This document shows positions 1 through 64,000 of a stretch of 64,000 bases of DNA, in pieces; position 1 is the stretch's first letter, and each line of letters opens with the position of its first letter. A program made the translations under genes and the position numbers. Source of the stretch: Bacteroidales bacterium. Its GTDB lineage: Bacteria; Bacteroidota; Bacteroidia; Bacteroidales; TTA-H9. The stretch spans positions 36,976 to 100,975 of the forward strand of contig JAUSOY010000013.1 of the NCBI GenBank assembly GCA_030656615.1. Direction: 5' to 3'. Below the pieces are notes generated by a model. It saw only the letters and a list, made by a program, of their open reading frames with translations, was not told the DNA's origin and searched no databases.

Positions 1-3000
1 ACCCCGGTAAGTACGATGTTAAAGCCACTTTCGTTGGTTTTAAACCGTTGATGGTTAGAGGATTAGTAGTTGGTTCCGGTAAAATTGAATTTTTAGATGT
101 GTTATTGGAATCAACCTCTGTGAATCTCGAAGCATTCGAAATCGTAGATTATAAGGTTCCGGTGTTCAGAAAGGATGAAACTTCATCTGGTGCAACGGTC
201 ACCTCTGATCAGATTGATAAAATGCCAGGAAGGTCTGCAACAGCTGTTGCTACGACTGTAGGGGGTGTGTTTTCATCTGATGGAGAACGGGGTAGTGTGC
301 GCGGTGCCCGTAGTGATGCTACAGCTACTTATATTGATGGTATAAAGGTTAGTTCTGGTTCATCCAGTCTTCCTCCTTCTGCTATTGAACAGGTTTCAGT
401 AATCATCTCCGGTGTTCCTGCCCAATATGGTGATGCTACTTCTGGTGTAATTAACGTTATTACAAAAGGTCCCTCTAACCAGTATAATGGTGGTGTGGAG
501 CTTCAAACCTCAGAAGGCCTTGATAAATTCGGTTATAGCCGTGCTGGATTTAACCTTATGGGACCCATTATCCGTAAAAAGAATGTAGAGGCTGGTACAT
601 CCCGCTCCGTTATGGGATTCTTCTTGGCCGCTGACCTTCTTTATCAAAAGGATAACAATCCTTCGAATATTGGAAGATGGAAAGTTACCGACGAGAAACT
701 GGAATTCCTCAAAGAAAATCCAGTTAGACCAACCGGTATGGGATTTGGAATCTATGAAAATTATAATTTCTTGTATAAGAATGATTTGGAGCACGTCAAT
801 AATTCGATGAATGCAAAATCGATGAGTGCTAACCTTACAGGAAAGCTTGATTTTAAATTGACTACAACACTGAACTTTACTCTGGGCGGTTCTTTCAACT
901 ATGGAAAAAACAAGAGTTTTAATTATTCACGTTCAATGATGAACTGGGATAACAATGCCGAAGTTGAAAACCTCACCTATCGTACCTACGCTCGTCTTAC
1001 GCAGCGCTTTGAAGCCGATAAAAACACCGATGCGTTCATAAAAAATATTTATTACAGTTTGCAAGCCGACTTTTCGAACTTTGATCAGAAAGTTACCAAC
1101 CCCAACTTTGGTGATGAACTTTTCAAAATTGGCTATATCGGAAAATTCACCACCAGCACTGTACGTTCCTATGAACTTGGTTCGGTAAGCGTTAATGGCC
1201 AGAATTATAATAATATTTGGTTACATAATGGCTACCGCGATACCCTTTATGCATTCGAGGCTGCCGATTTTAACCGCGAAATAGCACGTTATACCGAAAT
1301 GTATTATGATTTTTATAACAGTGCCGCTGGTAATTACGAAAATCGTGACCAGGTTCTTCTTGGTGGTGGTCTGGTTAATGGCGACTCACCAGGTTCCGTT
1401 TATGGCATGTGGCAGGCACCAGGCACTCAGTATAATGGCTATTCGAAATACAATGCACAACAACTTGGTTTAAATGCCATGATGTCTGCAGATATCGGTA
1501 ATCATGAAGTACAGTTTGGTCTGCAATACGAAAAACGGACCGAAAGATCGTATAATGTTTCACCTCAGGGATTCTGGTGGTTGATGGATGGTCTTACCAA
1601 TTATCATATTAAGGAGCTTGACGTAAACGATCCTCAGTTGGTGTTGAATAATGGCATTTTTCAGGATACCATATATTTTAACCGTAAATATGATGCCGGA
1701 TCGCAACAGACTTTTGATATTAATCTTCGCAGAAGGTTAGGTCTGCCTACCAACGGTACAGACTTTATCAATGTTGATTCATACGATTTTACTTCACGTA
1801 CCATTAATTACTATGATAATGAAGGTAATATGAAGACCATTAGCCTTGGCGAAGATCTTTTCGATATTAGTCTCTTTAGCGCTGATGAACTTCTGAATGA
1901 TGGAAATTCTTATGTAGGTTATTATGGCTACGATTACAAAGGAAACAAATTGAATGCGAAGCCAACAATTGATGATTTCCTGAATGAAAAAGATGAGAAC
2001 GGAGTTTTTACCCGTAACCTTCCAGCTTTCGAACCCATTTATATGGGCGGATATATTCAGGATAAATTCTCATTTAAAGATCTTATTTTTAATGTTGGTG
2101 TACGTGTTGACCGTTTTGACGCTAACCAGCTCACACTTAAAGATCCATTCTCTCCCTTATATTCAGCTCGTACAGTTCAGGAAGTGGATGTGTTTAATGG
2201 AGCAGCTTATCAGCATCCAGGAAACATGGGTAGCGATTATGTTGTTTATGTTGATAATGTTACCAATCCAGGAAACATTATGGGATACCGCAATGGAAGC
2301 ACCTGGTTTAATGCCGAAGGTGTCGAAATAGCTGACCCCAGCGTTCTGGATGCTGGAACAGGAGTATCACCGTACATCTATAATCCTGAGAATAAAACAC
2401 TTAGTAGAGATGCTCTGAAGGATTATGATCCTCAGGTGGCTATTATGCCCCGTATATCCTTCTCTTTCCCCATTTCGGAGGAAGCTCTTTTCTATGCCCA
2501 TTATGATATTCTCACACAGAGACCAACCAGTAATTCCCGCTTTGATGTTACAGATTATTATTACTTTGATACCCGTACTGGAATCATCGAAAATCCTAGT
2601 CTGAAACCTACAAAAACCATCGATTATGAACTTGGTTTCAAACAGCGCTTAACCGTATCATCGGCTCTGTCATTATCTGCTTATTACAAAGAAATGCGTG
2701 ATGATATCCAGGTTTTCCGCTTCTCGGGATCCTATCCAAGAGATTATGTTTCGTATAATAATATTGACTTTGGAACTACCAAAGGTTTTACTGTAGCTTA
2801 TGACCTTCGCCGTACTGGTAATCTGAGTATGAGAGCTTCTTATACCCTACAGTTTGCCGATGGTACTGGTTCAAGTACTACTACTGCTGCCGCTCTTATT
2901 GCCGCTGGTCTTCCAAACTTACGTACCACCAACCCACTCGCATGGGACAGACGCCATTCGGTTAACTTAAGTGTTGATTTCCGTTTTGCTGACGGAAAAT

Positions 3001-3506
3001 TGTACGATGGACCCAGAATTAACAGGAAGGAAAAAGGACCAATTGATCTATTGAAAAATACCGGTATCAACTTTACTGTTACTGGTGGATCGGGAACTCC
3101 TTATACCCGTTCATCGAATATCGTATCTGCTTTGACTGGTGGAACCCAACTACTGAAAGGTTCATATTACGGTTCACGTATCCCATGGCAGTTTAAAGTT
3201 GATGCACGTCTCGACAGAGACATTACCATCACCTGGAAAAAAGACGGTGATAAGAAAAAAACCTCCATCCTTAATGTTTATGTTGAAGTTCTCAATCTTT
3301 TCAACTTTGAAAACATTATGGGCGTTTATCCTGCTACTGGTAACCCTGATGATGATGGCTATCTGGCTGCTGCCGAGTGGCAGAGACAGATCAACGAACA
3401 GCTCGATCCTCAGTCGTTCAGAGATCTTTACAGCATTTATGTGAATAATCCAGGTAACTATAGCCGTCCTCGTTACATTAGGGCCGGTTTGACCTTTAAC
3501 TTCTAA
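1..3506 (+). CDS. TonB-dependent outer-membrane receptor, 5' end outside window
   Basis: The reading frame is open from base 3, before the first Met of the ORF track, so the gene starts upstream of the window. The first visible residues (PGKYDVKATFVGFKPL) look like the end of a carboxypeptidase-regulatory-like domain, which commonly precedes the plug in Bacteroidota receptors. A plug follows (RGARSDATATYIDGIKV, then QYGDATSGVINVITKG), then a long barrel with many aromatic alternating strands, ending RYIRAGLTFNF with the C-terminal Phe typical of outer-membrane barrels. The role would be TonB-driven uptake or surface binding, with unknown substrate. It is followed after 23 bases by a large exported protein and a PorV/PorQ-like protein, so the three are probably one operon. 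The family is confident, the ligand unknown. Confidence 0.9.
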   Translation, partial: PGKYDVKATFVGFKPLMVRGLVVGSGKIEFLDVLLESTSVNLEAFEIVDYKVPVFRKDETSSGATVTSDQIDKMPGRSATAVATTVGGVFSSDGERGSVRGARSDATATYIDGIKVSSGSSSLPPSAIEQVSVIISGVPAQYGDATSGVINVITKGPSNQYNGGVELQTSEGLDKFGYSRAGFNLMGPIIRKKNVEAGTSRSVMGFFLAADLLYQKDNNPSNIGRWKVTDEKLEFLKENPVRPTGMGFGIYENYNFLYKNDLEHVNNSMNAKSMSANLTGKLDFKLTTTLNFTLGGSFNYGKNKSFNYSRSMMNWDNNAEVENLTYRTYARLTQRFEADKNTDAFIKNIYYSLQADFSNFDQKVTNPNFGDELFKIGYIGKFTTSTVRSYELGSVSVNGQNYNNIWLHNGYRDTLYAFEAADFNREIARYTEMYYDFYNSAAGNYENRDQVLLGGGLVNGDSPGSVYGMWQAPGTQYNGYSKYNAQQLGLNAMMSADIGNHEVQFGLQYEKRTERSYNVSPQGFWWLMDGLTNYHIKELDVNDPQLVLNNGIFQDTIYFNRKYDAGSQQTFDINLRRRLGLPTNGTDFINVDSYDFTSRTINYYDNEGNMKTISLGEDLFDISLFSADELLNDGNSYVGYYGYDYKGNKLNAKPTIDDFLNEKDENGVFTRNLPAFEPIYMGGYIQDKFSFKDLIFNVGVRVDRFDANQLTLKDPFSPLYSARTVQEVDVFNGAAYQHPGNMGSDYVVYVDNVTNPGNIMGYRNGSTWFNAEGVEIADPSVLDAGTGVSPYIYNPENKTLSRDALKDYDPQVAIMPRISFSFPISEEALFYAHYDILTQRPTSNSRFDVTDYYYFDTRTGIIENPSLKPTKTIDYELGFKQRLTVSSALSLSAYYKEMRDDIQVFRFSGSYPRDYVSYNNIDFGTTKGFTVAYDLRRTGNLSMRASYTLQFADGTGSSTTTAAALIAAGLPNLRTTNPLAWDRRHSVNLSVDFRFADGKLYDGPRINRKEKGPIDLLKNTGINFTVTGGSGTPYTRSSNIVSALTGGTQLLKGSYYGSRIPWQFKVDARLDRDITITWKKDGDKKKTSILNVYVEVLNLFNFENIMGVYPATGNPDDDGYLAAAEWQRQINEQLDPQSFRDLYSIYVNNPGNYSRPRYIRAGLTFNF

Positions 3507-3529
3507 TAGTTATTTGATTATAATGCCAA

Positions 3530-6500
3530 ATGGAGCTTGAAATGAAAAAAAACTCAATAATTATGAAGATATATCATCGCATATTACTGGTTTCAATTCT
3601 CACTGCTTTTATCAGTACCACGGCCTCGGCTTTGGTATCGGTAGATGACAAAACGAAACAGTCGAAAACAGTAAAATCTAGCACGGCCGGATGTTCTGCA
3701 GCATCGGGCTACGCTTTCCTCGACATCAACAACTGCCGCGTACGTATTAATACCGGTGGTGATATGTGGTGGGATTTAGGTGCCGGCGCCGGTGGCCAGT
3801 ACTACATCCCCGGTAATACTACCAAAACTTCCCTTTTCTCCGGTTCATTATGGATCGGTGGCCTCGACGTAAATGACCAGCTGAAATTGGCTGCATTGCG
3901 TTATCGTCAGGTTGGTAACGACTACTGGCCGGGACCTCTGGCTATTGACGGTACGGCCTCAGTAGATGCTGAAGTTTGTGCAGATTACGATAAATTCTTC
4001 CCTGTTTCACGAGCCGAAGTTGATGAGTTCCTCGCATATTGGAACAGTGAAAACAAAGCGGAAGAATTTGCCGGTTATACCATTCCTAAATCCATTATGG
4101 ACTGGCCTGCACATGGCGATATTGCCAAACAACATTCGTACTATCTCGCACCTTTTTATGATTTGGACGGTGATGGTGAATATGATCCCAATAAAGGGGA
4201 TTATCCATATTACGATATTAGTAATGAACTCTGTCATAGCGATAAACAAACCCTCGAAGGCATCAACGGTATTGTTCTTGGCGGTATTCTTGCCGACCAG
4301 GTTATTAAAGGTGATAAAACCTTCTGGTGGGTTTTTAACGATAAAGGAAATATTCATACAGAAACAAAGGGTTCTGCTATTGGTCTCGAAATTCGTGCTC
4401 AGGCGTTTGCATTTACCACCAATGACGAAATCAACAATATGACTTTCTATTCGTATGAAATCATCAACCGTTCTACCTTCACTCTTACCCAGACGTATTT
4501 CTCTCCCTGGAGTGATACGGATCTTGGATATGCATGGGATGACTATGTCGGTTGCGATGTACTCCGTGGTATGGGTTATTGCTACAATGGTAAAGCCATT
4601 GATGGTGCCGGAGAAATTGAAGCGTATGGTAATCAGCCTCCTGCAATTGGTATTGACTTTTTCCAGGGCCCTTACCTCGATCCCGATGGTTATGATAATC
4701 CTGGTTTCCTGGCCAATGGTATTGCTGGTCCCTCATTTAACGGCGATTGTTCCATAGTGAATTTCGATTCCACTATTATTACCATGAGATACGGTAAGGA
4801 TAACGAATTAACAGGTTCTTTCCTCGTTCGTTCCGAAGCCATCAATGGTGTGAACTTTGGAAATGGAATCGTGGATGACGAACGTTTTGGTATGCGTCGA
4901 TTTGTTTATCATAACAATGGTGGTGCTGCTTATATGTCTGATCCTGGTATTGCTCCTGAATATTACAATATGCTACGTGGTATATGGAAAGACGGCACAA
5001 AAATGATGTATGGCGGTAATGCTCATACAACCTCCGGTGCGGTAGGTCCTCAGACCGACTTTATGTTCCCCGGCGATTCGGATCCCTGTAACTGGGGAAC
5101 CAATGGTCTTCCTCCGAATGGTGGCTTTAACCAGAATGGTTTATACTGGACTGAACAACAGGCTAATAATAATCCTGGAGATCGTCGTTTCATGCAATCA
5201 GCTGGTCCATTTACACTGGTTCCTGGTGCTGTAAACTACATCACCTTTGGTGTTCCCTGGGCTCGCGCCATTTCTGGCGGACCTTGGGCATCTGTTGAAT
5301 TACTGCGCGTTGTGGATGATAAATGTCAGGCTTTATTCGACAACTGTTTTAAAGTGCTCGATGGTCCTGATGCTCCGGATATGACAATTCAGGAACTCGA
5401 TAAAGAACTCATCGTATATCTTACCAATAAAAAGACATCGAATAACTTTAACGAAAGGTATTCAGAAAAGGATATCACGATTAAAACCGGTGATTCGCTT
5501 TATCGTTTCGAAGGGTATCTGGTATATCAACTGGCAAGTGCTTCGGTATCTGCTGAAAGCACAAGTGATCCTGCTCAGGCACGCCTTATTATGCAGTGCG
5601 ATGTTCGAAACGGTGTTACCAAACTGGTAAACCATAATTTGGATCAAAGCATTGGTTATAGTGTTCCTGTTGTTGAAGTGGTTGGTGGCGATAACGGAAT
5701 CGTCCATTCATTCAAGATTACCGAAGACGCTTTTGCCGCTGGTGACCGCGCTCTTGTGAACCATAAGCAATATTATTTTCTGGCTATCGCCTATTCATAC
5801 AACGAATACGAAAAGTATCTAGTTGATCCGGGTAACCCAACGGGCTTAAACGGACAAAAGAAGCCATTCCTGGCCGGACGTAAGAATATCAAACTCTATA
5901 CGGGTATCCCTCATAAAACAATGAACGGCGCTGTGCTAAATTCGGATTACAACAGTGGTCCCGAGATTACACGTCTCCAGGGTTCTGGTAATGGTGGAAT
6001 GAATCTGGAACTTACCGAAGCTACCATCGCTGAAATCTTAAGTAAGCCTATTGCTGATACTCTGGATAACAAATTCGGTAGTGAGAATTATCCGATTGCA
6101 TACAACCCCGTATACAAAAAAGGCATGGGTCCGTTAAATATCCGTGTTATTGATCCTTTAAATGTTAAAAAAGGCAAGTTTACATTATCGTTCATAAGGA
6201 ATGTTGCGAATGCTAGTGGACTCATTTCATCTGCAGCATGGCGTCTGGTTGCCGAAGATGGAAAAACCTATCAATCAGACACTACTATTGATGTCAATAA
6301 TGAAAAGCTCTTCTTTGACCTTGGCCTAGGTTTCACAATAAATCAGGTTTTTGCAGCGGGTGAAGCTGGTGCAATAAACAATTCAGCCCTTGAATCAGCG
6401 ATTCTTTATGCTGACAGTTCAAAACGCTGGATTAGTGGTGTATATGATAATAATGTTCCCAGCAGTCCTTCAAACTGGATTCGTTCGGGTACCTATAAGG

Positions 6501-7750
6501 ATGATGAAAATCCCAATTTTAATGACTGGAACATGGCGCCGGAACCTGCCAAGCCTTTTGATGCGGGCGAATACTACGAAAAGTATATTGGTGGTATGTG
6601 GGCTCCTTATCAAATGGTAGCTCCTAACGAAGAAAACTCTGTTGGACCCGGTTATAGTAAAATTGCCCGTAATACTAACCGTTTTGCCCTTACAAGCAGT
6701 GTCGATATCGTGCTTACTCCCGATAAATCAAAATGGACCCGGTCTATTGTTCTTGAAATGGGATCGGATAAAGTACTTACCGAAGGCAATGCAGAACGTT
6801 TTAACATTCGTAGATCGCCCTCGCTTGACAAGGATGGAAATAAAGCAGTCGCTGGTTCTGGTGTAAGTACCAATCCCAATGATGCGAATTTCATTTCGGA
6901 AGTCGGTATGGGATGGTTCCCCGGATACGCGATTAATGTAGAAACCGGAGAGCGTCTGAATATTATGTTTGGTGAAGATAGCTGGCTGGCTGGTCAAAAT
7001 GGTCGTGATATGCTTTGGAATCCTACCTCAGCAGTTTACAACTATGGTTCACCGGTGTTTGGCGGCAAGCATTATGTTTATGTAATGAATCACACTTCTA
7101 TAACCCTGCAGAGTTCAGTTTTCTCATTCCCTGCGTATGATGGTTGTGCAGCCCTTTATAAAGGACTTAACACTTCACCTATTCAGTTATGGGGACCTGC
7201 TGTTTTCGCAAGCTGTATGTGGGTAGGAATGCCAATAAAGAGCTCAGCTAATGCTGATCTTTGGATGTCGAATGATGTTCGTTTCCGATTAAGGGTTGCT
7301 GTTCCTTACAGTCGCCATTATTCAGCTCCTTTACCCGCGGGTCATCCTGACTCACTTAATAATAACTACCCGGTTTATGGAATTAATACCGCCGGTCTGG
7401 AACCTACATTTAATGATCCCGTGAAAGCACAGTCTGATCTCGACCTTATTAATGTAGTACCCAATCCTTATTATGCATATTCGGCATACGAACGCAATGC
7501 ATTGGATAACCGGATTAAAATTACGAACCTGCCTAAGAAGTGTACCATCACCATTTATAACATGAGTGGCACGCTCGTCCGTCAGTTTACCAAAGATGAT
7601 CCTATTACCTCTATTGATTGGGATATAAAGAATTTTGCCGGTATTCCCGTTGCGGGCGGCTTCTATCTTATCCATATCAAGAGTGAAGCAGGTGAAAGAA
7701 TTATCAAATGGTTTGGAGCATTGCGACCTGTTGATCTCAATACCTTCTAA
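3530..7750 (+). CDS. Large exported protein with T9SS-like C-terminal sorting region
   Basis: This 1406-aa protein has an N-terminal signal peptide (ILLVSILTAFISTTASAL). In-frame Met codons at 3530, 3542 and 3563 leave the exact start open. The body is rich in Gly, Asn and aromatics, with EF-like acidic repeats (DLDGDGEYDPNKGDYPY), and I recognise no enzyme domain. The last ~90 residues (VVPNPYYAYSAYE...ITIYNMSGTLVRQF...GGFYLIHIKSEAGERIIKWFG) form a beta-sandwich resembling type A T9SS sorting domains, but continue past the usual end to LRPVDLNTF. It lies between a TonB receptor and a PorV/PorQ-like protein, so a surface or secreted role is likely. Function unknown. Confidence 0.8.
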   Translation: MELEMKKNSIIMKIYHRILLVSILTAFISTTASALVSVDDKTKQSKTVKSSTAGCSAASGYAFLDINNCRVRINTGGDMWWDLGAGAGGQYYIPGNTTKTSLFSGSLWIGGLDVNDQLKLAALRYRQVGNDYWPGPLAIDGTASVDAEVCADYDKFFPVSRAEVDEFLAYWNSENKAEEFAGYTIPKSIMDWPAHGDIAKQHSYYLAPFYDLDGDGEYDPNKGDYPYYDISNELCHSDKQTLEGINGIVLGGILADQVIKGDKTFWWVFNDKGNIHTETKGSAIGLEIRAQAFAFTTNDEINNMTFYSYEIINRSTFTLTQTYFSPWSDTDLGYAWDDYVGCDVLRGMGYCYNGKAIDGAGEIEAYGNQPPAIGIDFFQGPYLDPDGYDNPGFLANGIAGPSFNGDCSIVNFDSTIITMRYGKDNELTGSFLVRSEAINGVNFGNGIVDDERFGMRRFVYHNNGGAAYMSDPGIAPEYYNMLRGIWKDGTKMMYGGNAHTTSGAVGPQTDFMFPGDSDPCNWGTNGLPPNGGFNQNGLYWTEQQANNNPGDRRFMQSAGPFTLVPGAVNYITFGVPWARAISGGPWASVELLRVVDDKCQALFDNCFKVLDGPDAPDMTIQELDKELIVYLTNKKTSNNFNERYSEKDITIKTGDSLYRFEGYLVYQLASASVSAESTSDPAQARLIMQCDVRNGVTKLVNHNLDQSIGYSVPVVEVVGGDNGIVHSFKITEDAFAAGDRALVNHKQYYFLAIAYSYNEYEKYLVDPGNPTGLNGQKKPFLAGRKNIKLYTGIPHKTMNGAVLNSDYNSGPEITRLQGSGNGGMNLELTEATIAEILSKPIADTLDNKFGSENYPIAYNPVYKKGMGPLNIRVIDPLNVKKGKFTLSFIRNVANASGLISSAAWRLVAEDGKTYQSDTTIDVNNEKLFFDLGLGFTINQVFAAGEAGAINNSALESAILYADSSKRWISGVYDNNVPSSPSNWIRSGTYKDDENPNFNDWNMAPEPAKPFDAGEYYEKYIGGMWAPYQMVAPNEENSVGPGYSKIARNTNRFALTSSVDIVLTPDKSKWTRSIVLEMGSDKVLTEGNAERFNIRRSPSLDKDGNKAVAGSGVSTNPNDANFISEVGMGWFPGYAINVETGERLNIMFGEDSWLAGQNGRDMLWNPTSAVYNYGSPVFGGKHYVYVMNHTSITLQSSVFSFPAYDGCAALYKGLNTSPIQLWGPAVFASCMWVGMPIKSSANADLWMSNDVRFRLRVAVPYSRHYSAPLPAGHPDSLNNNYPVYGINTAGLEPTFNDPVKAQSDLDLINVVPNPYYAYSAYERNALDNRIKITNLPKKCTITIYNMSGTLVRQFTKDDPITSIDWDIKNFAGIPVAGGFYLIHIKSEAGERIIKWFGALRPVDLNTF

Positions 7751-7769
7751 ACGTGCATAAGTTTTGATT

Positions 7770-8861
7770 ATGAAAAAGAACATTAAAACATTAGGTATGA
7801 AAAATATAACAAGATACTTGATCGCAATAGTCTTCACAGGATTGATTACAATTCCCAGCCTTGACCTTACTGCGGGCAACCGCGACCGTTCCGGTCAGTC
7901 AGGAGCTTCAGAGTTGCTGATTAATCCCTGGGCTCGGAGCAGTGGATGGGGTGGCGTTAATACCGCATCAGTTAGAGGACTGGAAGCCATGTTCGGAAAT
8001 GTGGCTGGTGTTGCTCTTACGGGTAAAACAGAACTTGTCTTTTCGCAAACGCAGTGGCTCAAAGGATCAGACGTAACCATCTCTGCCTTTGGTTTTACGC
8101 AGCGCGTTAGTGAAACAGGAGTTTTTGGGGTTAGTATTACTTCCATGTCGATGGGTAAAATTCCCATCACCACCACGGAACTTCCCGAAGGTGGTGTTGG
8201 AACCTACTCACCCAGCCTTATGAATGTGGCATTGGCTTATTCAAAAGCTTTTTCCAATAGCATTTATGGCGGACTTCTGATGAGAGTTGTGAATGAATCC
8301 ATTGCCGATATTTCTGCCGGAGGTGTTTCTCTGGATGCCGGTATTCAATATATAACCGGTGAAGAAGAAAACATTAAGTTCGGTATTACCTTACGAAATA
8401 TAGGTCCCCGTATGACATTCTCCGGCGATGGTTTTGCTACCAAAGTTACGATTCCCGGACAGGAAAGTTCTTTTACTTTAACTCAGCGTCAAGCAGAGTT
8501 TGAGTTACCAACCTGTTTGTCAATTGGAGCATCCTACGATTTCCTCTTTGATAGATCACGCTTTACGATGGCCGGTAATTTCCAGTCAAATGCGTTCTCA
8601 AACGATCAGTTTATGGCTGGTGGCGAGTTCTCATTTAGAGATTACGTTCTCCTCAGAGCTGCTTACACCTATGAGGAAGGGATTTCAGACGATATCGAAA
8701 GCGGTTTGAAAATCAATGCTTCCAAAGGACTTTCTGCAGGTTTTAGCGTGCAGATTCCAATGAACAAGGAAAAAGGTTCTGTTATTTCTATAGACTATTC
8801 GTATCGCTCTACCGAGCATTTCGATGGCACCCATTCGATTGGTGCCCGAATTGCATTGTAA
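7770..8861 (+). CDS. PorV/PorQ-family outer-membrane protein
   Basis: The sequence after the signal peptide (ELLINPWARSSGWGGVNTASVRGLEAMFGNVAG) matches the N-terminal signature of the PorV/PorQ family, outer-membrane barrels linked to type IX secretion. The remainder alternates short beta strands and ends RSTEHFDGTHSIGARIAL. The ORF track begins at a TTG (7764). ATG codons at 7770 and 7797 are better starts, and the second gives a more compact signal peptide (MKNITRYLIAIVFTGLITIPSL). It follows the 1406-aa exported protein by ~20 bases. PorV carries T9SS substrates at the surface, so this protein may handle its neighbour, which is inference. Confidence 0.82.
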   Translation: MKKNIKTLGMKNITRYLIAIVFTGLITIPSLDLTAGNRDRSGQSGASELLINPWARSSGWGGVNTASVRGLEAMFGNVAGVALTGKTELVFSQTQWLKGSDVTISAFGFTQRVSETGVFGVSITSMSMGKIPITTTELPEGGVGTYSPSLMNVALAYSKAFSNSIYGGLLMRVVNESIADISAGGVSLDAGIQYITGEEENIKFGITLRNIGPRMTFSGDGFATKVTIPGQESSFTLTQRQAEFELPTCLSIGASYDFLFDRSRFTMAGNFQSNAFSNDQFMAGGEFSFRDYVLLRAAYTYEEGISDDIESGLKINASKGLSAGFSVQIPMNKEKGSVISIDYSYRSTEHFDGTHSIGARIAL

Positions 8862-8892
8862 ACCGATTCGTAGTAACTTTACACCCGATTTT

Positions 8893-8930
8893 GAAAGAGG
8901 GCCCTTTTTAAGTAAAGGGTCTTCTTTCTT
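8893..8930 (+). terminator. Probable intrinsic terminator after the receptor operon
   Basis: GGGCCCTTTTT and AAAGGGTC can pair around a short A/T loop and are followed by a T-rich run (TTCTTTCTTTAT). It sits between the PorV/PorQ-like gene and greA, where the operon should end. Confidence 0.5.
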
Positions 8931-8955
8931 TATAAAATTTTAATTATCCGATATC

Positions 8956-9429
8956 ATGGGAGATATTAAGTATTATACCAAAGAAGGTTTGCAGGCATTA
9001 AAAGACCAGCTCGACCATCTTATGAACATTGAGCGGCCGAAAATCTCTCAGATGATTGCAGAAGCACGTGATAAAGGCGATCTTTCTGAAAATGCCGAAT
9101 ACGATGCGGCCAAAGAATATCAAGGATTGCTCGAATTGAAAATTTCGAAGCAGCAAACGCTTGTTATGAATGCCCGTATCATCGACGAATCTAAAATTGA
9201 TGCGTCCAAAGTACTGATACTGTCCTCAGTAAAAATCCGAAATTTGACCAATGGTGCTATTATGGCTTACACACTCGTGCCAGAAAGTGAAGCGAATCTG
9301 AAATCCGGCAAGATTTCTGTCACCTCACCCATTGCAAAAGGTTTGTTAGGCAAAAAAGTGGGCGATCAGGTTGAAATTACCGTTCCGGCCGGAATAGTAC
9401 TCTTCGAAGTTATAGAAATCTCACGTTAA
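8956..9429 (+). CDS. greA: Transcription elongation factor GreA
   Basis: The 157-aa length and layout match GreA. An N-terminal coiled coil carries the acidic tip (EARDKGDLSENAEYDAAKEYQ, containing the conserved ARxxGDLSENAEYxAA signature) that enters the RNA polymerase secondary channel and stimulates cleavage of backtracked transcripts. The C-terminal FKBP-like domain (SPIAKGLLGKKVGDQVEITVPAG) contacts polymerase. The ATG start gives the normal N-terminus. The HIT gene follows 11 bases later and is probably cotranscribed. Confidence 0.95.
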   Translation: MGDIKYYTKEGLQALKDQLDHLMNIERPKISQMIAEARDKGDLSENAEYDAAKEYQGLLELKISKQQTLVMNARIIDESKIDASKVLILSSVKIRNLTNGAIMAYTLVPESEANLKSGKISVTSPIAKGLLGKKVGDQVEITVPAGIVLFEVIEISR

Positions 9430-9440
9430 ATCCGATAATC

Positions 9441-9836
9441 ATGGCCAGCATTTTTTCTCGTATTGCCCTGGGAGAAATTCCCTGCCACAAGGTGGCTGAG
9501 AGCGAAAAGTATCTGGCATTTCTTGATATCAATCCTTTATGCCGTGGGCATGTTTTAGTAATCCCTAAACTGGAAACAGATTACCTTTTTAGCATTGAAG
9601 ATGAAGAATTAGCAGGCCTTATGGTGTTTGCTAAAAAAGTGGCGAAAGCCATTGATAAAGCAATTCCATGTAAGCGTGTCGGGGTTGCTGTAATAGGTCT
9701 GGAAGTACCTCATGCTCATATTCACTTGATACCGCTTAATTCGTTGTATGACATCGATTTTAAGCAACCCAAACTGAACCCATCCGCAGAAGAACTGGCA
9801 TCCACAGCCGCTAGCATTCGAAATGCAGTAGAATAA
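9441..9836 (+). CDS. HIT-family nucleotide-binding hydrolase
   Basis: A 131-aa histidine-triad protein. The N-terminal part (IFSRIALGEIPCHKVAE, FLDINPLCRGHVLVIPK) is typical of HIT/Hint enzymes, and the triad PHAHIHLIPL supplies the catalytic His residues that attack phosphoramidates or AMP-linked substrates. Cellular substrates of this group are usually unassigned. It is 11 bases downstream of greA, an arrangement I consider common in Bacteroidota from general knowledge. Confidence 0.92.
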   Translation: MASIFSRIALGEIPCHKVAESEKYLAFLDINPLCRGHVLVIPKLETDYLFSIEDEELAGLMVFAKKVAKAIDKAIPCKRVGVAVIGLEVPHAHIHLIPLNSLYDIDFKQPKLNPSAEELASTAASIRNAVE

Positions 9837-9874
9837 AATGGAAAAGGCGCCCTTTGATAGGACGTCTTATTATT

Positions 9875-11776
9875 TTAGTAGGCTCTTACGTTTCGTCCTT
9901 CTATATAGTTGATAAAGCTTTTATTCACTACTTTATTCCCGCCAGGTGTTGGGTAATTACCCGAGAAATACCAATCACCAGTATGATCCGGAATCGCTTC
10001 ATGTAGTCCTGCGATACTTTGATAAACAATAAATACTTCAGCATTAATCCCTTCCGGTGTCAATAGTGCAGCAATCTTGTCGGATATTTGCTCATCGGTG
10101 AAAGGAGCATAAATATCTTTAACATAATTGATTATCATCTCCATAGGCAGGTTTTCCTGAGCCTTACATTTTTGATATACTTCGTTGATGATATGCTGAC
10201 GACCGGTTTCCTTTAGTAAGTCAATCGCTGCTTTAAAAGCCACAAAATCTGTAAGTTTAGCCATGTCGATGCCGTAGCAATCCGGATAACGGATTTGAGG
10301 AGCCGAGGATGCAATAACAATTTTTTTAGGTCCCAACCGATCCAATATCCGCAGAATGCTCTGCCGCAGAGTCGTTCCACGAACGATGCTATCATCAATT
10401 ACAACCAGATTATCCTGATTTCTTCTCAGACTGCCGTAGGTGATATCGTAAACGTGGGCTACCAAATCATCGCGTTTAGAGTCCTCCGTAATAAAAGTCC
10501 GAAGTTTTATATCTTTTACAGCCACCTGCTCCATCCTGGGACGGATGGTAAGTATTTTTTCAATGGCCTTTATATCGGATGTGTCCCCCAATGCATAAAT
10601 TTTTTCTGCTTTTACCTTATCGCAAAACGTATGTAATTCTTCCATCAGCCCTTGATAGGCCACGGAGGCGGTATTAGGAATGTAAGCAAAAACTGTATTC
10701 GCCAGATCGTAATCCACCGCTTTTAAAATGGCAGGTGTAAGAACCTTTCCTAAATTTTTCCGTTCCTTATAAATATCTTCATCCGAACCTCTCGAAAAAT
10801 ATATACGTTCAAAAGAGCAGGATTTTTTCTCTCTTTTCTCAGTACACTCTTTCATACTGATATTTCCGTTTTTCTTGATGATAAGTGCGTGGCCGGGAGT
10901 AACCTCATGAATTTCATGCGAAAGAACATTCATAGTGGTCTGAATCACAGCCCTTTCGGAAGCAACCACAGCTACTTCGTCATTTGTATAATAGAATGCT
11001 GGCCGTATGCCTGAAGGATCGCGGAGAACAAATGCATCTCCATGTCCGAGTAATCCTGCCATGACATAACCACCATCCCAATCATCCGCAGAACATTTTA
11101 AAATTCGTTGTATATCAAGATTTTCAGCAATAAGCGGACTGATTTCCTTTTTCGAGTATGCTTGTGATTTGTATATTTTGAATTGAGCCTCATTTTCTTC
11201 GTCAAGAAAATGGCCAATTTTTTCCAGGATGGTTACCGTATCCGAAGTTTCTACCGGATATTGACCTAAGTCGACGAGTTTGTTAAATAAATCTTCAACA
11301 TTGGTCAGATTAAAGTTTCCGGCTAGAACCAGATTTCTGGTTTTCCAGTTATTTTCCCTTACAAAAGGATGTAGGCTAAGTATGGTATTCTGGCCAAAGG
11401 TGCCATAGCGTAAATGACCAAGGTATAATTCAGCCGAAAGATCAATATTCTGCTTTAGCCAATCGGTATCTTTTAATCGGTCTGGATTTTTTTCCTGAAT
11501 TTTCCGAATCGGCTCAAAAGCTTGGCTAAACACATCTTTTATTGGGTTGGCAGAATTCGATCGTATCCGGTTAATGTATTTTTTCCCCGGTTCCATATCA
11601 AATTTGATGGAAGCAATTCCGGCACCATCCTGTCCACGGTTATGCTGCTTCTCCATCAGTAGCTGCAATTTGTTTAAGCCGTAGAAGGCTGTACCGTACT
11701 TTGAAAGGTAAAATTCGAGTGGTTTAAGAAGCCTGATAAGGGCAATACCACATTCATGCTTGATTTGATCGCTCAT
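9875..11776 (-). CDS. purF: Amidophosphoribosyltransferase-like protein, long Bacteroidota form
   Basis: The residues after an eight-residue propeptide (MSDQIKHE|CGIALI) place a Cys as mature N-terminal nucleophile of a class II glutamine amidotransferase. The N-terminal half keeps NRGQDGAGIA and LGHLRYGT, and ADDWDGGYVMAGLLG with DPSGIRP are also family-like. The C-terminal half has the PRPP-binding loop VVIDDSIVRGTT. PurF makes 5-phosphoribosylamine from glutamine and PRPP, the first step of purine synthesis. At 633 residues it is well over the ~470 of classical PurF because of insertions and a C-terminal extension. This may be the second, longer paralogue found in many Bacteroidota, so the symbol is a family label. 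Confidence 0.85.
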   Translation of the reverse strand: MSDQIKHECGIALIRLLKPLEFYLSKYGTAFYGLNKLQLLMEKQHNRGQDGAGIASIKFDMEPGKKYINRIRSNSANPIKDVFSQAFEPIRKIQEKNPDRLKDTDWLKQNIDLSAELYLGHLRYGTFGQNTILSLHPFVRENNWKTRNLVLAGNFNLTNVEDLFNKLVDLGQYPVETSDTVTILEKIGHFLDEENEAQFKIYKSQAYSKKEISPLIAENLDIQRILKCSADDWDGGYVMAGLLGHGDAFVLRDPSGIRPAFYYTNDEVAVVASERAVIQTTMNVLSHEIHEVTPGHALIIKKNGNISMKECTEKREKKSCSFERIYFSRGSDEDIYKERKNLGKVLTPAILKAVDYDLANTVFAYIPNTASVAYQGLMEELHTFCDKVKAEKIYALGDTSDIKAIEKILTIRPRMEQVAVKDIKLRTFITEDSKRDDLVAHVYDITYGSLRRNQDNLVVIDDSIVRGTTLRQSILRILDRLGPKKIVIASSAPQIRYPDCYGIDMAKLTDFVAFKAAIDLLKETGRQHIINEVYQKCKAQENLPMEMIINYVKDIYAPFTDEQISDKIAALLTPEGINAEVFIVYQSIAGLHEAIPDHTGDWYFSGNYPTPGGNKVVNKSFINYIEGRNVRAY

Positions 11777-11805
11777 GAAATTGAAAATGGGAGGTTAAGA
11801 TTGTA

Positions 11806-11813
11806 CAAAGGTA
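11806..11813 (-). promoter_or_regulatory. Bacteroidota -7 promoter core for the purF-like gene
   Basis: On the minus strand TACCTTTG matches the TAnnTTTG core, about 30 bases before the ATG. No clear -33 TTG was seen. Confidence 0.5.
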
Positions 11814-11869
11814 CGATTTTTCAGTCGGAGGTAAGTTGCTTATTGACGTCCTGTTTTTTAAGGTTTGAG

Positions 11870-11877
11870 TATCTTTG
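11870..11877 (+). promoter_or_regulatory. Bacteroidota -7 promoter core for the first C69 dipeptidase
   Basis: TATCTTTG matches TAnnTTTG and lies 22 bases before the ATG at 11900. An upstream TTG exists but its spacing is longer than the usual ~19-21 bases. Confidence 0.5.
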
Positions 11878-11899
11878 AAATCCTAAAGCAATTTCATCT

Positions 11900-13498
11900 A
11901 TGAAAAATCAAAACATTATTCTTGTAATTTTCGCCATTTTCACATCATACTTTGCATTGGCTCAGGTAGATCGATCGGATTGGGAAGGAGGATTTCCGGA
12001 AGCTTGCACGAGTATAACATGCGGTAAATCTGCTACAGTTGATGGGAGCGTAATTACATCGCATACAGATGATAGTCATCGTACCCGTTCCAATATTCTT
12101 ATCACTGCGGCTAAAAAGCATAAGAAAGGCAGTATGGCACCTATGTATACAAGAAAAGCCTTCGATACACTTCCTATGCCTGTTTACAGACATCATAAAA
12201 TTGGAGAAATACCACAGGTAGAGCAGACGTACGCTTTTATCAACTCCGCATATCCCTGCCAAAACGAAAAACAACTCGCTATGGGTGAGTCAACTTTTGG
12301 AGGACATGAAGAATTAATTTCTGATAAAGGACTGATTGATTGCCAGCGTCTGTGTCAATTGATGCTCGAAAGATGCACAACGGCACGTCAGGCAATTAAA
12401 ATGGCTGGTGAGCTTTTGGAAGCGTATGGTTGGAATGATTCAGGAGAGTGTCTCACCATTGCCGATCCAAAAGAAGTATGGCACTTTGAGGTTTTGGGAC
12501 CGGGTAAAGACAAAATTGGTGCGGTATGGGCTGCTCAACGCGTTCCTGATGACCATATTTCTGTAAATGCCAATGCGAGTACGATCAAGGAGATTGATCT
12601 CACCAATTCCGACTATTTTATGGCATCCGGGAATGTATACAGTCTTGCACGCGAAATGGGCTGGTGGAACGATGGAGAAACCTTCCGTTTTTGTTATGCA
12701 TATGCTCCGGAAAGTCGCACTTCTTTGGCTTCAAGGCGCAGAGAATGGAGGGTTTTTGATCTTGTTGCTCCATCTTTAAAACTCGACCCAAATGCCGAAA
12801 ATTATCCCTTTTCTGTTAAGCCAGATGATAAAATCAGCCTCGAAAAGTTGGTAACCATTTTTGGTGATTCTTATGAAGGCACCGATTTTGACATGACAAA
12901 AAACCTGACGGTGACCGATAAGGATGGAAAAACGACCATATCACCCCTGGCAAATCCGCAAATGCCTTATGATATGAATAAGATGTTAAGGATTAATGGT
13001 GGATGGGGCTGGCGCGGCGAGCGAAATATTGCCCGCTGGTATACAATGTATGCTACCATTATTCAGTGCCGCCACTGGTTGCCTGATGAAGTGGGTGGTG
13101 TAACCTGGCTTGCTTTGGACAATGTGGCTAGCTCGGTATATATTCCCGTTTATTGTTCCGTCACCGATCTTCCTGAAACTTACAAGACAGACGGACGACA
13201 AACTGGTTTCTCTAAAAAAGCAGCCTGGTGGGCTTTTAACCGTTTGGGAACTTTGGCAGCACACCGCTGGGGCGATATGCGAAAAGATGTATCCGATGTA
13301 TGGAAACCCATGCAGTTGGGTTTATTCATAAATCAGCCAATTATTGAAAAGCAGGCTCAGGAACTTCTGAAATCAGGAAAAACCAAGGAAGCCATTGCCC
13401 TACTTACAAAATACAGCATCGATTGGGGTAATAAAGCAGTTGATGAGGCCTGGTTATTAGGCGATCATCTTTGGACAAAATATGATGAACTCTGGTAA
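11900..13498 (+). CDS. C69-family dipeptidase (exported)
   Basis: The protein has a signal peptide (IILVIFAIFTSYFALAQ), then EACTSITCGKSATVDGSVITSHTDD, the N-terminal signature of C69 (PepD-like) Ntn hydrolases in which a Cys close to the mature N-terminus is the nucleophile. The motifs GESTFGGHEEL and ESRTSLASRRREWRVFDL are also family-like. C69 enzymes release dipeptides' amino acids with broad specificity. The signal peptide places it in the periplasm or outside. The second C69 gene at 39351 is a divergent paralogue. It stands alone between purF and the convergent rodA. Confidence 0.88.
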   Translation: MKNQNIILVIFAIFTSYFALAQVDRSDWEGGFPEACTSITCGKSATVDGSVITSHTDDSHRTRSNILITAAKKHKKGSMAPMYTRKAFDTLPMPVYRHHKIGEIPQVEQTYAFINSAYPCQNEKQLAMGESTFGGHEELISDKGLIDCQRLCQLMLERCTTARQAIKMAGELLEAYGWNDSGECLTIADPKEVWHFEVLGPGKDKIGAVWAAQRVPDDHISVNANASTIKEIDLTNSDYFMASGNVYSLAREMGWWNDGETFRFCYAYAPESRTSLASRRREWRVFDLVAPSLKLDPNAENYPFSVKPDDKISLEKLVTIFGDSYEGTDFDMTKNLTVTDKDGKTTISPLANPQMPYDMNKMLRINGGWGWRGERNIARWYTMYATIIQCRHWLPDEVGGVTWLALDNVASSVYIPVYCSVTDLPETYKTDGRQTGFSKKAAWWAFNRLGTLAAHRWGDMRKDVSDVWKPMQLGLFINQPIIEKQAQELLKSGKTKEAIALLTKYSIDWGNKAVDEAWLLGDHLWTKYDELW

Positions 13499-13511
13499 TA
13501 TCAGCCTGAGT

Positions 13512-13540
13512 GATGGGCTTCATAAGAGTTGTAGCCCATC
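13512..13540. terminator. Bidirectional hairpin between dipeptidase and rodA
   Basis: GATGGGCT pairs exactly with AGCCCATC around a 13-base loop, followed by CCTTTATAATTATAT. It sits between two convergent genes and can end both. Confidence 0.6.
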
Positions 13541-13549
13541 CCTTTATAA

Positions 13550-14812
13550 TTATATCAAATCGTGACGGAGTGAATCGAGTTTGATAAAAACGAAAAGAAG
13601 GAGAGTGAAACCCCAAAGTGAACTGCCCCCATAACTAAAAAACGGTAATGGAATTCCTATAACCGGCATTAGCCCAATGGTCATTCCAATGTTTATCATA
13701 AAGTGGACAAACATTATGGAAGCCACACTATATCCATAAATTCGGCTAAATGCCGAGCGTTGTCGTTCAGCTAGTTGTATTATGCGGATTAACAAGAAGA
13801 TATATGCGCCAATAACAAGAAGGCTTCCGATAAATCCCCATTCTTCTCCCACTGTGCAAAAAATGAAATCAGTGCTTTGTTCAGGAACGTAATTATATTT
13901 TGTTTGAGTTCCGTTTAGGTATCCTTTTCCCCAAAACCCACCACTGCCTATAGCAATTAAGGATTGGTGTACATTATATCCCGCCCCGCGGAGATCAGTT
14001 TCTTTTCCCAATAAAACGTTGATACGGGTTTTTTGGTGAGGCTGAAGAACCTTTTCGAAGGCATAGTCAACACTATAAACAAATCCGGAAGTAACAGTGA
14101 AGAGCGCAATAAACAGAAAGATTTTTGGCTTCTTTTTCCGGAAATAGTAATAGATAACCACTAATAGGGTCGCTATCAGTGCGATGACTATAAATTTATG
14201 AAACAGAAGGGTAAGTATAAAAAGGATTATTGCAACAAGACCCAGTATGAGTATTACACCAGATAGCCCTTCCCGGAAAAGCACAAGAACAAATGCTCCA
14301 AAAACGAGTGCAGAACCGGTTTCGTTTTGAGCCAGAATAATGACACAAGGAACCAGAATTAACAAGATGACGATTACTTTTGTACTAAATCGTTCGAGAT
14401 TTCGCTTAATATTCCCAAGGTAGGTAGCAACAACCAGACTGGTTGCCAGTTTTGCAAATTCAGCAGGCTGTAATGAAAATCCACCTATCTGAAACCATGA
14501 TTTTGATCCTGAAATTTCGCGCCCCATGAATATTACAGCAACAAGGGCAATCATAACCAAACCATAAATGGGATACGAAAAAGTCTGAAAAAACTTGGGG
14601 TCGGTCATCATGATTACAAAAATCAAAACGCTGGAAGTTACTATCCAGATAAGCTGTTTGCCATAATTAACATCAATATCAAAAATACTGGAATGTTTTT
14701 CATCGTATACAGCAGCGTATATATTAAACCAGCCAGCAATCACCAGAATTGCGTACAACCATATGAGTGTACGGTCAGTATTTTGAAATATATTTTTTGA
14801 CGGTCTGGGCAT
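13550..14812 (-). CDS. rodA: RodA, SEDS peptidoglycan polymerase
   Basis: A 420-aa polytopic protein of the SEDS family. It contains the conserved loop with SGSKSWFQIGGFSLQPAEFAKLA, the segment IAIGSGGFWGKGYLNGTQTKYNYVPEQSTDFIF, and a final GLMPVIGIPLPFFSYGGSS signature. RodA polymerises lipid II glycan strands with a class B PBP during lateral wall growth. Its ATG overlaps the stop of the upstream PBP2 gene (TGATG), so the two are translationally coupled and their products work as a complex. Confidence 0.95.
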   Translation of the reverse strand: MPRPSKNIFQNTDRTLIWLYAILVIAGWFNIYAAVYDEKHSSIFDIDVNYGKQLIWIVTSSVLIFVIMMTDPKFFQTFSYPIYGLVMIALVAVIFMGREISGSKSWFQIGGFSLQPAEFAKLATSLVVATYLGNIKRNLERFSTKVIVILLILVPCVIILAQNETGSALVFGAFVLVLFREGLSGVILILGLVAIILFILTLLFHKFIVIALIATLLVVIYYYFRKKKPKIFLFIALFTVTSGFVYSVDYAFEKVLQPHQKTRINVLLGKETDLRGAGYNVHQSLIAIGSGGFWGKGYLNGTQTKYNYVPEQSTDFIFCTVGEEWGFIGSLLVIGAYIFLLIRIIQLAERQRSAFSRIYGYSVASIMFVHFMINIGMTIGLMPVIGIPLPFFSYGGSSLWGFTLLLFVFIKLDSLRHDLI

Positions 14813-16614
14813 CAGAGTAAATTAGCAGATTTAATTTCTTCTTCCTTTTCTGGTCTTGAAACTTTCCCCTTCAGATATTTTTCCATCATTAGCGTGGCCA
14901 TTGGAACAGCCCATGTGGCACCAAAACCTGCATTTTCCACCACAATGGCAATGGCTATTTTCGGATTTTCGGCCGGGGCATAAGCAATGAATAAGCTATG
15001 ATCTTTACCATGCGGATTTTCTACGGTGCCGGTTTTTCCACAGGCGGTAATCCCTTCCATCATATACCATCGGGCAGTCCCATGCGAACCCTGAAATACT
15101 TCATACATCCCTTCGATGACGGGGTCAAAATACTCGGGTTTTATATTGGTGGTTTTTTTAGGAAATTCAAGAACATGGTCCTCCACTTTTTTCACGATAT
15201 GTGGAGTGATGTAAAAACCTTTATTGGCAATAATTACAGCCTGATTAGCCAGTTGAAGGGGGGTTATCAATAACTCACCCTGGCCAATCGAAAGAGAGCG
15301 AATCGTCATGGACTTCCATCCCTTTGGGCCATATATCTTGTTATAATAATTTTCGGATGGGATATTTCCTTTTGAATGTGCCGGAAGATCTGAATCGAAA
15401 CGTTCACCGAATCCGAAACTCATAACATGCTCACGCCATTTAACATAATTGGCGTTGGTTCCGCCTTCACCACCTCTTTCGATTATTGCACGAAAAGTAT
15501 TCCAAAAATACGGATTGCAGGATTGCTCAATGGCACCTACTAAATCAAGCGGAGTGGCATGGCTATGGCTACAGGCAATAGGGCTGCTTCCTTTTCCTGA
15601 ACAGCCAAAACGGGTTTGTGGAATAATAACGCCCATTTGGAGGCCAACAAGGCCATTAATCATTTTAAACGTGGAACCTGTAGGGTAAGCAGCCTGGGTG
15701 GCCCTGTTGAAAAGTGGTTTTAAAGGGTCGGCGGCTAGCAAGGCAAAGTTTTTTGAACGTATTCTTCCAATGAGCAGATTGGGATCGTATGTTGGACTCG
15801 AAACCAATGCAAGAATTTCGCCGGTAGCAGGCTCTATCGCTACAATACTTCCTCTTTTATTACTCATTAAAGCCTCACCATACACCTGCAATTCTATATC
15901 CAGTGTTGATGTTAAATCTAACCCCGGAACCTGAGGTTTATCAAATCGGCCATTCTCAAAACTGCCCTTTTCGCGGTTAAATACATCGACCAAAATAATT
16001 TTTTCTCCTTTAACACCCCGAAGAGATTCCTCATAGAATTTTTCAATTCCACCTTTTCCGATATAGTCGCCAGATTTGTAATAGGTGTCTTTGTCTATTT
16101 CTTTCTGATTTACTTCACCAACATATCCTAGCAGATGCGCAGCAGCAGGGTAGGGATACTGACGTAAGGTTCGTGGCTGAACAAAAAATCCAGGAAACCG
16201 GAATAGTTTTTCCTGAAGATAACCGTAGGAACGTTGTGAAATCTGCTCCAAAAAAATGGAAGATTTGTACAATGAAAATTCGCGGGCTTTTTTTAATCGG
16301 GTATCGAAAGAAGAACGATCCAGATCAAGCAAATGGCATAATTCTGTCGTATCAAGATCTTTCACCTGCCTTGGAATGATCATTAAATCGTAGGCGGCCT
16401 CATTCGTGACCATCTTCTTGCCATTACGATCATAAATGACTCCACGGGGCGGATATTGAGTAATGATACGCCTGACGTTGCTTTCGGCAAGAAAGGAGTA
16501 TTTATCGCTTATCACCTGAATATAAAAGAGCCGGAGTAGAAATACAGAGGCCACCACTAAAAAAATAGTGATGATAACGTAGCGTTTCGCCGCATTGTGA
16601 TCTTTTCTGGCCAT
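14812..16614 (-). CDS. mrdA: Penicillin-binding protein 2 (class B transpeptidase)
   Basis: A 600-aa protein with one N-terminal membrane anchor (YVIITIFLVVASVFLLRLFYIQ), a PBP dimerisation domain (RRIITQYPPRGVIYDRNGKKMV), and a transpeptidase domain with all three active-site motifs: SxxK in TGSTFKMIN, SxN in QSCNPYF and KTG in CGKTGTVENPHG. It cross-links peptidoglycan during rod elongation in partnership with RodA, encoded next and overlapping by one base. No other elongasome gene (mreBCD) follows upstream here. Gene order mrdA-rodA supports the call. Confidence 0.95.
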   Translation of the reverse strand: MARKDHNAAKRYVIITIFLVVASVFLLRLFYIQVISDKYSFLAESNVRRIITQYPPRGVIYDRNGKKMVTNEAAYDLMIIPRQVKDLDTTELCHLLDLDRSSFDTRLKKAREFSLYKSSIFLEQISQRSYGYLQEKLFRFPGFFVQPRTLRQYPYPAAAHLLGYVGEVNQKEIDKDTYYKSGDYIGKGGIEKFYEESLRGVKGEKIILVDVFNREKGSFENGRFDKPQVPGLDLTSTLDIELQVYGEALMSNKRGSIVAIEPATGEILALVSSPTYDPNLLIGRIRSKNFALLAADPLKPLFNRATQAAYPTGSTFKMINGLVGLQMGVIIPQTRFGCSGKGSSPIACSHSHATPLDLVGAIEQSCNPYFWNTFRAIIERGGEGGTNANYVKWREHVMSFGFGERFDSDLPAHSKGNIPSENYYNKIYGPKGWKSMTIRSLSIGQGELLITPLQLANQAVIIANKGFYITPHIVKKVEDHVLEFPKKTTNIKPEYFDPVIEGMYEVFQGSHGTARWYMMEGITACGKTGTVENPHGKDHSLFIAYAPAENPKIAIAIVVENAGFGATWAVPMATLMMEKYLKGKVSRPEKEEEIKSANLL

Positions 16615-16750
16615 GGTGCAAAAATACGTTTAGTTTTGGCTTGGGCTCAACAAGTATCCGATTGTTTTGTTTATAAGACCATATTCATACCGTTTCATTG
16701 CGTTTTCTTATTCTCCTTGTAAAAAACTGCATATAATTGAGTAAGTTTGA

Positions 16751-16758
16751 TATATTTG
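16751..16758 (+). promoter_or_regulatory. Bacteroidota -7 promoter core for the transhydrogenase operon
   Basis: TATATTTG matches TAnnTTTG and is 19 bases before the pntAa ATG. It lies in the 160-base gap between the divergent mrdA and pntAa. Confidence 0.5.
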
Positions 16759-16777
16759 AAGTTAAATAATTTAGCCT

Positions 16778-17908
16778 ATGATACTTGGATTATTAAAAGA
16801 ACCCGATTTTGAAAAAAGGGTGGCCCTGATACCAGATAATATATTAATTCTTAAAGACTTTGGAATTGAAATTCTGGTTGAAACAGGTGCCGGAAGCAGA
16901 GCTTTCTTTACAGACGAACAATATCTCGCCGCAGGTGCTAAAATTGAAGAACGGAGCACTATTCTTTCCTCAGCCGGATTGCTGATATCAATTCAACCTC
17001 CATCTTCCACCGAAATAGAAAATCTTGAAGAAGGAAAATCGCTATTATCTGTATTGAATCCCCTTTTTGAGCATGAGTTGGTGAAGCAATTGGCAAAAAG
17101 CAAAATTAGTAGTTTTAGTCTTGACGTAATACCCCGGACTACTCGTGCACAGGCTATGGATATTTTGTCGTCGATGGCCACAGTTGCTGGATATAGAGCT
17201 GTTTTAACGGCTGCGCTGGAACTGCCAAAATTTTTCCCGATGTTCATGACAGCTGCAGGAACAATTAAACCTGCCAAACTTCTAATTTTAGGTGCCGGTG
17301 TAGCCGGACTTCAAAGCATTGCCACTGCCCGGAAGTTGGGTGCCGTGGTAGAAGTGTTTGACGTGCGGGCCGCTGTAAAGGAAGAAGTAATGGGTTTGGG
17401 AGCGAAGTTTGTAGAAGTAGAAGGTGCTACAGATGATAAAGCGGCTGGTGGATATGCCGTAGAACAATCAGATGATTTTAAAAAGCGTCAGGCCCAGGCG
17501 ATTCATGATCATGCGGTTCGTTCCGATGTAATAATCTGCACAGCCCAGATACCCGGACGAAAAGCTCCCTTGTTGATTCAAAAAGAAACAGTGGAAGCCA
17601 TGAAGCCCGGTTCGGTGATTATTGATTTGGCTGCCTCCGGCGGAGGAAATAGTGCCTTTACACAAAATGCCCAAACAATAATCCATAAAGGAATTAAAAT
17701 TATTGGGAATTCCGACTTCCCTACGGACATGCCTACGGACGCAAGCCAAATGTTTGGCAAAAACGTTTTGAATTTTCTTAAACTCCTTATTACCAAAGAA
17801 GGAAATCTACACCTTAACTGGGAAGATGATTTGGTGAAAGGTACCTGCGTAACCCACGACGGCAATATTGTTCACGAACGTGTATTATCATTTATGAAAT
17901 CTGTGTAA
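16778..17908 (+). CDS. pntAa: NAD(P) transhydrogenase subunit alpha part 1 (NAD-binding)
   Basis: A 376-aa protein homologous to the alanine dehydrogenase/PNT family. It has an N-terminal domain (FEKRVALIPDN), a Rossmann fold (AKLLILGAGVAGLQSIATARKLGAVVEVFDVR) that binds NAD(H), and a PNT C-terminal lobe (GRKAPLLIQKETVEAMKPGSVIIDLAASGGGN). It forms the peripheral dI component of the proton-translocating enzyme that exchanges hydride between NADH and NADP+. Two small gaps (1 and 9 bases) connect it to pntAb and pntB in one operon, the split three-gene form. Confidence 0.93.
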   Translation: MILGLLKEPDFEKRVALIPDNILILKDFGIEILVETGAGSRAFFTDEQYLAAGAKIEERSTILSSAGLLISIQPPSSTEIENLEEGKSLLSVLNPLFEHELVKQLAKSKISSFSLDVIPRTTRAQAMDILSSMATVAGYRAVLTAALELPKFFPMFMTAAGTIKPAKLLILGAGVAGLQSIATARKLGAVVEVFDVRAAVKEEVMGLGAKFVEVEGATDDKAAGGYAVEQSDDFKKRQAQAIHDHAVRSDVIICTAQIPGRKAPLLIQKETVEAMKPGSVIIDLAASGGGNSAFTQNAQTIIHKGIKIIGNSDFPTDMPTDASQMFGKNVLNFLKLLITKEGNLHLNWEDDLVKGTCVTHDGNIVHERVLSFMKSV

Positions 17909-17909
17909 T

Positions 17910-18218
17910 ATGGAAGAAGCATTAAGATTTATTTTCGAATACAAGGATGAAATTTTTATAATAATCCTTTCAATATTTCTGGGCATCGAAGTTATTTCGA
18001 ATGTGCCGGCAGTATTGCATACCCCCCTGATGTCGGGGGCAAATGCGATACATGGAGTGGTGATTATCGGCTCCATCATCGTAATGGGACATGCGAAAGA
18101 AACCTTGCCTATGGTGCTTGGATTTATAGCGGTAATTCTTGGAACACTCAATGTAGTAGGAGGGTTTGTGGTTACCGATCGCATGCTTGAAATGTTCAAA
18201 AAGAAAAAGAAAAATTAA
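17910..18218 (+). CDS. pntAb: NAD(P) transhydrogenase subunit alpha part 2 (membrane)
   Basis: A 102-aa hydrophobic protein with about three membrane helices (FIIILSIFLGIEVISNVP, GVVIIGSIIVMGHA, LGFIAVILGTLNVVGGFVVTDRML). HTPLMSGANAIHGVVIIG is the hallmark of the PntAb membrane segment. It contributes part of the proton channel. It starts two bases after the pntAa stop, and an AAGGAGG-like site near its end serves pntB. Confidence 0.93.
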   Translation: MEEALRFIFEYKDEIFIIILSIFLGIEVISNVPAVLHTPLMSGANAIHGVVIIGSIIVMGHAKETLPMVLGFIAVILGTLNVVGGFVVTDRMLEMFKKKKKN

Positions 18219-18227
18219 GGAGGCTCT

Positions 18228-19682
18228 ATGGAACAGATTACAAAAATTATAGAGTTTTCACAAGAATTCTCCGTGCTGGAAATATCATATTTTCTGGCTT
18301 CTGTCCTTTTTATTATCGGACTAAAACGATTGAGTCATCCGGCTACCGCCCGAAATGGAAATCTGTGGGCCTCAGCCGGAATGTTTATGGCCATACTGTT
18401 TACCATTCTTTTTCATAAAGTAAAAATGGAGGATGGTACCTACGAAGGAATTGGTAATGTCGAATGGATATTAGGTGCGTTGGCCATTGGAACAGCAATA
18501 GGATGGGTGATGGCTGTGAAAGTAAAAATGACGGCAATGCCTCAAATGGTTTCCATTTTTAATGGAATGGGTGGTGCATGTGCGGCTTTAATATCCTTCA
18601 TGGAATTTCAGCATGTGCCGCATGAATTGGTTCAAGCCCACGGAATGTTGAATGGTTATACCATTTCTGTTATGTTGGGATTAATGATTGGATCAGTATC
18701 TTTTGCTGGTAGTATGATAGCCTTTGGTAAGCTGGATGATAGAATTGGCGATGTTAAAAGCCCCTTATTGCGATATTTTAATCTGGGATTGCTTGCTTTA
18801 CTTGTAGGTTTGTTTGTCTATGTTGTTTTATTACCCGCATATCCCGGAATGGGGATCATATACATTTTTGCTCTGCTGGCATTGATATATGGTGTCACTT
18901 TCGTGATGCCCATTGGTGGAGCGGATATGCCTGTGGTCATTTCGCTTTTGAATTCATTTACGGGTGTAGCCGCCGCTATGGGAGGATTTTTATATGGTAA
19001 CCGGGCAATGCTTACCGGTGGAATCCTTGTAGGTTCGGCAGGTACCATCTTAACCATCCTGATGTGCAAAGCAATGAATCGTTCGCTCTTAAATGTAATT
19101 ATCGGAGCGTTTGGTGGTAATGCCGCTGGAGGTGTTGAGGATCCGGATAAAATCGTAAAGGAAATTTCGCTCTCAGATGCTTCCGTTTTGCTTAGTTATT
19201 CACAGAAAGTTTACATAGTGCCGGGTTATGGATTGGCCGTTGCCCAGGCTCAGCATCTGTGTCATGAGCTCGATCAGTTGTTGGCCAGTAAAGGGGTTGA
19301 GGTAAAATATGCTATTCATCCCGTTGCAGGACGCATGCCGGGTCATATGAATGTTCTACTTGCTGAAGCAGATGTGCCCTATGAAAAACTTGTGGAGGCA
19401 GAGGATGCGAACGGGGAAATGAATTCAACGGATGTCGTTATTGTTATCGGGGCAAATGATGTTGTGAACCCCGCTGCTGAAGATGATCCATCCAGCCCGA
19501 TTTATGGCATGCCCGTTATCAGAGCTTGGGAAGCAAAAAATGTAATTGTAATGAAACGGAGCATGGGCAAGGGTTACGCAGCTATTGAAAACAATCTTTT
19601 CTATCATCCGAAGAACCGTATGCTTTTTGGTGATGCAAAGGCAAGTCTGCAAAAGCTCGTGATGGAGATTAAAAGTCTTTAG
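18228..19682 (+). CDS. pntB: NAD(P) transhydrogenase subunit beta (NADP-binding)
   Basis: A 484-aa protein with an N-terminal membrane domain of roughly eight helices, followed by the NADP-binding dIII domain (KVYIVPGYGLAVAQAQH, YAIHPVAGRMPGHMNVLLAEADVPY, VIVIGANDVVNPAAEDDPSSPIYGMPV), all diagnostic of PntB. With pntAa and pntAb it makes a complete enzyme that uses the proton gradient to generate NADPH. An unusually clear Shine-Dalgarno (AAGGAGGCTCT) precedes its ATG. Confidence 0.95.
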   Translation: MEQITKIIEFSQEFSVLEISYFLASVLFIIGLKRLSHPATARNGNLWASAGMFMAILFTILFHKVKMEDGTYEGIGNVEWILGALAIGTAIGWVMAVKVKMTAMPQMVSIFNGMGGACAALISFMEFQHVPHELVQAHGMLNGYTISVMLGLMIGSVSFAGSMIAFGKLDDRIGDVKSPLLRYFNLGLLALLVGLFVYVVLLPAYPGMGIIYIFALLALIYGVTFVMPIGGADMPVVISLLNSFTGVAAAMGGFLYGNRAMLTGGILVGSAGTILTILMCKAMNRSLLNVIIGAFGGNAAGGVEDPDKIVKEISLSDASVLLSYSQKVYIVPGYGLAVAQAQHLCHELDQLLASKGVEVKYAIHPVAGRMPGHMNVLLAEADVPYEKLVEAEDANGEMNSTDVVIVIGANDVVNPAAEDDPSSPIYGMPVIRAWEAKNVIVMKRSMGKGYAAIENNLFYHPKNRMLFGDAKASLQKLVMEIKSL

Positions 19683-19720
19683 TTTTGAGTGATTGATTTA
19701 TGTAGTTTAGTTTTGTTTGT

Positions 19721-19746
19721 AAAAAAGCCCTAAATAGGGCTTTTTT
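19721..19746 (+). terminator. Intrinsic terminator of the pnt operon
   Basis: AAAAAAGCCCTA pairs perfectly with TAGGGCTTTTTT, with a run of T at the end, 39 bases after the pntB stop. Confidence 0.85.
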
Positions 19747-19794
19747 GCGTAAGAACTCATTTGATGGAGGAAACCCGATGTTCATCTGTTTCGT

Positions 19795-19802
19795 TATATT
19801 TG
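19795..19802 (+). promoter_or_regulatory. Bacteroidota -7 promoter core for the zinc-ribbon gene
   Basis: TATATTTG matches TAnnTTTG, 22 bases before the ATG at 19825 and after the pnt terminator, so the small gene has its own promoter. Confidence 0.55.
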
Positions 19803-19824
19803 CCCAAAATAAACTTATTTAATC

Positions 19825-20088
19825 ATGGGAAAATTTGATCGTTTTTGTCAGAGTTGTGGAATGCCACGCGCGATGGATGAAAAGGGTGGCGGTACCAATG
19901 CCGACGGTAGTACAAATTCGGTTTATTGCAGCCATTGTTATACCAATGGTAAATTCAATGATAAGTTCACTCATTCTGCCCAAATGGTGCATTTTGTAAA
20001 AGAACACTTAAAAGAGAGTGGCATTGGACCATTAAAGCGTTGGTTTTACACCATGCATATTTCTAAATTGAATCGCTGGAAAAAGTAA
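19825..20088 (+). CDS. Small zinc-ribbon protein
   Basis: An 87-aa protein with CxxC pairs (FCQSCGMP and YCSHCYTNGKF) that should bind one zinc ion. It resembles the putative zinc-ribbon family often annotated as a transcriptional regulator-like domain (Zn_ribbon_2). The C-terminal half is basic (PLKRWFYTMHISKLNRWKK). Function is unknown. It is monocistronic, with a promoter core before it and a strong terminator after it. Confidence 0.75.
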   Translation: MGKFDRFCQSCGMPRAMDEKGGGTNADGSTNSVYCSHCYTNGKFNDKFTHSAQMVHFVKEHLKESGIGPLKRWFYTMHISKLNRWKK

Positions 20089-20153
20089 ATCGTATCCTCA
20101 AAAATTTGCAAATCGGAATCCTCGTTTTGTTTAGACAGAAAGAATTTTTATTA

Positions 20154-20185
20154 AAAAAGGCCGGAAATTTTCCGGCCTTTTTTTA
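20154..20185. terminator. Strong bidirectional terminator
   Basis: AAAAAAGGCCGGAAA pairs with TTTTCCGGCCTTTTTT. It separates the zinc-ribbon gene from the convergent acyl-CoA synthetase, whose stop codon overlaps its edge. Confidence 0.88.
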
Positions 20186-21988
20186 CTTTTTAGACACTGG
20201 TATGGATTGTGCCTGAGTCTTCTGCAGATATAAATTATCTACCAGACTGCGGTATTTCTCGAATATTACCTTACGTTTAAGTTTCAAGGAAGGAGATAAT
20301 TCACCGGTAACAGGGCTCCATTCGTCAGCAACCAGGGCAATTTTTTTTATCTGCTCAAACGAACCAAAATGCTTATTCAGCTTTTTAATTTCGTGTTCGA
20401 AATGTTTAATAACCTGTGGTATTTTAATGGTTTCGAGATTAGAAGTGGCATTAATACCGTGTTTTTTGCACCAGTCATTCAATTCAGAAAAATTGGGAAG
20501 TATTATGGCGGATGCGAATTTTTGATTTTCACCAACAACCATGGTTTGCTGTATCAGAAAACTTTCTTTAAGTTTGTTTTCGATCTGTTGGGGAGCAATG
20601 TATTTTCCGTTCGACATTTTAAAAATTTCCTTCTTACGGTCAGTAATTCGTAAAAAGCGTCCATTAACAATTTCTCCAATATCTCCGGTACAGAACCAAC
20701 CTTCTTCGTTTTTCATTTCAGCGGTATGCTCTTCATCTTTATAATATCCAAGCATGATATTGGGTCCTTTGGCAAGTATTTCACCATCATCAGCAATCTT
20801 TACGGAGACTCCTTCTAAAATAGGACCTACACTACCCAGTTTTACACCATCCTTTTTCCAATAATTAACAGAAATTATCGGAGATGTTTCTGTAAGGCCA
20901 TATCCTTCAAAAACGGGTAATCCGGCAGCCCAGAAAAGCCTTGCCAGTCTTGGCTGAAGTGCCGCTCCGCCACATCCGATGAATTGTATTTTCATACTTA
21001 ATGCCTGACGCCATTTTTTAAATACCAAAACGTCAACAATTTTATGGCTAAGCCGGTAGAGCGGATTTTTATAGGTATAAGGTTCGTATTTATTACCAAC
21101 GTGTAAGGCCCACCGGAAAATCATTCGCTTAACAGGACTCAGCGTACGGGCTTTTGAAATTATTTTTTCGAAGATCGATTCCAGCAGTCGGGGTACGGTA
21201 ATAAAACCTTCAACCTGAAGTTCATTCATATCTTTGGCGATAGTCCCGAGGTTTTCAGCATAATAAATACTTACCCCACTCATATGCCACATATAGTTTA
21301 CCATATGTTCAAAAATATGAGATAAAGGCAAAAAACTCAGTGCTTTATGACGGTGATCCAGATGAAGTTTATCACTCGAGGCCTGGGCATTGCTTAATAA
21401 ATTGGTATGACTCAGCATTACCCCCTTTGAAACGCCGGTGGTTCCGGAAGTATATATCAAAGTCAGTAAATCATCCGCTAAAATGGAATCTTTAATTTTA
21501 TTCAGATTGGCGAGGTCAGTATCTATCGCATTTTCGGTGATAAAAGACCAATGGGGCACGTTTTCGTATGAATTGAAAGTAAAAACATGCTCAATAAAAG
21601 GCAGTTCATTTCTGTTAGTATTAACGATTTGATACAGGTTCAAATCATTAACAATCACAACCTTCGCTTCACTATGGTTTAAAATATACAGGATATCAGA
21701 TTCAGAAAGTGTTGGATGAATAGGTACATGAACTACTCCGGTTTGAGCGGCTCCCATTTCAATGAAATTCCATTCGGGCCGATTATTGGTAATCGTTGCG
21801 ATTTTATCGCCCTTTTTATAGCCAAGCGCCATTAAACCCAGGCTTACTGCGTTTGCCAGACCTATATATTCATCGAGAAAATATTGTCGCCAGGCACCAT
21901 CTTCTTTGCCAGATATACAAAAGGTCTTTTGTGTATTTGGATTTTCTGATAGATTTTTGAGTACATCGAAAACTCGCATCGTATTCAT
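20183..21988 (-). CDS. Long-chain fatty-acid-CoA ligase (AMP-forming)
   Basis: A 601-aa adenylate-forming enzyme. The P-loop LIYTSGTTGVSKGVMLSHTN, the motif GYGLTETSPIISVN, the hinge region TGDIGEIVNGRFLRITDRKKEIFKMSNGKYIAPQ, and a C-terminal lid are in canonical order. It activates long-chain fatty acids through acyl-AMP to acyl-CoA. The size and N-terminus fit FadD15-like ligases of Bacteroidota. It is monocistronic. Its exact chain-length preference cannot be read from the sequence. Confidence 0.92.
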   Translation of the reverse strand: MNTMRVFDVLKNLSENPNTQKTFCISGKEDGAWRQYFLDEYIGLANAVSLGLMALGYKKGDKIATITNNRPEWNFIEMGAAQTGVVHVPIHPTLSESDILYILNHSEAKVVIVNDLNLYQIVNTNRNELPFIEHVFTFNSYENVPHWSFITENAIDTDLANLNKIKDSILADDLLTLIYTSGTTGVSKGVMLSHTNLLSNAQASSDKLHLDHRHKALSFLPLSHIFEHMVNYMWHMSGVSIYYAENLGTIAKDMNELQVEGFITVPRLLESIFEKIISKARTLSPVKRMIFRWALHVGNKYEPYTYKNPLYRLSHKIVDVLVFKKWRQALSMKIQFIGCGGAALQPRLARLFWAAGLPVFEGYGLTETSPIISVNYWKKDGVKLGSVGPILEGVSVKIADDGEILAKGPNIMLGYYKDEEHTAEMKNEEGWFCTGDIGEIVNGRFLRITDRKKEIFKMSNGKYIAPQQIENKLKESFLIQQTMVVGENQKFASAIILPNFSELNDWCKKHGINATSNLETIKIPQVIKHFEHEIKKLNKHFGSFEQIKKIALVADEWSPVTGELSPSLKLKRKVIFEKYRSLVDNLYLQKTQAQSIPVSKK

Positions 21989-22004
21989 AAGGTTGTATTT
22001 GGGT

Positions 22005-22012
22005 CAAAGATA
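22005..22012 (-). promoter_or_regulatory. Bacteroidota -7 promoter core for the acyl-CoA ligase
   Basis: On the minus strand TATCTTTG matches TAnnTTTG, 16 bases before the ATG. The rest of the divergent gap (22013-22294) is A/T-rich and shows no further gene or strong palindrome. Confidence 0.5.
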
Positions 22013-22294
22013 TAAATAAAATCAAAAACACATACGTATTAAAATAGATATGCAATTCGTCATAAATAACCTATAATCAAACAAATAAAAAATGTTTTTG
22101 TTTTAGACGGGGGATTATTAATTTTCAGAATAATCACATTTATTGGCTTTATTGATGGAAACTCCAATAATTTTTGCGCGAGTTCTATACCGGATGTTTT
22201 CTTAAGAACAGAGGGAAGTGTCAATGATTTCTTTCAGATTATGTACATTTACCGTCGAAAAATGCAAAGTCTGGTTTTTTTTGAATCAATCGCT

Positions 22295-23014
22295 ATGGAA
22301 CATAAAACAGGATGTACAGTTTGTGGAAAATCATTGGCCTACACGGTTATTGAAGAGTCGTTTATATGCTATTGTTGTGGAAATGAGTTTACTGCACAGG
22401 TTCAGTGTGAAAATGGTCACTTCGTTTGTGATTCCTGCCATCAATCGAATGCGAACGATTATATTTATTCCTATTGTCTGAATACGAAGCATACCGATCC
22501 GGTTTTAATTGTTAATGAAATCATGCATCATTCAACGGTTAAAATGCACGGCCCCGAGCATCACTTTTTAGTGCCGGCAGCATTATTAGCATCGTATTAT
22601 AATCTTCAGAGTGATTTTGTTGCAAAGGAAAAGTCTGTAAAAATTGCCCGTGAAAGGGCCGAAAAGGTTCCCGGTGGCTTTTGTGGATTACATGGCGCCT
22701 GTGGTGCCGGAATCGGGACCGGAATATTCATTAGTATTATTACAGGTTCTACGCCTCTGGCCGCAGAAGAATGGAAATTAAGCAACCTGATGACGGCCCG
22801 TAGTTTGGATATCATTGCTCGATCGGGTGGACCACGCTGTTGTAAAAGAGATACTTTTATTGCGATTCGTTCTGCAGCTGAATTTTTGGAAGAGCTTTTA
22901 AGGGTTGTCTTACCCATCAACCCTGACATAATATGCCATTTTGTTGAGCATAATAAAGAGTGTTTGAAAGAGAATTGTGCTTTTTATCAGAGTAGTTCTG
23001 ATTTAGACAAATAA
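22295..23014 (+). CDS. Cysteine-rich DUF5714-like protein
   Basis: The N-terminal third carries a treble-clef-like set of cysteines (TGCTVCGKSLAY, ICYCCGNEF, HFVCDSCHQSN). The rest is a helical domain with GGFCGLHGACGAGIGTGIFISIITGSTPL, GGPRCCKRDTFIA and FVEHNKECLKENCAFY. This matches my recollection of DUF5714, a family without an established function. Many Cys and His suggest metal or Fe-S binding. The ORF track starts earlier (22241), but the ATG at 22295 (MEHKTGCTVCG) fits the domain best, and 22262 is also possible. Confidence 0.65.
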   Translation: MEHKTGCTVCGKSLAYTVIEESFICYCCGNEFTAQVQCENGHFVCDSCHQSNANDYIYSYCLNTKHTDPVLIVNEIMHHSTVKMHGPEHHFLVPAALLASYYNLQSDFVAKEKSVKIARERAEKVPGGFCGLHGACGAGIGTGIFISIITGSTPLAAEEWKLSNLMTARSLDIIARSGGPRCCKRDTFIAIRSAAEFLEELLRVVLPINPDIICHFVEHNKECLKENCAFYQSSSDLDK

Positions 23015-23015
23015 A

Positions 23016-23048
23016 AACAGGCCACTCTTTTTCAAGAAATGGCCTGTT
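23016..23048. terminator. Hairpin between convergent genes
   Basis: AACAGGCCA pairs exactly with TGGCCTGTT around a loop containing CTCTTTTTC. It lies two bases after the DUF5714-like stop and before the convergent barrel gene. Confidence 0.6.
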
Positions 23049-23068
23049 GCATCTTTATCATCCGAAGA

Positions 23069-23797
23069 TTAGAATACTATTCCCAGACTAAAGCGTGTTT
23101 GTGAAAGACTTAGTTCTGGTTCGAAGGTATTAACATCGTCAGTATAGGAATACTTCATTTTGCCCATGTCTTTATGTATTCCAACAAGAAGCTTATACAA
23201 GCGGAAGTTAATTCCCATTCCCGTTTTAATGCCAAAAGAAATTTTATCAGGATAAACTTCGTCGCTATTGAGCCTGGAGCCATATGAAACAACGGGTCCC
23301 AGGTTAAAATATACATCAGCACCAATCCCTTCAATAATATTAAAAGAAAGAGCGGGCCCCAGTTTGTAATCTATAAAACCAAATGGCGATGAACTCATAT
23401 CAGGATCTTCCGGTTGCCCGATTAAGGTCCAGTTGTACGGAGTAAAAGCCAGTCCAAAAGTTGTATACAGAGCAATATTGAAATTTGGGCTACCTATCTC
23501 TTCTGCAAAATAACGATAGCCTCCAAAATCAAGCTTTAAACCTGAGCCACTTCCTTCTATTAAATTGAAGCCAACCTGATTGCCTGTAGGATTTTCAACC
23601 CTTAAATCGGGTTTAAAAGAGCTTACCGAGATAAATCCCATTTTTTTAGGAAACAGTCCAGTCTGAACAGTTTCGGGTTTTTTTTGTGGAGTATTTGGGG
23701 TTTGCTGTGGCTGCTCTTTTACACCACCGCCGGTTACCTGAGCGAAAAGCGGAATAATTAGAAAAAGAGAGATAATGCTTAAACAGATTTTTTTCAT
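23069..23797 (-). CDS. Predicted outer-membrane beta-barrel protein
   Basis: The 242-aa protein has a signal peptide (ICLSIISLFLIIPLFAQ), a Gln/Pro-rich linker (KEQPQQTPNTPQKKPE), and a C-terminal half of alternating hydrophobic strands ending FSLGIVF, as in small outer-membrane barrels. I recognise no specific family. It lies 27 bases downstream of the beta-propeller lipoprotein gene, so the two may be cotranscribed. Confidence 0.6.
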   Translation of the reverse strand: MKKICLSIISLFLIIPLFAQVTGGGVKEQPQQTPNTPQKKPETVQTGLFPKKMGFISVSSFKPDLRVENPTGNQVGFNLIEGSGSGLKLDFGGYRYFAEEIGSPNFNIALYTTFGLAFTPYNWTLIGQPEDPDMSSSPFGFIDYKLGPALSFNIIEGIGADVYFNLGPVVSYGSRLNSDEVYPDKISFGIKTGMGINFRLYKLLVGIHKDMGKMKYSYTDDVNTFEPELSLSQTRFSLGIVF

Positions 23798-23823
23798 GTT
23801 GCTTTAATTATGTCAATTTATAA

Positions 23824-24828
23824 TTACCGAACGTTCATTTTCCAAACATTCCATTCGCCCTTTTCATTTCCTCTTTGAGAAATGAAATACAGAAAGTTAC
23901 CATCAGGCGACCACACCGGTGATACGTCATCGCCTGGGTGGAAAGTGATTTGGGTAAATTTTGTACCATCTGTTTTAATGGTGTAAATGTCCAGATTTTT
24001 ACGACGGTTGATGGTCTTAGGGGATTCTCCGACTAAAACAATGGTTTCGCCATCCGGAGAAACCTGAGGACTACTGAATCCTTTATCCTTGTCGGCAAGA
24101 ATAAGAGTAGACTGACCGGTCTTCAGGTTTATCATCCAAATCTCCCCTCTGGCCTGAATGTCCTTGCTGTTGCGGGTTACGATGAGATTTTCACCATCTG
24201 GGGCCACTGAGGGCGTAAAACCTTCGGTATATTGGGTCAATAACGAAGATTCTGTGCTATAACTCCACACATAATAGCGTGTTATCGGAATGTTGTTCGA
24301 ATACGATACTTCTGCTTTGGTAAAAAATATTTCATTTCCATTGGGAGAAAAAGCTGGTCCTAACTCATTGGAAGGTGTAGAAGTTATTTGTTGAATTGCT
24401 GATCCTTGTGTGGCATTAATCATATACACATTTGTATTTCCATCCATTTCGTCCGTAAAAACGATGCGTTCGCCGCTGGGCGAGTATGACATATCAGAAA
24501 CATTGTTTCTGAAAGTTCTCTGAATGGTTGATCCGCCTCCCTTGGTGTTTTTAAGGAAAATATTATCGGTATTATTCTTGCGGGCAAGAAATGCCAGCTG
24601 CTCTCCACTTGGCGAAACAGAGATGAGCGATGGTGCATACCAACGGATTTGATCGGTTTGCCGTAGAACAACGGGACCCAGTACGTCATCATTTTCATTG
24701 GTGTATTTTACAAAACTGATGCCCCCTTCTTCAGGAACACTGATTTCGAAGAAGTTTGTTTGTTTTTGGACAGCGCAGGCACATAATCCTGCAGTAATGA
24801 TAGTAAAGATCAGCGCTTTAAGTTTCAT
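23824..24828 (-). CDS. TolB-like beta-propeller lipoprotein
   Basis: The N-terminus ends in LCAC, a plausible lipobox, so the mature protein may be lipid-anchored. It contains several PD40/WD40-like blades with the recurring pattern SPSGERIVFTD, SPNGNEIFFTK, SPQVSPDGETIVLVG and SPVWSPDGNFLYFISQ. Such propellers usually mediate protein contacts in the envelope. Its 5' neighbour is a decayed partial duplicate of its own N-terminal region. Confidence 0.75.
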   Translation of the reverse strand: MKLKALIFTIITAGLCACAVQKQTNFFEISVPEEGGISFVKYTNENDDVLGPVVLRQTDQIRWYAPSLISVSPSGEQLAFLARKNNTDNIFLKNTKGGGSTIQRTFRNNVSDMSYSPSGERIVFTDEMDGNTNVYMINATQGSAIQQITSTPSNELGPAFSPNGNEIFFTKAEVSYSNNIPITRYYVWSYSTESSLLTQYTEGFTPSVAPDGENLIVTRNSKDIQARGEIWMINLKTGQSTLILADKDKGFSSPQVSPDGETIVLVGESPKTINRRKNLDIYTIKTDGTKFTQITFHPGDDVSPVWSPDGNFLYFISQRGNEKGEWNVWKMNVR

Positions 24829-24956
24829 GATGTTTTGGTTTTTTGGTAATCTAATTTAAAACAAATCAAATGCACATAAGTTTTAAATTCTATCCAAACT
24901 TAAGGATATTATTGATTGAAATGAAAATTATTATTTGATAACAGGCTAAAAATTAG

Positions 24957-25341
24957 TTATTGAAAATTGGATGTAGGCGAAAAGGGTAAAAAAGGAACCG
25001 AAGGAATCTGATGGCTCTTATTTAAAAAAATCCGTTTTATGGTAGAACCACCCCCACGGGTGTTTTTCAGAAAAATATTATCCGAATTGTTTTTTGTGCC
25101 AGAAAAGCCAAGCGTTCTCCACTTGTGCATGCAGCAAAAAGTACTGGAGTGTAACGGCAAACTTGTCCGAACTGAGGAAGTCCTCTAATACATCATCATT
25201 TTCATTGGCATATTTCACAAAGCTGGCACATCCTTCTTCAGGATCACTGATATCGAAAATGTTTGTTTTCATGTTTCGTTGCACTGCGTAAATGCTTATA
25301 ATGGCTGCAGTAACTGTCAGTAAAAATAGTTTTGATTTCAT
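24957..25341 (-). pseudogene. Decayed partial copy of the adjacent beta-propeller lipoprotein gene
   Basis: Two minus-strand ORFs in different frames resemble successive parts of the neighbour. The upstream one (EEGCASFVKYANENDDVLEDF) matches EEGGISFVKYTNENDDVLGP, and the downstream one (NNSDNIFLKNTRGGGSTIKR) matches NNTDNIFLKNTKGGGSTIQR. A frameshift separates them, and homology ends after roughly 120 residues, leaving an unrelated tail. It is a tandem duplication in which the upstream copy has been truncated and frameshifted. Confidence 0.8.
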
Positions 25342-25511
25342 AATTTTCGGTTTGTTATTTTATTTCTTTATCCTTATTTAGAGCAGGCATGAATAAAATC
25401 GTATAAAAATTTTATTGTTTAATTTTATTACAGATAAACAGGAAAGAAGAAAGGCGATGTGTTTTCTGAACGAATAGACGAAATATGTACCTTTGGCTAA
25501 AACCCTTGAAT

Positions 25512-26069
25512 ATGAACCGTTGTTCCTGGCCTTCTGATGATGCATTAATGATACAATATCATGATAATGAATGGGGTGTTCCTGTTTATGACGATCAGAA
25601 ATGGTTTGAGTTTTTGGTGCTTGATGCTTTTCAGGCAGGTTTAAGTTGGAAAACCATATTACACAAGCGTGAAAATTTTCGTAAGGCTTTTAATGATTTT
25701 AACTTCGAAATTATTGTCGATTATCGTTCCGATAAAATTGAATTGCTTATGAACGATGCCGGTATTATCCGAAACAGGCTTAAGATAGAATCAACGATTT
25801 CAAATGCCAAGGCTTTTATCAATATTCGTGAGGAATTTGGAAGTTTCAATACCTATATCTGGAGTTTTGTGGATCGAAAACCATTGATAAACCATTGGAA
25901 ATCGATGAGTGAAATTCCTGTAAAAACGGAGCTTTCTGACAAAATAAGCAAGGATCTTAAACAGCGGGGTTTTAAATTTGTTGGTTCTACCATTGTGTAT
26001 GCTTTTTTACAGGCCGCGGGTGTAATTAACGACCATACCATTGACTGTTTCAGACATTCTCAAATATAA
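25512..26069 (+). CDS. tag: DNA-3-methyladenine glycosylase I
   Basis: The N-terminus MNRCSW, YHDNEWGVPVYDD, FEFLVLDAFQAGLSWKTIL and the C-terminal NDHTIDCFRH are conserved in Tag. The Cys, two His and late Cys form its zinc site. It excises 3-methyladenine from alkylated DNA. The ORF track begins 27 bases upstream, but Met at 25512 gives the canonical MxRCxW start. nadD begins one base after the stop and may be cotranscribed. Confidence 0.92.
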   Translation: MNRCSWPSDDALMIQYHDNEWGVPVYDDQKWFEFLVLDAFQAGLSWKTILHKRENFRKAFNDFNFEIIVDYRSDKIELLMNDAGIIRNRLKIESTISNAKAFINIREEFGSFNTYIWSFVDRKPLINHWKSMSEIPVKTELSDKISKDLKQRGFKFVGSTIVYAFLQAAGVINDHTIDCFRHSQI

Positions 26070-26070
26070 A

Positions 26071-26661
26071 ATGAATATGAACTGGAAGGAATATACCGGT
26101 TTATTTTTTGGCTCTTTTAATCCCATCCATGTGGGTCATATGGTACTGGCCAATTATTTTGCGGAGTTTGTCGGACTTAATGAGTTATGGTTTGTTGTAA
26201 GTCCGCATAATCCTTTAAAAGAGCGTGTGTCATTATTGGCCGATCATCATCGCATAGAAATGGTTAATCTTGCCATCGCTGACGATCCACGTTTCAGAGC
26301 CTCCGATATTGAATTCCATTTGCCCAAACCTTCGTACACCATTCACACACTTACCTATCTCGAAGAAAAATATCCAGGACGTAAATTTGCATTAATTGTC
26401 GGAGGTGATAATCTGGAGAGTTTTAATAAATGGAAAAATCCGGAAGTTATTCTCGAACGCTTCCCGCTATTGGTATATGCACGACCCGGCTTTGATGGAG
26501 GTGAATTTCTGAAACACCCGTCGGTCAGGATATTTGAGGCCCCATTGATGGAAATTTCTTCAAGCATGATACGCATGGCCATTCGTCAGGGAAAAAATAT
26601 GCGATTTTTTCTTCCCCCCGGTGTTTGGAAATACATGGAGGAAATGAATTTGTATAAATAG
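26071..26661 (+). CDS. nadD: Nicotinate-nucleotide adenylyltransferase
   Basis: Starts with the nucleotidyl-transferase signature GLFFGSFNPIHVGHM (GxFxPxHxGH) and ends with the ISSSMIR motif. Length (about 196 aa) fits NadD, which makes deamido-NAD from nicotinate mononucleotide and ATP. The ORF track runs back to a TTG inside tag. The ATG at 26071, one base after the tag stop, is the better start. Confidence 0.93.
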   Translation: MNMNWKEYTGLFFGSFNPIHVGHMVLANYFAEFVGLNELWFVVSPHNPLKERVSLLADHHRIEMVNLAIADDPRFRASDIEFHLPKPSYTIHTLTYLEEKYPGRKFALIVGGDNLESFNKWKNPEVILERFPLLVYARPGFDGGEFLKHPSVRIFEAPLMEISSSMIRMAIRQGKNMRFFLPPGVWKYMEEMNLYK

Positions 26662-26704
26662 GCTCTGCTGAAAAATTCAGAGAAGGTAAAAACGACCTCA
26701 GCGA

Positions 26705-26746
26705 CCTGCCTGCCGGCAGGCAGGGGTCATCCGCCAGCTGGCGGAT
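26705..26746. repeat. Two perfect palindromes in tandem
   Basis: CCTGCCTGCCGGCAGGCAGG (26705-26724) is a perfect 20-base palindrome. Four bases later ATCCGCCAGCTGGCGGAT (26729-26746) is a perfect 18-base palindrome. They sit in the 407-base gap after nadD, which otherwise holds two terminator-like hairpins and no gene. They look like repetitive extragenic palindromes. Copies elsewhere in the genome cannot be seen from this window. Confidence 0.75.
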
Positions 26747-26825
26747 AGAAAATGATAATTAGAATTTGTACAAGCCCGGCTGGGGTTGAATACATACTCG
26801 TGCTATCCATTTTCTATAAACATTT

Positions 26826-26847
26826 TATCCCTCAGGGATATTTTTTT
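26826..26847 (+). terminator. Probable terminator downstream of nadD
   Basis: TATCCCT-C-AGGGATA is a compact hairpin followed by seven T. Its loop is only one base, so the actual stem is probably shorter. Confidence 0.45.
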
Positions 26848-26994
26848 AAGCTAAAGAAAATTCAAGAGTAAACTTTTCTTAGTATTCCTTTTAAAATGCT
26901 TGCACTTCATTCTTGCAAATTGTCCGTTATACTATTGATTATCAATGTCTAAAACTTTTTTCAGTAGACCTTGATTAACTTGTATCCGGAGCGA

Positions 26995-27029
26995 TAAAAC
27001 CCTGTTCTGACAAATTTTCGGAACAGGGT
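26995..27029 (-). terminator. Intrinsic terminator of the ROK gene
   Basis: On the minus strand ACCCTGTTC and GAACAGGGT form a 9-base stem with a 13-base loop, followed by TTTTAT. It lies about 40 bases after the ROK stop. Confidence 0.7.
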
Positions 27030-27068
27030 AATTTAGTATAGGGCGTTGTATGTCTTAAACTTCAAGCA

Positions 27069-28181
27069 CTACGCGACTTTTTTATCCAGTTTATCCAGTG
27101 CGTAGGCATAGGCTCCTACAGAAACAGCGGTGGATGTTCCCAGACGCGAAATACCAATTCCTACACGCTTCATCGGATCGTATTTAATCGTTTCTGAAGA
27201 GCCCGGAATTTTAATTTCGCGGGTATCACCTTTAATAAATTGTTCTAATTCTAAGGGGTTTTCAAGATTAAAAACATCGATTTCGAGTCGTGAAAGTTCT
27301 TTGCCGGCAAAGGATGTATAAGCAATTCGGCACTCGTCTACCAGGCGTTGTAAATATACCGGCCAGGCACCGGCCAGTCCGCCACCAATTACTACCAGTC
27401 CATCTGTCAGGGTAATAAGATCGGCGATGGTATTTCCGGCAACAATGGCCATTTCTTCGAAAGCCGTGATTGCGGCTTTTTTATTGCCGGGCACGCTTCC
27501 ATTAATAATTTCATAAATATCGCGGGGTTCGGGACAATCGGTTTCTAAAATACCCGCTTCGCGTGCATAAACCCTTTTAATACCACGAATACTAACGCTG
27601 TCTTCGGCGCTATGACCGGGATACAGTTTGTTGCACATCCGGTTAATCTCAGCAGGCGCAGCATTATCACCGTGAAACAACTGACCCCGATATACCATTC
27701 CGCCTCCATAACCTGTTCCGAAAGTTACACCGGCAAGACTTGCAAATTGTTTTGGGCTTCCGGCTTTTTCAAGCTTTTCATTTATATCTGGCAGTAATCC
27801 GGCAATGGCTTCACCATACGCGAAAAGATCGCCGTCATTATTAATAAAGACAGGCAAATCAAAGTGCTTTTTGAGAAAAGGACCCAAAGCCACTCCACCT
27901 CTAAAAGCCGGTAAATTGGCTAAATCGCCAATTATTCCTAGTTCGTACTCTGCAGGGCCAGGAAAACTAAAACTAATGGCTGAAGGTGCTTGTGGCAATG
28001 AAATTCGGACTTTTTCAAAACCTTTGCGAATGACCTCCAGAACATCATCCACAGAAGAGGCTGTCGCACTGATGTTTAGGGGTTCAAGTATTTCTTTATT
28101 GCCTCTAACGGCATTAAAAACAAAATTGGTTCCTCCGGCATCCAGAGTCATCACAATACGGCTGTCAGTGTTGTATTTCAT
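27069..28181 (-). CDS. ROK-family protein, probable sugar kinase
   Basis: The N-terminal phosphate-binding loop (VMTLDAGGTNFVFNAV) and the later GVTFGTGYGGGMVYRG and DGLVVIGGGLAGAWP belong to ROK/ASKHA-fold sugar kinases. FINNDGDLFAYGEAI supplies a plausible catalytic Asp. The typical ROK zinc motif (CxCGxxGC) is not visible in the expected place, where instead a segment EINRMCNKLYPGHSAEDSVS occurs, so substrate is unclear. The start is placed at MKYNTD (28181) rather than the ORF-track Met at 28214, because the sequence conserved in the family begins just after it. Confidence 0.8.
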   Translation of the reverse strand: MKYNTDSRIVMTLDAGGTNFVFNAVRGNKEILEPLNISATASSVDDVLEVIRKGFEKVRISLPQAPSAISFSFPGPAEYELGIIGDLANLPAFRGGVALGPFLKKHFDLPVFINNDGDLFAYGEAIAGLLPDINEKLEKAGSPKQFASLAGVTFGTGYGGGMVYRGQLFHGDNAAPAEINRMCNKLYPGHSAEDSVSIRGIKRVYAREAGILETDCPEPRDIYEIINGSVPGNKKAAITAFEEMAIVAGNTIADLITLTDGLVVIGGGLAGAWPVYLQRLVDECRIAYTSFAGKELSRLEIDVFNLENPLELEQFIKGDTREIKIPGSSETIKYDPMKRVGIGISRLGTSTAVSVGAYAYALDKLDKKVA

Positions 28182-28232
28182 ACTATTCCTTGAAAAATCA
28201 GCACAAATGAACAAATAAAAAGTATATTTTAA

Positions 28233-28240
28233 TAATTTTG
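28233..28240 (+). promoter_or_regulatory. Bacteroidota -7 promoter core for the S46 peptidase
   Basis: TAATTTTG matches TAnnTTTG, 75 bases before the ATG at 28315, leaving a longer 5' leader than most genes here. Confidence 0.4.
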
Positions 28241-28314
28241 GCGTGGGATTAATCCCCTTTGACCGAACTATTAAATTATCCTTTTATTATTACACCCCGT
28301 AATTAATTAAAACC

Positions 28315-30549
28315 ATGAAAAGATTTTCGCGTTATATGGCTCTGGCCATCACAGCAGCGGCACTGTTTTTCGCTCCTGTATTAAAAGCAGCCTCTCCTCC
28401 TGACGAAGGAATGTGGCTCCCCATGTTTGTAGAAAGGTTGAATTATACCGATATGCAAAAAATGGGTCTCAAACTTACTGCTGCTGAAATGTATAGCATC
28501 AACAACTCAAGCTTGAAGGATGCTATTGTTGGTTTGGCTGGCGGAAGTGCTCCCTCAGGTTATTTTTGCACTGGTGAAATTGTTTCCGATCAAGGATTAT
28601 TATTTACGAATCATCATTGTGGTTTTAATTCGATTCAGGAATTGAGCACCATGGATCACGACTACCTCACCAATGGTTTCTGGGCAATGAAACTTGATGA
28701 GGAACTGCCAGCGCAGGGCGTAACCGCTTCTTTTCTGTACAGAATGGAAGATGTTACTGCAAAAATCATGGAACATTTGTCGGATACCATGAGCGAGGAT
28801 TCTCGTTCAGCCAAGATTAATGAACTCAGTCACAAATTTCAGAAAGAAGCTTCCGAAGACGGTAAATATGATTGCATCGTTAAATCCTTCTTTGGTGGTA
28901 ATGAGTTTTATTTATTCGCATACCTTACATATAAAGATGTGCGTTTAGTTGGAACTCCTCCTTCATCGATTGGTAAATTTGGTGGCGATACCGATAACTG
29001 GATGTGGCCCCGCCATACCGGCGACTTCTCCATCTTCCGTGTTTATTCTGCCCCGGATGGTTCGCCCGCTGAGTACAGCAAAGATAATGTGCCTATGAAA
29101 CCCAAGCATTTTCTTCCTGTTTCGGTAAAAGGTGTTCAGAAAGATGATTATGCCATGATATGGGGATACCCCGGTTCCACCGATCGTTATCTCACCTCTT
29201 ATGGTGTGGATCAGGCCATTAATATGTCAAATCCTTCTACCGTTAAAATTCGTGATTTGAAATTGAAAATCATGAAAGAAGACATGAATGCCGATCCCAA
29301 AGTAAATTTGATGTATGCCGCAAAACATGCTGGAACAGCGAACTACTGGAAATATTTTATCGGACAAACCCGTGGACTGAAACGTCTGAATATTCTTGAT
29401 AAAAAGAAAGCTCAGGAAGATTCATTTATGAACTGGGTCAATGAGTCATCAGAACGTCAGGCCAAATATGGCGAAACAATGAATTTAATTAGTCAGGCTT
29501 ATGCTGAACAATCCAAATCAGTAGTTCCACTCACCTATCTCAACGAAGCGCTATTTCAAGGACCCGAATTAATACTGTTTGCTGTAAGAAGTTTATCAAT
29601 AAAATCAGCGTTGGAGAAACTTGAAAAAGCAGATAAAAAAGATAAGGAAGCTGCTCAAAAAGCAGTAGATGCAGCCATCGCCCGTTTTAAAAAGCGTGCC
29701 GATGATTTCTATAAAGATTTTAATGTATCTACCGATCAGAAGTTATTTGAAGGACTTATCGCTATGTATTTGAATGATGTTCCGGCTGAAATGCAACCCG
29801 AAGCTTTCCGCGAACTCAACAAAAAATTCAAAGGTGATGTGAAACGTATGGCCGAAAAACTGTATAGTAAATCATTCTACGCTACCCCTGAAAGACTGGA
29901 TGCATTTTTTAATAAGCCTTCTTCCAAAAAAATGGCTAAAGACCCCATGTTTGATTTAGCTGCAACTGTTCGTGCTTTTGCAATGGAACTTTATGGAATG
30001 CAGGGCTCATCAGAATCGGACCTCGAAAAGGGTAACCGACTCTACATTGCAGGTCTGCGTGAAATGAATCCTGAAAAGGTTTATGGCCCCGATGCCAACT
30101 CAACCATGCGTTTAAGCTATGGTAAAGTTCTTGATTATTACCCCGCTGATGCCATGCATTACGATTATATTACTACCCTGAGTGGTGTAATGGAAAAGGA
30201 AGATCCACAGAATATGGAGTTTGTTGTTGATCCAAAACTGAAAGCGCTGTATGAAAAGAAGGATTTTGGCAGATATGGAACCAATATCAATGGTAAAATG
30301 GATGTGGTAACCTGCTTCTTAACTACCAACGATATTACCGGGGGTAATTCTGGAAGCCCGGTTATTAATGCCGATGGCCACTTGATTGGTCTTGCTTTTG
30401 ATGGTAACTGGGAAGCCATGAGTGGCGATATTGCCTTCGAACCCGAATTGCAACGGACCATTTGTGTTGATACCCGTTATGTGCTTTTCATTATTGAGAA
30501 GTTGGGCGAATGTCATCGCCTTATCGAAGAAATGAATGTTGTAGAATAA
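28315..30549 (+). CDS. S46 dipeptidyl-peptidase, DPP7-type
   Basis: A signal peptide (YMALAITAAALFFAPVLKAA) is followed by a double beta-barrel chymotrypsin-like fold. The catalytic His is in LLFTNHHCGF and the Ser in TGGNSGSPVINADG, and the intervening helical insertion is typical of S46. After the Ser, GLAFDGNWEAMSGDIAFEPELQR has Gly where DPP11 has Arg (FDG versus FDR), which points to DPP7 preference for hydrophobic rather than acidic penultimate residues. DPP7 removes dipeptides from the N-terminus of oligopeptides in the periplasm. It is monocistronic with a strong terminator. Confidence 0.92.
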   Translation: MKRFSRYMALAITAAALFFAPVLKAASPPDEGMWLPMFVERLNYTDMQKMGLKLTAAEMYSINNSSLKDAIVGLAGGSAPSGYFCTGEIVSDQGLLFTNHHCGFNSIQELSTMDHDYLTNGFWAMKLDEELPAQGVTASFLYRMEDVTAKIMEHLSDTMSEDSRSAKINELSHKFQKEASEDGKYDCIVKSFFGGNEFYLFAYLTYKDVRLVGTPPSSIGKFGGDTDNWMWPRHTGDFSIFRVYSAPDGSPAEYSKDNVPMKPKHFLPVSVKGVQKDDYAMIWGYPGSTDRYLTSYGVDQAINMSNPSTVKIRDLKLKIMKEDMNADPKVNLMYAAKHAGTANYWKYFIGQTRGLKRLNILDKKKAQEDSFMNWVNESSERQAKYGETMNLISQAYAEQSKSVVPLTYLNEALFQGPELILFAVRSLSIKSALEKLEKADKKDKEAAQKAVDAAIARFKKRADDFYKDFNVSTDQKLFEGLIAMYLNDVPAEMQPEAFRELNKKFKGDVKRMAEKLYSKSFYATPERLDAFFNKPSSKKMAKDPMFDLAATVRAFAMELYGMQGSSESDLEKGNRLYIAGLREMNPEKVYGPDANSTMRLSYGKVLDYYPADAMHYDYITTLSGVMEKEDPQNMEFVVDPKLKALYEKKDFGRYGTNINGKMDVVTCFLTTNDITGGNSGSPVINADGHLIGLAFDGNWEAMSGDIAFEPELQRTICVDTRYVLFIIEKLGECHRLIEEMNVVE

Positions 30550-30568
30550 GTTCTTCATACTAATAGTT

Positions 30569-30608
30569 AAATCCCCGTCTATCTTGAGATAGCGGGGATT
30601 TTTTTTTC
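30569..30608 (+). terminator. Intrinsic terminator of the S46 peptidase gene
   Basis: AAATCCCCG and CTATC pair with GATAG and CGGGGATTT around TTGA, followed by eight T. The remaining ~200 bases to the next gene show nothing definite. Confidence 0.85.
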
Positions 30609-30816
30609 AATGCCTGTGAAAAAAACCATAGTATTCTGAGAAAAACGTAAGAATCAGCGGGCAAGGTTGTTTCGATGAAATGAATGCCTGTAAAGGTTTT
30701 TGTTAATGGATTCGCTGGGTTTTCATTTTCTTGAATAATTATGATGTTGGTTTAGTGTAAGTTCGGCTCATTGCTAAAAAAACATTAACCGGATAACCAT
30801 CGTTTTTAATCAACTT

Positions 30817-31203
30817 TTAACAGGTAGCCCAAAGACTGAAAAATGCAATCAGCAACCAAAAAACCCATTGAAAGAGTTTGAAAACACCACCGGGTATTCC
30901 TGAAGTCAGCGCAATGAAAAACTGAGCAATAGCAAATCCGGCATAGCTAATACCTATAAAAAACACGATATCCATCGAAAATCGTAGCTTAATGTACGGG
31001 CAAAAGGCAAACGATAACAACGCTATACTGGTAATAATCATATACATACTCATGTAATGAAACAGGCTGTGCATCACTTTTTTAGGAATAATATCCACTT
31101 CCGAATCCAGAACGGGTTGCATAAACTGTTTGCAGCCTATCATAAAATGGCCAAGGGTTGCAGCTACCGCCAGAAAAGCAGCAATCGTAACGTAATAATT
31201 CAT
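30817..31203 (-). CDS. Small integral membrane protein, unknown
   Basis: A 128-aa protein with about four membrane helices (VTIAAFLAVAATLGHFMIG, MYMIITSIALLSFAFC, VFFIGISYAGFAIAQFFIAL, FQWVFWLLIAFFSLWA). No motif identifies a function, and it may belong to an uncharacterised DoxX-sized family. It lies 42 bases downstream of the transglutaminase-like gene and may be the end of that operon. Confidence 0.6.
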   Translation of the reverse strand: MNYYVTIAAFLAVAATLGHFMIGCKQFMQPVLDSEVDIIPKKVMHSLFHYMSMYMIITSIALLSFAFCPYIKLRFSMDIVFFIGISYAGFAIAQFFIALTSGIPGGVFKLFQWVFWLLIAFFSLWATC

Positions 31204-31245
31204 AGGTAATGATTTTGGTTATTAATTGTCAGAGTGCTTTGATGT

Positions 31246-33195
31246 CTAATTTTTTTTGAATACTAATGGCGTATTGATAAATGTATTTTCGGCTTTAACA
31301 ATCTCCCGGAAGTTGGGCCATTCATTCGCCTGATAAATCCGTTTGCTGTAGCTTGCCTTTTGTCTAAAATGAATATTACTGTTTGATTCACTGATCTGTA
31401 GCTGATAAGAGGCAACGTCGCCAACGAGTTTTTTAGAAAGATTGGCAGTAGCCAGGCTATATCCCTCAGGCAAATCAATAAATTCATCAATTTCAACAAC
31501 GCGTGAGCAACGATCGCGGAAGGGGTATGCTTTGCTATCGGCAGTTGTATTCATCCCTAGTTGTGGCTGTGCCCTTCTGAATATTCCTGATAATAGGATG
31601 GGTTTAATCAGAATCTCATTTTTCCCAATAATCGCATAATTGGGTATTTCATACTTTATATGAATAATGATGGGCTGGGTAGCATATTCATCCGGATTGG
31701 TGTAACGTTTTTCGATGATACGGGCTTGTGGCGCCATACGAAGCAGTTCGCGTTCCAGATTATTCTCCCAGTCGTCGCGGGCAGCATGCGTAAAAACACC
31801 TCTGACGGCAGATTCGGATTGTCCTTCACCGGTAATGGTGAATTCGCCTTCCAATGTTCCATTTTCTAAAATCTTGGACTGACCGCTGATTCTAAGAAAG
31901 TGGTTTTCCGGGGCAGAAATGGGGGTTTCCATTAAATCAGCTCCATCGGGCAAGCCCATGAGGTAGTTTTGCTGTTGTTCCAGGCTCGACCATAATTCGC
32001 GGTTAAAAGGCACCCAGGTTGGATCGAGAATCATGTATTCGCCATTTCGCCTTTGAACGATGGTAACGCTGTGGTTAAACTGGTCAGCTGGAATACGATC
32101 GATGCGCTCGCCAGCCATGGTCATGGCAGCATAGGATTTAAAACCGGCAGCACGTAACATAGTAATAAGCATGCCTGCCTTGTCTTTGCAAACTCCACAG
32201 CGATCAGCAAAATTCATCTCACCGCTATGAAGGGTAAAACCTTCACCCGGGCCCATCGAAATTCCGGAATATCGAATTTCATCAGCAACCCAATGGGTAA
32301 GTTGTGCAATGGAATCCATTTCGCAGGAAGCACCCTTGAGAATTTCATTTGTCTTTTTTGTAATGGCGGGCGTGGTTTTAAAACTGCCAAAATCCTCGTT
32401 TACTCCATAAAACCAGGTTGATTTTGCTTCCCAGTTAGGACTGGTCGAAAGCAGAAGTTTTGGAGAAACATCTGACCAGGAAACCATATGTGGCTCCGCT
32501 TTTTGCGGCAGGATATTCTTTTTAGCGAAGAAGTATTGCCATCCATACGCTGTCTTTTTAATGGCAGATTGTATTTCTCCATTATAAAATTCGTATTGAA
32601 GTTCTTTTCCAACGGGCACTTCCACCGAATAAACTTTTTCGAGTATGGGCTCATGACTCCAAAAAGGAACAATATCGTAGAAATGTCCACGCATGGGAGG
32701 GATATATTGGTCATCGTCATCTTTTGCCAGCAGTGCATAGGTAAAACCCTTACGGTATGAGAATACTTCCACGGCATCACCGGGTTCCAGTCTGCCCACT
32801 TCAATGCTCTTTTCGCGGGCTCCCCAGTAAATGGCACGAGCCGGGGCTGCATAATCCTTTACTGTGGAAGGATTTATACGGATAATATCGCCATTGGCCC
32901 TATAAATATTTACTTTTTGAATTTCTACGTAAGCCGACAAAGGGTCATAACCCAGCGTGTAAACTCTCTTTTCAATGGCTCCCTGCTTTTTCAATATTTT
33001 ATACAATTGATGCATATAAACATGACTCAATCCGCTGGCTTCCATTTTTACCCGGGTGCTGTCAAAAATGGTGAGTGATTTATCCGTTGGAAATTCTTTG
33101 GCAGTGCCGGCATTTTTAATCCGTTGATGTATTTCCTGCGCCTGAACCATGAGTCCGGCAGGAATTAGCAGAAATAGAATGAATTTTTTAAACAT
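31246..33195 (-). CDS. DUF3857 / transglutaminase-like protein
   Basis: A 649-aa exported protein (signal FILFLLIPAGLMVQAQ). The N-terminal DUF3857 domain is recognised by the run GDAVEVFSYRKGF and neighbouring beta strands. A transglutaminase-like domain follows with its triad visible: Cys in DRCGVCKDKAGML, His in DQFNHSVTIV and Asp in YMILDPTW. The C-terminal third is beta-rich (DUF3858-like). It is common in Bacteroidota and probably acts on peptides or peptidoglycan in the periplasm. It is followed by a small membrane protein and preceded, nine bases away, by a RhaD-like aldolase. Confidence 0.85.
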   Translation of the reverse strand: MFKKFILFLLIPAGLMVQAQEIHQRIKNAGTAKEFPTDKSLTIFDSTRVKMEASGLSHVYMHQLYKILKKQGAIEKRVYTLGYDPLSAYVEIQKVNIYRANGDIIRINPSTVKDYAAPARAIYWGAREKSIEVGRLEPGDAVEVFSYRKGFTYALLAKDDDDQYIPPMRGHFYDIVPFWSHEPILEKVYSVEVPVGKELQYEFYNGEIQSAIKKTAYGWQYFFAKKNILPQKAEPHMVSWSDVSPKLLLSTSPNWEAKSTWFYGVNEDFGSFKTTPAITKKTNEILKGASCEMDSIAQLTHWVADEIRYSGISMGPGEGFTLHSGEMNFADRCGVCKDKAGMLITMLRAAGFKSYAAMTMAGERIDRIPADQFNHSVTIVQRRNGEYMILDPTWVPFNRELWSSLEQQQNYLMGLPDGADLMETPISAPENHFLRISGQSKILENGTLEGEFTITGEGQSESAVRGVFTHAARDDWENNLERELLRMAPQARIIEKRYTNPDEYATQPIIIHIKYEIPNYAIIGKNEILIKPILLSGIFRRAQPQLGMNTTADSKAYPFRDRCSRVVEIDEFIDLPEGYSLATANLSKKLVGDVASYQLQISESNSNIHFRQKASYSKRIYQANEWPNFREIVKAENTFINTPLVFKKN

Positions 33196-33204
33196 TTTGC
33201 GTGG

Positions 33205-34020
33205 CTATTTTTTTTTGAAATAGTGTTCTTTAATTTGGTCGATATGTAAAAGCCCCAGCCCGTCAGGACGTTGTCCGCTGCTGGAGGCCATAAAATAAAT
33301 CTTAGCTGCTTTAGCGGCCATATCCATAATATCAAATGCTTCAGAAATGGATGCTGCTGTACTTATACATCCATGCTTTTCCCATAGTAGTGCCGGATAC
33401 TTTTCAAGTTTTTCAGCAGAGGCTTTCGCCAATTCAATGGTTCCGGGCAATTGAAAGGGAAGAAATCCCATGCCTAATGGAAGAAACATCAATATTTCGG
33501 GATGCATACTCCAAAGCAAACGACTGAGACTTTCAGAAGAATGTACTTCCGACATATGACTCAGTGCAATGAGTTCTGTTACATGAGAATGAATTACCGC
33601 CCGGTCATGGGGTTTGTTTTTCATCAGCATATCATGAATGGCCAGATGCGACAATAATTCAGAAGTCGGAATGCCCTGCGGCCGGCCTTCTTCCCGAATA
33701 ATCCGGTAGGCTTCACCTTTGCTTTCTATTTTAATTAGACAGCTGAATTTGGCGGGTTTTTTACTGAATTCTCGCATTCGTGAGCCACTATTACTTATGA
33801 GGATAAGCTCTCCTGCTAAATCAGGAAAAGGCATTTCCAGCGGTGTTGCCTTGATGGCTTTATCTGTAATGATTTGAATCAGAGGAATGTCTTCCGTAAT
33901 GCGGATTGAAAAATTTCCTGCGTTGCGTTCAGCCCAACCTTTTTCCCATAAATAGCTTGCTATTCGAGCCATTTCAGCGCGTATAGGCTTTAGTACTGCT
34001 ATGCCTTTTGAGTTTCCCAT
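33205..34020 (-). CDS. Class II aldolase, RhaD-like
   Basis: A 271-aa protein resembling rhamnulose-1-phosphate aldolase along its length: KGWAERNAGNFSIRI, SGSRMREF, PTSELLSHLAIH, the zinc-binding HxH in VIHSHVTELIALS, and LLWEKHGCIS. RhaD cleaves rhamnulose-1-phosphate to DHAP and lactaldehyde. No other rhamnose gene is nearby, so the physiological substrate is uncertain. It precedes the DUF3857/transglutaminase gene by nine bases, an odd partnership. Confidence 0.8.
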   Translation of the reverse strand: MGNSKGIAVLKPIRAEMARIASYLWEKGWAERNAGNFSIRITEDIPLIQIITDKAIKATPLEMPFPDLAGELILISNSGSRMREFSKKPAKFSCLIKIESKGEAYRIIREEGRPQGIPTSELLSHLAIHDMLMKNKPHDRAVIHSHVTELIALSHMSEVHSSESLSRLLWSMHPEILMFLPLGMGFLPFQLPGTIELAKASAEKLEKYPALLWEKHGCISTAASISEAFDIMDMAAKAAKIYFMASSSGQRPDGLGLLHIDQIKEHYFKKK

Positions 34021-34182
34021 AACAAATATTAATTCGCAGGAAGTGATACTGTAAAGATCAAAAGTAGAGAAAATACATCAAATCCCAACCGAAGGCGAGA
34101 TATTCTGCACCTTTTATGGAAGACATAAACAGCCTAGAACTTGAGTATGGGTTTGTTCTATTCGGATGATTGTGTTTTATTC

Positions 34183-34551
34183 TTACACAATTTCTCTTCC
34201 AAATGGAGAAAGTGCCAGCGAGGCCAGTTTAAAATGCTGTCTGGCAAACGGAATGCCTATGATGGTTATGGCCAGCAGTATTCCAAAAAACAAATGAGTA
34301 AGACTAATCCATATTCCTCCGAAAAGTAACCAGATAAGATTCATGAAGGTAGACAGGCAGCCGGGATTTGATTTTTTATGCTGAATCTGACTTCCGAAAG
34401 GCCATAATGCCACCGTGGCTAGTTTAAGGGTTTGTAATCCGAATGGAATGCCTACAATGGTTATCATCAGCAATAAACTTGCTACAAAATACTCTATTGC
34501 GATAATAATTCCTCCAAAAACCAACCAGATAATATTTCCTAAAAAACTCAT
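34183..34551 (-). CDS. YccF-domain inner-membrane protein
   Basis: A 122-aa protein with two copies of the YccF motif (LVFGGIIIAIEYFVASLLLMITIVGIPFGLQTLKLATVALWPFG and a similar second half ending FARQHFKLASLALSPFG). The family is a membrane protein of unknown function. Its ATG overlaps the stop of the methyltransferase gene by four bases (34548-34551), so the two are translationally coupled. Confidence 0.88.
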   Translation of the reverse strand: MSFLGNIIWLVFGGIIIAIEYFVASLLLMITIVGIPFGLQTLKLATVALWPFGSQIQHKKSNPGCLSTFMNLIWLLFGGIWISLTHLFFGILLAITIIGIPFARQHFKLASLALSPFGREIV

Positions 34552-35735
34552 AATGCAGGTTTTTTATAATTTGGGTCGTATTTCGCTTTTTTACTACCCT
34601 CGTACATTTCAAATTTTACGAAGCGACATTCTAAAGGCCCATTGAAAAGGACTAGTTTACGCGATGGTTTTAAGCCGACAAACTTCAGTGCTTCGGGTGC
34701 CGAGCTGATAATCCATGCCTGGCAGCCAGCAAAGTTTTGTTTGAAAGTGTCGCCGATACTCTTGTATAATTCGACGATATTTTCAGGCTTTATACGTTCA
34801 CCATAGGGTGGATTGCAAATAATGAAGCATTTACCGTCTCTGGGTTTTTGTTCCGACATTTCCTTCTGCTCGAGCTGAATATCGTGATGCAGTTTGGCGT
34901 TTTTGATGTTGATGGCGGCAATAGAAATGGCTTCTTCTGAATTATCCGAAGCATAAACACTTCCCTCCATTTCACAAATCAAACTATCGGCTTCCTGTTT
35001 CACTTCATCCCATAGAGTTTTGTCGAAGTTTTTCCATTTCATAAAGCCGTATGAATCACGATAATAACCGGCCGGAATATTAGAAGCAATCATGGTGGCT
35101 TCTATGGGAATGGTGCCTGAACCACACATAAAATCCATGAAATCGGTTTTTTTATCCCAACCGCTGAGGGCTATCATGCCCGCAGCCAGGACTTCACTAA
35201 TGGGTGCCTCGCTGAGTCGGATGTGGTATCCTCTTTTATGAAGAGAATCGCCCGAACTGTCGAGTGAAACACTGCACTCATTATGAGAAAGATGAATATC
35301 GATGCGGAGGTTGGGTTGCTTTAATTCCACGGAAGGCCGTTGACCCATGCGGGCACGGAAACGATCAACAATGGCATCTTTGCACCGAAGGGCTACAAAC
35401 TGGGAGTGAGAGAAAACTGAATTATTTACAGTGGCGTCAACGGCAAATGTCTGGTCAACCGATAGATATTCTTCCCATTTGATTTTCGAAATCCGATGGT
35501 AGAAATCATCTTCTTTATAAATTCGGAAAGAGGCAATGGGCATAAGTATCCGCAAAGCTGTACGGCAGCGATAGTTTACATTATACAGCACTTTTAGATT
35601 ACCTGTAAATTTGACTGCCCTTTTCAGGATTTCGATATTGCCTGCTCCCAAATCGGTAAGTTCGGCTGAAAGCACCTCTTCCAGTCCCGACATGGTTTTG
35701 GCTACAAGTGGAAAAACGTTTTCTTCTTCGGTCAT
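34548..35735 (-). CDS. THUMP-domain class I SAM methyltransferase (RlmL-like)
   Basis: A 395-aa protein. The N-terminal THUMP-like region is followed by a Rossmann methyltransferase domain with motif I in DFMCGSGTIPIEA and motif IV in NPPYGERI, the catalytic signature of N-methyltransferases acting on nucleic acid bases. This resembles RlmL, which methylates 23S rRNA G2445, but lacks the C-terminal RlmK domain present in the E. coli fusion. It is coupled to the YccF gene by a four-base overlap. Confidence 0.88.
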   Translation of the reverse strand: MTEEENVFPLVAKTMSGLEEVLSAELTDLGAGNIEILKRAVKFTGNLKVLYNVNYRCRTALRILMPIASFRIYKEDDFYHRISKIKWEEYLSVDQTFAVDATVNNSVFSHSQFVALRCKDAIVDRFRARMGQRPSVELKQPNLRIDIHLSHNECSVSLDSSGDSLHKRGYHIRLSEAPISEVLAAGMIALSGWDKKTDFMDFMCGSGTIPIEATMIASNIPAGYYRDSYGFMKWKNFDKTLWDEVKQEADSLICEMEGSVYASDNSEEAISIAAINIKNAKLHHDIQLEQKEMSEQKPRDGKCFIICNPPYGERIKPENIVELYKSIGDTFKQNFAGCQAWIISSAPEALKFVGLKPSRKLVLFNGPLECRFVKFEMYEGSKKAKYDPNYKKPAL

Positions 35736-35778
35736 GTTCTCAAATTTGATACCCGTTTTTTTTGATAAAGATATTTTA

Positions 35779-35786
35779 CAAAGGTA
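35779..35786 (-). promoter_or_regulatory. Bacteroidota -7 promoter core for the RlmL-like operon
   Basis: TACCTTTG on the minus strand matches TAnnTTTG, 44 bases before the ATG. Confidence 0.5.
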
Positions 35787-35874
35787 GGGTATTTGGGTTT
35801 TTATGGTATTAAAATATCGGCCAGACTATATAAATGTCCTTCGCGAGGGTTAACCGTAACGGATACTATTCCAT

Positions 35875-36828
35875 TTATTTTTCATCAGAAAAGCAGGCTA
35901 TGGACTGCCTTTGACGATTAACGATTAACTGGGTTACATCAGGCCTTGAGTAATGTCCGCATACGTCAAAATTCATCCGCTCTTCCAAAATCCGGTTGAA
36001 ATCGATATCGGCCCATATTAAACCTTCTTTGTCTTTTACAGGTGGTATTATCCATTCGCCATCGGGACCGGCAATGCAGGAGCCACCGTTGCACAATATT
36101 TCCGGAGCGTTTTTAATGATTTCTGAATAATGCGGCGTGTTTTCCGGAAAATCTTCTTTTCTCATCAGCGCTCCCACGGATACCACATACGAGCGGGATT
36201 CTTTGGCTATAAAACAGCTTATGTCGGATGTATTATGCTCACTGCCGGGCCATACGGCAATGTGGAGATTTTCGCCCTGGGCATACAATGCAGTCCGGGC
36301 CAGAGGCATCCAGTTTTCCCAGCAATTGAGACCGCCTACGGTAAACGGACCAAGGGCATGGACTACTAATCCGTTCCCATCGCCCGGCGACCAGGTAAGG
36401 CGTTCATCGTAGGTGGGCTGGAGCTTTCGGTGAACGGATACTATTTCTCCCAATGAATTAATATACACCAGAGAGCAATACAAACTGTGTCCGCCCCGAT
36501 TGGCAGCCCTTTCGACTATTCCAAGGTATATTGCCATGGAATATTGTCGGGCAATCTGACAAATTTCATCCAAATCGCCTGCTTCGGCTTGAACAGCATT
36601 GCGAACATAATGTGCATGAATTTCTTTTTGAACCGGAGAATTCCATTCAGTACCGTGTGTCAACGACAGCCAGAATGGGTAACCCGGGAGAAGAGCTTCA
36701 CCGAAAACAATTAGCTGGCATTGTTTTTTGCCTGCCTCGTGCAGAAATGAAATAATTTTTTTAGTGGTTTCCACTTTGTTGAGCCATACCGGCGACAACT
36801 GAGCCATTGCTATTCGAAGGGAAGACAT
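35875..36828 (-). CDS. Nitrilase (C-N hydrolase family)
   Basis: A 317-aa protein with the Glu-Lys-Cys triad: FGEALLPGYP (Glu), HRKLQPTYDERLTW (Lys) and GGLNCWENWMPLAR (Cys). The CWENxMPLAR motif is specific to true nitrilases that hydrolyse nitriles to carboxylic acid and ammonia, rather than amidases. It stands alone between unrelated genes. Its natural substrate is unknown. No signal peptide, so it is cytoplasmic. Confidence 0.92.
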   Translation of the reverse strand: MSSLRIAMAQLSPVWLNKVETTKKIISFLHEAGKKQCQLIVFGEALLPGYPFWLSLTHGTEWNSPVQKEIHAHYVRNAVQAEAGDLDEICQIARQYSMAIYLGIVERAANRGGHSLYCSLVYINSLGEIVSVHRKLQPTYDERLTWSPGDGNGLVVHALGPFTVGGLNCWENWMPLARTALYAQGENLHIAVWPGSEHNTSDISCFIAKESRSYVVSVGALMRKEDFPENTPHYSEIIKNAPEILCNGGSCIAGPDGEWIIPPVKDKEGLIWADIDFNRILEERMNFDVCGHYSRPDVTQLIVNRQRQSIACFSDEK

Positions 36829-36964
36829 ATTGTGTTTTTTGAATTTTAATAATTGTTTTTATAAACCAACTTTGACCCAATAGGATGTTTTAATGATTTG
36901 GATTTAGCTTCTAAACAATAATTTTTGAAAATTGCTTATACCGGATAATTTTTTTTTGGAACCA

Positions 36965-37789
36965 TCATTCTGCAACGGCAAATAAATCAAAATGCTTCCA
37001 GTTTAACATGTCTTCTTTTACCTTTATGGGAATAATGTCAGCATTGATACTAAAATCGGAAAAATAGTACAAATGGTACCCGAGGGAATGCAAGAGCTCG
37101 AACTGCTCAAATCGCTCTTCGGATGAGTTTTTCCCAAAACATTCGGTAATTACTGTGGGTTTAAACTGTAAAAGAAGATTGGAAATGGATCGGATAATCT
37201 CTTTATCATAGCCTTCGGTATCTATTTTAATGAATTTTAATGTGGATAATTTATCGGCGTGATGGGTTTGCAAGAAGGTTTCAAGTTGTATTCCTTTGAT
37301 TTTTGTTTCGAGGGTATATTTACCATGACGGTTTTTTTCCTCGCTTGAAATCCCTCCATTATTGAAAGAAGCTTCGGAAGAAGTGTAATAAAATGTTCCA
37401 TTCTCCTCGGTTATCGCATAATTGTAAGCAATGATATTTGTTTTGCAGGAATTGAGTTTTGTGTTTTCTGATAAAATTTCAAAAACATACGTGTTTGGAT
37501 CAAAACCCAGAGTTAGTCCATTTTTTCCGGTGACAAGAGCCAGTGAAACGGTCATTTGTCCGATGTTAGCACCGATATCAATTGCAAAATCACCATCTTT
37601 CAGAAACTTTTCAAAAAACCGAATTCGGTCGATGGTAATGCTTTTGGGTTCCACCAGTGGATTTTCCCAATTGGCAAATTCTACCGTTCCGTACGTTCCA
37701 ACTTCGAATGCATCGATTCGTGCGGGGTATTTTTTAGTGATGCGGCGGGCAATTTTTCTTTTGAATGAATTAATGAAATAGTTGTTCAT
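36965..37789 (-). CDS. FkbM-family methyltransferase
   Basis: A 274-aa protein with the FkbM core: GDFAIDIGANIGQMTVSLA (SAM-binding), GFDPNTYVFEILSEN, and LKFIKIDTEGYDKEIIR. Members O-methylate sugars or other small molecules, often in surface polysaccharide pathways. No glycan genes are adjacent. The 36829-36964 gap contains nothing notable. Confidence 0.88.
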   Translation of the reverse strand: MNNYFINSFKRKIARRITKKYPARIDAFEVGTYGTVEFANWENPLVEPKSITIDRIRFFEKFLKDGDFAIDIGANIGQMTVSLALVTGKNGLTLGFDPNTYVFEILSENTKLNSCKTNIIAYNYAITEENGTFYYTSSEASFNNGGISSEEKNRHGKYTLETKIKGIQLETFLQTHHADKLSTLKFIKIDTEGYDKEIIRSISNLLLQFKPTVITECFGKNSSEERFEQFELLHSLGYHLYYFSDFSINADIIPIKVKEDMLNWKHFDLFAVAE

Positions 37790-37839
37790 GGGTTGCTTGT
37801 TTTAGAAACAGGGGAACATAAAACCCCGTCAGACTCATA

Positions 37840-37847
37840 CAAATATA
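37840..37847 (-). promoter_or_regulatory. Bacteroidota -7 promoter core for the FkbM gene
   Basis: On the minus strand TATATTTG matches TAnnTTTG, 50 bases before the ATG. The rest of the gap to 38135 has no recognisable gene or strong hairpin. Confidence 0.5.
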
Positions 37848-38135
37848 AAAATAATGCGAATAGAATTGATTGGGAAAGAAACCTTTATTGCGGGTTTTTA
37901 TGAAGTTGGTCAGAAAATATTTTATAGAATGCATTTTTAATAAGTTCCTTCTGGAAATAATCGTATGATTTGTGATACTAACAAGCGAAAGTGATATAAC
38001 CAAGTTCGATCAACCCATGTCTGTTTAAAAAACACCGAATGCTTGCCTAGGTCTTCTTAGTCGGATAATATATTTTTCAAACATTATAAGAAACTCCTTG
38101 TGTTTAATATAATTTTCTATTTTTACAAGAAAAAT

Positions 38136-39284
38136 ATGAGAATATCTATACGGATACTCCTAATTGTTCTCCTTCAATATTCATTTACAAATGCATTTTG
38201 TTTGGATGTGAATATTTCAATGAGAGAGCAGCCAATATTCCTGGAAAAGGATACCAGCACAAATACTGAAACAGATGAAATTCAATTGTACAGTAATTTG
38301 AGGTTTGTTGGTGGATTTTCTTCTAAAAACACCTTTGCTATTCGTAATAATGCCTCCAATTTAGGGTTCTTGTCACGCACACAAATTGTTCCCGGTGTCA
38401 AAGCGGTAGGTTGTCTTGAGGTTGGGGTAGGATTGGTTGGTACTTCACAGCAATTAATATTTCATGGGGATCCGGGAATTGGTGTCGGTCAAATTGACAA
38501 TGTATTTTCTTCGCATATTGGTTATGTTGGATTTGAGAGTGATTATGGAAGCATTACCTGGGGAAAGCAATGGTCACCGTATTACCTGATTGCTGGTTTT
38601 ACCGACCAGTTTTTTTGCTTTGGAGGTGAAGCCTCCGGTGCATTTCCTGATTTGACTGATGGTGGTATATCCGGAACAGGCAGAGCATCGAGTGCTTTTA
38701 ATTATACGCTTACAAAAAGCGTCGTTCAGTTAGCATTGCAGATTCAGCATAGAGACATCACAGATGTTGAGCTGTATCCTAATACTTATGCGGCCGCCCT
38801 ATTAATCAAAGATGTAGCTGGTTTTACCATAGGTGCTTCATACAATAAAGTGCGTGATGGGATAACAAATCCAACAGAATTTGATCCTAATAAAAATGAT
38901 GAATCGGCAGTTTTTGGAGTTAAATATCAAGGTAAACGATTCCGTTTGGCAACTACATATAGTAAGTCAAAAAACCATATGACGGATGATGCCGGAAATT
39001 ACTTTGATGGGTGGGGGCTTGAATTATTCGCTGCTTATAATATCAATTCTAATTGGGAAGTGCATGCCGGTGGTAACTACCTTAAGCCTGATAAGGATAT
39101 GGCTGGAGATTATCTTTTACAATACCTGGTCATTGGTAGTTCATACACCTTCAACGAAAAGATCAATTTGTTTGTAGAAATCAAATTGGATGATAGTTTT
39201 AATATGGATGGAAGTCCTGGAAGAGAAGATATTATTGGGTTCGGAATGTTCTATAATATTTCCTCGAAAAAATTTCGGTTTTAA
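38136..39284 (+). CDS. Outer-membrane porin
   Basis: A signal peptide (ISIRILLIVLLQYSFTNAFCL) is followed by a 16-strand-like barrel with porin features: LGFLSRTQ, HIGYVGFESDYGSITWGKQWSPYY, GTGRASSAFNYTL, and a terminal aromatic (FRF). It fits general diffusion porins of the Gram-negative porin family. The ORF track starts at GTG 38100, but ATG at 38136 begins the signal peptide. The C69 dipeptidase gene follows after 66 bases, possibly the same transcript. Confidence 0.8.
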   Translation: MRISIRILLIVLLQYSFTNAFCLDVNISMREQPIFLEKDTSTNTETDEIQLYSNLRFVGGFSSKNTFAIRNNASNLGFLSRTQIVPGVKAVGCLEVGVGLVGTSQQLIFHGDPGIGVGQIDNVFSSHIGYVGFESDYGSITWGKQWSPYYLIAGFTDQFFCFGGEASGAFPDLTDGGISGTGRASSAFNYTLTKSVVQLALQIQHRDITDVELYPNTYAAALLIKDVAGFTIGASYNKVRDGITNPTEFDPNKNDESAVFGVKYQGKRFRLATTYSKSKNHMTDDAGNYFDGWGLELFAAYNINSNWEVHAGGNYLKPDKDMAGDYLLQYLVIGSSYTFNEKINLFVEIKLDDSFNMDGSPGREDIIGFGMFYNISSKKFRF

Positions 39285-39350
39285 GTTTTCTGAGTGAATA
39301 AAAGCTTGTAATAAGTCCGTAAAATTATTGCTTAACATAAATCAATTCGA

Positions 39351-41117
39351 ATGAAAAATCTTTATCTGTGTTTTCTTAGCTTGATGATAATTTGGACCAT
39401 ATCGAATAGTCCAGCTTATTCCTGTACCACGATGATTATTACCAAAGGGGCCAGTGCAGATGGTTCGATGATGATAGCACATTCAGACGATGATGAACTG
39501 GGAGACCAAAGGATGATTCTGGTTCCTTCGCATCAACAAAGAGGTTTTCGTAAGGTTTATGCCGAACATTACCGATATCCAAGAATCAATACTACAGACA
39601 GAGGGAATGGATATTATACGGCTGATTTTCCTCTTACTCCGGTATTATATTTACTTGATTATAAAGAAGTTTGGAAAATTCTTGGACGAGAGAACCCTAA
39701 TTCATATGCTTATTATGATGGCAACTACGGCATTATGAATGAATACAATTTAATGATTGGTGAATGCACAAATGCGGGTAAGTATGAGCCCGAACCGAAT
39801 GCAAATCGGGAGGAGGGAAAACCACTGCGCGTTTTTTATACATCTGAGTTATCCCGATTGGCTCTTGAAAATTGCAAAACAGCACGCGAAGCGATTGTTT
39901 TTATGGGTGCCCTGATCGAAAAATTCGGGTATTATTCCACTGGGGAAACGCTATTGGTAGGTGATGTAAATGAATCCTGGGTTTTTGAAATGTGTGCCTT
40001 ACCCGACAATAAGTATCATTCCGTTTGGGTGGCTAAAAGAGTTCCGGATGGTGAATTTTTTGTTGCGGCAAATGAATTTCGGATTCGTTATATCGAAAAA
40101 AATAATCCAACCGATTTTCTGTACTCTCAATACCTAATACCAGGACTAAAAAAACTGGGATGGTGGGATGAAGTCAAAAATGGTCCAATTGACTGGCTTA
40201 AGGCAATCAGCCCGGGAGAATATAATCATCCGTATTATTCATTACGGCGAGTATGGAGAGTTTTGGATAGGGTGAATCCTGATTTGGGCCTTTCGCCCTG
40301 GGTTGAAAATGGATTTACATTTGCCTATCCATTCTCTGTAAAACCCAAATCAAAATTGACACATCTTGATGTGTTTTCACTTTACCGCGATCATTATGAA
40401 GGTACTCCGTTTGATATGACAAAGGGTATCGGTGCTGGTCCTTATGGCGATCCAACCCGCTTTGTTGGTCCCTACGATGGAAACCAAAATGATGTTACCA
40501 TCGGAAAGAAAATGTATGGTGCCTGGGAACGTCCTGTTTCTGTTTTTTATCAGGGATATACATTTGTCTGCCAGGTGAGACCGGATGCGCCCGAAATGAC
40601 ACAAGGTTTAGTTTGGTTTGGACCAGATGTTTCGAGTACCACCTGTTTTGTGCCCTTTTTCTCGAAATGTACTGAGTTAAATCCTTCCTTTCAATCTGGT
40701 AATCCTCAACAATTTGATCGTACATCTGCCTGGTGGGTTTTTAATTTTGTAAATAATTGGTCACGGCTCAATTTTCAGCAAATTACTAAGAGTGATATAA
40801 AACCACTTCAGTCAAAAATGGAACAAGGGCTTACCAATGGTGTAAAAGAGTTGGATGAAAAATTGAATACTTTAGCGAAGGAAGACGCTTTGAATCAAAT
40901 AAATAGGTGGTGTTTTGAAAATTCTTCCCTTATTTTTAAAAGCTGGTGGGTTTTGGCAGATGTAATTATTGCCAAGTATTCGGATGGTTATATCAATTTG
41001 CCGGATAATAAATCCGATCCAAAAGAAGCAGTGGACCCAAGAATGATTGGATATCCATCAGTGTGGTTAGATGCTACAAATTATAAGATGGGCCCAACGG
41101 GATACGAAATGAAATAA
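39351..41117 (+). CDS. C69-family dipeptidase, second paralogue (exported)
   Basis: The 588-aa protein has a signal peptide (LYLCFLSLMIIWTISNSPAYS) and the nucleophile Cys immediately after it (SCTTMIITKGASADGSMMIAHSDD). Its body shares with the gene at 11900 the segments TAREAIVFMGAL, SLRRVWRVLDRVNPDLGLSPW, HYEGTPFDMTKG and SAWWVFNFVNNW. It is somewhat longer because of insertions. It should hydrolyse dipeptides outside the cytoplasm. With DPP7, M3 and the first C69 it forms a peptide-degradation repertoire. Confidence 0.88.
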   Translation: MKNLYLCFLSLMIIWTISNSPAYSCTTMIITKGASADGSMMIAHSDDDELGDQRMILVPSHQQRGFRKVYAEHYRYPRINTTDRGNGYYTADFPLTPVLYLLDYKEVWKILGRENPNSYAYYDGNYGIMNEYNLMIGECTNAGKYEPEPNANREEGKPLRVFYTSELSRLALENCKTAREAIVFMGALIEKFGYYSTGETLLVGDVNESWVFEMCALPDNKYHSVWVAKRVPDGEFFVAANEFRIRYIEKNNPTDFLYSQYLIPGLKKLGWWDEVKNGPIDWLKAISPGEYNHPYYSLRRVWRVLDRVNPDLGLSPWVENGFTFAYPFSVKPKSKLTHLDVFSLYRDHYEGTPFDMTKGIGAGPYGDPTRFVGPYDGNQNDVTIGKKMYGAWERPVSVFYQGYTFVCQVRPDAPEMTQGLVWFGPDVSSTTCFVPFFSKCTELNPSFQSGNPQQFDRTSAWWVFNFVNNWSRLNFQQITKSDIKPLQSKMEQGLTNGVKELDEKLNTLAKEDALNQINRWCFENSSLIFKSWWVLADVIIAKYSDGYINLPDNKSDPKEAVDPRMIGYPSVWLDATNYKMGPTGYEMK

Positions 41118-41175
41118 TTGGAAGCGATTATCTTTTTTTTTACGATACGATTTGTTACAAGGGGTACATTAGCAG

Positions 41176-41244
41176 AATCGCTGGAACATTATATCTAAAT
41201 CGGTGAATTTGACTTAAATAATAACATTCCAGCGATTATTTTTA
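41176..41244 (+). terminator. Long-loop inverted repeat after the second C69 gene
   Basis: AATCGCTGGAA pairs perfectly with TTCCAGCGATT 40 bases on, followed by ATTTTTATT. The loop is long for a standard terminator, so this is tentative. Confidence 0.4.
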
Positions 41245-41273
41245 TTCAAACAATATCCTCGGATTAATTGAGC

Positions 41274-41858
41274 TTAGAAGGTATAATTCACCGATTTACC
41301 ATCAATGGTACCGCTTACTGTACCACCCGTTCCATTGGTATTAATAATGATGGTGATTTGGATATTGATGGTTTGGTCAAATGCGGGCCCAATAACCCTG
41401 ATTCCACCAGCATATTGCATACTGGAAGCTGTTCCGAACGTAGCACCTCCCGGGAGCAGAGTAAAGGTTCCGGTAAGTGATAAATAGGGCGCACCATTCA
41501 TGGTGTATTTTTTACCATCCACTAAAAATGCATAATCGTTGATGGTTTCGGTGAGCCCGAGAAGCATGATGCCTCCAAGCATGGCTCCTGTTTGGTCATC
41601 AATGGTCATGGAACCGGTAATGCTGCCCAGCACATGTATGCTTCCGCCTTCGGGACCGACTACCGTATTTTCCACCTGAATATTGATTGGGATAGTTGAT
41701 TTTTGAGCTAGTAGTTTCTGTGTGTTCCAGGACATGCCAGCTTTAAAAACTTCCGCAATGATGGCTTCATTGTTGGGGGTGGTTTCTGAATCGTCTTTAC
41801 CACAGCCGCTTATTACAAGGATAAGAATGGCACTTAAGAGGACAAGGATTTTTTTCAT
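41274..41858 (-). CDS. Lipoprotein of unknown function
   Basis: A 194-aa protein with a clear lipobox (ILVISGC) and a short Ser/Asp/Glu/Thr linker (KDDSETTPNN), then a beta-rich Gly/Thr domain (TVVGPEGGSIHVLGSITGSMTIDDQTG, ITIIINTNGTGGTVSGTIDGKSVNYTF). I recognise no domain family. Expected to be a cell-envelope lipoprotein. Monocistronic. Confidence 0.65.
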   Translation of the reverse strand: MKKILVLLSAILILVISGCGKDDSETTPNNEAIIAEVFKAGMSWNTQKLLAQKSTIPINIQVENTVVGPEGGSIHVLGSITGSMTIDDQTGAMLGGIMLLGLTETINDYAFLVDGKKYTMNGAPYLSLTGTFTLLPGGATFGTASSMQYAGGIRVIGPAFDQTINIQITIIINTNGTGGTVSGTIDGKSVNYTF

Positions 41859-42311
41859 GATTTAAATGTTGGTGATTAAGGTGCTGAGGCCGCACATTTG
41901 ATGATTGTTGATGATTGTTTTGTGGTTCGTTGGTGAAGGACAAAAATCCCGCACCGGAATTCTTGTTAATACCCTCCTGTATGTGAGTAGTAAGAACAAT
42001 TAGCAGATTGCTGAAGTCTTATGTTTTTAAGTTTTTCAATCGCTCAACAAAAAATAACCACAGGTTTTCAGACCTGTAGAAGAATTCCCTGGCAGTTAGG
42101 GATGTGGTTCAAAAATATCGCCGGCGAGTAGTATTAATCGACGGATCGACATTTAATTCTAAGGAATGTAAAGTTAAAATGTTTTATTATCGATTCTACA
42201 GAGGTATAAAAATAATTCACATCGGCGATGAATGCTATTGAATACCAAATGTTACAAAGATTTGGTATTATTCGATAAGGAAAGTTAAGAAGCTGATTGA
42301 TAATCAAATAA
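41859..42311. other. 453-base intergenic region without a gene
   Basis: A/T-rich with a weak hairpin (CAGGT-TTTCAG-ACCTG near 42060). No ORF with supporting features and no convincing RNA gene. Confidence 0.5.
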
Positions 42312-42342
42312 AAAACGCCGGACTATTGCAGCCCGGCGTTTT
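42312..42342 (-). terminator. Intrinsic terminator of the M3 peptidase
   Basis: AAAACGCCGG pairs with CCGGCGTTTT around an 11-base loop and ends in a T run on the minus strand, 21 bases after the stop. Confidence 0.85.
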
Positions 42343-42362
42343 CAGAATATTATCGGATTGTA

Positions 42363-44468
42363 TTATTTCAATCCGCGGCGTTTAAGCAAAGGATCGATGG
42401 AAGGAGCCTGACCACGGAATTTTTCGTACTGAACCATTCCTGCATCATCGCCACATTCGGCCAGGCAGTTTTTACGAAATTTGGCAGCCAGTTCAGGATT
42501 ATAAATATCACCACTCTGTTTGAAAGCGTCAAAAGCATCGGCATCCAAAACAGCAGCCCAAATATACACATAGTATCCGGCAGCATATCCACCACTGAAT
42601 ACGTGAGCAAAATAGGTAGAGCGATAGCGGGGGATAATTTCATCGATAAGACCGATTTTTGTCATCGCTGCTTTTTCAAATTCAAGGGTATTAATGTCTG
42701 TTGCTTCGGTCATTTTTTGATAATCAAGGTCAAGAATGGAAGCGGCCAGATATTCTACTGTTTCGAAGCCCTGGTTAAAGAGGCCTGATTTGGAAATTTT
42801 TTCGATAAGTGCTTCAGGAATTACTTCGCCTGTTTCATAATGTTTGGCATAATAGCGAAGCACTTCGGGTTCGCCGGCCCAGTTTTCCATGATTTGTGAA
42901 GGAAGTTCAACATAATCGCGGGGAACATTACCGGCTGTTCGGCTGTATTTTCCCTGAGTAAATAATCCGTGTAAGGCATGACCAAATTCATGAAAATTTG
43001 TGGTAACCTCATCCCAGTTCAGTAATGCGGGAGTATCGCCGTTAGGTGGGGTGAAGTTGCAAACGATAGAAACGACTGGGTCAACACGTTTTCCGTTTTC
43101 CCATCCGGCTTCGCGGAAAGAGGTACACCATGCTCCGCCACGTTTTTCAGCACGGGGATAAAAATCGAAATAAAGAATTCCCAAATGGCTGCCATCGGCT
43201 TCCTTCACTTCATAAACAATTACATCTTTCTGATATACAGGAAGATCTGTTTGTTTGGTGAAAGTAATACCGTAGAGTTTGTTAGCAACATAAAACATTC
43301 CATCATTCACCTGCTCAAGACTGAAATAAGGCTTCAGTTCGTTTTCGTCGATATCGTATTTTTCTTTGCGAACGATTTCTGAATAATACCACCAATCCCA
43401 TGAGGCCAGTTTAAAGTTTCCGCCATCACGATCGATAATGTTTTGCATTTCTTTTACTTCTGCTTTTGCTATGGGAAGTGCAGCATTCCAAAGTTTCATC
43501 AGGAATTCATCAACGGTAGCCGGGGTTTTAGCCATGTTAACGTCAATAACGTATGAAGCATAATTTTCGTAACCAAGAAGTTTTGCACGTTCTACACGCA
43601 GCTTGGTGATTTTTGCAACGATTTCTTTATTATCAAATTCGTTATCGTTGTTACCACGCATATAATATCCTTTGTATATTTTTTCGCGCAGTTCACGGTT
43701 ATTTGCATACTGAAGGAAGGGGATAAGGCTGGGTTTGTCGAGACCAAACATCCATTGACCTTCTTTACCAGCATTTTTAGCGGCTTCGGCAGCAGCATCA
43801 ATAACACTTTGGGGTAATCCATTGAGGTCAGCATTATTTTCAATGATGAGCTTGAAATTATTATTTTCAGCCAAAAGATTCTGACCAAATTTAAGGGTAA
43901 GCATCGATAGATCTTCGTTGAGTTTGCGAAGTTTGGTTTGATCGTCGGTATTGAGATTGGCACCCTGACGTTCAAAATCGCGGTAGTATTTTTCAATAAC
44001 ACGGATTTGTTGTTCATCCAGACCCAAATCGTTGCGTTTTTCGTAAATCGCCTTGATGCGGGCAAAAAGTTTTGGGTTCATCGAAATATCATCGCCGTGT
44101 TTCGACATCAGCGGGCTTAATTTTTCAGCCAGATTCTGTAGGAAATCATTGGTATGAGCCTCATTAACATTGAAGAAAACATTACTAACCTTACTCAGCA
44201 ACTTTCCGGATTTGTCAAAAGCGAGTATGGTATTTTCGAAGCTTGGTTCTTCGGTACCGTTGGCAATGGCATCCACTTCGGCCATGTGCTGTTTCATGCC
44301 TTCAATAAAGGCAGGCATATAATGCGAGGTATCGATTTTGTCGAAAGGAGGAACCTCAAAAGGGGTGGTATACTCCGTAAAGAATGGATTGTCCATTTTT
44401 GGTTGGGTTTTGCAGGCCGTAAAGAGCAAAATGCTCATGGCCATCAGGGGGATAAATTTGTAATTCAT
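42363..44468 (-). CDS. dcp: M3-family metallopeptidase, Dcp-like lipoprotein
   Basis: A 701-aa protein. The zinc site HEFGHALHGLF and the third ligand region PSQIMENWAGEPEV match the M3 thimet-oligopeptidase/Dcp family. The N-terminus (LMAMSILLFTACKTQ) carries a lipobox, so it is probably anchored in the envelope, as in many Bacteroidota Dcp proteins. Dcp releases C-terminal dipeptides from peptides. Monocistronic. Confidence 0.92.
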   Translation of the reverse strand: MNYKFIPLMAMSILLFTACKTQPKMDNPFFTEYTTPFEVPPFDKIDTSHYMPAFIEGMKQHMAEVDAIANGTEEPSFENTILAFDKSGKLLSKVSNVFFNVNEAHTNDFLQNLAEKLSPLMSKHGDDISMNPKLFARIKAIYEKRNDLGLDEQQIRVIEKYYRDFERQGANLNTDDQTKLRKLNEDLSMLTLKFGQNLLAENNNFKLIIENNADLNGLPQSVIDAAAEAAKNAGKEGQWMFGLDKPSLIPFLQYANNRELREKIYKGYYMRGNNDNEFDNKEIVAKITKLRVERAKLLGYENYASYVIDVNMAKTPATVDEFLMKLWNAALPIAKAEVKEMQNIIDRDGGNFKLASWDWWYYSEIVRKEKYDIDENELKPYFSLEQVNDGMFYVANKLYGITFTKQTDLPVYQKDVIVYEVKEADGSHLGILYFDFYPRAEKRGGAWCTSFREAGWENGKRVDPVVSIVCNFTPPNGDTPALLNWDEVTTNFHEFGHALHGLFTQGKYSRTAGNVPRDYVELPSQIMENWAGEPEVLRYYAKHYETGEVIPEALIEKISKSGLFNQGFETVEYLAASILDLDYQKMTEATDINTLEFEKAAMTKIGLIDEIIPRYRSTYFAHVFSGGYAAGYYVYIWAAVLDADAFDAFKQSGDIYNPELAAKFRKNCLAECGDDAGMVQYEKFRGQAPSIDPLLKRRGLK

Positions 44469-44507
44469 TCGTTTTGTTTTTGATTTTGTCAGCGAAAGTT
44501 TAGCTCA

Positions 44508-44515
44508 CAAAGTTA
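44508..44515 (-). promoter_or_regulatory. Bacteroidota -7 promoter core for the M3 peptidase
   Basis: TAACTTTG on the minus strand matches TAnnTTTG, 39 bases before the ATG. Confidence 0.5.
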
Positions 44516-44520
44516 GTGTT

Positions 44521-45450
44521 TTAGGTTTTTCCGGTAAGATGCTTTTGGAGGATATTTCGGGCGAAGGCTTCAGGAATGTAATTTTCGTGGATGGTACATA
44601 CTTCGGAGGCGCAATCCAAGGCCAATGGAATGATCTTTTTCCATTCGCTTTCACTGATTTCAATCGGTGATTTTTTGAGATATTGCAAGGCGGTCAGAAG
44701 TCCTGCATTAAAATTATCTCCCGCGCCAATAGTACTTTTTACTTCAACCGCGGGTGCAGCGAATGTCAGTTGACACTTCTTCGTAAACAAGGCGGCCCCC
44801 TCTTTTCCCATGGTATAAATCAGAATATCAACACCTTCATTTTTAAGATGGTTCCAGGTTTCTGTGGCAGTTTTCGTTTCAAAAATATTTAGAAAATCCT
44901 CGTCGGAGCCTTTTACAATGTCAGCATTACGCATATGATTAATGATGCGTGGTTTGAGATCAGACAGATCTTTCAAATGAGGCGTGCGAAAATTCGGATC
45001 ATAAACAAGGCAGGCTTTCATGCTTTTTGCATAATCGCGGATGCGTTTAACTTCGTCATACTGACGGTCTTCGATGGCAAAAAATGACCCAAAAAGCAGA
45101 AAATCATTGGATGTAAAGTCAGGAAGCTTGTGGCTGGCAGGCTCTAAAGGTGGAATTCTATAAAAAGAATACGACGGACGGGCATATTCATCAAGATGCG
45201 CCAGAGCCAGATGTGTTTTCTCGTGCTTATATTGCGTAAGAAAATTTGTGGACACTGCATTTTGATGAAGAAATTGGATAATTTGTTGTCCGGCATTATC
45301 ATTGCCCACCTCAGAAATAAACTCAACACCAAGCCCGAGCCTTGACAAACTAACAGAAGCATTAAGCATGGAGCCTCCTGCAGTGGAATGAGTTTCTCCT
45401 GAACTTCCGATGATAATATCCAGTACCGTCTCACCCAATGTATAAACCAT
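44521..45450 (-). CDS. PfkB-family carbohydrate kinase (fructokinase-like)
   Basis: A 309-aa ribokinase-fold protein. The N-terminal AGGSMLNASVSLSRLG and the C-terminal anion hole/catalytic motif STIGAGDNFNAGLL are diagnostic of PfkB kinases, which phosphorylate sugars or nucleosides. The shape resembles fructokinases, but substrate cannot be read directly. Its stop lies very close to the M3 promoter. Confidence 0.88.
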   Translation of the reverse strand: MVYTLGETVLDIIIGSSGETHSTAGGSMLNASVSLSRLGLGVEFISEVGNDNAGQQIIQFLHQNAVSTNFLTQYKHEKTHLALAHLDEYARPSYSFYRIPPLEPASHKLPDFTSNDFLLFGSFFAIEDRQYDEVKRIRDYAKSMKACLVYDPNFRTPHLKDLSDLKPRIINHMRNADIVKGSDEDFLNIFETKTATETWNHLKNEGVDILIYTMGKEGAALFTKKCQLTFAAPAVEVKSTIGAGDNFNAGLLTALQYLKKSPIEISESEWKKIIPLALDCASEVCTIHENYIPEAFARNILQKHLTGKT

Positions 45451-45463
45451 AGAATGTTTTTAG

Positions 45464-45471
45464 CAAAGGTA
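45464..45471 (-). promoter_or_regulatory. Bacteroidota -7 promoter core for the PfkB kinase
   Basis: TACCTTTG on the minus strand matches TAnnTTTG, 14 bases before the ATG. Confidence 0.5.
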
Positions 45472-45541
45472 AGCAGCTTTCTGAATCTTTAGGCCTGTGG
45501 CGATAGAAGCTTTTGAGGGTCAGTAAATAAACTAACGTCGT

Positions 45542-46942
45542 CTATAGCCACCTCCACAAGATGATACATATAAAAAACACTAAAAAATAGGGCAAGCTTA
45601 TCCATAACCAGGCATTACCGGTGGCTTGAGGGCTCAGGCGTTTCATCACCCGTTTTATCACCTTCAGGCTCAATAAAAATCCGGCCATCAAAACCATGGT
45701 TAATACAATACTAATTAACAAATCAGTCCAGGCAGGCAGGGGACTTAGTACAATATCCTTTTGAAGAAGAAGCTGAGTGGTCACTTTGCCGGTATAATCA
45801 ACAGAGAGGTGCTCGAAATAGGGAATCCTTGAAACGGCCTTGAGGATGGATTTACACACATGAGCCGCTGCCACCAGTGGAATAAACGCTAAGCCAAAAT
45901 ATCTTAAATAGTGATTCAAGCTGATTCTTGTCTTTCCCATTCGCAGAATCAGGTAGGGAAAAAACCAGAATATCGCCGGAAGAAAAAAGAATAAATACAA
46001 AGATTGTATTATACTACTCATAATTGCACTTTTAATTCCCAAACTATTGCTCACAAAATCAGGAATAAACAATAACAGAGCTTTAGCTGCTTTAAATTCA
46101 GACAGAATCTCATAGATAACAAAACCACTGACGATAAAAAGAAAAAACCATTCGGCCATATGGAGTATTTGTCCTTTATACAAGCCATCGGCGAAACCCA
46201 CTTTTACGAATCCGGGATTCGGTCGTTCAGCGTGGGTTTCCGATTGGTGTTCTTTACAACTTTTCAAGCAGCCGGCACACAGAATACATTCAGAATTATC
46301 ACTAATTTTAGGCGGATAAAGGTCAACACCACAACTCTTTACATTCATTGCATAATGGTAATCTTTGCTGATGCATGATTTATCGATGCAGCTTTCGCAA
46401 ACCGATGCATTTTTCACCCTCCAGCCCCAGGGAGCAATTCGGGCATAAACTCCAAGCAGGTAACCAACCGGACAAACGTATGCGCAAAATGTATTTTTCT
46501 CAAATAAAAATCCAATGATGATCGCACTGAGCATAATCGCTGATAAGTATGCCGCCATATAGGCCGGATTACGGTGTATCGCAAAGATATTTAAGCCTAT
46601 AATAAGAATTATTAGATAGAATATGGAAATAGCCCAGCCCGAAAGAAGCCATTGAGGGCGCCTTAACCGGAGACCGTTTTTCGAAAAAAAGCTGGTTATG
46701 AGTTCAGCAGGGCAAACCATACACCAAATTCTACCAAAGACTATCGCTGAAAGAATTATTAAAGGCCACCAATACGACCAAACAAGTAAATTGGCCAAAT
46801 TAGTATTTCTAAGTTCTTTTAGAATAGCTGCATCGGTTGAATGCGCCATAAAACCAATCACCATCAAACCAATAAAAACAGGAAGCATCACTAATTTCAG
46901 CACAATGGGAAGAGATTTTTTTTGCAGTAATTTGTTAATCAT
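45542..46942 (-). CDS. Membrane 4Fe-4S binding protein (NapH/YccM-like)
   Basis: A polytopic protein with N-terminal helices and several Cys motifs in loops: RIWCMVCPAELI, FCAYVCPVGYLLG, CESCIDKSCISKDY, and CILCAGCLKSCKEHQ. The last resembles a ferredoxin cluster. This architecture suggests electron transfer through the inner membrane, as in NapH-type quinol dehydrogenases. The ORF track starts 60 bases upstream, but MINKLLQ at 46942 is the likely start because the preceding residues are not conserved in character. Confidence 0.78.
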   Translation of the reverse strand: MINKLLQKKSLPIVLKLVMLPVFIGLMVIGFMAHSTDAAILKELRNTNLANLLVWSYWWPLIILSAIVFGRIWCMVCPAELITSFFSKNGLRLRRPQWLLSGWAISIFYLIILIIGLNIFAIHRNPAYMAAYLSAIMLSAIIIGFLFEKNTFCAYVCPVGYLLGVYARIAPWGWRVKNASVCESCIDKSCISKDYHYAMNVKSCGVDLYPPKISDNSECILCAGCLKSCKEHQSETHAERPNPGFVKVGFADGLYKGQILHMAEWFFLFIVSGFVIYEILSEFKAAKALLLFIPDFVSNSLGIKSAIMSSIIQSLYLFFFLPAIFWFFPYLILRMGKTRISLNHYLRYFGLAFIPLVAAAHVCKSILKAVSRIPYFEHLSVDYTGKVTTQLLLQKDIVLSPLPAWTDLLISIVLTMVLMAGFLLSLKVIKRVMKRLSPQATGNAWLWISLPYFLVFFICIILWRWL

Positions 46943-47177
46943 ACAGATGGTATTACAGTAATTTTTAGGTGATAAAAAAAATAACCAAGTTGTTTGAAGC
47001 ATTGGTCAAATTGTTTAAGACCCTCGCCAGCATAAGTCAATAGTAGAAAGCAAATATATTGCGTTCTTCAATAATGGCCTATACCGATTTAACTATCCAT
47101 ATCGGAAAATGGTCAGTTTTATTACGGAATTGTAGTAAAAGTTCATATGGTTTTAACACGACTTCGCTCAGGTATTG

Positions 47178-47185
47178 TACTTTTG
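47178..47185 (+). promoter_or_regulatory. Bacteroidota -7 promoter core for alkaline phosphatase
   Basis: TACTTTTG matches TAnnTTTG, 27 bases before the ATG at 47212. Confidence 0.5.
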
Positions 47186-47211
47186 CAGACTCAATTAAAT
47201 AATAATCATAA

Positions 47212-48669
47212 ATGAAGCTTTCTATCTCCATTCATCGAATTATAGGGTTTATCATTTATTTCAGTTTTTCCATCTTACTCGTATCGGCCCAAAATAATAC
47301 GCCTAAATATGTTTTCTTGTTTATTGGTGATGGCATGGGATTAGCACAAGTTCATACGACGGAAGTGTTTATGGAATCTATGAAGGGTAAAATTGGAGAT
47401 AAAAAACTCCGCATGAACACCTTTCCAGTTCAGTCGCTTATGACCACATACGCGTTAAATCGCAATATTACAGGCTCGGCTGCTGCCGGAACAGCCATTG
47501 CCAGTGGTTTTAAAACCAGCATTAATACCATTGGAATGGATTCAGCAAAAAAGAAACCATTAATATCCATTGCTGAAATGGCTCATCAAAAAGGAATGAA
47601 GGTGGGCATTATTTCAACAGTCAGTTTGAACCATGCCACGCCGGCTGCCTTTTATGCCCATCAGCCCGAGAGGGATTTGTATTACGAAATTGCCTCGGAA
47701 ATTCCGGCTTCGGGGTTCGAGTTTTTTGGTGGAGGTGGCCTCTATCAGCCAAAGGGAAAAAACAAGGACTTACCAGATGTTTTTGAAAGTCTCAAAGCCT
47801 CGGGATATTCCCTGTTGACCGGAAAAAGAGAACTAAAAAATCTGAAACCAACCAACGGTAAAGTATTTGTAATGAATACCCGCCTTGGCAAAGGAGCTGA
47901 AATGCCCTACACCATCGACCGCGACACCTGCATTGATTTTAGTCTTGCTGATATTACCTCAAAAGCCATAGAATACCTGAATAATCCAAAAGGGTTTTTT
48001 ATGATGATTGAAGGCGGAATGATAGATTGGGCCGGACATTCAAACGATGCAGCAACCATTATTCATGAAGTAATGGACTTGGATAATGCTGTTGATGTTG
48101 CCTACCGCTTTTACCTGAAACATCCACGAGAAACCTTAATTATTGTAACTGCCGATCACGAAACCGGAGGATTGGCTTTAGGATGGGCCGGGAAAAAATA
48201 TGCTCTCAACCTCAACCTTCTGGCTACTCAAAAGGCATCTCATTATGAACTGGAAAATGCTTTTAAAGCCTATTATTCTGAATATTGTAAGAAGGGATGC
48301 AGCTATGATGATGTTTTAAAACATTTTTATCCGGTGCTCGGACTTCATCCGGATAGTCTGAATGAGGCTGAAAAGGATATGATTTGGACTGCCTTCAAAG
48401 CATCAATTTACAAATCCATGCCGTATGCCGATAAAAAACTGAACGATGCAATATGGGGAAGTAACGATCCATTGAGTAATACTGCCATAAAAATTCTGAA
48501 TCAAAAAGCAGGTATAGGCTGGACCAGTTGGTCGCATACCGGAACTCCGGTGCCATTGATGGCTATTGGAGCAGGAAGTCATTTATTTGACGCATATCTT
48601 GATAATACGGATATTGTACGCCATCTCAGACAATTATGGAAGATGAATTCCTCAAAGGGAAACAAATAA
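47212..48669 (+). CDS. Alkaline phosphatase (exported)
   Basis: A signal peptide (IIGFIIYFSFSILLVSAQ) precedes the metal-binding FLFIGDGMGLAQ, the catalytic-Ser region ITGSAAAGTAIASGFKT, a metal/His motif MIEGGMIDWAGHSND, and TADHETGGLA. These are the alkaline phosphatase signatures. It releases phosphate from phosphomonoesters in the periplasm. A 77-aa gene begins 10 bases after the stop. No Pho-box was identified. Confidence 0.93.
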   Translation: MKLSISIHRIIGFIIYFSFSILLVSAQNNTPKYVFLFIGDGMGLAQVHTTEVFMESMKGKIGDKKLRMNTFPVQSLMTTYALNRNITGSAAAGTAIASGFKTSINTIGMDSAKKKPLISIAEMAHQKGMKVGIISTVSLNHATPAAFYAHQPERDLYYEIASEIPASGFEFFGGGGLYQPKGKNKDLPDVFESLKASGYSLLTGKRELKNLKPTNGKVFVMNTRLGKGAEMPYTIDRDTCIDFSLADITSKAIEYLNNPKGFFMMIEGGMIDWAGHSNDAATIIHEVMDLDNAVDVAYRFYLKHPRETLIIVTADHETGGLALGWAGKKYALNLNLLATQKASHYELENAFKAYYSEYCKKGCSYDDVLKHFYPVLGLHPDSLNEAEKDMIWTAFKASIYKSMPYADKKLNDAIWGSNDPLSNTAIKILNQKAGIGWTSWSHTGTPVPLMAIGAGSHLFDAYLDNTDIVRHLRQLWKMNSSKGNK

Positions 48670-48679
48670 AAATTGAATC

Positions 48680-48913
48680 ATGGAAAAAGGCGAAAAACCA
48701 CTGATGCTCACCCTCGACGAAGCCCGGGTGATTTATTTATCAACCAAGAAAATGGGCGAAATTCTTGAAAAGGACATTTTACGTAAAAAAGGCAATGAAG
48801 CATATGATATGCAGGAGGATATGGATAACCTGAAAACCATCCATCAACTCACGAATAAAATGGGCCTGTATATCAATGAATTTTTAATCAATATTGGCGG
48901 AAAAGAGCAGTAA
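48680..48913 (+). CDS. Small hypothetical protein downstream of alkaline phosphatase
   Basis: The 77-aa soluble protein is rich in charged residues and predicted helical (TLDEARVIYLSTKKMGEILEKDIL). It starts 10 bases after the alkaline phosphatase stop, so it is likely translated from the same transcript. No family recognised. Confidence 0.55.
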   Translation: MEKGEKPLMLTLDEARVIYLSTKKMGEILEKDILRKKGNEAYDMQEDMDNLKTIHQLTNKMGLYINEFLINIGGKEQ

Positions 48914-48917
48914 ACGA

Positions 48918-50519
48918 TTAAAATCCATTCAGATTCATATAAACCGTCGGTAAAAGGAGTAAGAATCCGAGGATAAATAGTCCGAGGATAAAAGGAAAAA
49001 TCCATTTTACCCATTTGCTGTATGGAATTCGGGCGATTCCTAAGACACCAATCAAAACACCCGAAGTTGGTGTTATCATATTCGTGAATCCATCGCCAAA
49101 TTGAAAGGCCATTACAGTAGCCTGACGCGATAGCCCCACCAAATCGCTGAACTGCGACATAATAGGCATGGTTAAAGCCGCCTTGGCCGAACCGGAAGGA
49201 ATGATGATGTTGATACCGGTCTGCAAGGCATACATAATTCCGATGGTGCCCGTTTTACCCGTTTCCTCCATACCTGAACTGGCATAATACAATAAGGTAT
49301 CAATGACACCACCGTTTTTGAGTACAATAATAATTCCTCCTGCTAGTCCAACAACCATGGCTGCCGGTAAAATATCGTTTACACCGGCAAGAAAGCTTTT
49401 GGTAATGGCATTAGGCGAATATCCCATAGAAATCCCCGAAGCCAATCCCATCACAAAAAATAAAGTGGCAATTTCCATCACATACCAACCGTATCCCATG
49501 ACACCGGTTATCAGGTAAAAAATGGTGAACATCAATAAGTTAAGAATAAAAAACTGTACTCCTTTTCTCAAGGCAAAAAAGCCGGAGATTAAAAACAAAG
49601 CGGCCAGTATTGGCAAGGCCGGGACGCTGGATGTACTGTTTCCGATGCTGAGGCTTGATATGGGGTAAATAACAGCATATGCCATAAGTGCGGCCGAAAG
49701 AAGTCCCCAGGTAATCCATGCTGAAAGAGGAGCCTTTGTATTTATTTCATGACTTTCATCGCTGCCTGCTTTTCTCCAGTATTTATCTTCCTCATAAACA
49801 CTGCTGACTTTTGGATTTTTCTTTACCTTGTTGGCATACCAAAGCACAAAGGCAATGCCGGTGATGGTGATAACTACCCAGCAAAATAAACGGTATTCGA
49901 TGCCCGAAAACAAGGGCAAATTACTTATTCCCTGAGCAATGCCTATGGTAAATGGATTAAGCAAAGCACCCGCAAAACCGATGTGGGCACCTACGTAACA
50001 CATAGCCACTCCAACGATGGAATCGTAACCCATACGAATGGCAAGCGGAATGAAAACGATGGTGAAAGCGATGGTTTCTTCGCTCATGCCAAAAATTGCC
50101 CCGAACAGACTGAAAACGATCATAATCAGGGCAATGATGATATTTTCTATACCAAGGAATTTTAGAAACCTCCAGTGTTCGATGCGTTTGGTCCATCGTA
50201 AAAAAGAAAGGATTCCGGTATCAATGGCCTTACTTTCGTTCATAATCCAGAAAGCACCACCGATTAAAAGAATGAAAACGATGATATCGGCCTTATCTAC
50301 AAAACCATCAAAAATGGCTGAAAAAACCTGCCAGGTCTGAGGATGACTTTCGCCAAACTGAAAGGATTGATTTTTTATCACTTCCCGTTCAATTCCGTTG
50401 ACCTCCACTTTATGCCGCTCAAAACTCCCACCGGGAACCAGCCAGGTTACAATGGCTGCAACTACAATAATGTAAAAAACAATGACGTAGGTATGGGGAA
50501 TTTTCCGTGATTTAGCCAT
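48918..50519 (-). CDS. YfcC/DcuC-family membrane transporter
   Basis: A 533-aa polytopic protein with about 12 hydrophobic segments. The N-terminus (KIPHTYVIVFYIIVVAAIVTWLVPGGSFER) and GIMYALQTGINIIIPSGSAKAALTMPIMSQFSDLVGLSRQ match the YfcC/C4-dicarboxylate anaerobic carrier-like family. Substrate unknown, with dicarboxylates or amino-acid-like compounds possible. It is convergent with the 77-aa gene, four bases from its stop. Confidence 0.85.
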   Translation of the reverse strand: MAKSRKIPHTYVIVFYIIVVAAIVTWLVPGGSFERHKVEVNGIEREVIKNQSFQFGESHPQTWQVFSAIFDGFVDKADIIVFILLIGGAFWIMNESKAIDTGILSFLRWTKRIEHWRFLKFLGIENIIIALIMIVFSLFGAIFGMSEETIAFTIVFIPLAIRMGYDSIVGVAMCYVGAHIGFAGALLNPFTIGIAQGISNLPLFSGIEYRLFCWVVITITGIAFVLWYANKVKKNPKVSSVYEEDKYWRKAGSDESHEINTKAPLSAWITWGLLSAALMAYAVIYPISSLSIGNSTSSVPALPILAALFLISGFFALRKGVQFFILNLLMFTIFYLITGVMGYGWYVMEIATLFFVMGLASGISMGYSPNAITKSFLAGVNDILPAAMVVGLAGGIIIVLKNGGVIDTLLYYASSGMEETGKTGTIGIMYALQTGINIIIPSGSAKAALTMPIMSQFSDLVGLSRQATVMAFQFGDGFTNMITPTSGVLIGVLGIARIPYSKWVKWIFPFILGLFILGFLLLLPTVYMNLNGF

Positions 50520-50544
50520 GATGTACTCGCTTTCGTGTTTAGGG

Positions 50545-50552
50545 CAAAAATA
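50545..50552 (-). promoter_or_regulatory. Bacteroidota -7 promoter core for the YfcC-like carrier
   Basis: TATTTTTG on the minus strand matches TAnnTTTG, 25 bases before the ATG. Confidence 0.45.
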
Positions 50553-50688
50553 CGGAAAAAAGGATGGTTACAATTCGCTGCTGGAATTCTAATTCTGCCT
50601 CGGGGTGGGTATTAATAACTGAGATAGGTTCCATAAATCTATTGGTAATATTCTACCAAATACCGCTTACATACAAGATAGTCCAATT

Positions 50689-51273
50689 TTATTTGTCATA
50701 TACATAATGACCAATTATTTTAAAACTGAATAAACAGTCTTCCAAAACCTGGCCTGCTCCGATGTTGTGAACGATTAAATGTCTTTTTCCGTCCAGAGAT
50801 TTTTTCTTTACGACTATTCCAATATGAGTTACGTCGCCGCCCAGATTCCAACAAAGGATATCACCAGGTTTGTAGTCATTAGGGTCTTGCGATATTTTCT
50901 TTACCGTTCCGTATCGGGTAAAAAAGGTCATTAAATTTGGTACCCGCCTGTGGTCAATATTTTTGTCCGGAGATGAAAGTCCCCATTTTTTTGGATACTT
51001 TTTAAAATTAACCTTCATGTCTTCATGAACTTCTTTTTGCAGGTCGATTCCCAGTTTTCTGTATGCCCGTATTATAACATCAGTGCAAACCCCTTTGCCT
51101 TTCGGTACGTCGCCATTTGGGTAGTTTATTCTAAAATATGAAGGATCGTATTTGACCTTTTGTTTTATCAAAACGAGCGTAGAGTCTGCTAGTCGATCAT
51201 GGAAATTAGTCTGGCCATTAACTGAACAGATTGTTAGAAAGAAAATAATAATTCCGACTAGTGTCTTTGTCAT
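50689..51273 (-). CDS. DUF1287 exported NlpC/P60-like protein
   Basis: The sequence after the signal peptide (LVGIIIFFLTICSVNGQ) carries the DUF1287 block GKGVCTDVIIRAYRKLGIDLQKEVHEDM, WGLSSPDKNIDHRRVPNL and a His in GDVTHIGIVV, as expected for a Cys-His papain-like hydrolase acting on peptidoglycan or peptides. The ORF track begins at 51294, but the first seven residues (MAVSTHT) are encoded by the junction sequence GCTG^TTAGCACTC beside dinD. The signal peptide begins at MTKT (51273). It is the leftmost gene of the cassette-like array. Confidence 0.8.
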   Translation of the reverse strand: MTKTLVGIIIFFLTICSVNGQTNFHDRLADSTLVLIKQKVKYDPSYFRINYPNGDVPKGKGVCTDVIIRAYRKLGIDLQKEVHEDMKVNFKKYPKKWGLSSPDKNIDHRRVPNLMTFFTRYGTVKKISQDPNDYKPGDILCWNLGGDVTHIGIVVKKKSLDGKRHLIVHNIGAGQVLEDCLFSFKIIGHYVYDK

Positions 51274-51332
51274 TGTATGAGTGCTAACAGCCATCTTCTT
51301 ATAGCCTTTCTATAAAATTGCTGTCATCAAAA

Positions 51333-52168
51333 TTAATTTTTCTTTTTAGGATTTTTCAATAGTTTTTTCTCTTCACCATCAAGTTTCCGTTGTTGTTTCT
51401 TTACATCTTCAGCCGCTGGAAGGTTTTCTGGCAGGATTCCTCTTTGTGTAAGCATATTTCTAACGGCAAGGTTATTGTCGATATGTTCTTTTTCGATTTT
51501 AGTATGACCTTTTAAATCCTTATTTTGAACATTCAGCCCGGTCATTTCGGCAGCTAAATCTTTGGCTTTAATACTGATTGTTGGAAGAAAATCTGCAAGA
51601 GGTCTACTATCAGGCACACCCATTTTACGTTTAAGCATTTGAGTGTTTAACCTGAATAATGCCTGATCACCTTTACTTCGAATTACTGCAAATCCTTGGC
51701 TATCAACACCACGTTCATAAAGAATACCCGAAAGTTGTTTTTCTGTCTGGCTTAATTTCTCACGCGCTTTCACCCGTTCATAGGCCAAAATACGCTGTTC
51801 AACCATTTCAGCTCTACGGGTTTGTACGGCAAAATAGTTTTGAGCAAAGGCAATTTGCTCTTTCCTACTATCTCCATTTTGAGCGATTAAATAACAGGCG
51901 TATCGAGTTAAAGCAATATCATCTACTGGTCTTTCGGTCTTTGAACCTATCTCAACCATCTTCCTGATGTCAGGAAAATGGTTTTCTAATAATTCTCCTG
52001 CATTTGTACATGCATCCTTTGCTTTTTGGATAACTTTTTCAAAGTTCTCCCATTTGCTATATCCCAATAAGTCTTGTAATTCTCGGGTACTCCAGCATTC
52101 AACGCCTTCAAACGCTATGCAGCGGATTCAAATTGGAAGAATAGATGTTTTATTTCATCCGATTTCAT
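51333..52168 (-). pseudogene. dinD: DinD (DNA-damage-inducible protein D) gene with a frameshift
   Basis: The ORF track gives only 244 aa starting at a TTG. Reading further upstream in the same frame gives IAFEGVECWSTRELQDLLGYSKWENF, the conserved BRO-N start of DinD, but no start codon before a TGA. A second frame opens with ATG at 52168 (MKSDEIKHLFFQFESAA) and stops at TAG (52115-52117). Joining the frames near 52120 restores a normal N-terminus, so one base appears to be missing. DinD belongs to the SOS-response repertoire in E. coli. Either a recent pseudogene or a sequencing error. Confidence 0.82.
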
Positions 52169-52276
52169 TTTGCTTACTTTTAAGGTCTATACTTATCAAA
52201 AATCGGTCAAATGTCAGATATTATTCAAGTCTATTATTTTTAACTAAATGGTTCTGTGTGCCTGTCTTTTACACTT

Positions 52277-52643
52277 GGCTATAACGCCAATTCGTCCTAA
52301 AACTTTCTTTTGTAATTACTGTCTATCAAATATATGCTGTTTTTTGAAAATAAAATAGAAGTTGATGTGGTATTCTTGATGATTTTTTTGTGGAAGTTTT
52401 TTGGAGTGCTTTAAAAAAGTGGTTTTGTGACTCATTGTGGCTTTTGGCAGCGATACCCGTACGATTTTGGCTGTAATCCCACAAGTTTCCACAACGAAAT
52501 CTGCATTTTTACTCAAGATGAACTTTCCGGGGATCTGCTCCGGATCATGTCTATGTATATATACGGTAAATACACTGAAAATATACCAACGGAACCGGAG
52601 ATGGTATAGCGTTTAATACTAATTATTGTTTGTTGAATAGCCT
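52277..52643 (-). repeat. Array repeat copy A (long form)
   Basis: Read on the minus strand it ends GACGAATTGGCG^TTATAGCC before dinD. The body is the shared unit plus a second ~240-base segment (TTTTGTGACTCATTGTGG ... GGGGATCTGCTCCGGATC) also found in copy D. A small ORF track entry (52316-52516) lies wholly inside and is not considered a gene. It is downstream of hipA and upstream of dinD. Confidence 0.85.
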
Positions 52644-52666
52644 ACTTGCCTGTGCAATTGTGCTTT

Positions 52667-53968
52667 TTAGTACACATTTAGGTGCAGATTAATTTTTTCT
52701 TGTAAATCGTCAGTCACCTTAGCTTGCGTGGCGTATTTATTCCAGGATTTTACCACAGCGTTAATTTCAGCAATAATTTTATCTCCTTTTTTGATGCTAT
52801 TATTTTTTGCAATAGTCATTAAATCTTCTTTTGTTATACCAAGTCTTTTTCCATTTATACTTAGCGTTTGTTTACTTACCCAGTGATTACTTGGGTCGAA
52901 AGAAAAGCATAGGTCATAAGCTGGGGCTAATCTCCAATTTTCATCTTTTTTTAAAATGAAAGAAAAGTTTTTTGTGTGGTCATCATAATTGGTAGCTATT
53001 ACGTTAAACACCATTCTTCGAAACATTTGTTCGGCTTCAGGATAAGTCAGTCGCAATATTCGCATTGTTTGAAAAACTTGCTCATAACTATACCCATACA
53101 TATCATTGAAATCATAATGTTGTAGACCACACAAGGATTGAATATGATGTTTCGTATTCCCATCTCTATCAAAACGCCTGGTCATAAAATGTGCTCTTCC
53201 GTTTTCTTCTAACATGCGACATTCGCTTATGGTTATGTTACAATCTTTTGCCATGAGATAGTACGCATATTCTACACGCCCCCAGCCCGAGCTTTCGCCA
53301 AACTGTTCACTACTAACACCATCTAATTTAAGCAGCCAATGCTCAAAGCCTTTAGGTACATTTCCTTGTCCTGATTTTACTTCTCCTGTTATGGAATTAT
53401 ATGCAATTACTGCCTTTGGTCGAGCACCACCTGCCGAAGTTCCTGTTTTCAAGACTTCCATCATTGCCTTTTCTTCATCTTTATTTAGCTTGCTTAAAAA
53501 GGCTTCCCGCTCATTAAGCATCTTTTTTGCTACCTCAATAAGTCCATCTAATTCCAAAGAGAAAGTTCTTGTATTTGTTTTAATCTGCGCTGGTTCAAAT
53601 TCTAAAGCACCCATTCCTCTCATGCCTATAAAGCACAATTTTTCTACCGGATTCATGCTATTTTCAGCCCTTCCTTGTTGGACTAACCAAGTGTTAATGA
53701 GTCTGTTTCCATATTTATCAGGTAAAGCATCAGATAATAATCCAGGCAGGCCCTTGAATGTGTCTTCTGTTTCGTTGCGTCCTTTTCTTAGTTCAGGAAA
53801 ACTATAGGTTTGTGCACCTTGAGAAACAGGCATTTTGATAGGCGATAAATCCCATCCTCTTTGAATAAATTTAGAATCGAATTGAAAATATCCCAATTGC
53901 TGTGATTCATCCCAGCGAACAGCTCCAACTAATTCGCCCCATATTTTAATTTCAGCTACATCTACCAT
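52667..53968 (-). CDS. hipA: HipA-type serine/threonine kinase toxin
   Basis: A 433-aa protein with the HipA N-terminal domain (VGAVRWDESQQLGYFQFD), the LSDALPDKYGN motif, the nucleotide loop TSAGGARPKAV, catalytic NYDDHTKNFSFIL (Asp in the kinase site) and the metal-binding LAPAYDLCFS. HipA phosphorylates aminoacyl-tRNA synthetases and induces persistence in E. coli. It overlaps hipB by seven bases, and the pair forms one unit in the array. No exact matching core sequence was found at the cassette ends. Confidence 0.92.
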   Translation of the reverse strand: MVDVAEIKIWGELVGAVRWDESQQLGYFQFDSKFIQRGWDLSPIKMPVSQGAQTYSFPELRKGRNETEDTFKGLPGLLSDALPDKYGNRLINTWLVQQGRAENSMNPVEKLCFIGMRGMGALEFEPAQIKTNTRTFSLELDGLIEVAKKMLNEREAFLSKLNKDEEKAMMEVLKTGTSAGGARPKAVIAYNSITGEVKSGQGNVPKGFEHWLLKLDGVSSEQFGESSGWGRVEYAYYLMAKDCNITISECRMLEENGRAHFMTRRFDRDGNTKHHIQSLCGLQHYDFNDMYGYSYEQVFQTMRILRLTYPEAEQMFRRMVFNVIATNYDDHTKNFSFILKKDENWRLAPAYDLCFSFDPSNHWVSKQTLSINGKRLGITKEDLMTIAKNNSIKKGDKIIAEINAVVKSWNKYATQAKVTDDLQEKINLHLNVY

Positions 53969-54315
53969 CCTGAATCCTTGTTGTTAATGTTGTTTCTTTT
54001 TTGAGGCGAAGCCTGTTTTCTTTGTTTCTTTTTTAATTTGGCGTATTCAATTGGGCTAATTTGCTCTTGAATCTTGAATATATCCATTATGTATAGTAAA
54101 CTCAGTACCCGCAATACCTGAATAAGACTATCTATTCTGATTTTCTCGCCCCTTTCCAATAAACTTAAGGTGGAACGACTTATCCCGGCGTCTGTTGCTA
54201 CCTGGTCTTGTGTTTTGTTTTGATTCAGACGATGTGATTGAATAAAATTTCCAATGGTTTCCATTAGCGATTTATCAGTCATTGCTTCCCACTTTATGTA
54301 TGATTTATCATTCAT
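53962..54315 (-). CDS. hipB: HipB-type XRE antitoxin
   Basis: A 117-aa protein. The helix-turn-helix domain is evident in LNQNKTQDQVATDAGISRSTLSLLERGEKIRIDSLIQVLRVL. A Lys/Gln-rich tail (KLKKKQRKQASPQKRNN) follows. HipB normally binds HipA and represses the operon. It precedes and overlaps hipA. Its 5' region has a promoter core 39 bases upstream. Confidence 0.9.
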   Translation of the reverse strand: MNDKSYIKWEAMTDKSLMETIGNFIQSHRLNQNKTQDQVATDAGISRSTLSLLERGEKIRIDSLIQVLRVLSLLYIMDIFKIQEQISPIEYAKLKKKQRKQASPQKRNNINNKDSGW

Positions 54316-54353
54316 GTTGATTGATTATTAAGGCATATGCATTCTATTTCATG

Positions 54354-54361
54354 CAAAGATA
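54354..54361 (-). promoter_or_regulatory. Bacteroidota -7 promoter core for hipBA
   Basis: TATCTTTG on the minus strand matches TAnnTTTG, 39 bases before the hipB ATG. Nearby A/T-rich inverted repeats could be HipB operators but are not distinctive. Confidence 0.6.
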
Positions 54362-54477
54362 TCAAATATTTTTAAAAAACAAAATATTGAATGAAATATC
54401 ATTTATTGTTCGCTATATATGTCAAGCTTGCATGATTTTTCATACATTTTTTATTTCAGCAGTCTTTTTAGCATGTT

Positions 54478-54631
54478 GCATAACGCGTTCCGCAAATACG
54501 TGCATTGTTGGAGTTTCCCGATGAACGTCCTACGAAGAATTGCTTTTCATCCCGATAGCTATCAGGACTACTTTCCTGTCAATGAAGCACCGAAACCCGA
54601 CTTGCGGGTATTTTGCTGTTAGCTGTTAGCC
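54478..54631 (-). other. attC-like recombination site downstream of the XAC2610-like gene
   Basis: On the minus strand the stretch begins GGCTAACAGCTAACAGC, about 18 bases after the stop, and ends GCG^TTATGCAACATG at the hipBA cassette start. GCAAAATAC near the left end is nearly complementary to GTATTTGC near the right end, which gives the paired R''-L'' and L'-R' arrangement of attC. The length (about 150 bases) is near the upper end of the attC range. An internal palindrome-like CCTGATAGCTATCGGG is also present. Confidence 0.6.
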
Positions 54632-54648
54632 GTTCTTTTCTCACAATA

Positions 54649-55452
54649 TTAAAATTCAGCAAACCATTCATAGCTTTCTATTTTGAGATACTCCGTTGGA
54701 ACTGCATTCAATTTCTCACCGTTCTTTTCAGTCGGTCTGTAGAAACCCTTCTTTGTTTTTATAAACTGGCCCTTTTTGCTAACGTCAGGGTAGATAAATT
54801 CTATTGTGTCCACCTGCAATCCATTCCATTTGTATTTGTAAAGACCAACTTCTCCAGGATGCCCATACTCAACTCCACGAATTATTTTCTCTGTTGGAGA
54901 AAATGTCGGGTTTATAAATTTGTAGTCACTTGTAAAATTTCCATTGTCTGATAGGTTTAGATATACACTATAAACATCTCGTCTGCAACAGCCAGATGAT
55001 GGATACCAGTGAACCAAAAAATCATTGAAGCCGTCTCCGTTTACGTCTCTTATTATATCGTTAATGTATGTCAGACTGCCTTGTTCTCGAGAAATTACAT
55101 GTTTTAAGTTATGGTCCGCAATAAGATACATGTCAATATACTCACACCACGGGACTTGTCTTCGTATTAACAAGTGCCTTTGGCTATTTGAGAACAAATG
55201 TCCAATTGTGAGATTTACAGTCACAACATAAGAACTATCGTCCAGCTGTGTTTTATATTCTTTAAAGTAATTGTCCGATTGAATATTTGCTTTTGCAAGT
55301 TTCATCGCATCTTTCAGCACATTGTCAAGCCGCAAACTGTCGATTCGGGTCTCATCGTCGATTTGTTTAATTCGTTGATTACCAATATTCTGTCCAAATG
55401 AACAAATTGCCAGAAAAAATCCAATTGTCAATATATGTAGCGCCTTTCTCAT
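54649..55452 (-). CDS. Exported XAC2610-like protein
   Basis: A 267-aa protein with a signal peptide (HILTIGFFLAICSFGQ). The central part (YINDIIRDVNGDGFNDFLVHWYPSSGCCRRDVYSVYLN) resembles the XAC2610-like/VCBS-type calcium-binding beta domain. The start codon lies 14 bases after the cassette junction CAG^TTAGCGGT, and no separate promoter core is apparent. Function unknown. Confidence 0.65.
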   Translation of the reverse strand: MRKALHILTIGFFLAICSFGQNIGNQRIKQIDDETRIDSLRLDNVLKDAMKLAKANIQSDNYFKEYKTQLDDSSYVVTVNLTIGHLFSNSQRHLLIRRQVPWCEYIDMYLIADHNLKHVISREQGSLTYINDIIRDVNGDGFNDFLVHWYPSSGCCRRDVYSVYLNLSDNGNFTSDYKFINPTFSPTEKIIRGVEYGHPGEVGLYKYKWNGLQVDTIEFIYPDVSKKGQFIKTKKGFYRPTEKNGEKLNAVPTEYLKIESYEWFAEF

Positions 55453-55465
55453 ATGGCTTACGGTT

Positions 55466-55655
55466 ACCGCTAACTGCAGTTCATCTTAAAACTATCTTTT
55501 GTAATTCCTGTGTATCAAAGATATGCTGTTTATTGAAAATAGAATGGAAGTTGATGTGATATTCCGGATAATTTTTAATGCTGCATTTTTACAGCGGGAA
55601 CTCAGGCACAGCCTATTTTCATAAGCCGACTCAGGCGCAGCCTGAGCCGAACGGG
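55466..55655 (-). repeat. Array repeat copy B
   Basis: Contains the shared unit (from GTAATTCCTGTGTATCAAAG through TGCTGCATTTTTACAGC) and the CTCAGGC...GCCTGAG palindrome, twice in degenerate form. It ends on the minus strand with GATGAACTGCAG^TTAGCGGT before the XAC2610-like gene. Lies downstream of the GT39-like gene. The 83-aa ORF track entry over it is not a gene. Confidence 0.85.
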
Positions 55656-55749
55656 ATACGGAAAAAAGGATGGTTTCGGTGCGCTGGTGGATTCCCGCTG
55701 CTTGACAGGCATGTAGTGTGCGAAGAGGCCGATACATTACCACATGTAG

Positions 55750-57171
55750 CTATTTCTTTTTTAACAACATATAGTCAGTTGTCTGTAATTCTATTATTAT
55801 ATAATCTTGATTAATCGTGTCTGAATAATCATCCTTTCGAATTAATAAATATTCCCTTTTGTTGTTCTTATCCGGGTCTAAACTAACATTTTTATATCGT
55901 CCAAAATATCCATGTAAAGTCCACTCTTGCCACATATTTGGATAAATATTAATTATACTTCCTTCAGGCAATACTGAAAGAATTTTATAAGTGTCTTTAA
56001 TTTTATTTTCTTCTCGTCCAATATGATTCGAGAAATAAAATGATAGTATTATACCTATGAAAAGAATACTATATGATGCCCATTTAAAAAACAAAAATCC
56101 TTTTGATTGATAATTTATATTATTAAAAAGGGAATCTATCAAAGGGTTTATTAAAAGACCTGTACCTATCGCAAAGAATGGAAAGGTAGCAAGTATGTAA
56201 AACCCACTTTGTTTCATGCTAATCATAATTGGTAATACCCCTGTAAGCCCAAGTAAAATAAATACTAATGCTAACTTAGTGTTTCCTATCATTGAATTTA
56301 TAGAAAGCTTCTTACGCCATCCCCAAATCAGAAAAAGCACAAACAAACCAAAAGCAGGTATCAATTCAGAAAGCAATCGTTCTATTATAAAAAAACGCGA
56401 ATCAATTGTTGTAACGTTTTTAATACTATGTATTACTTGTGTATCAATATATTTGAGAAGACGTAATTCTGCATTAGGGAATAATATCACTAATAATATT
56501 AATGGAGCCATGGTAGATATAAATACCCCAATACAGTCAGCAGTCATTTTACGAAATGACATTTGCCTTAATAAAAGCCATAATAAAAACGGAAATGTCC
56601 ATGGGAAAAAAGCGACAAATCCTTTGGTGAGAAATCCCAACGAAAGCATAAATCCGGATAGGAAAATAAAAATGTATTTTTTGCTAATTTGGCTTTTTAA
56701 ATAAAATAAAATCGAAAGTGAAGTAAAAACAGATAATGTGTTTTCGAGTAGATTATTACTACAAGCCCAAATAACGAGAGGTGTTATAAGCCAAAATAAT
56801 AAAGGAATCCAACCATGTTTAAATTTTAAAATTGCCCAAATTTTCAAAATAATATATCCTACGAGTACGAATGTTATAATAGAATAAAGTTTATCGATAA
56901 ACCGACTCTCTCCAAAAAGGGTAAAGAATATGCTTTGTATTCCAAATGCAAGTGGTGGTTGTCCACGAAAATCTGTCATGCAAGTGGCTGTAAAATGCGG
57001 ATTCCAGAATGAGCCAATTCCATTTGATAAATTATGTGCTACGGTCGAATAAATCAATCCATCCATAAACATACCATCTGATAATAAGTTTGGGCTTGCT
57101 ATTATTAAAAATATTCCTATTACAAATAGATAAAATGGTAGTGTCGGTGTAATTTTAAAATTCATTTTCAT
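55750..57171 (-). CDS. GT39-like membrane glycosyltransferase
   Basis: A 473-aa protein with many hydrophobic segments. The first loop contains DGLIYSTVAHNLSNGIGSFWNPHF, and later DFRGQPPLAFGIQSIFF, a pattern typical of GT39/ArnT-like dolichyl- or undecaprenyl-phosphate-sugar transferases, in which acidic residues in this loop are catalytic. It would transfer a sugar in the envelope. As a cassette in the array it is unusually long. No matching cassette core found. Confidence 0.75.
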   Translation of the reverse strand: MKMNFKITPTLPFYLFVIGIFLIIASPNLLSDGMFMDGLIYSTVAHNLSNGIGSFWNPHFTATCMTDFRGQPPLAFGIQSIFFTLFGESRFIDKLYSIITFVLVGYIILKIWAILKFKHGWIPLLFWLITPLVIWACSNNLLENTLSVFTSLSILFYLKSQISKKYIFIFLSGFMLSLGFLTKGFVAFFPWTFPFLLWLLLRQMSFRKMTADCIGVFISTMAPLILLVILFPNAELRLLKYIDTQVIHSIKNVTTIDSRFFIIERLLSELIPAFGLFVLFLIWGWRKKLSINSMIGNTKLALVFILLGLTGVLPIMISMKQSGFYILATFPFFAIGTGLLINPLIDSLFNNINYQSKGFLFFKWASYSILFIGIILSFYFSNHIGREENKIKDTYKILSVLPEGSIINIYPNMWQEWTLHGYFGRYKNVSLDPDKNNKREYLLIRKDDYSDTINQDYIIIELQTTDYMLLKKK

Positions 57172-57248
57172 GTAAGTCGTTTTTTAACCATTGGTTGTAA
57201 AGGGCTGTGTAAGCTTCCCATTTTTAGCACAAATCAGCAATAAAGCAT

Positions 57249-57404
57249 ACCACAACAATCAGTTCGTCTTAAAACCTTCTTTTGTAATTACTGTGTATCA
57301 AATATATGCTGTTTTTGAAAACAAAATAGAAAGTGATACGATATTTCGGATAATTCTAATGCTGCATTTTTGCAGCGGGAACTCAGGCGCAGCCTGAGCC
57401 GAAA
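57249..57404 (-). repeat. Array repeat copy C
   Basis: The shared unit with the hairpin GCTGCATTTTTGCAGC and the palindrome CTCAGGCGCAGCCTGAG. It ends on the minus strand with GACGAACTGATTG^TTGTGG upstream of the GT39-like gene. Downstream of the thioesterase. Confidence 0.88.
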
Positions 57405-57550
57405 GCGGTAATGGCTTTAATTTGTCACGTTTGCAGGGGTGCTGATAAAGACAATTATTGGATAGGTGTCATTCGGGATTGCGAGGTTCTGCGGTTGAAA
57501 TATTCACTGAAAGCTGCAGTACAGATAGTTTTTATTGTGCATTCGGGCTT

Positions 57551-58300
57551 TCATATTCTTTCCTTCCATAATGTTTTTGCCGTTGCACAAACTTTATTGT
57601 TCTTTTGAGTCTTAATGGTATGGATAAAGGAGTTATCATTTATATCCCTTTCAGTAAAAGACAAAATTTCATCACCATATTGAGCCTCAGCAATAAATCG
57701 TCCATCGATTGAATGCAAATAATAATTATCAATAATATGATCTGGAATTGACTCTATTAGCCATTGCAAATATCTAATATTGTTTACATGCTGGTTTGTA
57801 TCAACATCATACCGATTGACATTAAACGCCTTGATGTGTATTTCAGAGTCAATTGGTTTAATTTTTTTAGTAATGTCATAATTTATACTTTCATCAATAT
57901 CGTAAGACCATCTTTCCTTAATTGAATCAAATATTCCAACAGGCCTTCTCCTCATAATATCAAAGAAAACCCATAAACCTTTAGCTTGTCCTATAATATT
58001 TCGTTTTTCATCATAAATAATGTTTTCCCTAATTCCTTTAACCAGCGAATAACTGGACAACCATGTTCTAATGATGATTTTTTCCTTATAGCTGGGATAG
58101 CGATGCATTTTCAAAATTCCAGAAAGTAATACCCATCCAATATTTTGATTTTCGAGATCATATAAACTATGATTTATTGAATAACAATGGTCTGCAGCTG
58201 TTTCTTCAAGTAAGGTTAAAATAGTAGTCGGTGCAGCCTCTCCGAAATTATTCATTTCGAAATATCTCAGCTCAAATTGTTTTTCAAAATAATTTTCCAC
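57551..58300 (-). CDS. Acyl-ACP thioesterase (FatA-like)
   Basis: A 249-aa protein with two hotdog folds. The GTG start gives MENYFEKQFELRYFEMNNFGEAAPTTIL, typical of bacterial acyl-ACP thioesterases, and the second half has VNRYDVDTNQHVNNIRYLQWLIESI (the conserved N/H active-site block). It releases free fatty acids from acyl-ACP. Its cassette ends pair exactly: TTGTGCAT at the downstream side and ATGCACAA at the start side. No promoter core is visible. Confidence 0.88.
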   Translation of the reverse strand: MENYFEKQFELRYFEMNNFGEAAPTTILTLLEETAADHCYSINHSLYDLENQNIGWVLLSGILKMHRYPSYKEKIIIRTWLSSYSLVKGIRENIIYDEKRNIIGQAKGLWVFFDIMRRRPVGIFDSIKERWSYDIDESINYDITKKIKPIDSEIHIKAFNVNRYDVDTNQHVNNIRYLQWLIESIPDHIIDNYYLHSIDGRFIAEAQYGDEILSFTERDINDNSFIHTIKTQKNNKVCATAKTLWKERI

Positions 58301-58351
58301 AAGCTATCCTTTTTAATGGTTGTTTAAATGTTCGATTTATCTTTCACCACG

Positions 58352-58750
58352 ATGCACAAAGTCAGTTGGGTTTAAAACCAACCCATATAATTACTGTGTA
58401 TCAAAGATATTCTGTTTATTGAAAATAGAATGGAAATTGATGTGATATTTCGGGTAATTTTAATGCTGTATTTTTGCAGCGATAAACCGGCACAGCCTGA
58501 GCCGAACAGGGTGCTTCAAAAAAGTGGTTTTGTGACTCATTGTGGTTTTTGGCAGTCGATACCCCTGCGATTTTGGCTGTAATCACACAAGTTTCCACAA
58601 CGAAATTTGCATTTTTATTCAAAATGAACTTTCCGGGGATCTGCTCCGGATCATGTCTATGTAGATATACTGAAAACATACTGAAAATATACCAGCAGAA
58701 CCGGAGATGGTATAGCGCTTTCTACCAAATATTGTTTATTGAATAGCCTG
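58352..58750 (-). repeat. Array repeat copy D (long form)
   Basis: Carries the shared unit plus the same second segment as copy A (TTTTGTGACTCATTGTGG ... GGGGATCTGCTCCGGATC). On the minus strand it ends CCCAACTGACT^TTGTGCAT before the thioesterase. Separated from DUF4349 by a perfect 9-base hairpin (CCTGAGATG / CATCTCAGG). The 87-aa ORF track entry inside is not considered a gene. Confidence 0.85.
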
Positions 58751-58814
58751 TCGGTTGGGGAGTTTGTCGAAGTATTTTTCCTGAGATGCTTACATCTCAG
58801 GGCAGCCTAATCGA

Positions 58815-59621
58815 TTATGTGGCGTTTTTCTTTTTATTTCTTCGTCGTCTTATGATTAAATAAACTGTCACAAGTCCGATGAGAATAAATGTCCAAAGAT
58901 GTGTCAGTCCGATGAGAAACCATAAGAAGCCGTCCCAACCGCCCTTGATTGCTTGTCCGAATTTGGTTGTAAAACGAAATGCAGAAGTTGTCTTTTGGTA
59001 GTAAGTTGCTGTCAAGGTGCTGAATGATATTCTGTCCTTTAAATATTTCATTTGCCCTTCAACCGATTCAATTTCCGTTCGCAATTGCCCAATTTCTTTT
59101 TCAATGGTAAGGATTTCGTCAACCTTTGTCGCTTGTTTTAAAAGTTCTTTATACCTGTCTTCAAGTTCTTTTTTAGTTTTTATTCTTGCGTCAATATCAA
59201 TGTACTCCGCAGTCACATCAAGAACATCAATATTTTTACTGTCAAGTTTGTCCGCACTTTCGGAAATTGTTTTCAGAAGTAAATCGAAATGCTGGGAAGG
59301 GACACGAATAACTATACGATGTTCAAGTCTGTCGGAATAGTCATTAACATTGTCTTTTGAAATGTAGCCATTTAATTCCTGAACTGTCTTTGAGATTAAA
59401 GAATTTGTCTCGTTGATGTTTGTTGTCTCAAAACTAATTTCTCCTTCCTTGATGATTTTTCTGTCAACCACACCCTCAATTTTTTCAGCAGGCTTCTGAT
59501 TTGTCTGAGGAGACTCTTGTATAGCAAGGTCTGTCGATGCCCCTTTATATTCTTGTTTTTGTCCGCACGAATAAATTGTCAAGATAGTCAACACGGTTAA
59601 AATTCTAGAAATATTTTTCAT
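58815..59621 (-). CDS. DUF4349 membrane-anchored lipoprotein
   Basis: A 268-aa protein with a lipobox (TIYSCGQ), the DUF4349 core (DRKIIKEGEISFETTNINETNSLISKTVQELNGYIS and VPSQHFDLLLKTI), a long coiled coil (IKTKKELEDRYKELLKQATKVDEILTIEKEIGQLRTEIESVEGQ), and a C-terminal membrane helix (WFLIGLTHLWTFILIGLVTVYLIIRRR). The stop codon lies inside the cassette core GCCACATAA, whose reverse complement TTATGTGGC is the start of the same cassette. Function unknown. Confidence 0.88.
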   Translation of the reverse strand: MKNISRILTVLTILTIYSCGQKQEYKGASTDLAIQESPQTNQKPAEKIEGVVDRKIIKEGEISFETTNINETNSLISKTVQELNGYISKDNVNDYSDRLEHRIVIRVPSQHFDLLLKTISESADKLDSKNIDVLDVTAEYIDIDARIKTKKELEDRYKELLKQATKVDEILTIEKEIGQLRTEIESVEGQMKYLKDRISFSTLTATYYQKTTSAFRFTTKFGQAIKGGWDGFLWFLIGLTHLWTFILIGLVTVYLIIRRRRNKKKNAT

Positions 59622-59697
59622 TGCCGTTTGATTTTACTTTTTCTAATTAATTTAATTGGCTATTGTCTGTATCAAATTCTCTTTGTTGATTTAAAAT

Positions 59698-59810
59698 GCC
59701 ACATAATGGCAGTTCCCCGTTAAAACGGGGCAAGCTGTCTAAAAACCTTCTTTTGTAATTACTGTGTATCAATTAAATACTGTTATTTTTGAAAATAGAC
59801 CGGGTAATAT
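59698..59810 (-). repeat. Array repeat copy E (short)
   Basis: Starts at the GCCACATAA core, with a CCCCGTT/AACGGGG hairpin replacing most of the GACGAACTG arm (read GGGGAACTGCCA^TTATGTGGC on the minus strand). The shared unit is truncated and overlaps the end of DUF3795. Confidence 0.7.
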
Positions 59811-60202
59811 TCATTCTTGCTTCCACATTTTAAACAAATCGCTCGATGAACACATAATAAATGGCCACACTCAGAACATTTCCATTTTTCTTTTTCACGA
59901 ATAATGAATGAGTCTAATCCAATTTCTTTTATTTTTTCAAGGTTTTGAATTGGACTTTCTCCATATTTGCTTATATACCGCTTATCCAAATTTTTAATTC
60001 GCCTACAAGGAAATTTAGTACAATCATAGCAAAGTAATTTGTCGTTACCTTTCTTTTCGGCGCATGATTTTATACTACAAACGGTACAATGATATGGCTT
60101 ATTACCAGTATGATTACAGCCCACACATTTATTTTTGTCTCGTTGAAAACCCAAACAAATATCACAAATTACACCACATGGGGCAATACTTGTAGTATTC
60201 AT
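59783..60202 (-). CDS. DUF3795 cysteine-rich protein
   Basis: A 139-aa protein with many zinc-type Cys (APCGVICDICLGFQRDKNKCVGC, CTVCSIKSCAEKKG, LLCYDCTKFPCRRIKNLDKRY) and a C-terminal zinc ribbon (WKCSECGHLLCVHRAICLKCG). The family is uncharacterised. The last few codons (YYPVYFQK) and the stop fall in repeat E, so the C-terminus may have been set by the repeat. It follows the methyltransferase by 79 bases. Confidence 0.85.
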   Translation of the reverse strand: MNTTSIAPCGVICDICLGFQRDKNKCVGCNHTGNKPYHCTVCSIKSCAEKKGNDKLLCYDCTKFPCRRIKNLDKRYISKYGESPIQNLEKIKEIGLDSFIIREKEKWKCSECGHLLCVHRAICLKCGSKNEYYPVYFQK

Positions 60203-60281
60203 AATTTTATTTCCAGTGATGATTTTTACTCAATATAGATTTTATTGCGTGGTATGTTGCGTATTCGTGCTTTATTATCTG

Positions 60282-61049
60282 TCATTTTTCGGCTATAACA
60301 AGCATTTCGAAATCTTCTGTCGTTAACTTGTCGTTTCTCGAAAACTCCCCAAGCTTGGCTCCAAAAATTTCAATCTTTTTGTACCCAAGCGATTTTAATA
60401 ACCACGTGATTTCGCATGGAATATAGTATCTTTCGTTACATTCGAGAACTTTTTTGTTTCCAAAATCATCTTCAAATTCAGTTACATTGTAATCGCGGAA
60501 TGTCATTAAATCAAAGGTGTTGCTCCGATAAGTTGCATTGCCCTCTTCTGTTGCTGATGAACAAAACTCCTCAACAGAATGATACAAGGGGAATAGTCCA
60601 TTTAAGGTTGTGAATATGAACTTGCCATGTTCATTTAATGATTTTGTAACGTTTTTTAGTATCTCAAAATTCATTTCATCGGTTTCCATTAATGGGAATC
60701 CTCCTTCACAAAGCATTATTGCAATATCGAACTCATTGTTGAAAGTTAGTTTTCTGGCATCCTGTTGCTGGAAGTCTATTGTTAAATTATTACGATCTGC
60801 TTTTTCTTTGGCTTTTTGAAGTTGTGTTTCTGACAAATCAATACCTGTTACAGAATATCCCCGCTTTGTTAATTCTATTGAGTGCCTCCCAGTGCCGCAG
60901 CCGACATCTAAAACTTTTTGTGATTTGTCAAATTTTAATTCAGTTTCAATAAAATCGCACTCGCCAATAGTTCCTTGTGTGAAATTTTCATTGTCGTATT
61001 TCTGTCCATAATTTTCGAACAGCGATTCGTACCATTGTTTTTTGTTCAT
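60282..61049 (-). CDS. SAM-dependent methyltransferase
   Basis: A 255-aa class I methyltransferase with motif I (VLDVGCGTGRHSIELTKRGYSVTGIDLS) and FQQQDARKLTFNNEFDIAIML. C-terminal half resembles small-molecule methyltransferases. Substrate unknown. A 5' leader with a promoter core precedes it. It shares a cassette unit with DUF3795 or is a neighbouring cassette whose junction has been lost. Confidence 0.85.
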   Translation of the reverse strand: MNKKQWYESLFENYGQKYDNENFTQGTIGECDFIETELKFDKSQKVLDVGCGTGRHSIELTKRGYSVTGIDLSETQLQKAKEKADRNNLTIDFQQQDARKLTFNNEFDIAIMLCEGGFPLMETDEMNFEILKNVTKSLNEHGKFIFTTLNGLFPLYHSVEEFCSSATEEGNATYRSNTFDLMTFRDYNVTEFEDDFGNKKVLECNERYYIPCEITWLLKSLGYKKIEIFGAKLGEFSRNDKLTTEDFEMLVIAEK

Positions 61050-61107
61050 ATCGAACTATTTTATATTAATAGCTTTGTATTCCGATTTCCCTTCATGTGT
61101 GTGCTCT

Positions 61108-61184
61108 GGTTTTTATTCATCGTCCTGACACAAATATAAACAGAATGGTTTAAATCCTCAAGATGTTGAAAAATAATGTTTAAC
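61108..61184 (-). repeat. Duplicated promoter-bearing leader, copy 1
   Basis: On the minus strand it begins at a cassette-type junction with TTAAACATTATTTTTCAACA and holds TTG, a 20-base spacer and TATATTTG, then GTCAGGACGATGAATAAAA. Its near-identical copy lies at 62258-62332 upstream of the T9SS protein gene. It is likely the promoter for the methyltransferase. Confidence 0.8.
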
Positions 61185-61308
61185 AGGAGAATGGTATAAC
61201 CATCGCCGCATACCGGCAAGGACTACCCAATTTCGTACTACAGGTATTTGGCGGAATAAAGCTGGAAGCCCTTACGACTCTTCGCATGAAGTCTTACTTA
61301 TTAGCAAA
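61179..61308 (-). other. attC-like site downstream of the T9SS protein gene
   Basis: The 130-base stretch starts on the minus strand with TTTGCTAATAAG and ends CTCCTG^TTAAAC. TTTGCTAA is the reverse complement of the start TTAGCAAA of the same cassette. The length is within the normal attC range (57-141 bases). Internal hairpins include GACTTCATGCGAAGAGTC and ATGGTTATACCAT. It lacks the GACGAACTG arm of the other copies. Confidence 0.55.
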
Positions 61309-61314
61309 CGTTTG

Positions 61315-62220
61315 TTATTTTTTGATGACTTTAATAGTAGTTAGTGCTGCTTTTCTATTCATCAATTGTAAAAGATATATCCCAGCCCTCATATCCGAAA
61401 AGTCAACTTTTATGCTTCCACCTGTATATTGTAGAAACTTCAATTTACGCTTATTCCCTAGCATATCACAGACCATAATTTGGTCAATGATATCAGAAGA
61501 ATTCATTTCAATCGCCAATTGGTCAATAATTGGATTGGGAAATGTCTTTATACTTAAACGTGATTTCTGTGAAGTTAAGCCTAAGGATAAATCGCATTTG
61601 TAACCATAATAAGGATAATATGCTGTATCATTCAGTGTAAAACATAACAATTCTGCAGGAAATTCAGCGTTTGGGAATGTTTCAAGTAAGCCACTGTTAA
61701 ATCCAACACCTTCAATTAGTAATCCAGAGCCACAATTGCCCTCGCTCAGGTTAAAAATTTTCCTAAAACTACCTCCAACAAGAATACTGTCGATGCTTGT
61801 AACGATTATACCATCATTCCGATTATTATATGTCAAAGGTAAAGTATCTCCTACATTTAAGTCAAAATCATACAGTAAATCCTCCCAACCTTGATTATTC
61901 ACATACATTTTATTGTTTTCCTGGCGTATCAGAATGCTAAATCTATCGTAAAATGTTGAACCTTCACACATATATGAAGGCGGGGACGCCATCCAACTGT
62001 AATTAATTCTATGCCTATCGAATACTTTTTTATAATTATAATTGCCAATTGTAGTATCACCATTTATATAATACATGTAGTTATTTATCTCAAGACAGCT
62101 CCCATTGCCACCAAACCACATTTCCTGCCTCCATTTTGGACTATTCTCAAGATAATTTACAATTTGAGCATTAACGGTAAATGATATGATAAATGCCAGA
62201 AGTGTAATTCTTATTTTCAT
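61315..62220 (-). CDS. Exported protein with T9SS type A sorting domain
   Basis: A 301-aa protein. The signal peptide (ITLLAFIISFTVNAQ) and the C-terminal sorting domain (SIKTFPNPIIDQLAIEMNSSD...RKLKFLQYTGGSIKVDFSDMRAGIYLLQLMNRKAALTTIKVIKK) are clear, so it is probably secreted by T9SS and attached to the surface. The middle resembles no named family. Its cassette is bounded by exact 8-base inverted sequences. Confidence 0.85.
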   Translation of the reverse strand: MKIRITLLAFIISFTVNAQIVNYLENSPKWRQEMWFGGNGSCLEINNYMYYINGDTTIGNYNYKKVFDRHRINYSWMASPPSYMCEGSTFYDRFSILIRQENNKMYVNNQGWEDLLYDFDLNVGDTLPLTYNNRNDGIIVTSIDSILVGGSFRKIFNLSEGNCGSGLLIEGVGFNSGLLETFPNAEFPAELLCFTLNDTAYYPYYGYKCDLSLGLTSQKSRLSIKTFPNPIIDQLAIEMNSSDIIDQIMVCDMLGNKRKLKFLQYTGGSIKVDFSDMRAGIYLLQLMNRKAALTTIKVIKK

Positions 62221-62257
62221 ATGAAATCCTGACTAAATATTTGCTAACCTTATAGTG

Positions 62258-62332
62258 TTTTATTCATCCTCCTGTCACAAATATAAACATAAAATCTAAA
62301 AATGCGCAAGGTGTTGAAAAATAATGTTTAAC
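62258..62332 (-). repeat. Duplicated promoter-bearing leader, copy 2
   Basis: It resembles the leader at 61108-61184 from TTAAACATTATTTTTCAACA through TATATTTG to GATGAATAAAA. The 21-base TTG to TATATTTG spacing fits a Bacteroidota promoter. It lies between the F junction (GCG^TTAAAC) and the T9SS cassette start (GG^TTAGCAAA), so it might be a promoter-only insertion. Confidence 0.8.
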
Positions 62333-62515
62333 GCCAGTTCGTCTTAAACCCTTCTTATAAAATGCCTGTGTATCAAATACATGCTAGTTTTGAATACAAA
62401 ATAAAAATTGATGTGCTATTCCGGATATTTTTTGATGCTGCATTTTTGCAGCGATAAACAGGCACAGCCTGTTTTCATAAACCGACTCAGGCAATGCCTG
62501 AGCCGAACGGGTTCC
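62326..62515 (-). repeat. Array repeat copy F
   Basis: The full shared unit with the hairpin GCTGCATTTTTGCAGC and the palindromic CTCAGGCAATGCCTGAG. On the minus strand it ends GACGAACTGGCG^TTAAAC, the best-conserved junction. Downstream of Fic. Confidence 0.88.
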
Positions 62516-62583
62516 TTTCAGGACAAGCAATGCAGACCACTCAGAGTCCTATTTGTTACCAACTGAGCGTTCATAATTTATCA

Positions 62584-63708
62584 TTATCTAAATAGTTTTA
62601 AATAATTATCAAATACATACATTCGACCCCTCTGTCCACCGGTAACTTCTTTTAATATTTCTGCTTTTTCAAGTAGTTCAATAAGTTTATATGATGATGG
62701 CATCGAAAGACCTGTCGTACTACAGACTTTCTCAGCATTAATCACAGGTCTTTGATATAAATAATTCACAACCTTTTGTGCATTCCCTGCCCTGCTTCCT
62801 AAAATTTGAAACGTAAGTTCGTTTTGTTTTTGTAATTGTAATATGCTGTCAAAGGTTCTTATTCCTTTTTTTGCAGTTTCTATGATTCCAACCAAGAAGA
62901 ATTTAAACCATTGAGTCATGTCATTTTTGTCCCTAACATTCATCAGGTTTTCATAATATAATTTCCTGTGATTTTCCATAAAATCAGAAAGATAGAGAAT
63001 TGGCTTTTTAAGAATACCTTTGTTAACAAGGTAAAGTGGAATAAGTAAACGACCAACTCTTCCATTACCATCAAGGAATGGGTGGATGGTTTCAAATTGG
63101 TAATGCACCAATGCGATTTTTAGCAATTCTGGGAAATAAATGTTTTCATTATGGAGAAATTTCTCAATATCACTCATTAATTCAGGAACTGTTGTATGGA
63201 CAGGGGGTACAAAAAGAGCGTCATTAATAGTTGCTCCCCCAATCCAATTTTGACTATTTCTAAATTCACCTGGTTGCTTTTTCTGTCCTCTTACGCCTTG
63301 TAATAGTACTTGGTGTGTTTCACGAATCAGTCTTGATGAAAAGGGCAATTTTTCTAATGCATCTATTGCCAATTCCATCGCTTTTATATAATTCTGAACT
63401 TCCTCCCAATCATCACGTTTATCCAAAGGAATATCGTCTCTGTCAAGCAACGCCTCTTCCATATTAGTTTGCGTTCCTTCTATCTTGCTGCTTTGAGTGG
63501 CTTCTTTAAGTACATGCATACTGATAAACAATTCAATATTGGGAATGTAGTTCGAATACATGTCCAGTCTACCTAATTCTCTATCTGCTTGACTAAGTAA
63601 TTGTAAAACTTCCATACTTTCTACTTTCCATTGACGATTAATCAATGTAGGTTGGAAGCTTTTATAATATCCTTGATTGATATAATGACCAGATTTGAAT
63701 TGTTTCAT
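62584..63708 (-). CDS. Fic-family protein (class II AMPylase-like)
   Basis: A 374-aa protein. The Fic motif IHPFLDGNGRVGR supplies the catalytic His and nucleotide-binding residues, and an inhibitory helix motif (SSKIEG, in the S-x-x-x-E-G pattern) is at the N-terminal side, as in class II self-inhibited Fic proteins. A C-terminal winged-helix region (VINAEKVCSTTGLSMPSSYKLIELLEKAEIL) is typical of Bacteroidota members. It probably adds AMP to a target protein. A promoter core is just upstream. Confidence 0.93.
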   Translation of the reverse strand: MKQFKSGHYINQGYYKSFQPTLINRQWKVESMEVLQLLSQADRELGRLDMYSNYIPNIELFISMHVLKEATQSSKIEGTQTNMEEALLDRDDIPLDKRDDWEEVQNYIKAMELAIDALEKLPFSSRLIRETHQVLLQGVRGQKKQPGEFRNSQNWIGGATINDALFVPPVHTTVPELMSDIEKFLHNENIYFPELLKIALVHYQFETIHPFLDGNGRVGRLLIPLYLVNKGILKKPILYLSDFMENHRKLYYENLMNVRDKNDMTQWFKFFLVGIIETAKKGIRTFDSILQLQKQNELTFQILGSRAGNAQKVVNYLYQRPVINAEKVCSTTGLSMPSSYKLIELLEKAEILKEVTGGQRGRMYVFDNYLKLFR

Positions 63709-63724
63709 TTTTATGTTTTTTAAA

Positions 63725-63732
63725 CAAAGATA
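63725..63732 (-). promoter_or_regulatory. Bacteroidota -7 promoter core for fic
   Basis: TATCTTTG on the minus strand matches TAnnTTTG, 16 bases before the ATG, within the fic cassette rather than the array repeat. Confidence 0.6.
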
Positions 63733-63825
63733 ACCCTTGTTTAAGTATTTTGTAATTATCTTAAATAAGGGCGTACTCTATTTAAGTTTAACACTGAAAT
63801 TAAAACAGTGCTGTTCCCTCGCCTT

Positions 63826-63880
63826 GTTGCCAACGCCCCTTCGTCTTAAAACCTTCCTTACTAATTAGAGTCTGTCTTTA
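63826..63880 (-). repeat. Array repeat copy G (degenerate end)
   Basis: Retains only the arm: on the minus strand TTAGTAAGGAAGGTTTTAAGACGAAGGGGCG^TTGGCAAC before fic, where other copies read TTACAAAAGAAGGTTTTAAGACGAA. Similarity fades to the right, so it may be an attI-like site or the end of another cassette. Confidence 0.65.
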
Positions 63881-63975
63881 AACTTAAATTGTTGATAACT
63901 AATATAATAACTTAACGATAAAAATATTTTGGGTATAAGAAGAATAAGTATCTTAGTATTAAAGATACAGGCATT

Positions 63976-64000
63976 ATGAAACTATTCAACGACTTGACCC
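63976..64000 (+). CDS. Partial ORF start at the right edge, unknown
   Basis: ATG followed by AAACTATTCAACGACTTGACC (MKLFNDLT) opens on the plus strand and leaves the window after 25 bases. A short inverted repeat (GTATCTT / AAGATAC) precedes it. It diverges from the array at the position where an integron integrase would lie, but no domain can be judged from eight residues. Confidence 0.3.

Follow-up and report, generated by a model that had tools for sequence, protein, structure and literature searches.

Integrons, sedentary chromosomal integrons included (IntI/attI/attC), carry same-strand arrays of short, unrelated cassettes with G^TTR junctions (^ marks the boundary), attC palindromes with L and R boxes, cassette-matched R″/R′ boxes, and an attI site beside a tyrosine recombinase at one end of the array. 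In published surveys Bacteroidetes come out as almost free of integrons, and the absence of integrons from some clades is posed as a question; one complete integron has been reported in Bacteroidetes proper, in Salinibacter ruber M1 (PMC9024848). In Treponema integrons the orientation is atypical, the integrase gene being transcribed towards attI, in the direction of the cassettes (PMC3607928). Against the extreme rarity reported by surveys, cassette arrays of the kind described here turn out to be common in Bacteroidota, and they appear to be run by a recombinase family of their own, not by the classical integron integrase. From its sequence, the region is probably the 3′ part of a cassette array of a Bacteroidota integron lineage. 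G^TTR...YAA encloses the gene of each unit, with ends that match within the cassette, and a recombinase would exchange the units.

The window, by which we mean the whole 64,000-nucleotide stretch analysed (positions 36,976-100,975 of contig C40), contains nine one- or two-gene units with 11 genes, all on the minus strand, between 51299 and 63833 (Table 1). An earlier note had counted eleven unrelated minus-strand genes or pairs; strand and unrelatedness hold, and the number of units comes down to nine. The gene set is functionally unrelated, and the note's identities stand for fic, hipBA, the thioesterase, the GT39-like gene, DUF4349 and DUF3795. Pfam supports the dinD-like assignment only weakly (Bro-N at 23.2 bits, below the 25.6 cut-off), and this gene is apparently frameshifted near its start. 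Units start with G^TTR… and end with …YAA, and in the best-preserved units the junction reads ..NCG^TTR, in agreement with the TTR cassette boundary proposed earlier. Several window cassettes have end boxes that are decayed or unidentifiable. A DUF1287 gene (50689-51294) lies just outside the array. The right edge of the window is the end of the contig (100,975 bases), so the array cannot be traced further right, the assembly break being due to the contig-terminal repeat, a probable end of another IS.

Table 1. Cassettes and junctions of the array, listed from the contig end inwards.
Feature	Position	Strand	Details
Contig-terminal repeat	63863..64000	.	Recurs at ends of MAG contigs C21, C44 and C82
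Cassette 1: Fic protein (62584-63708)	62556..63833	-	Starts G^TTGGCAACA, ends GTTGGTAA^CAAATAGG; box match decayed
Junction repeat, IS91-like transposon end remnant	62332..62555	-	CAAATAGGACTCTGAG.. through ..GACGAACTGGCG
Cassette 2: Por-secretion-tail protein (61315-62220)	61301..62331	-	End box degenerate
Junction sequence, divergent type	61184..61300	-	Single copy in genome except a 33-nt stretch
Cassette 3: methyltransferase (60282-61049) and DUF3795 (59783-60202)	59783..61183	-	Leader common to cassettes 2 and 3; 3′ box not found
Junction repeat	59707..59782	-	CCCCGTTTTAACGGGG hairpin adjoining junction
Cassette 4: DUF4349 (58815-59621)	58815..59706	-	Boxes TTATGTGGCATT / AACGCCACATAA, 11/12
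Junction repeat, long type	58360..58814	-	Second copy 52285-52643
Cassette 5: acyl-ACP thioesterase (57551-58300)	57535..58359	-	Boxes TTGTGCA/TGCACAA
Junction repeat	57256..57534	-	Bears REP-like palindromes
Cassette 6: PMT_2/GT39-like transferase	55750..57255	-	3′ box not resolved
Junction repeat	55474..55749	-	
Cassette 7: 267-aa protein (54649-55452)	54619..55473	-	No family assigned
attC-like site without transposon end	54484..54618	-	..GCTAA^C, short L″/L′ arms GCAAAATAC..GTATTTGC, ..AACGCG^TT
Cassette 8: hipB (53962-54315) and hipA (52667-53968)	52667..54483	-	3′ box decayed
Junction repeat, long type	52285..52666	-	
Cassette 9: dinD-like gene	51299..52284	-	Boxes TTATAGCC / GGCTATAA, 8 contiguous; 3′ end of array

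The two ends of a unit match each other. In the MAG, 9-12 bases inside the start of a unit are complementary to the end of the same unit, as in the R′/R″ boxes of integrons (permutation p=0.0002), with 7 of 18 units scoring 10-11 of 12. As in the classical integron, a core box G^TTRNNN and its complementary inverse box lie within one cassette. In other genomes, a G^TT start that matches at ≥10/12 exists for 36 of 111 ends, versus 2.2% of controls; starts picked by the box alone have an L″/L′ stem score of at least 24 in 12 of 32 cases (versus 3.1%), and sites picked by the stem alone have a perfect 9/9 downstream box match in 8 of 26 (versus 0.9%). These tests, together with the attI-start matching given below, avoid circularity. 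In alignment A1, 10/10 pairs are compensated; because a stem detector chose those sites, we do not count this covariation as proof.

Intact attC sites are ~119-nt palindromes arranged R″-L″-loop-L′-R′. A covariance model built in this analysis from 28 training rows finds eight matches in the MAG (E 7e-4 to 2e-20), three of which are among the training rows; they lie on separate contigs of this fragmented MAG and, like the arrays of genomes G303 and G224, show the R and L boxes of classical integron sites. These canonical sites and the matched R′/R″ ends bear out the note's proposal that a Bacteroidota genome here carries a cassette array of integron type. Its further proposal, that the visible repeats of the window are themselves attC sites, fails, since no site in the window passes the model. 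The best window match is E=0.29, under the model threshold, the value obtained by the attC-like site between cassettes 7 and 8, which has a stem score of 23 (scored on the opposite strand). Across the order, sampled with one genome per species, attC sites are present in 238 of 393 genomes (61%), and arrays without any transposon end are common. In the near-complete chromosomes G303 and G224, long same-strand arrays have one recombinase gene at their head. Top-strand A.C mismatches outnumber G.T mismatches by 56 to 18, and the bottom strand has the lower energy in 20 of 28 sites; such mismatches would favour folding of the bottom strand.

The left part of the visible junction repeats is an IS91-like transposon terminus, not attC; the conserved arm described in the note is a remnant of this transposon end and not an attC arm. 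Its observation that related repeats in one orientation separate the genes holds, and a search of the genome itself extends it to 45 matches at E<=10, with ~36 full repeats on ~18 MAG contigs, many of them short or with the repeat at a contig end. The family was not found in eight genomes of the same taxonomic family. The complete element consists of two genes, a tyrosine recombinase and a transposase (L163:2217-3395) with a Y2 HUH domain (Y2_Tnp, 6.9e-53) and a zinc-binding domain (Zn_Tnp_IS91, 1.6e-27). It resembles the members of the IS91 family that have an extra tyrosine-recombinase gene and structured ends, and differs in sitting at the R″/L″ border of attC sites, where it adjoins intact L″ arms; judging from its flanks, it probably inserts at YAA^C. 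Most attC sites in the MAG carry this end at the R″/L″ border, and these ends are the repeats noted in the window. The MAG junction repeat lacks an L″/L′ stem, so window-type sites may be inactive. The transposon family appears to target attC sites, and among the papers searched we came upon no report of IS91-like elements that target attC. A reading of the TAAATAGG..GTTGAACTAC element as a structured RNA was dropped, the element being the terminus of this transposon; the Rfam search of the array was negative, and in the element-bearing loci it recovered a tRNA alone.

Searches with TIGR02249 and with the head recombinases recognised no integrase within the window or the MAG, where TIGR02249 gave nothing above its cut-off, and no attI site was found in the MAG. 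Instead, the MAG has only XerD, an XerC-like protein and, of the kind carried by integrative elements, an integrase with an arm-binding domain. A classical integrase situated just beyond the window is not supported by this, nor by array-bearing relatives, which mostly carry a different recombinase. This enzyme was detected in 140 of the order's 393 sampled genomes (36%) and has an N-terminal extension. Against the TIGR02249 model (cut-off 265 bits) it reaches 167-220 bits, in two stretches that skip the IntI-specific segment (model positions about 181-237), which it lacks. It co-occurs with attC in 128 genomes (odds ratio 13.9, Fisher p=9e-23, over 393 genomes that are not phylogenetically independent); a further 110 genomes have attC matches without it, perhaps because their enzymes are divergent or fall into gaps of the MAGs. 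Where the recombinase gene shares a contig with attC, it lies upstream of the nearest listed attC and reads in its direction in 14 of 16 cases. In relatives, arrays start at a G^TT site just 3′ of the recombinase gene, which reads towards the array, and this attI-like start matches the end of the first cassette at 9/9 in 7 of 18 cases, versus 0.3%. In the recombinase tree, IntI forms one clade (100/100) apart from the heads. The heads split with weak support, so that a single monophyletic head group was not upheld.

Taken across the order, these data make it fairly likely that Bacteroidota harbour a widespread integron lineage of their own, with attCs of ~119 nt, a co-directional tyrosine-recombinase gene that has attI at its 3′ end, arrays tens of cassettes long, and an IS91-like family specialised on its attC sites. 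Its integrase would recombine folded attC without the IntI-specific domain, and standard integron finders would miss it. As with IntI, the recombinase would excise and insert cassettes by joining folded single-stranded attC to attI at G^TT, and the MAG array may have been severed from its integrase, either through gaps in the assembly or because the gene was lost. The Bacteroidota attC sites differ from those of described integrons: they are ~119 nt long, have their own consensus and carry longer, cassette-specific R boxes. The direction of the integrase gene is that of Treponema integrons, which use intI proper, whereas the Bacteroidota arrays use a different recombinase group. The Salinibacter ruber M1 integron lies within the phylum but was detected with standard IntI and attC models, whereas the new arrays are frequent elsewhere in the phylum. 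Like a CALIN (at least two neighbouring attC sites without integrase), the MAG combines attC sites with the lack of a recognisable integron integrase; unlike in a CALIN, most of its sites are interrupted by transposon ends, and the absence of the integrase may be an assembly effect. Given the frequencies of attC and of the candidate integrase in this one order, a major platform for gene capture may have escaped notice in a dominant environmental phylum. The arrays also offer a natural test of the need for the IntI-specific domain when folded single-stranded attC is recombined, supply a detectable pool of Bacteroidota cassettes, and bring to light the attC-associated transposon family.

The IS91-like terminus on the repeats, the REP-like palindromes and the lack of a canonical attC in the window would suit a genomic island in which transposon-end or MITE/REP repeats lie between genes gathered by IS91/ISCR-like one-ended transposition, without integron-type recombination. 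Such transposition would not give cassette-specific complementary ends, however, and the transposon end lies at a constant point of attC sites beside intact L″ arms, while other attC arrays lack it; the box and stem matching tests, all above controls, weaken this origin further, and we consider it very unlikely. The tyrosine recombinase of the IS91-like element might itself have moved the cassettes, since it keeps about 75-90% identity between orders, accompanies the transposon in or beside arrays, and is present in the MAG (C53 end, 16/16 residues). Yet this enzyme travels as part of a transposon of two genes that inserts into single attC sites, and it was not seen heading arrays, a place taken by another family with an attI-like site, which leaves it the least probable agent of all.

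A TIGR02249-type IntI could instead have placed the cassettes and then been lost or missed by the assembly. Such an IntI occurs in 3 of 50 genomes with the element, and in one of these (L270) an attC ~3 kb from it resembles the attC on MAG contig C90. Yet at E<=1e-60 IntI is found in 5 of 393 genomes, one of them on a foreign-looking contig, against 238 with attC, counts on which we rejected it as the general driver, and no attC match lies near either of the IntI loci that were inspected closely (L116 and L117); we give such a remnant even less credence than the genomic island. The IntI of G270 (L115) was judged foreign on account of its GC-rich classical integron sequence.

In other genomes, genes homologous to those of the cassettes mostly lack cassette ends, and their comparison gave no evidence of transfer. 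Within the MAG, cassette 5 has a paralogue on contig C60, 87% identical and nearly exactly cassette-long.

The earlier note had described genes of unrelated function, all on the minus strand, separated by related repeats in a single orientation, and both parts of this description were borne out; the repeats share a register for 37 nt in seven cases and for 96 nt in six. A 139-nt repeat query gave 45 matches in the genome to which the window belongs (a 3.56-Mb MAG of 90 contigs). About 36 are full repeats, spread over ~18 contigs. These contigs are often short or carry the repeat at their end, and the runs are spaced 0.8–3 kb. The query found no match in eight other genomes of the same family. 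The repeat is therefore real, abundant and particular to this genome, and the array is fragmented by assembly. Many junction repeats have REP-like palindromes nested in them. The repeats also contain a sequence resembling the Bacteroidota −7 promoter motif, TAnnTTTG, and may drive the gene that follows.

In an alignment of all repeat copies, the shared sequence stops on its right at NCG|TTR, beyond which the copies diverge; directly 3′ of many genes, its left edge reads YAA|TAAATAGGA. The best-preserved units have, directly after G|, a stretch that is the reverse complement of the one preceding the unit's own left edge (for example, TTACCAACC..GGTTGGTAA and TTATGGTGC..GCACCATAA). Across 18 units of the genome, true start/end pairings match better than shuffled ones (p=0.0002), and seven match at 10 or 11 of 12 positions; among these seven, a C opposite A recurs. 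Within the window, the DUF4349 cassette matches best (11/12), the thioesterase, cassette-7 and dinD-like cassettes match partially, and the fic, Por-tail, PMT_2 and hipBA cassettes match poorly. A paralogue of the thioesterase, 87% identical, lies on another contig (C60); the two are alike over almost exactly the predicted cassette, with unrelated flanks.

Coordinates of features in the window and in loci from other genomes (L-handles)
Feature	Position	Description
Array genes	51.3–63.8 kb	minus strand
dinD-like gene	51333–52284	stop after MKSDEIKHLFFQFESAA; homologous frame resumes at GVECWSTRELQ; appears frameshifted
REP-like palindromes	e.g. 57360–57420, 55600–55660	GTTCGGCTCAGGCTGTGCCTGAGTCGG
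−7-like motif	e.g. 57295–57320	TATATTTG
Contig-closing repeat	63863–64000	also closes contigs C21, C44 and C82 of the same genome; probably marks one end of a different insertion sequence
IS91-like transposon	L163:1322–3653	tyrosine recombinase and Y2 transposase
IntI-type integrases	L116:8830–9804, L117:8490–9464	full IntI segment; no attC match nearby; each preceded by a repeat recurring in its locus
Head recombinase	L289:9819–11675 (−)	long N-terminal extension; only a weak DUF5710 match there

In other genomes, palindromes precede 12 of 32 box-matched cassette starts, versus 3.1% of random GTT sites. A stem detector, which gave no match in 48 kb of array-free window, identified 35 sites in IntI loci and in loci bearing the IS91-like transposon end found inside the repeats. 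Most are 117–123 nt long, with the consensus YAACA-L″-loop-L′-NNACG or CCG|TTR. The R′ box, which played no part in selecting these sites, perfectly matches a downstream YAA end in 8/26 (versus 0.9%); several of the tests drew on matches within the same loci. Top-strand mismatches are mostly A·C, equivalent to G·T wobbles on the bottom strand (56 versus 18). In 20 of 28 attC sites, stability favours the bottom strand. A covariance model, whose E-values are approximate and whose numbers per genome are lower bounds, finds attC in 238 of 393 sampled Bacteroidales genomes. It has eight matches in contigs of the window's genome, three of them training rows of the model, and none in the window, so the visible repeats there do not stand as the attC sites they had been taken for. 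The right part of the repeat, ending ..GACGAACTG|NCG|TT, has no L″/L′ stem; it may be a transposon copy with an internal deletion, or something else. One viral-classed IMG/VR contig (L237) contains an attC of the Bacteroidota type and a cassette with matched boxes.

In the near-complete genomes G303 and G224, long same-strand attC arrays (~48 kb and ~55 kb, respectively) are each headed, at their 5′ end, by one tyrosine recombinase that reads in the same direction. Such head recombinases score 167–220 bits against the IntI model TIGR02249, under its cut-off because the IntI-specific segment is missing. For each of the five proteins tested, TIGR02249 outscores the models of XerC and XerD, in L285 by only a little; three of the five score best against NF040815, the archaeal XerA/integron model. 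The closest solved structures are 4a8e (XerC-like protein) and 2a3v (Vibrio IntI4). In a tree, IntI forms a clade of its own (100/100), apart from the head proteins; these are split, at weak support, and may or may not be a single group. Some head recombinases are extended by a long N-terminal stretch in which GRW/KxCWYxxY-like motifs recur.

Of the 393 genomes, 140 contain the head group by a five-row profile (E<=1e-65), and attC occurs in 128 of these (odds ratio 13.9, p=9e-23, for genomes that are mostly MAGs and not independent). In 14 of 16 same-contig cases, the nearest attC among the matches listed is downstream of the recombinase, which reads in the same direction. TIGR02249 detects an IntI in only 5/393 genomes of the order (E<=1e-60) and in 3/50 element-bearing genomes. 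The earlier note had placed the integrase outside the window; what this MAG has is XerD, a XerC-like protein and an integrase with an arm-binding domain, a kind found on integrative elements. The five-row profile has no match in it; the same-family relatives G134 and G309 possess a head recombinase.

For 18 head genes, we marked by eye the first G|TTR 3′ of the stop codon. The resulting attI-like sites fall into two classes, GATATTTACTAG|TT within ~30 nt of the stop and TATAAACAAG|TT or similar at ~80–150 nt. The first-cassette start perfectly matches a downstream YAA end in 7/18 (versus 0.3%), and L″ arms follow the matched ends. A recombinase reading towards attI is already known from Treponema integrons (PMC3607928).

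Like integrons, these arrays have attC sites, matched boxes and, at the head, a recombinase next to an attI-like site, but they lack one defining feature of the classical integron, an IntI-type integrase. Judged from sequence, the system would work like an integron, the functions we would assign to the head recombinase and attC being reasoned from their co-occurrence. Salinibacter ruber M1 is the sole source of a complete integron that IntegronFinder 2.0 reported from Bacteroidetes proper (PMC9024848), and an attC modelling study of 11 taxa had no Bacteroidota model. We found no description of this system in the literature; since the search covered only a minority of subscription papers and preprints, its novelty is probable rather than certain.

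At least 114 stretches from other genomes carry the left element of the repeat, AAYAAATAGGANTMTGAGYGGT. Nearly all belong to Bacteroidota, among them isolates of Tangfeifania, Prolixibacter and Seramator; four viral contigs have the element as well. The element is the right terminus of a ~2.6-kb transposon, whose left end reads GTTGAACTAAATCCCG and which encodes an IS91-type transposase and a ~305-aa tyrosine recombinase, mostly 75–90% identical between full-length copies. The transposon, whole or as short remnants, interrupts attC sites between YAA and C-L″, which leaves an intact L″ arm after its left end. The window's genome has such copies too: contig C53 starts inside the gene for the transposon's recombinase, and attC comes directly after the left ends present on C53 and C27. 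The two-gene transposon lies at the attC R″/L″ border in L163 and in about 26–31 of 118 element-bearing loci; an attC-targeting IS91 group is possible.
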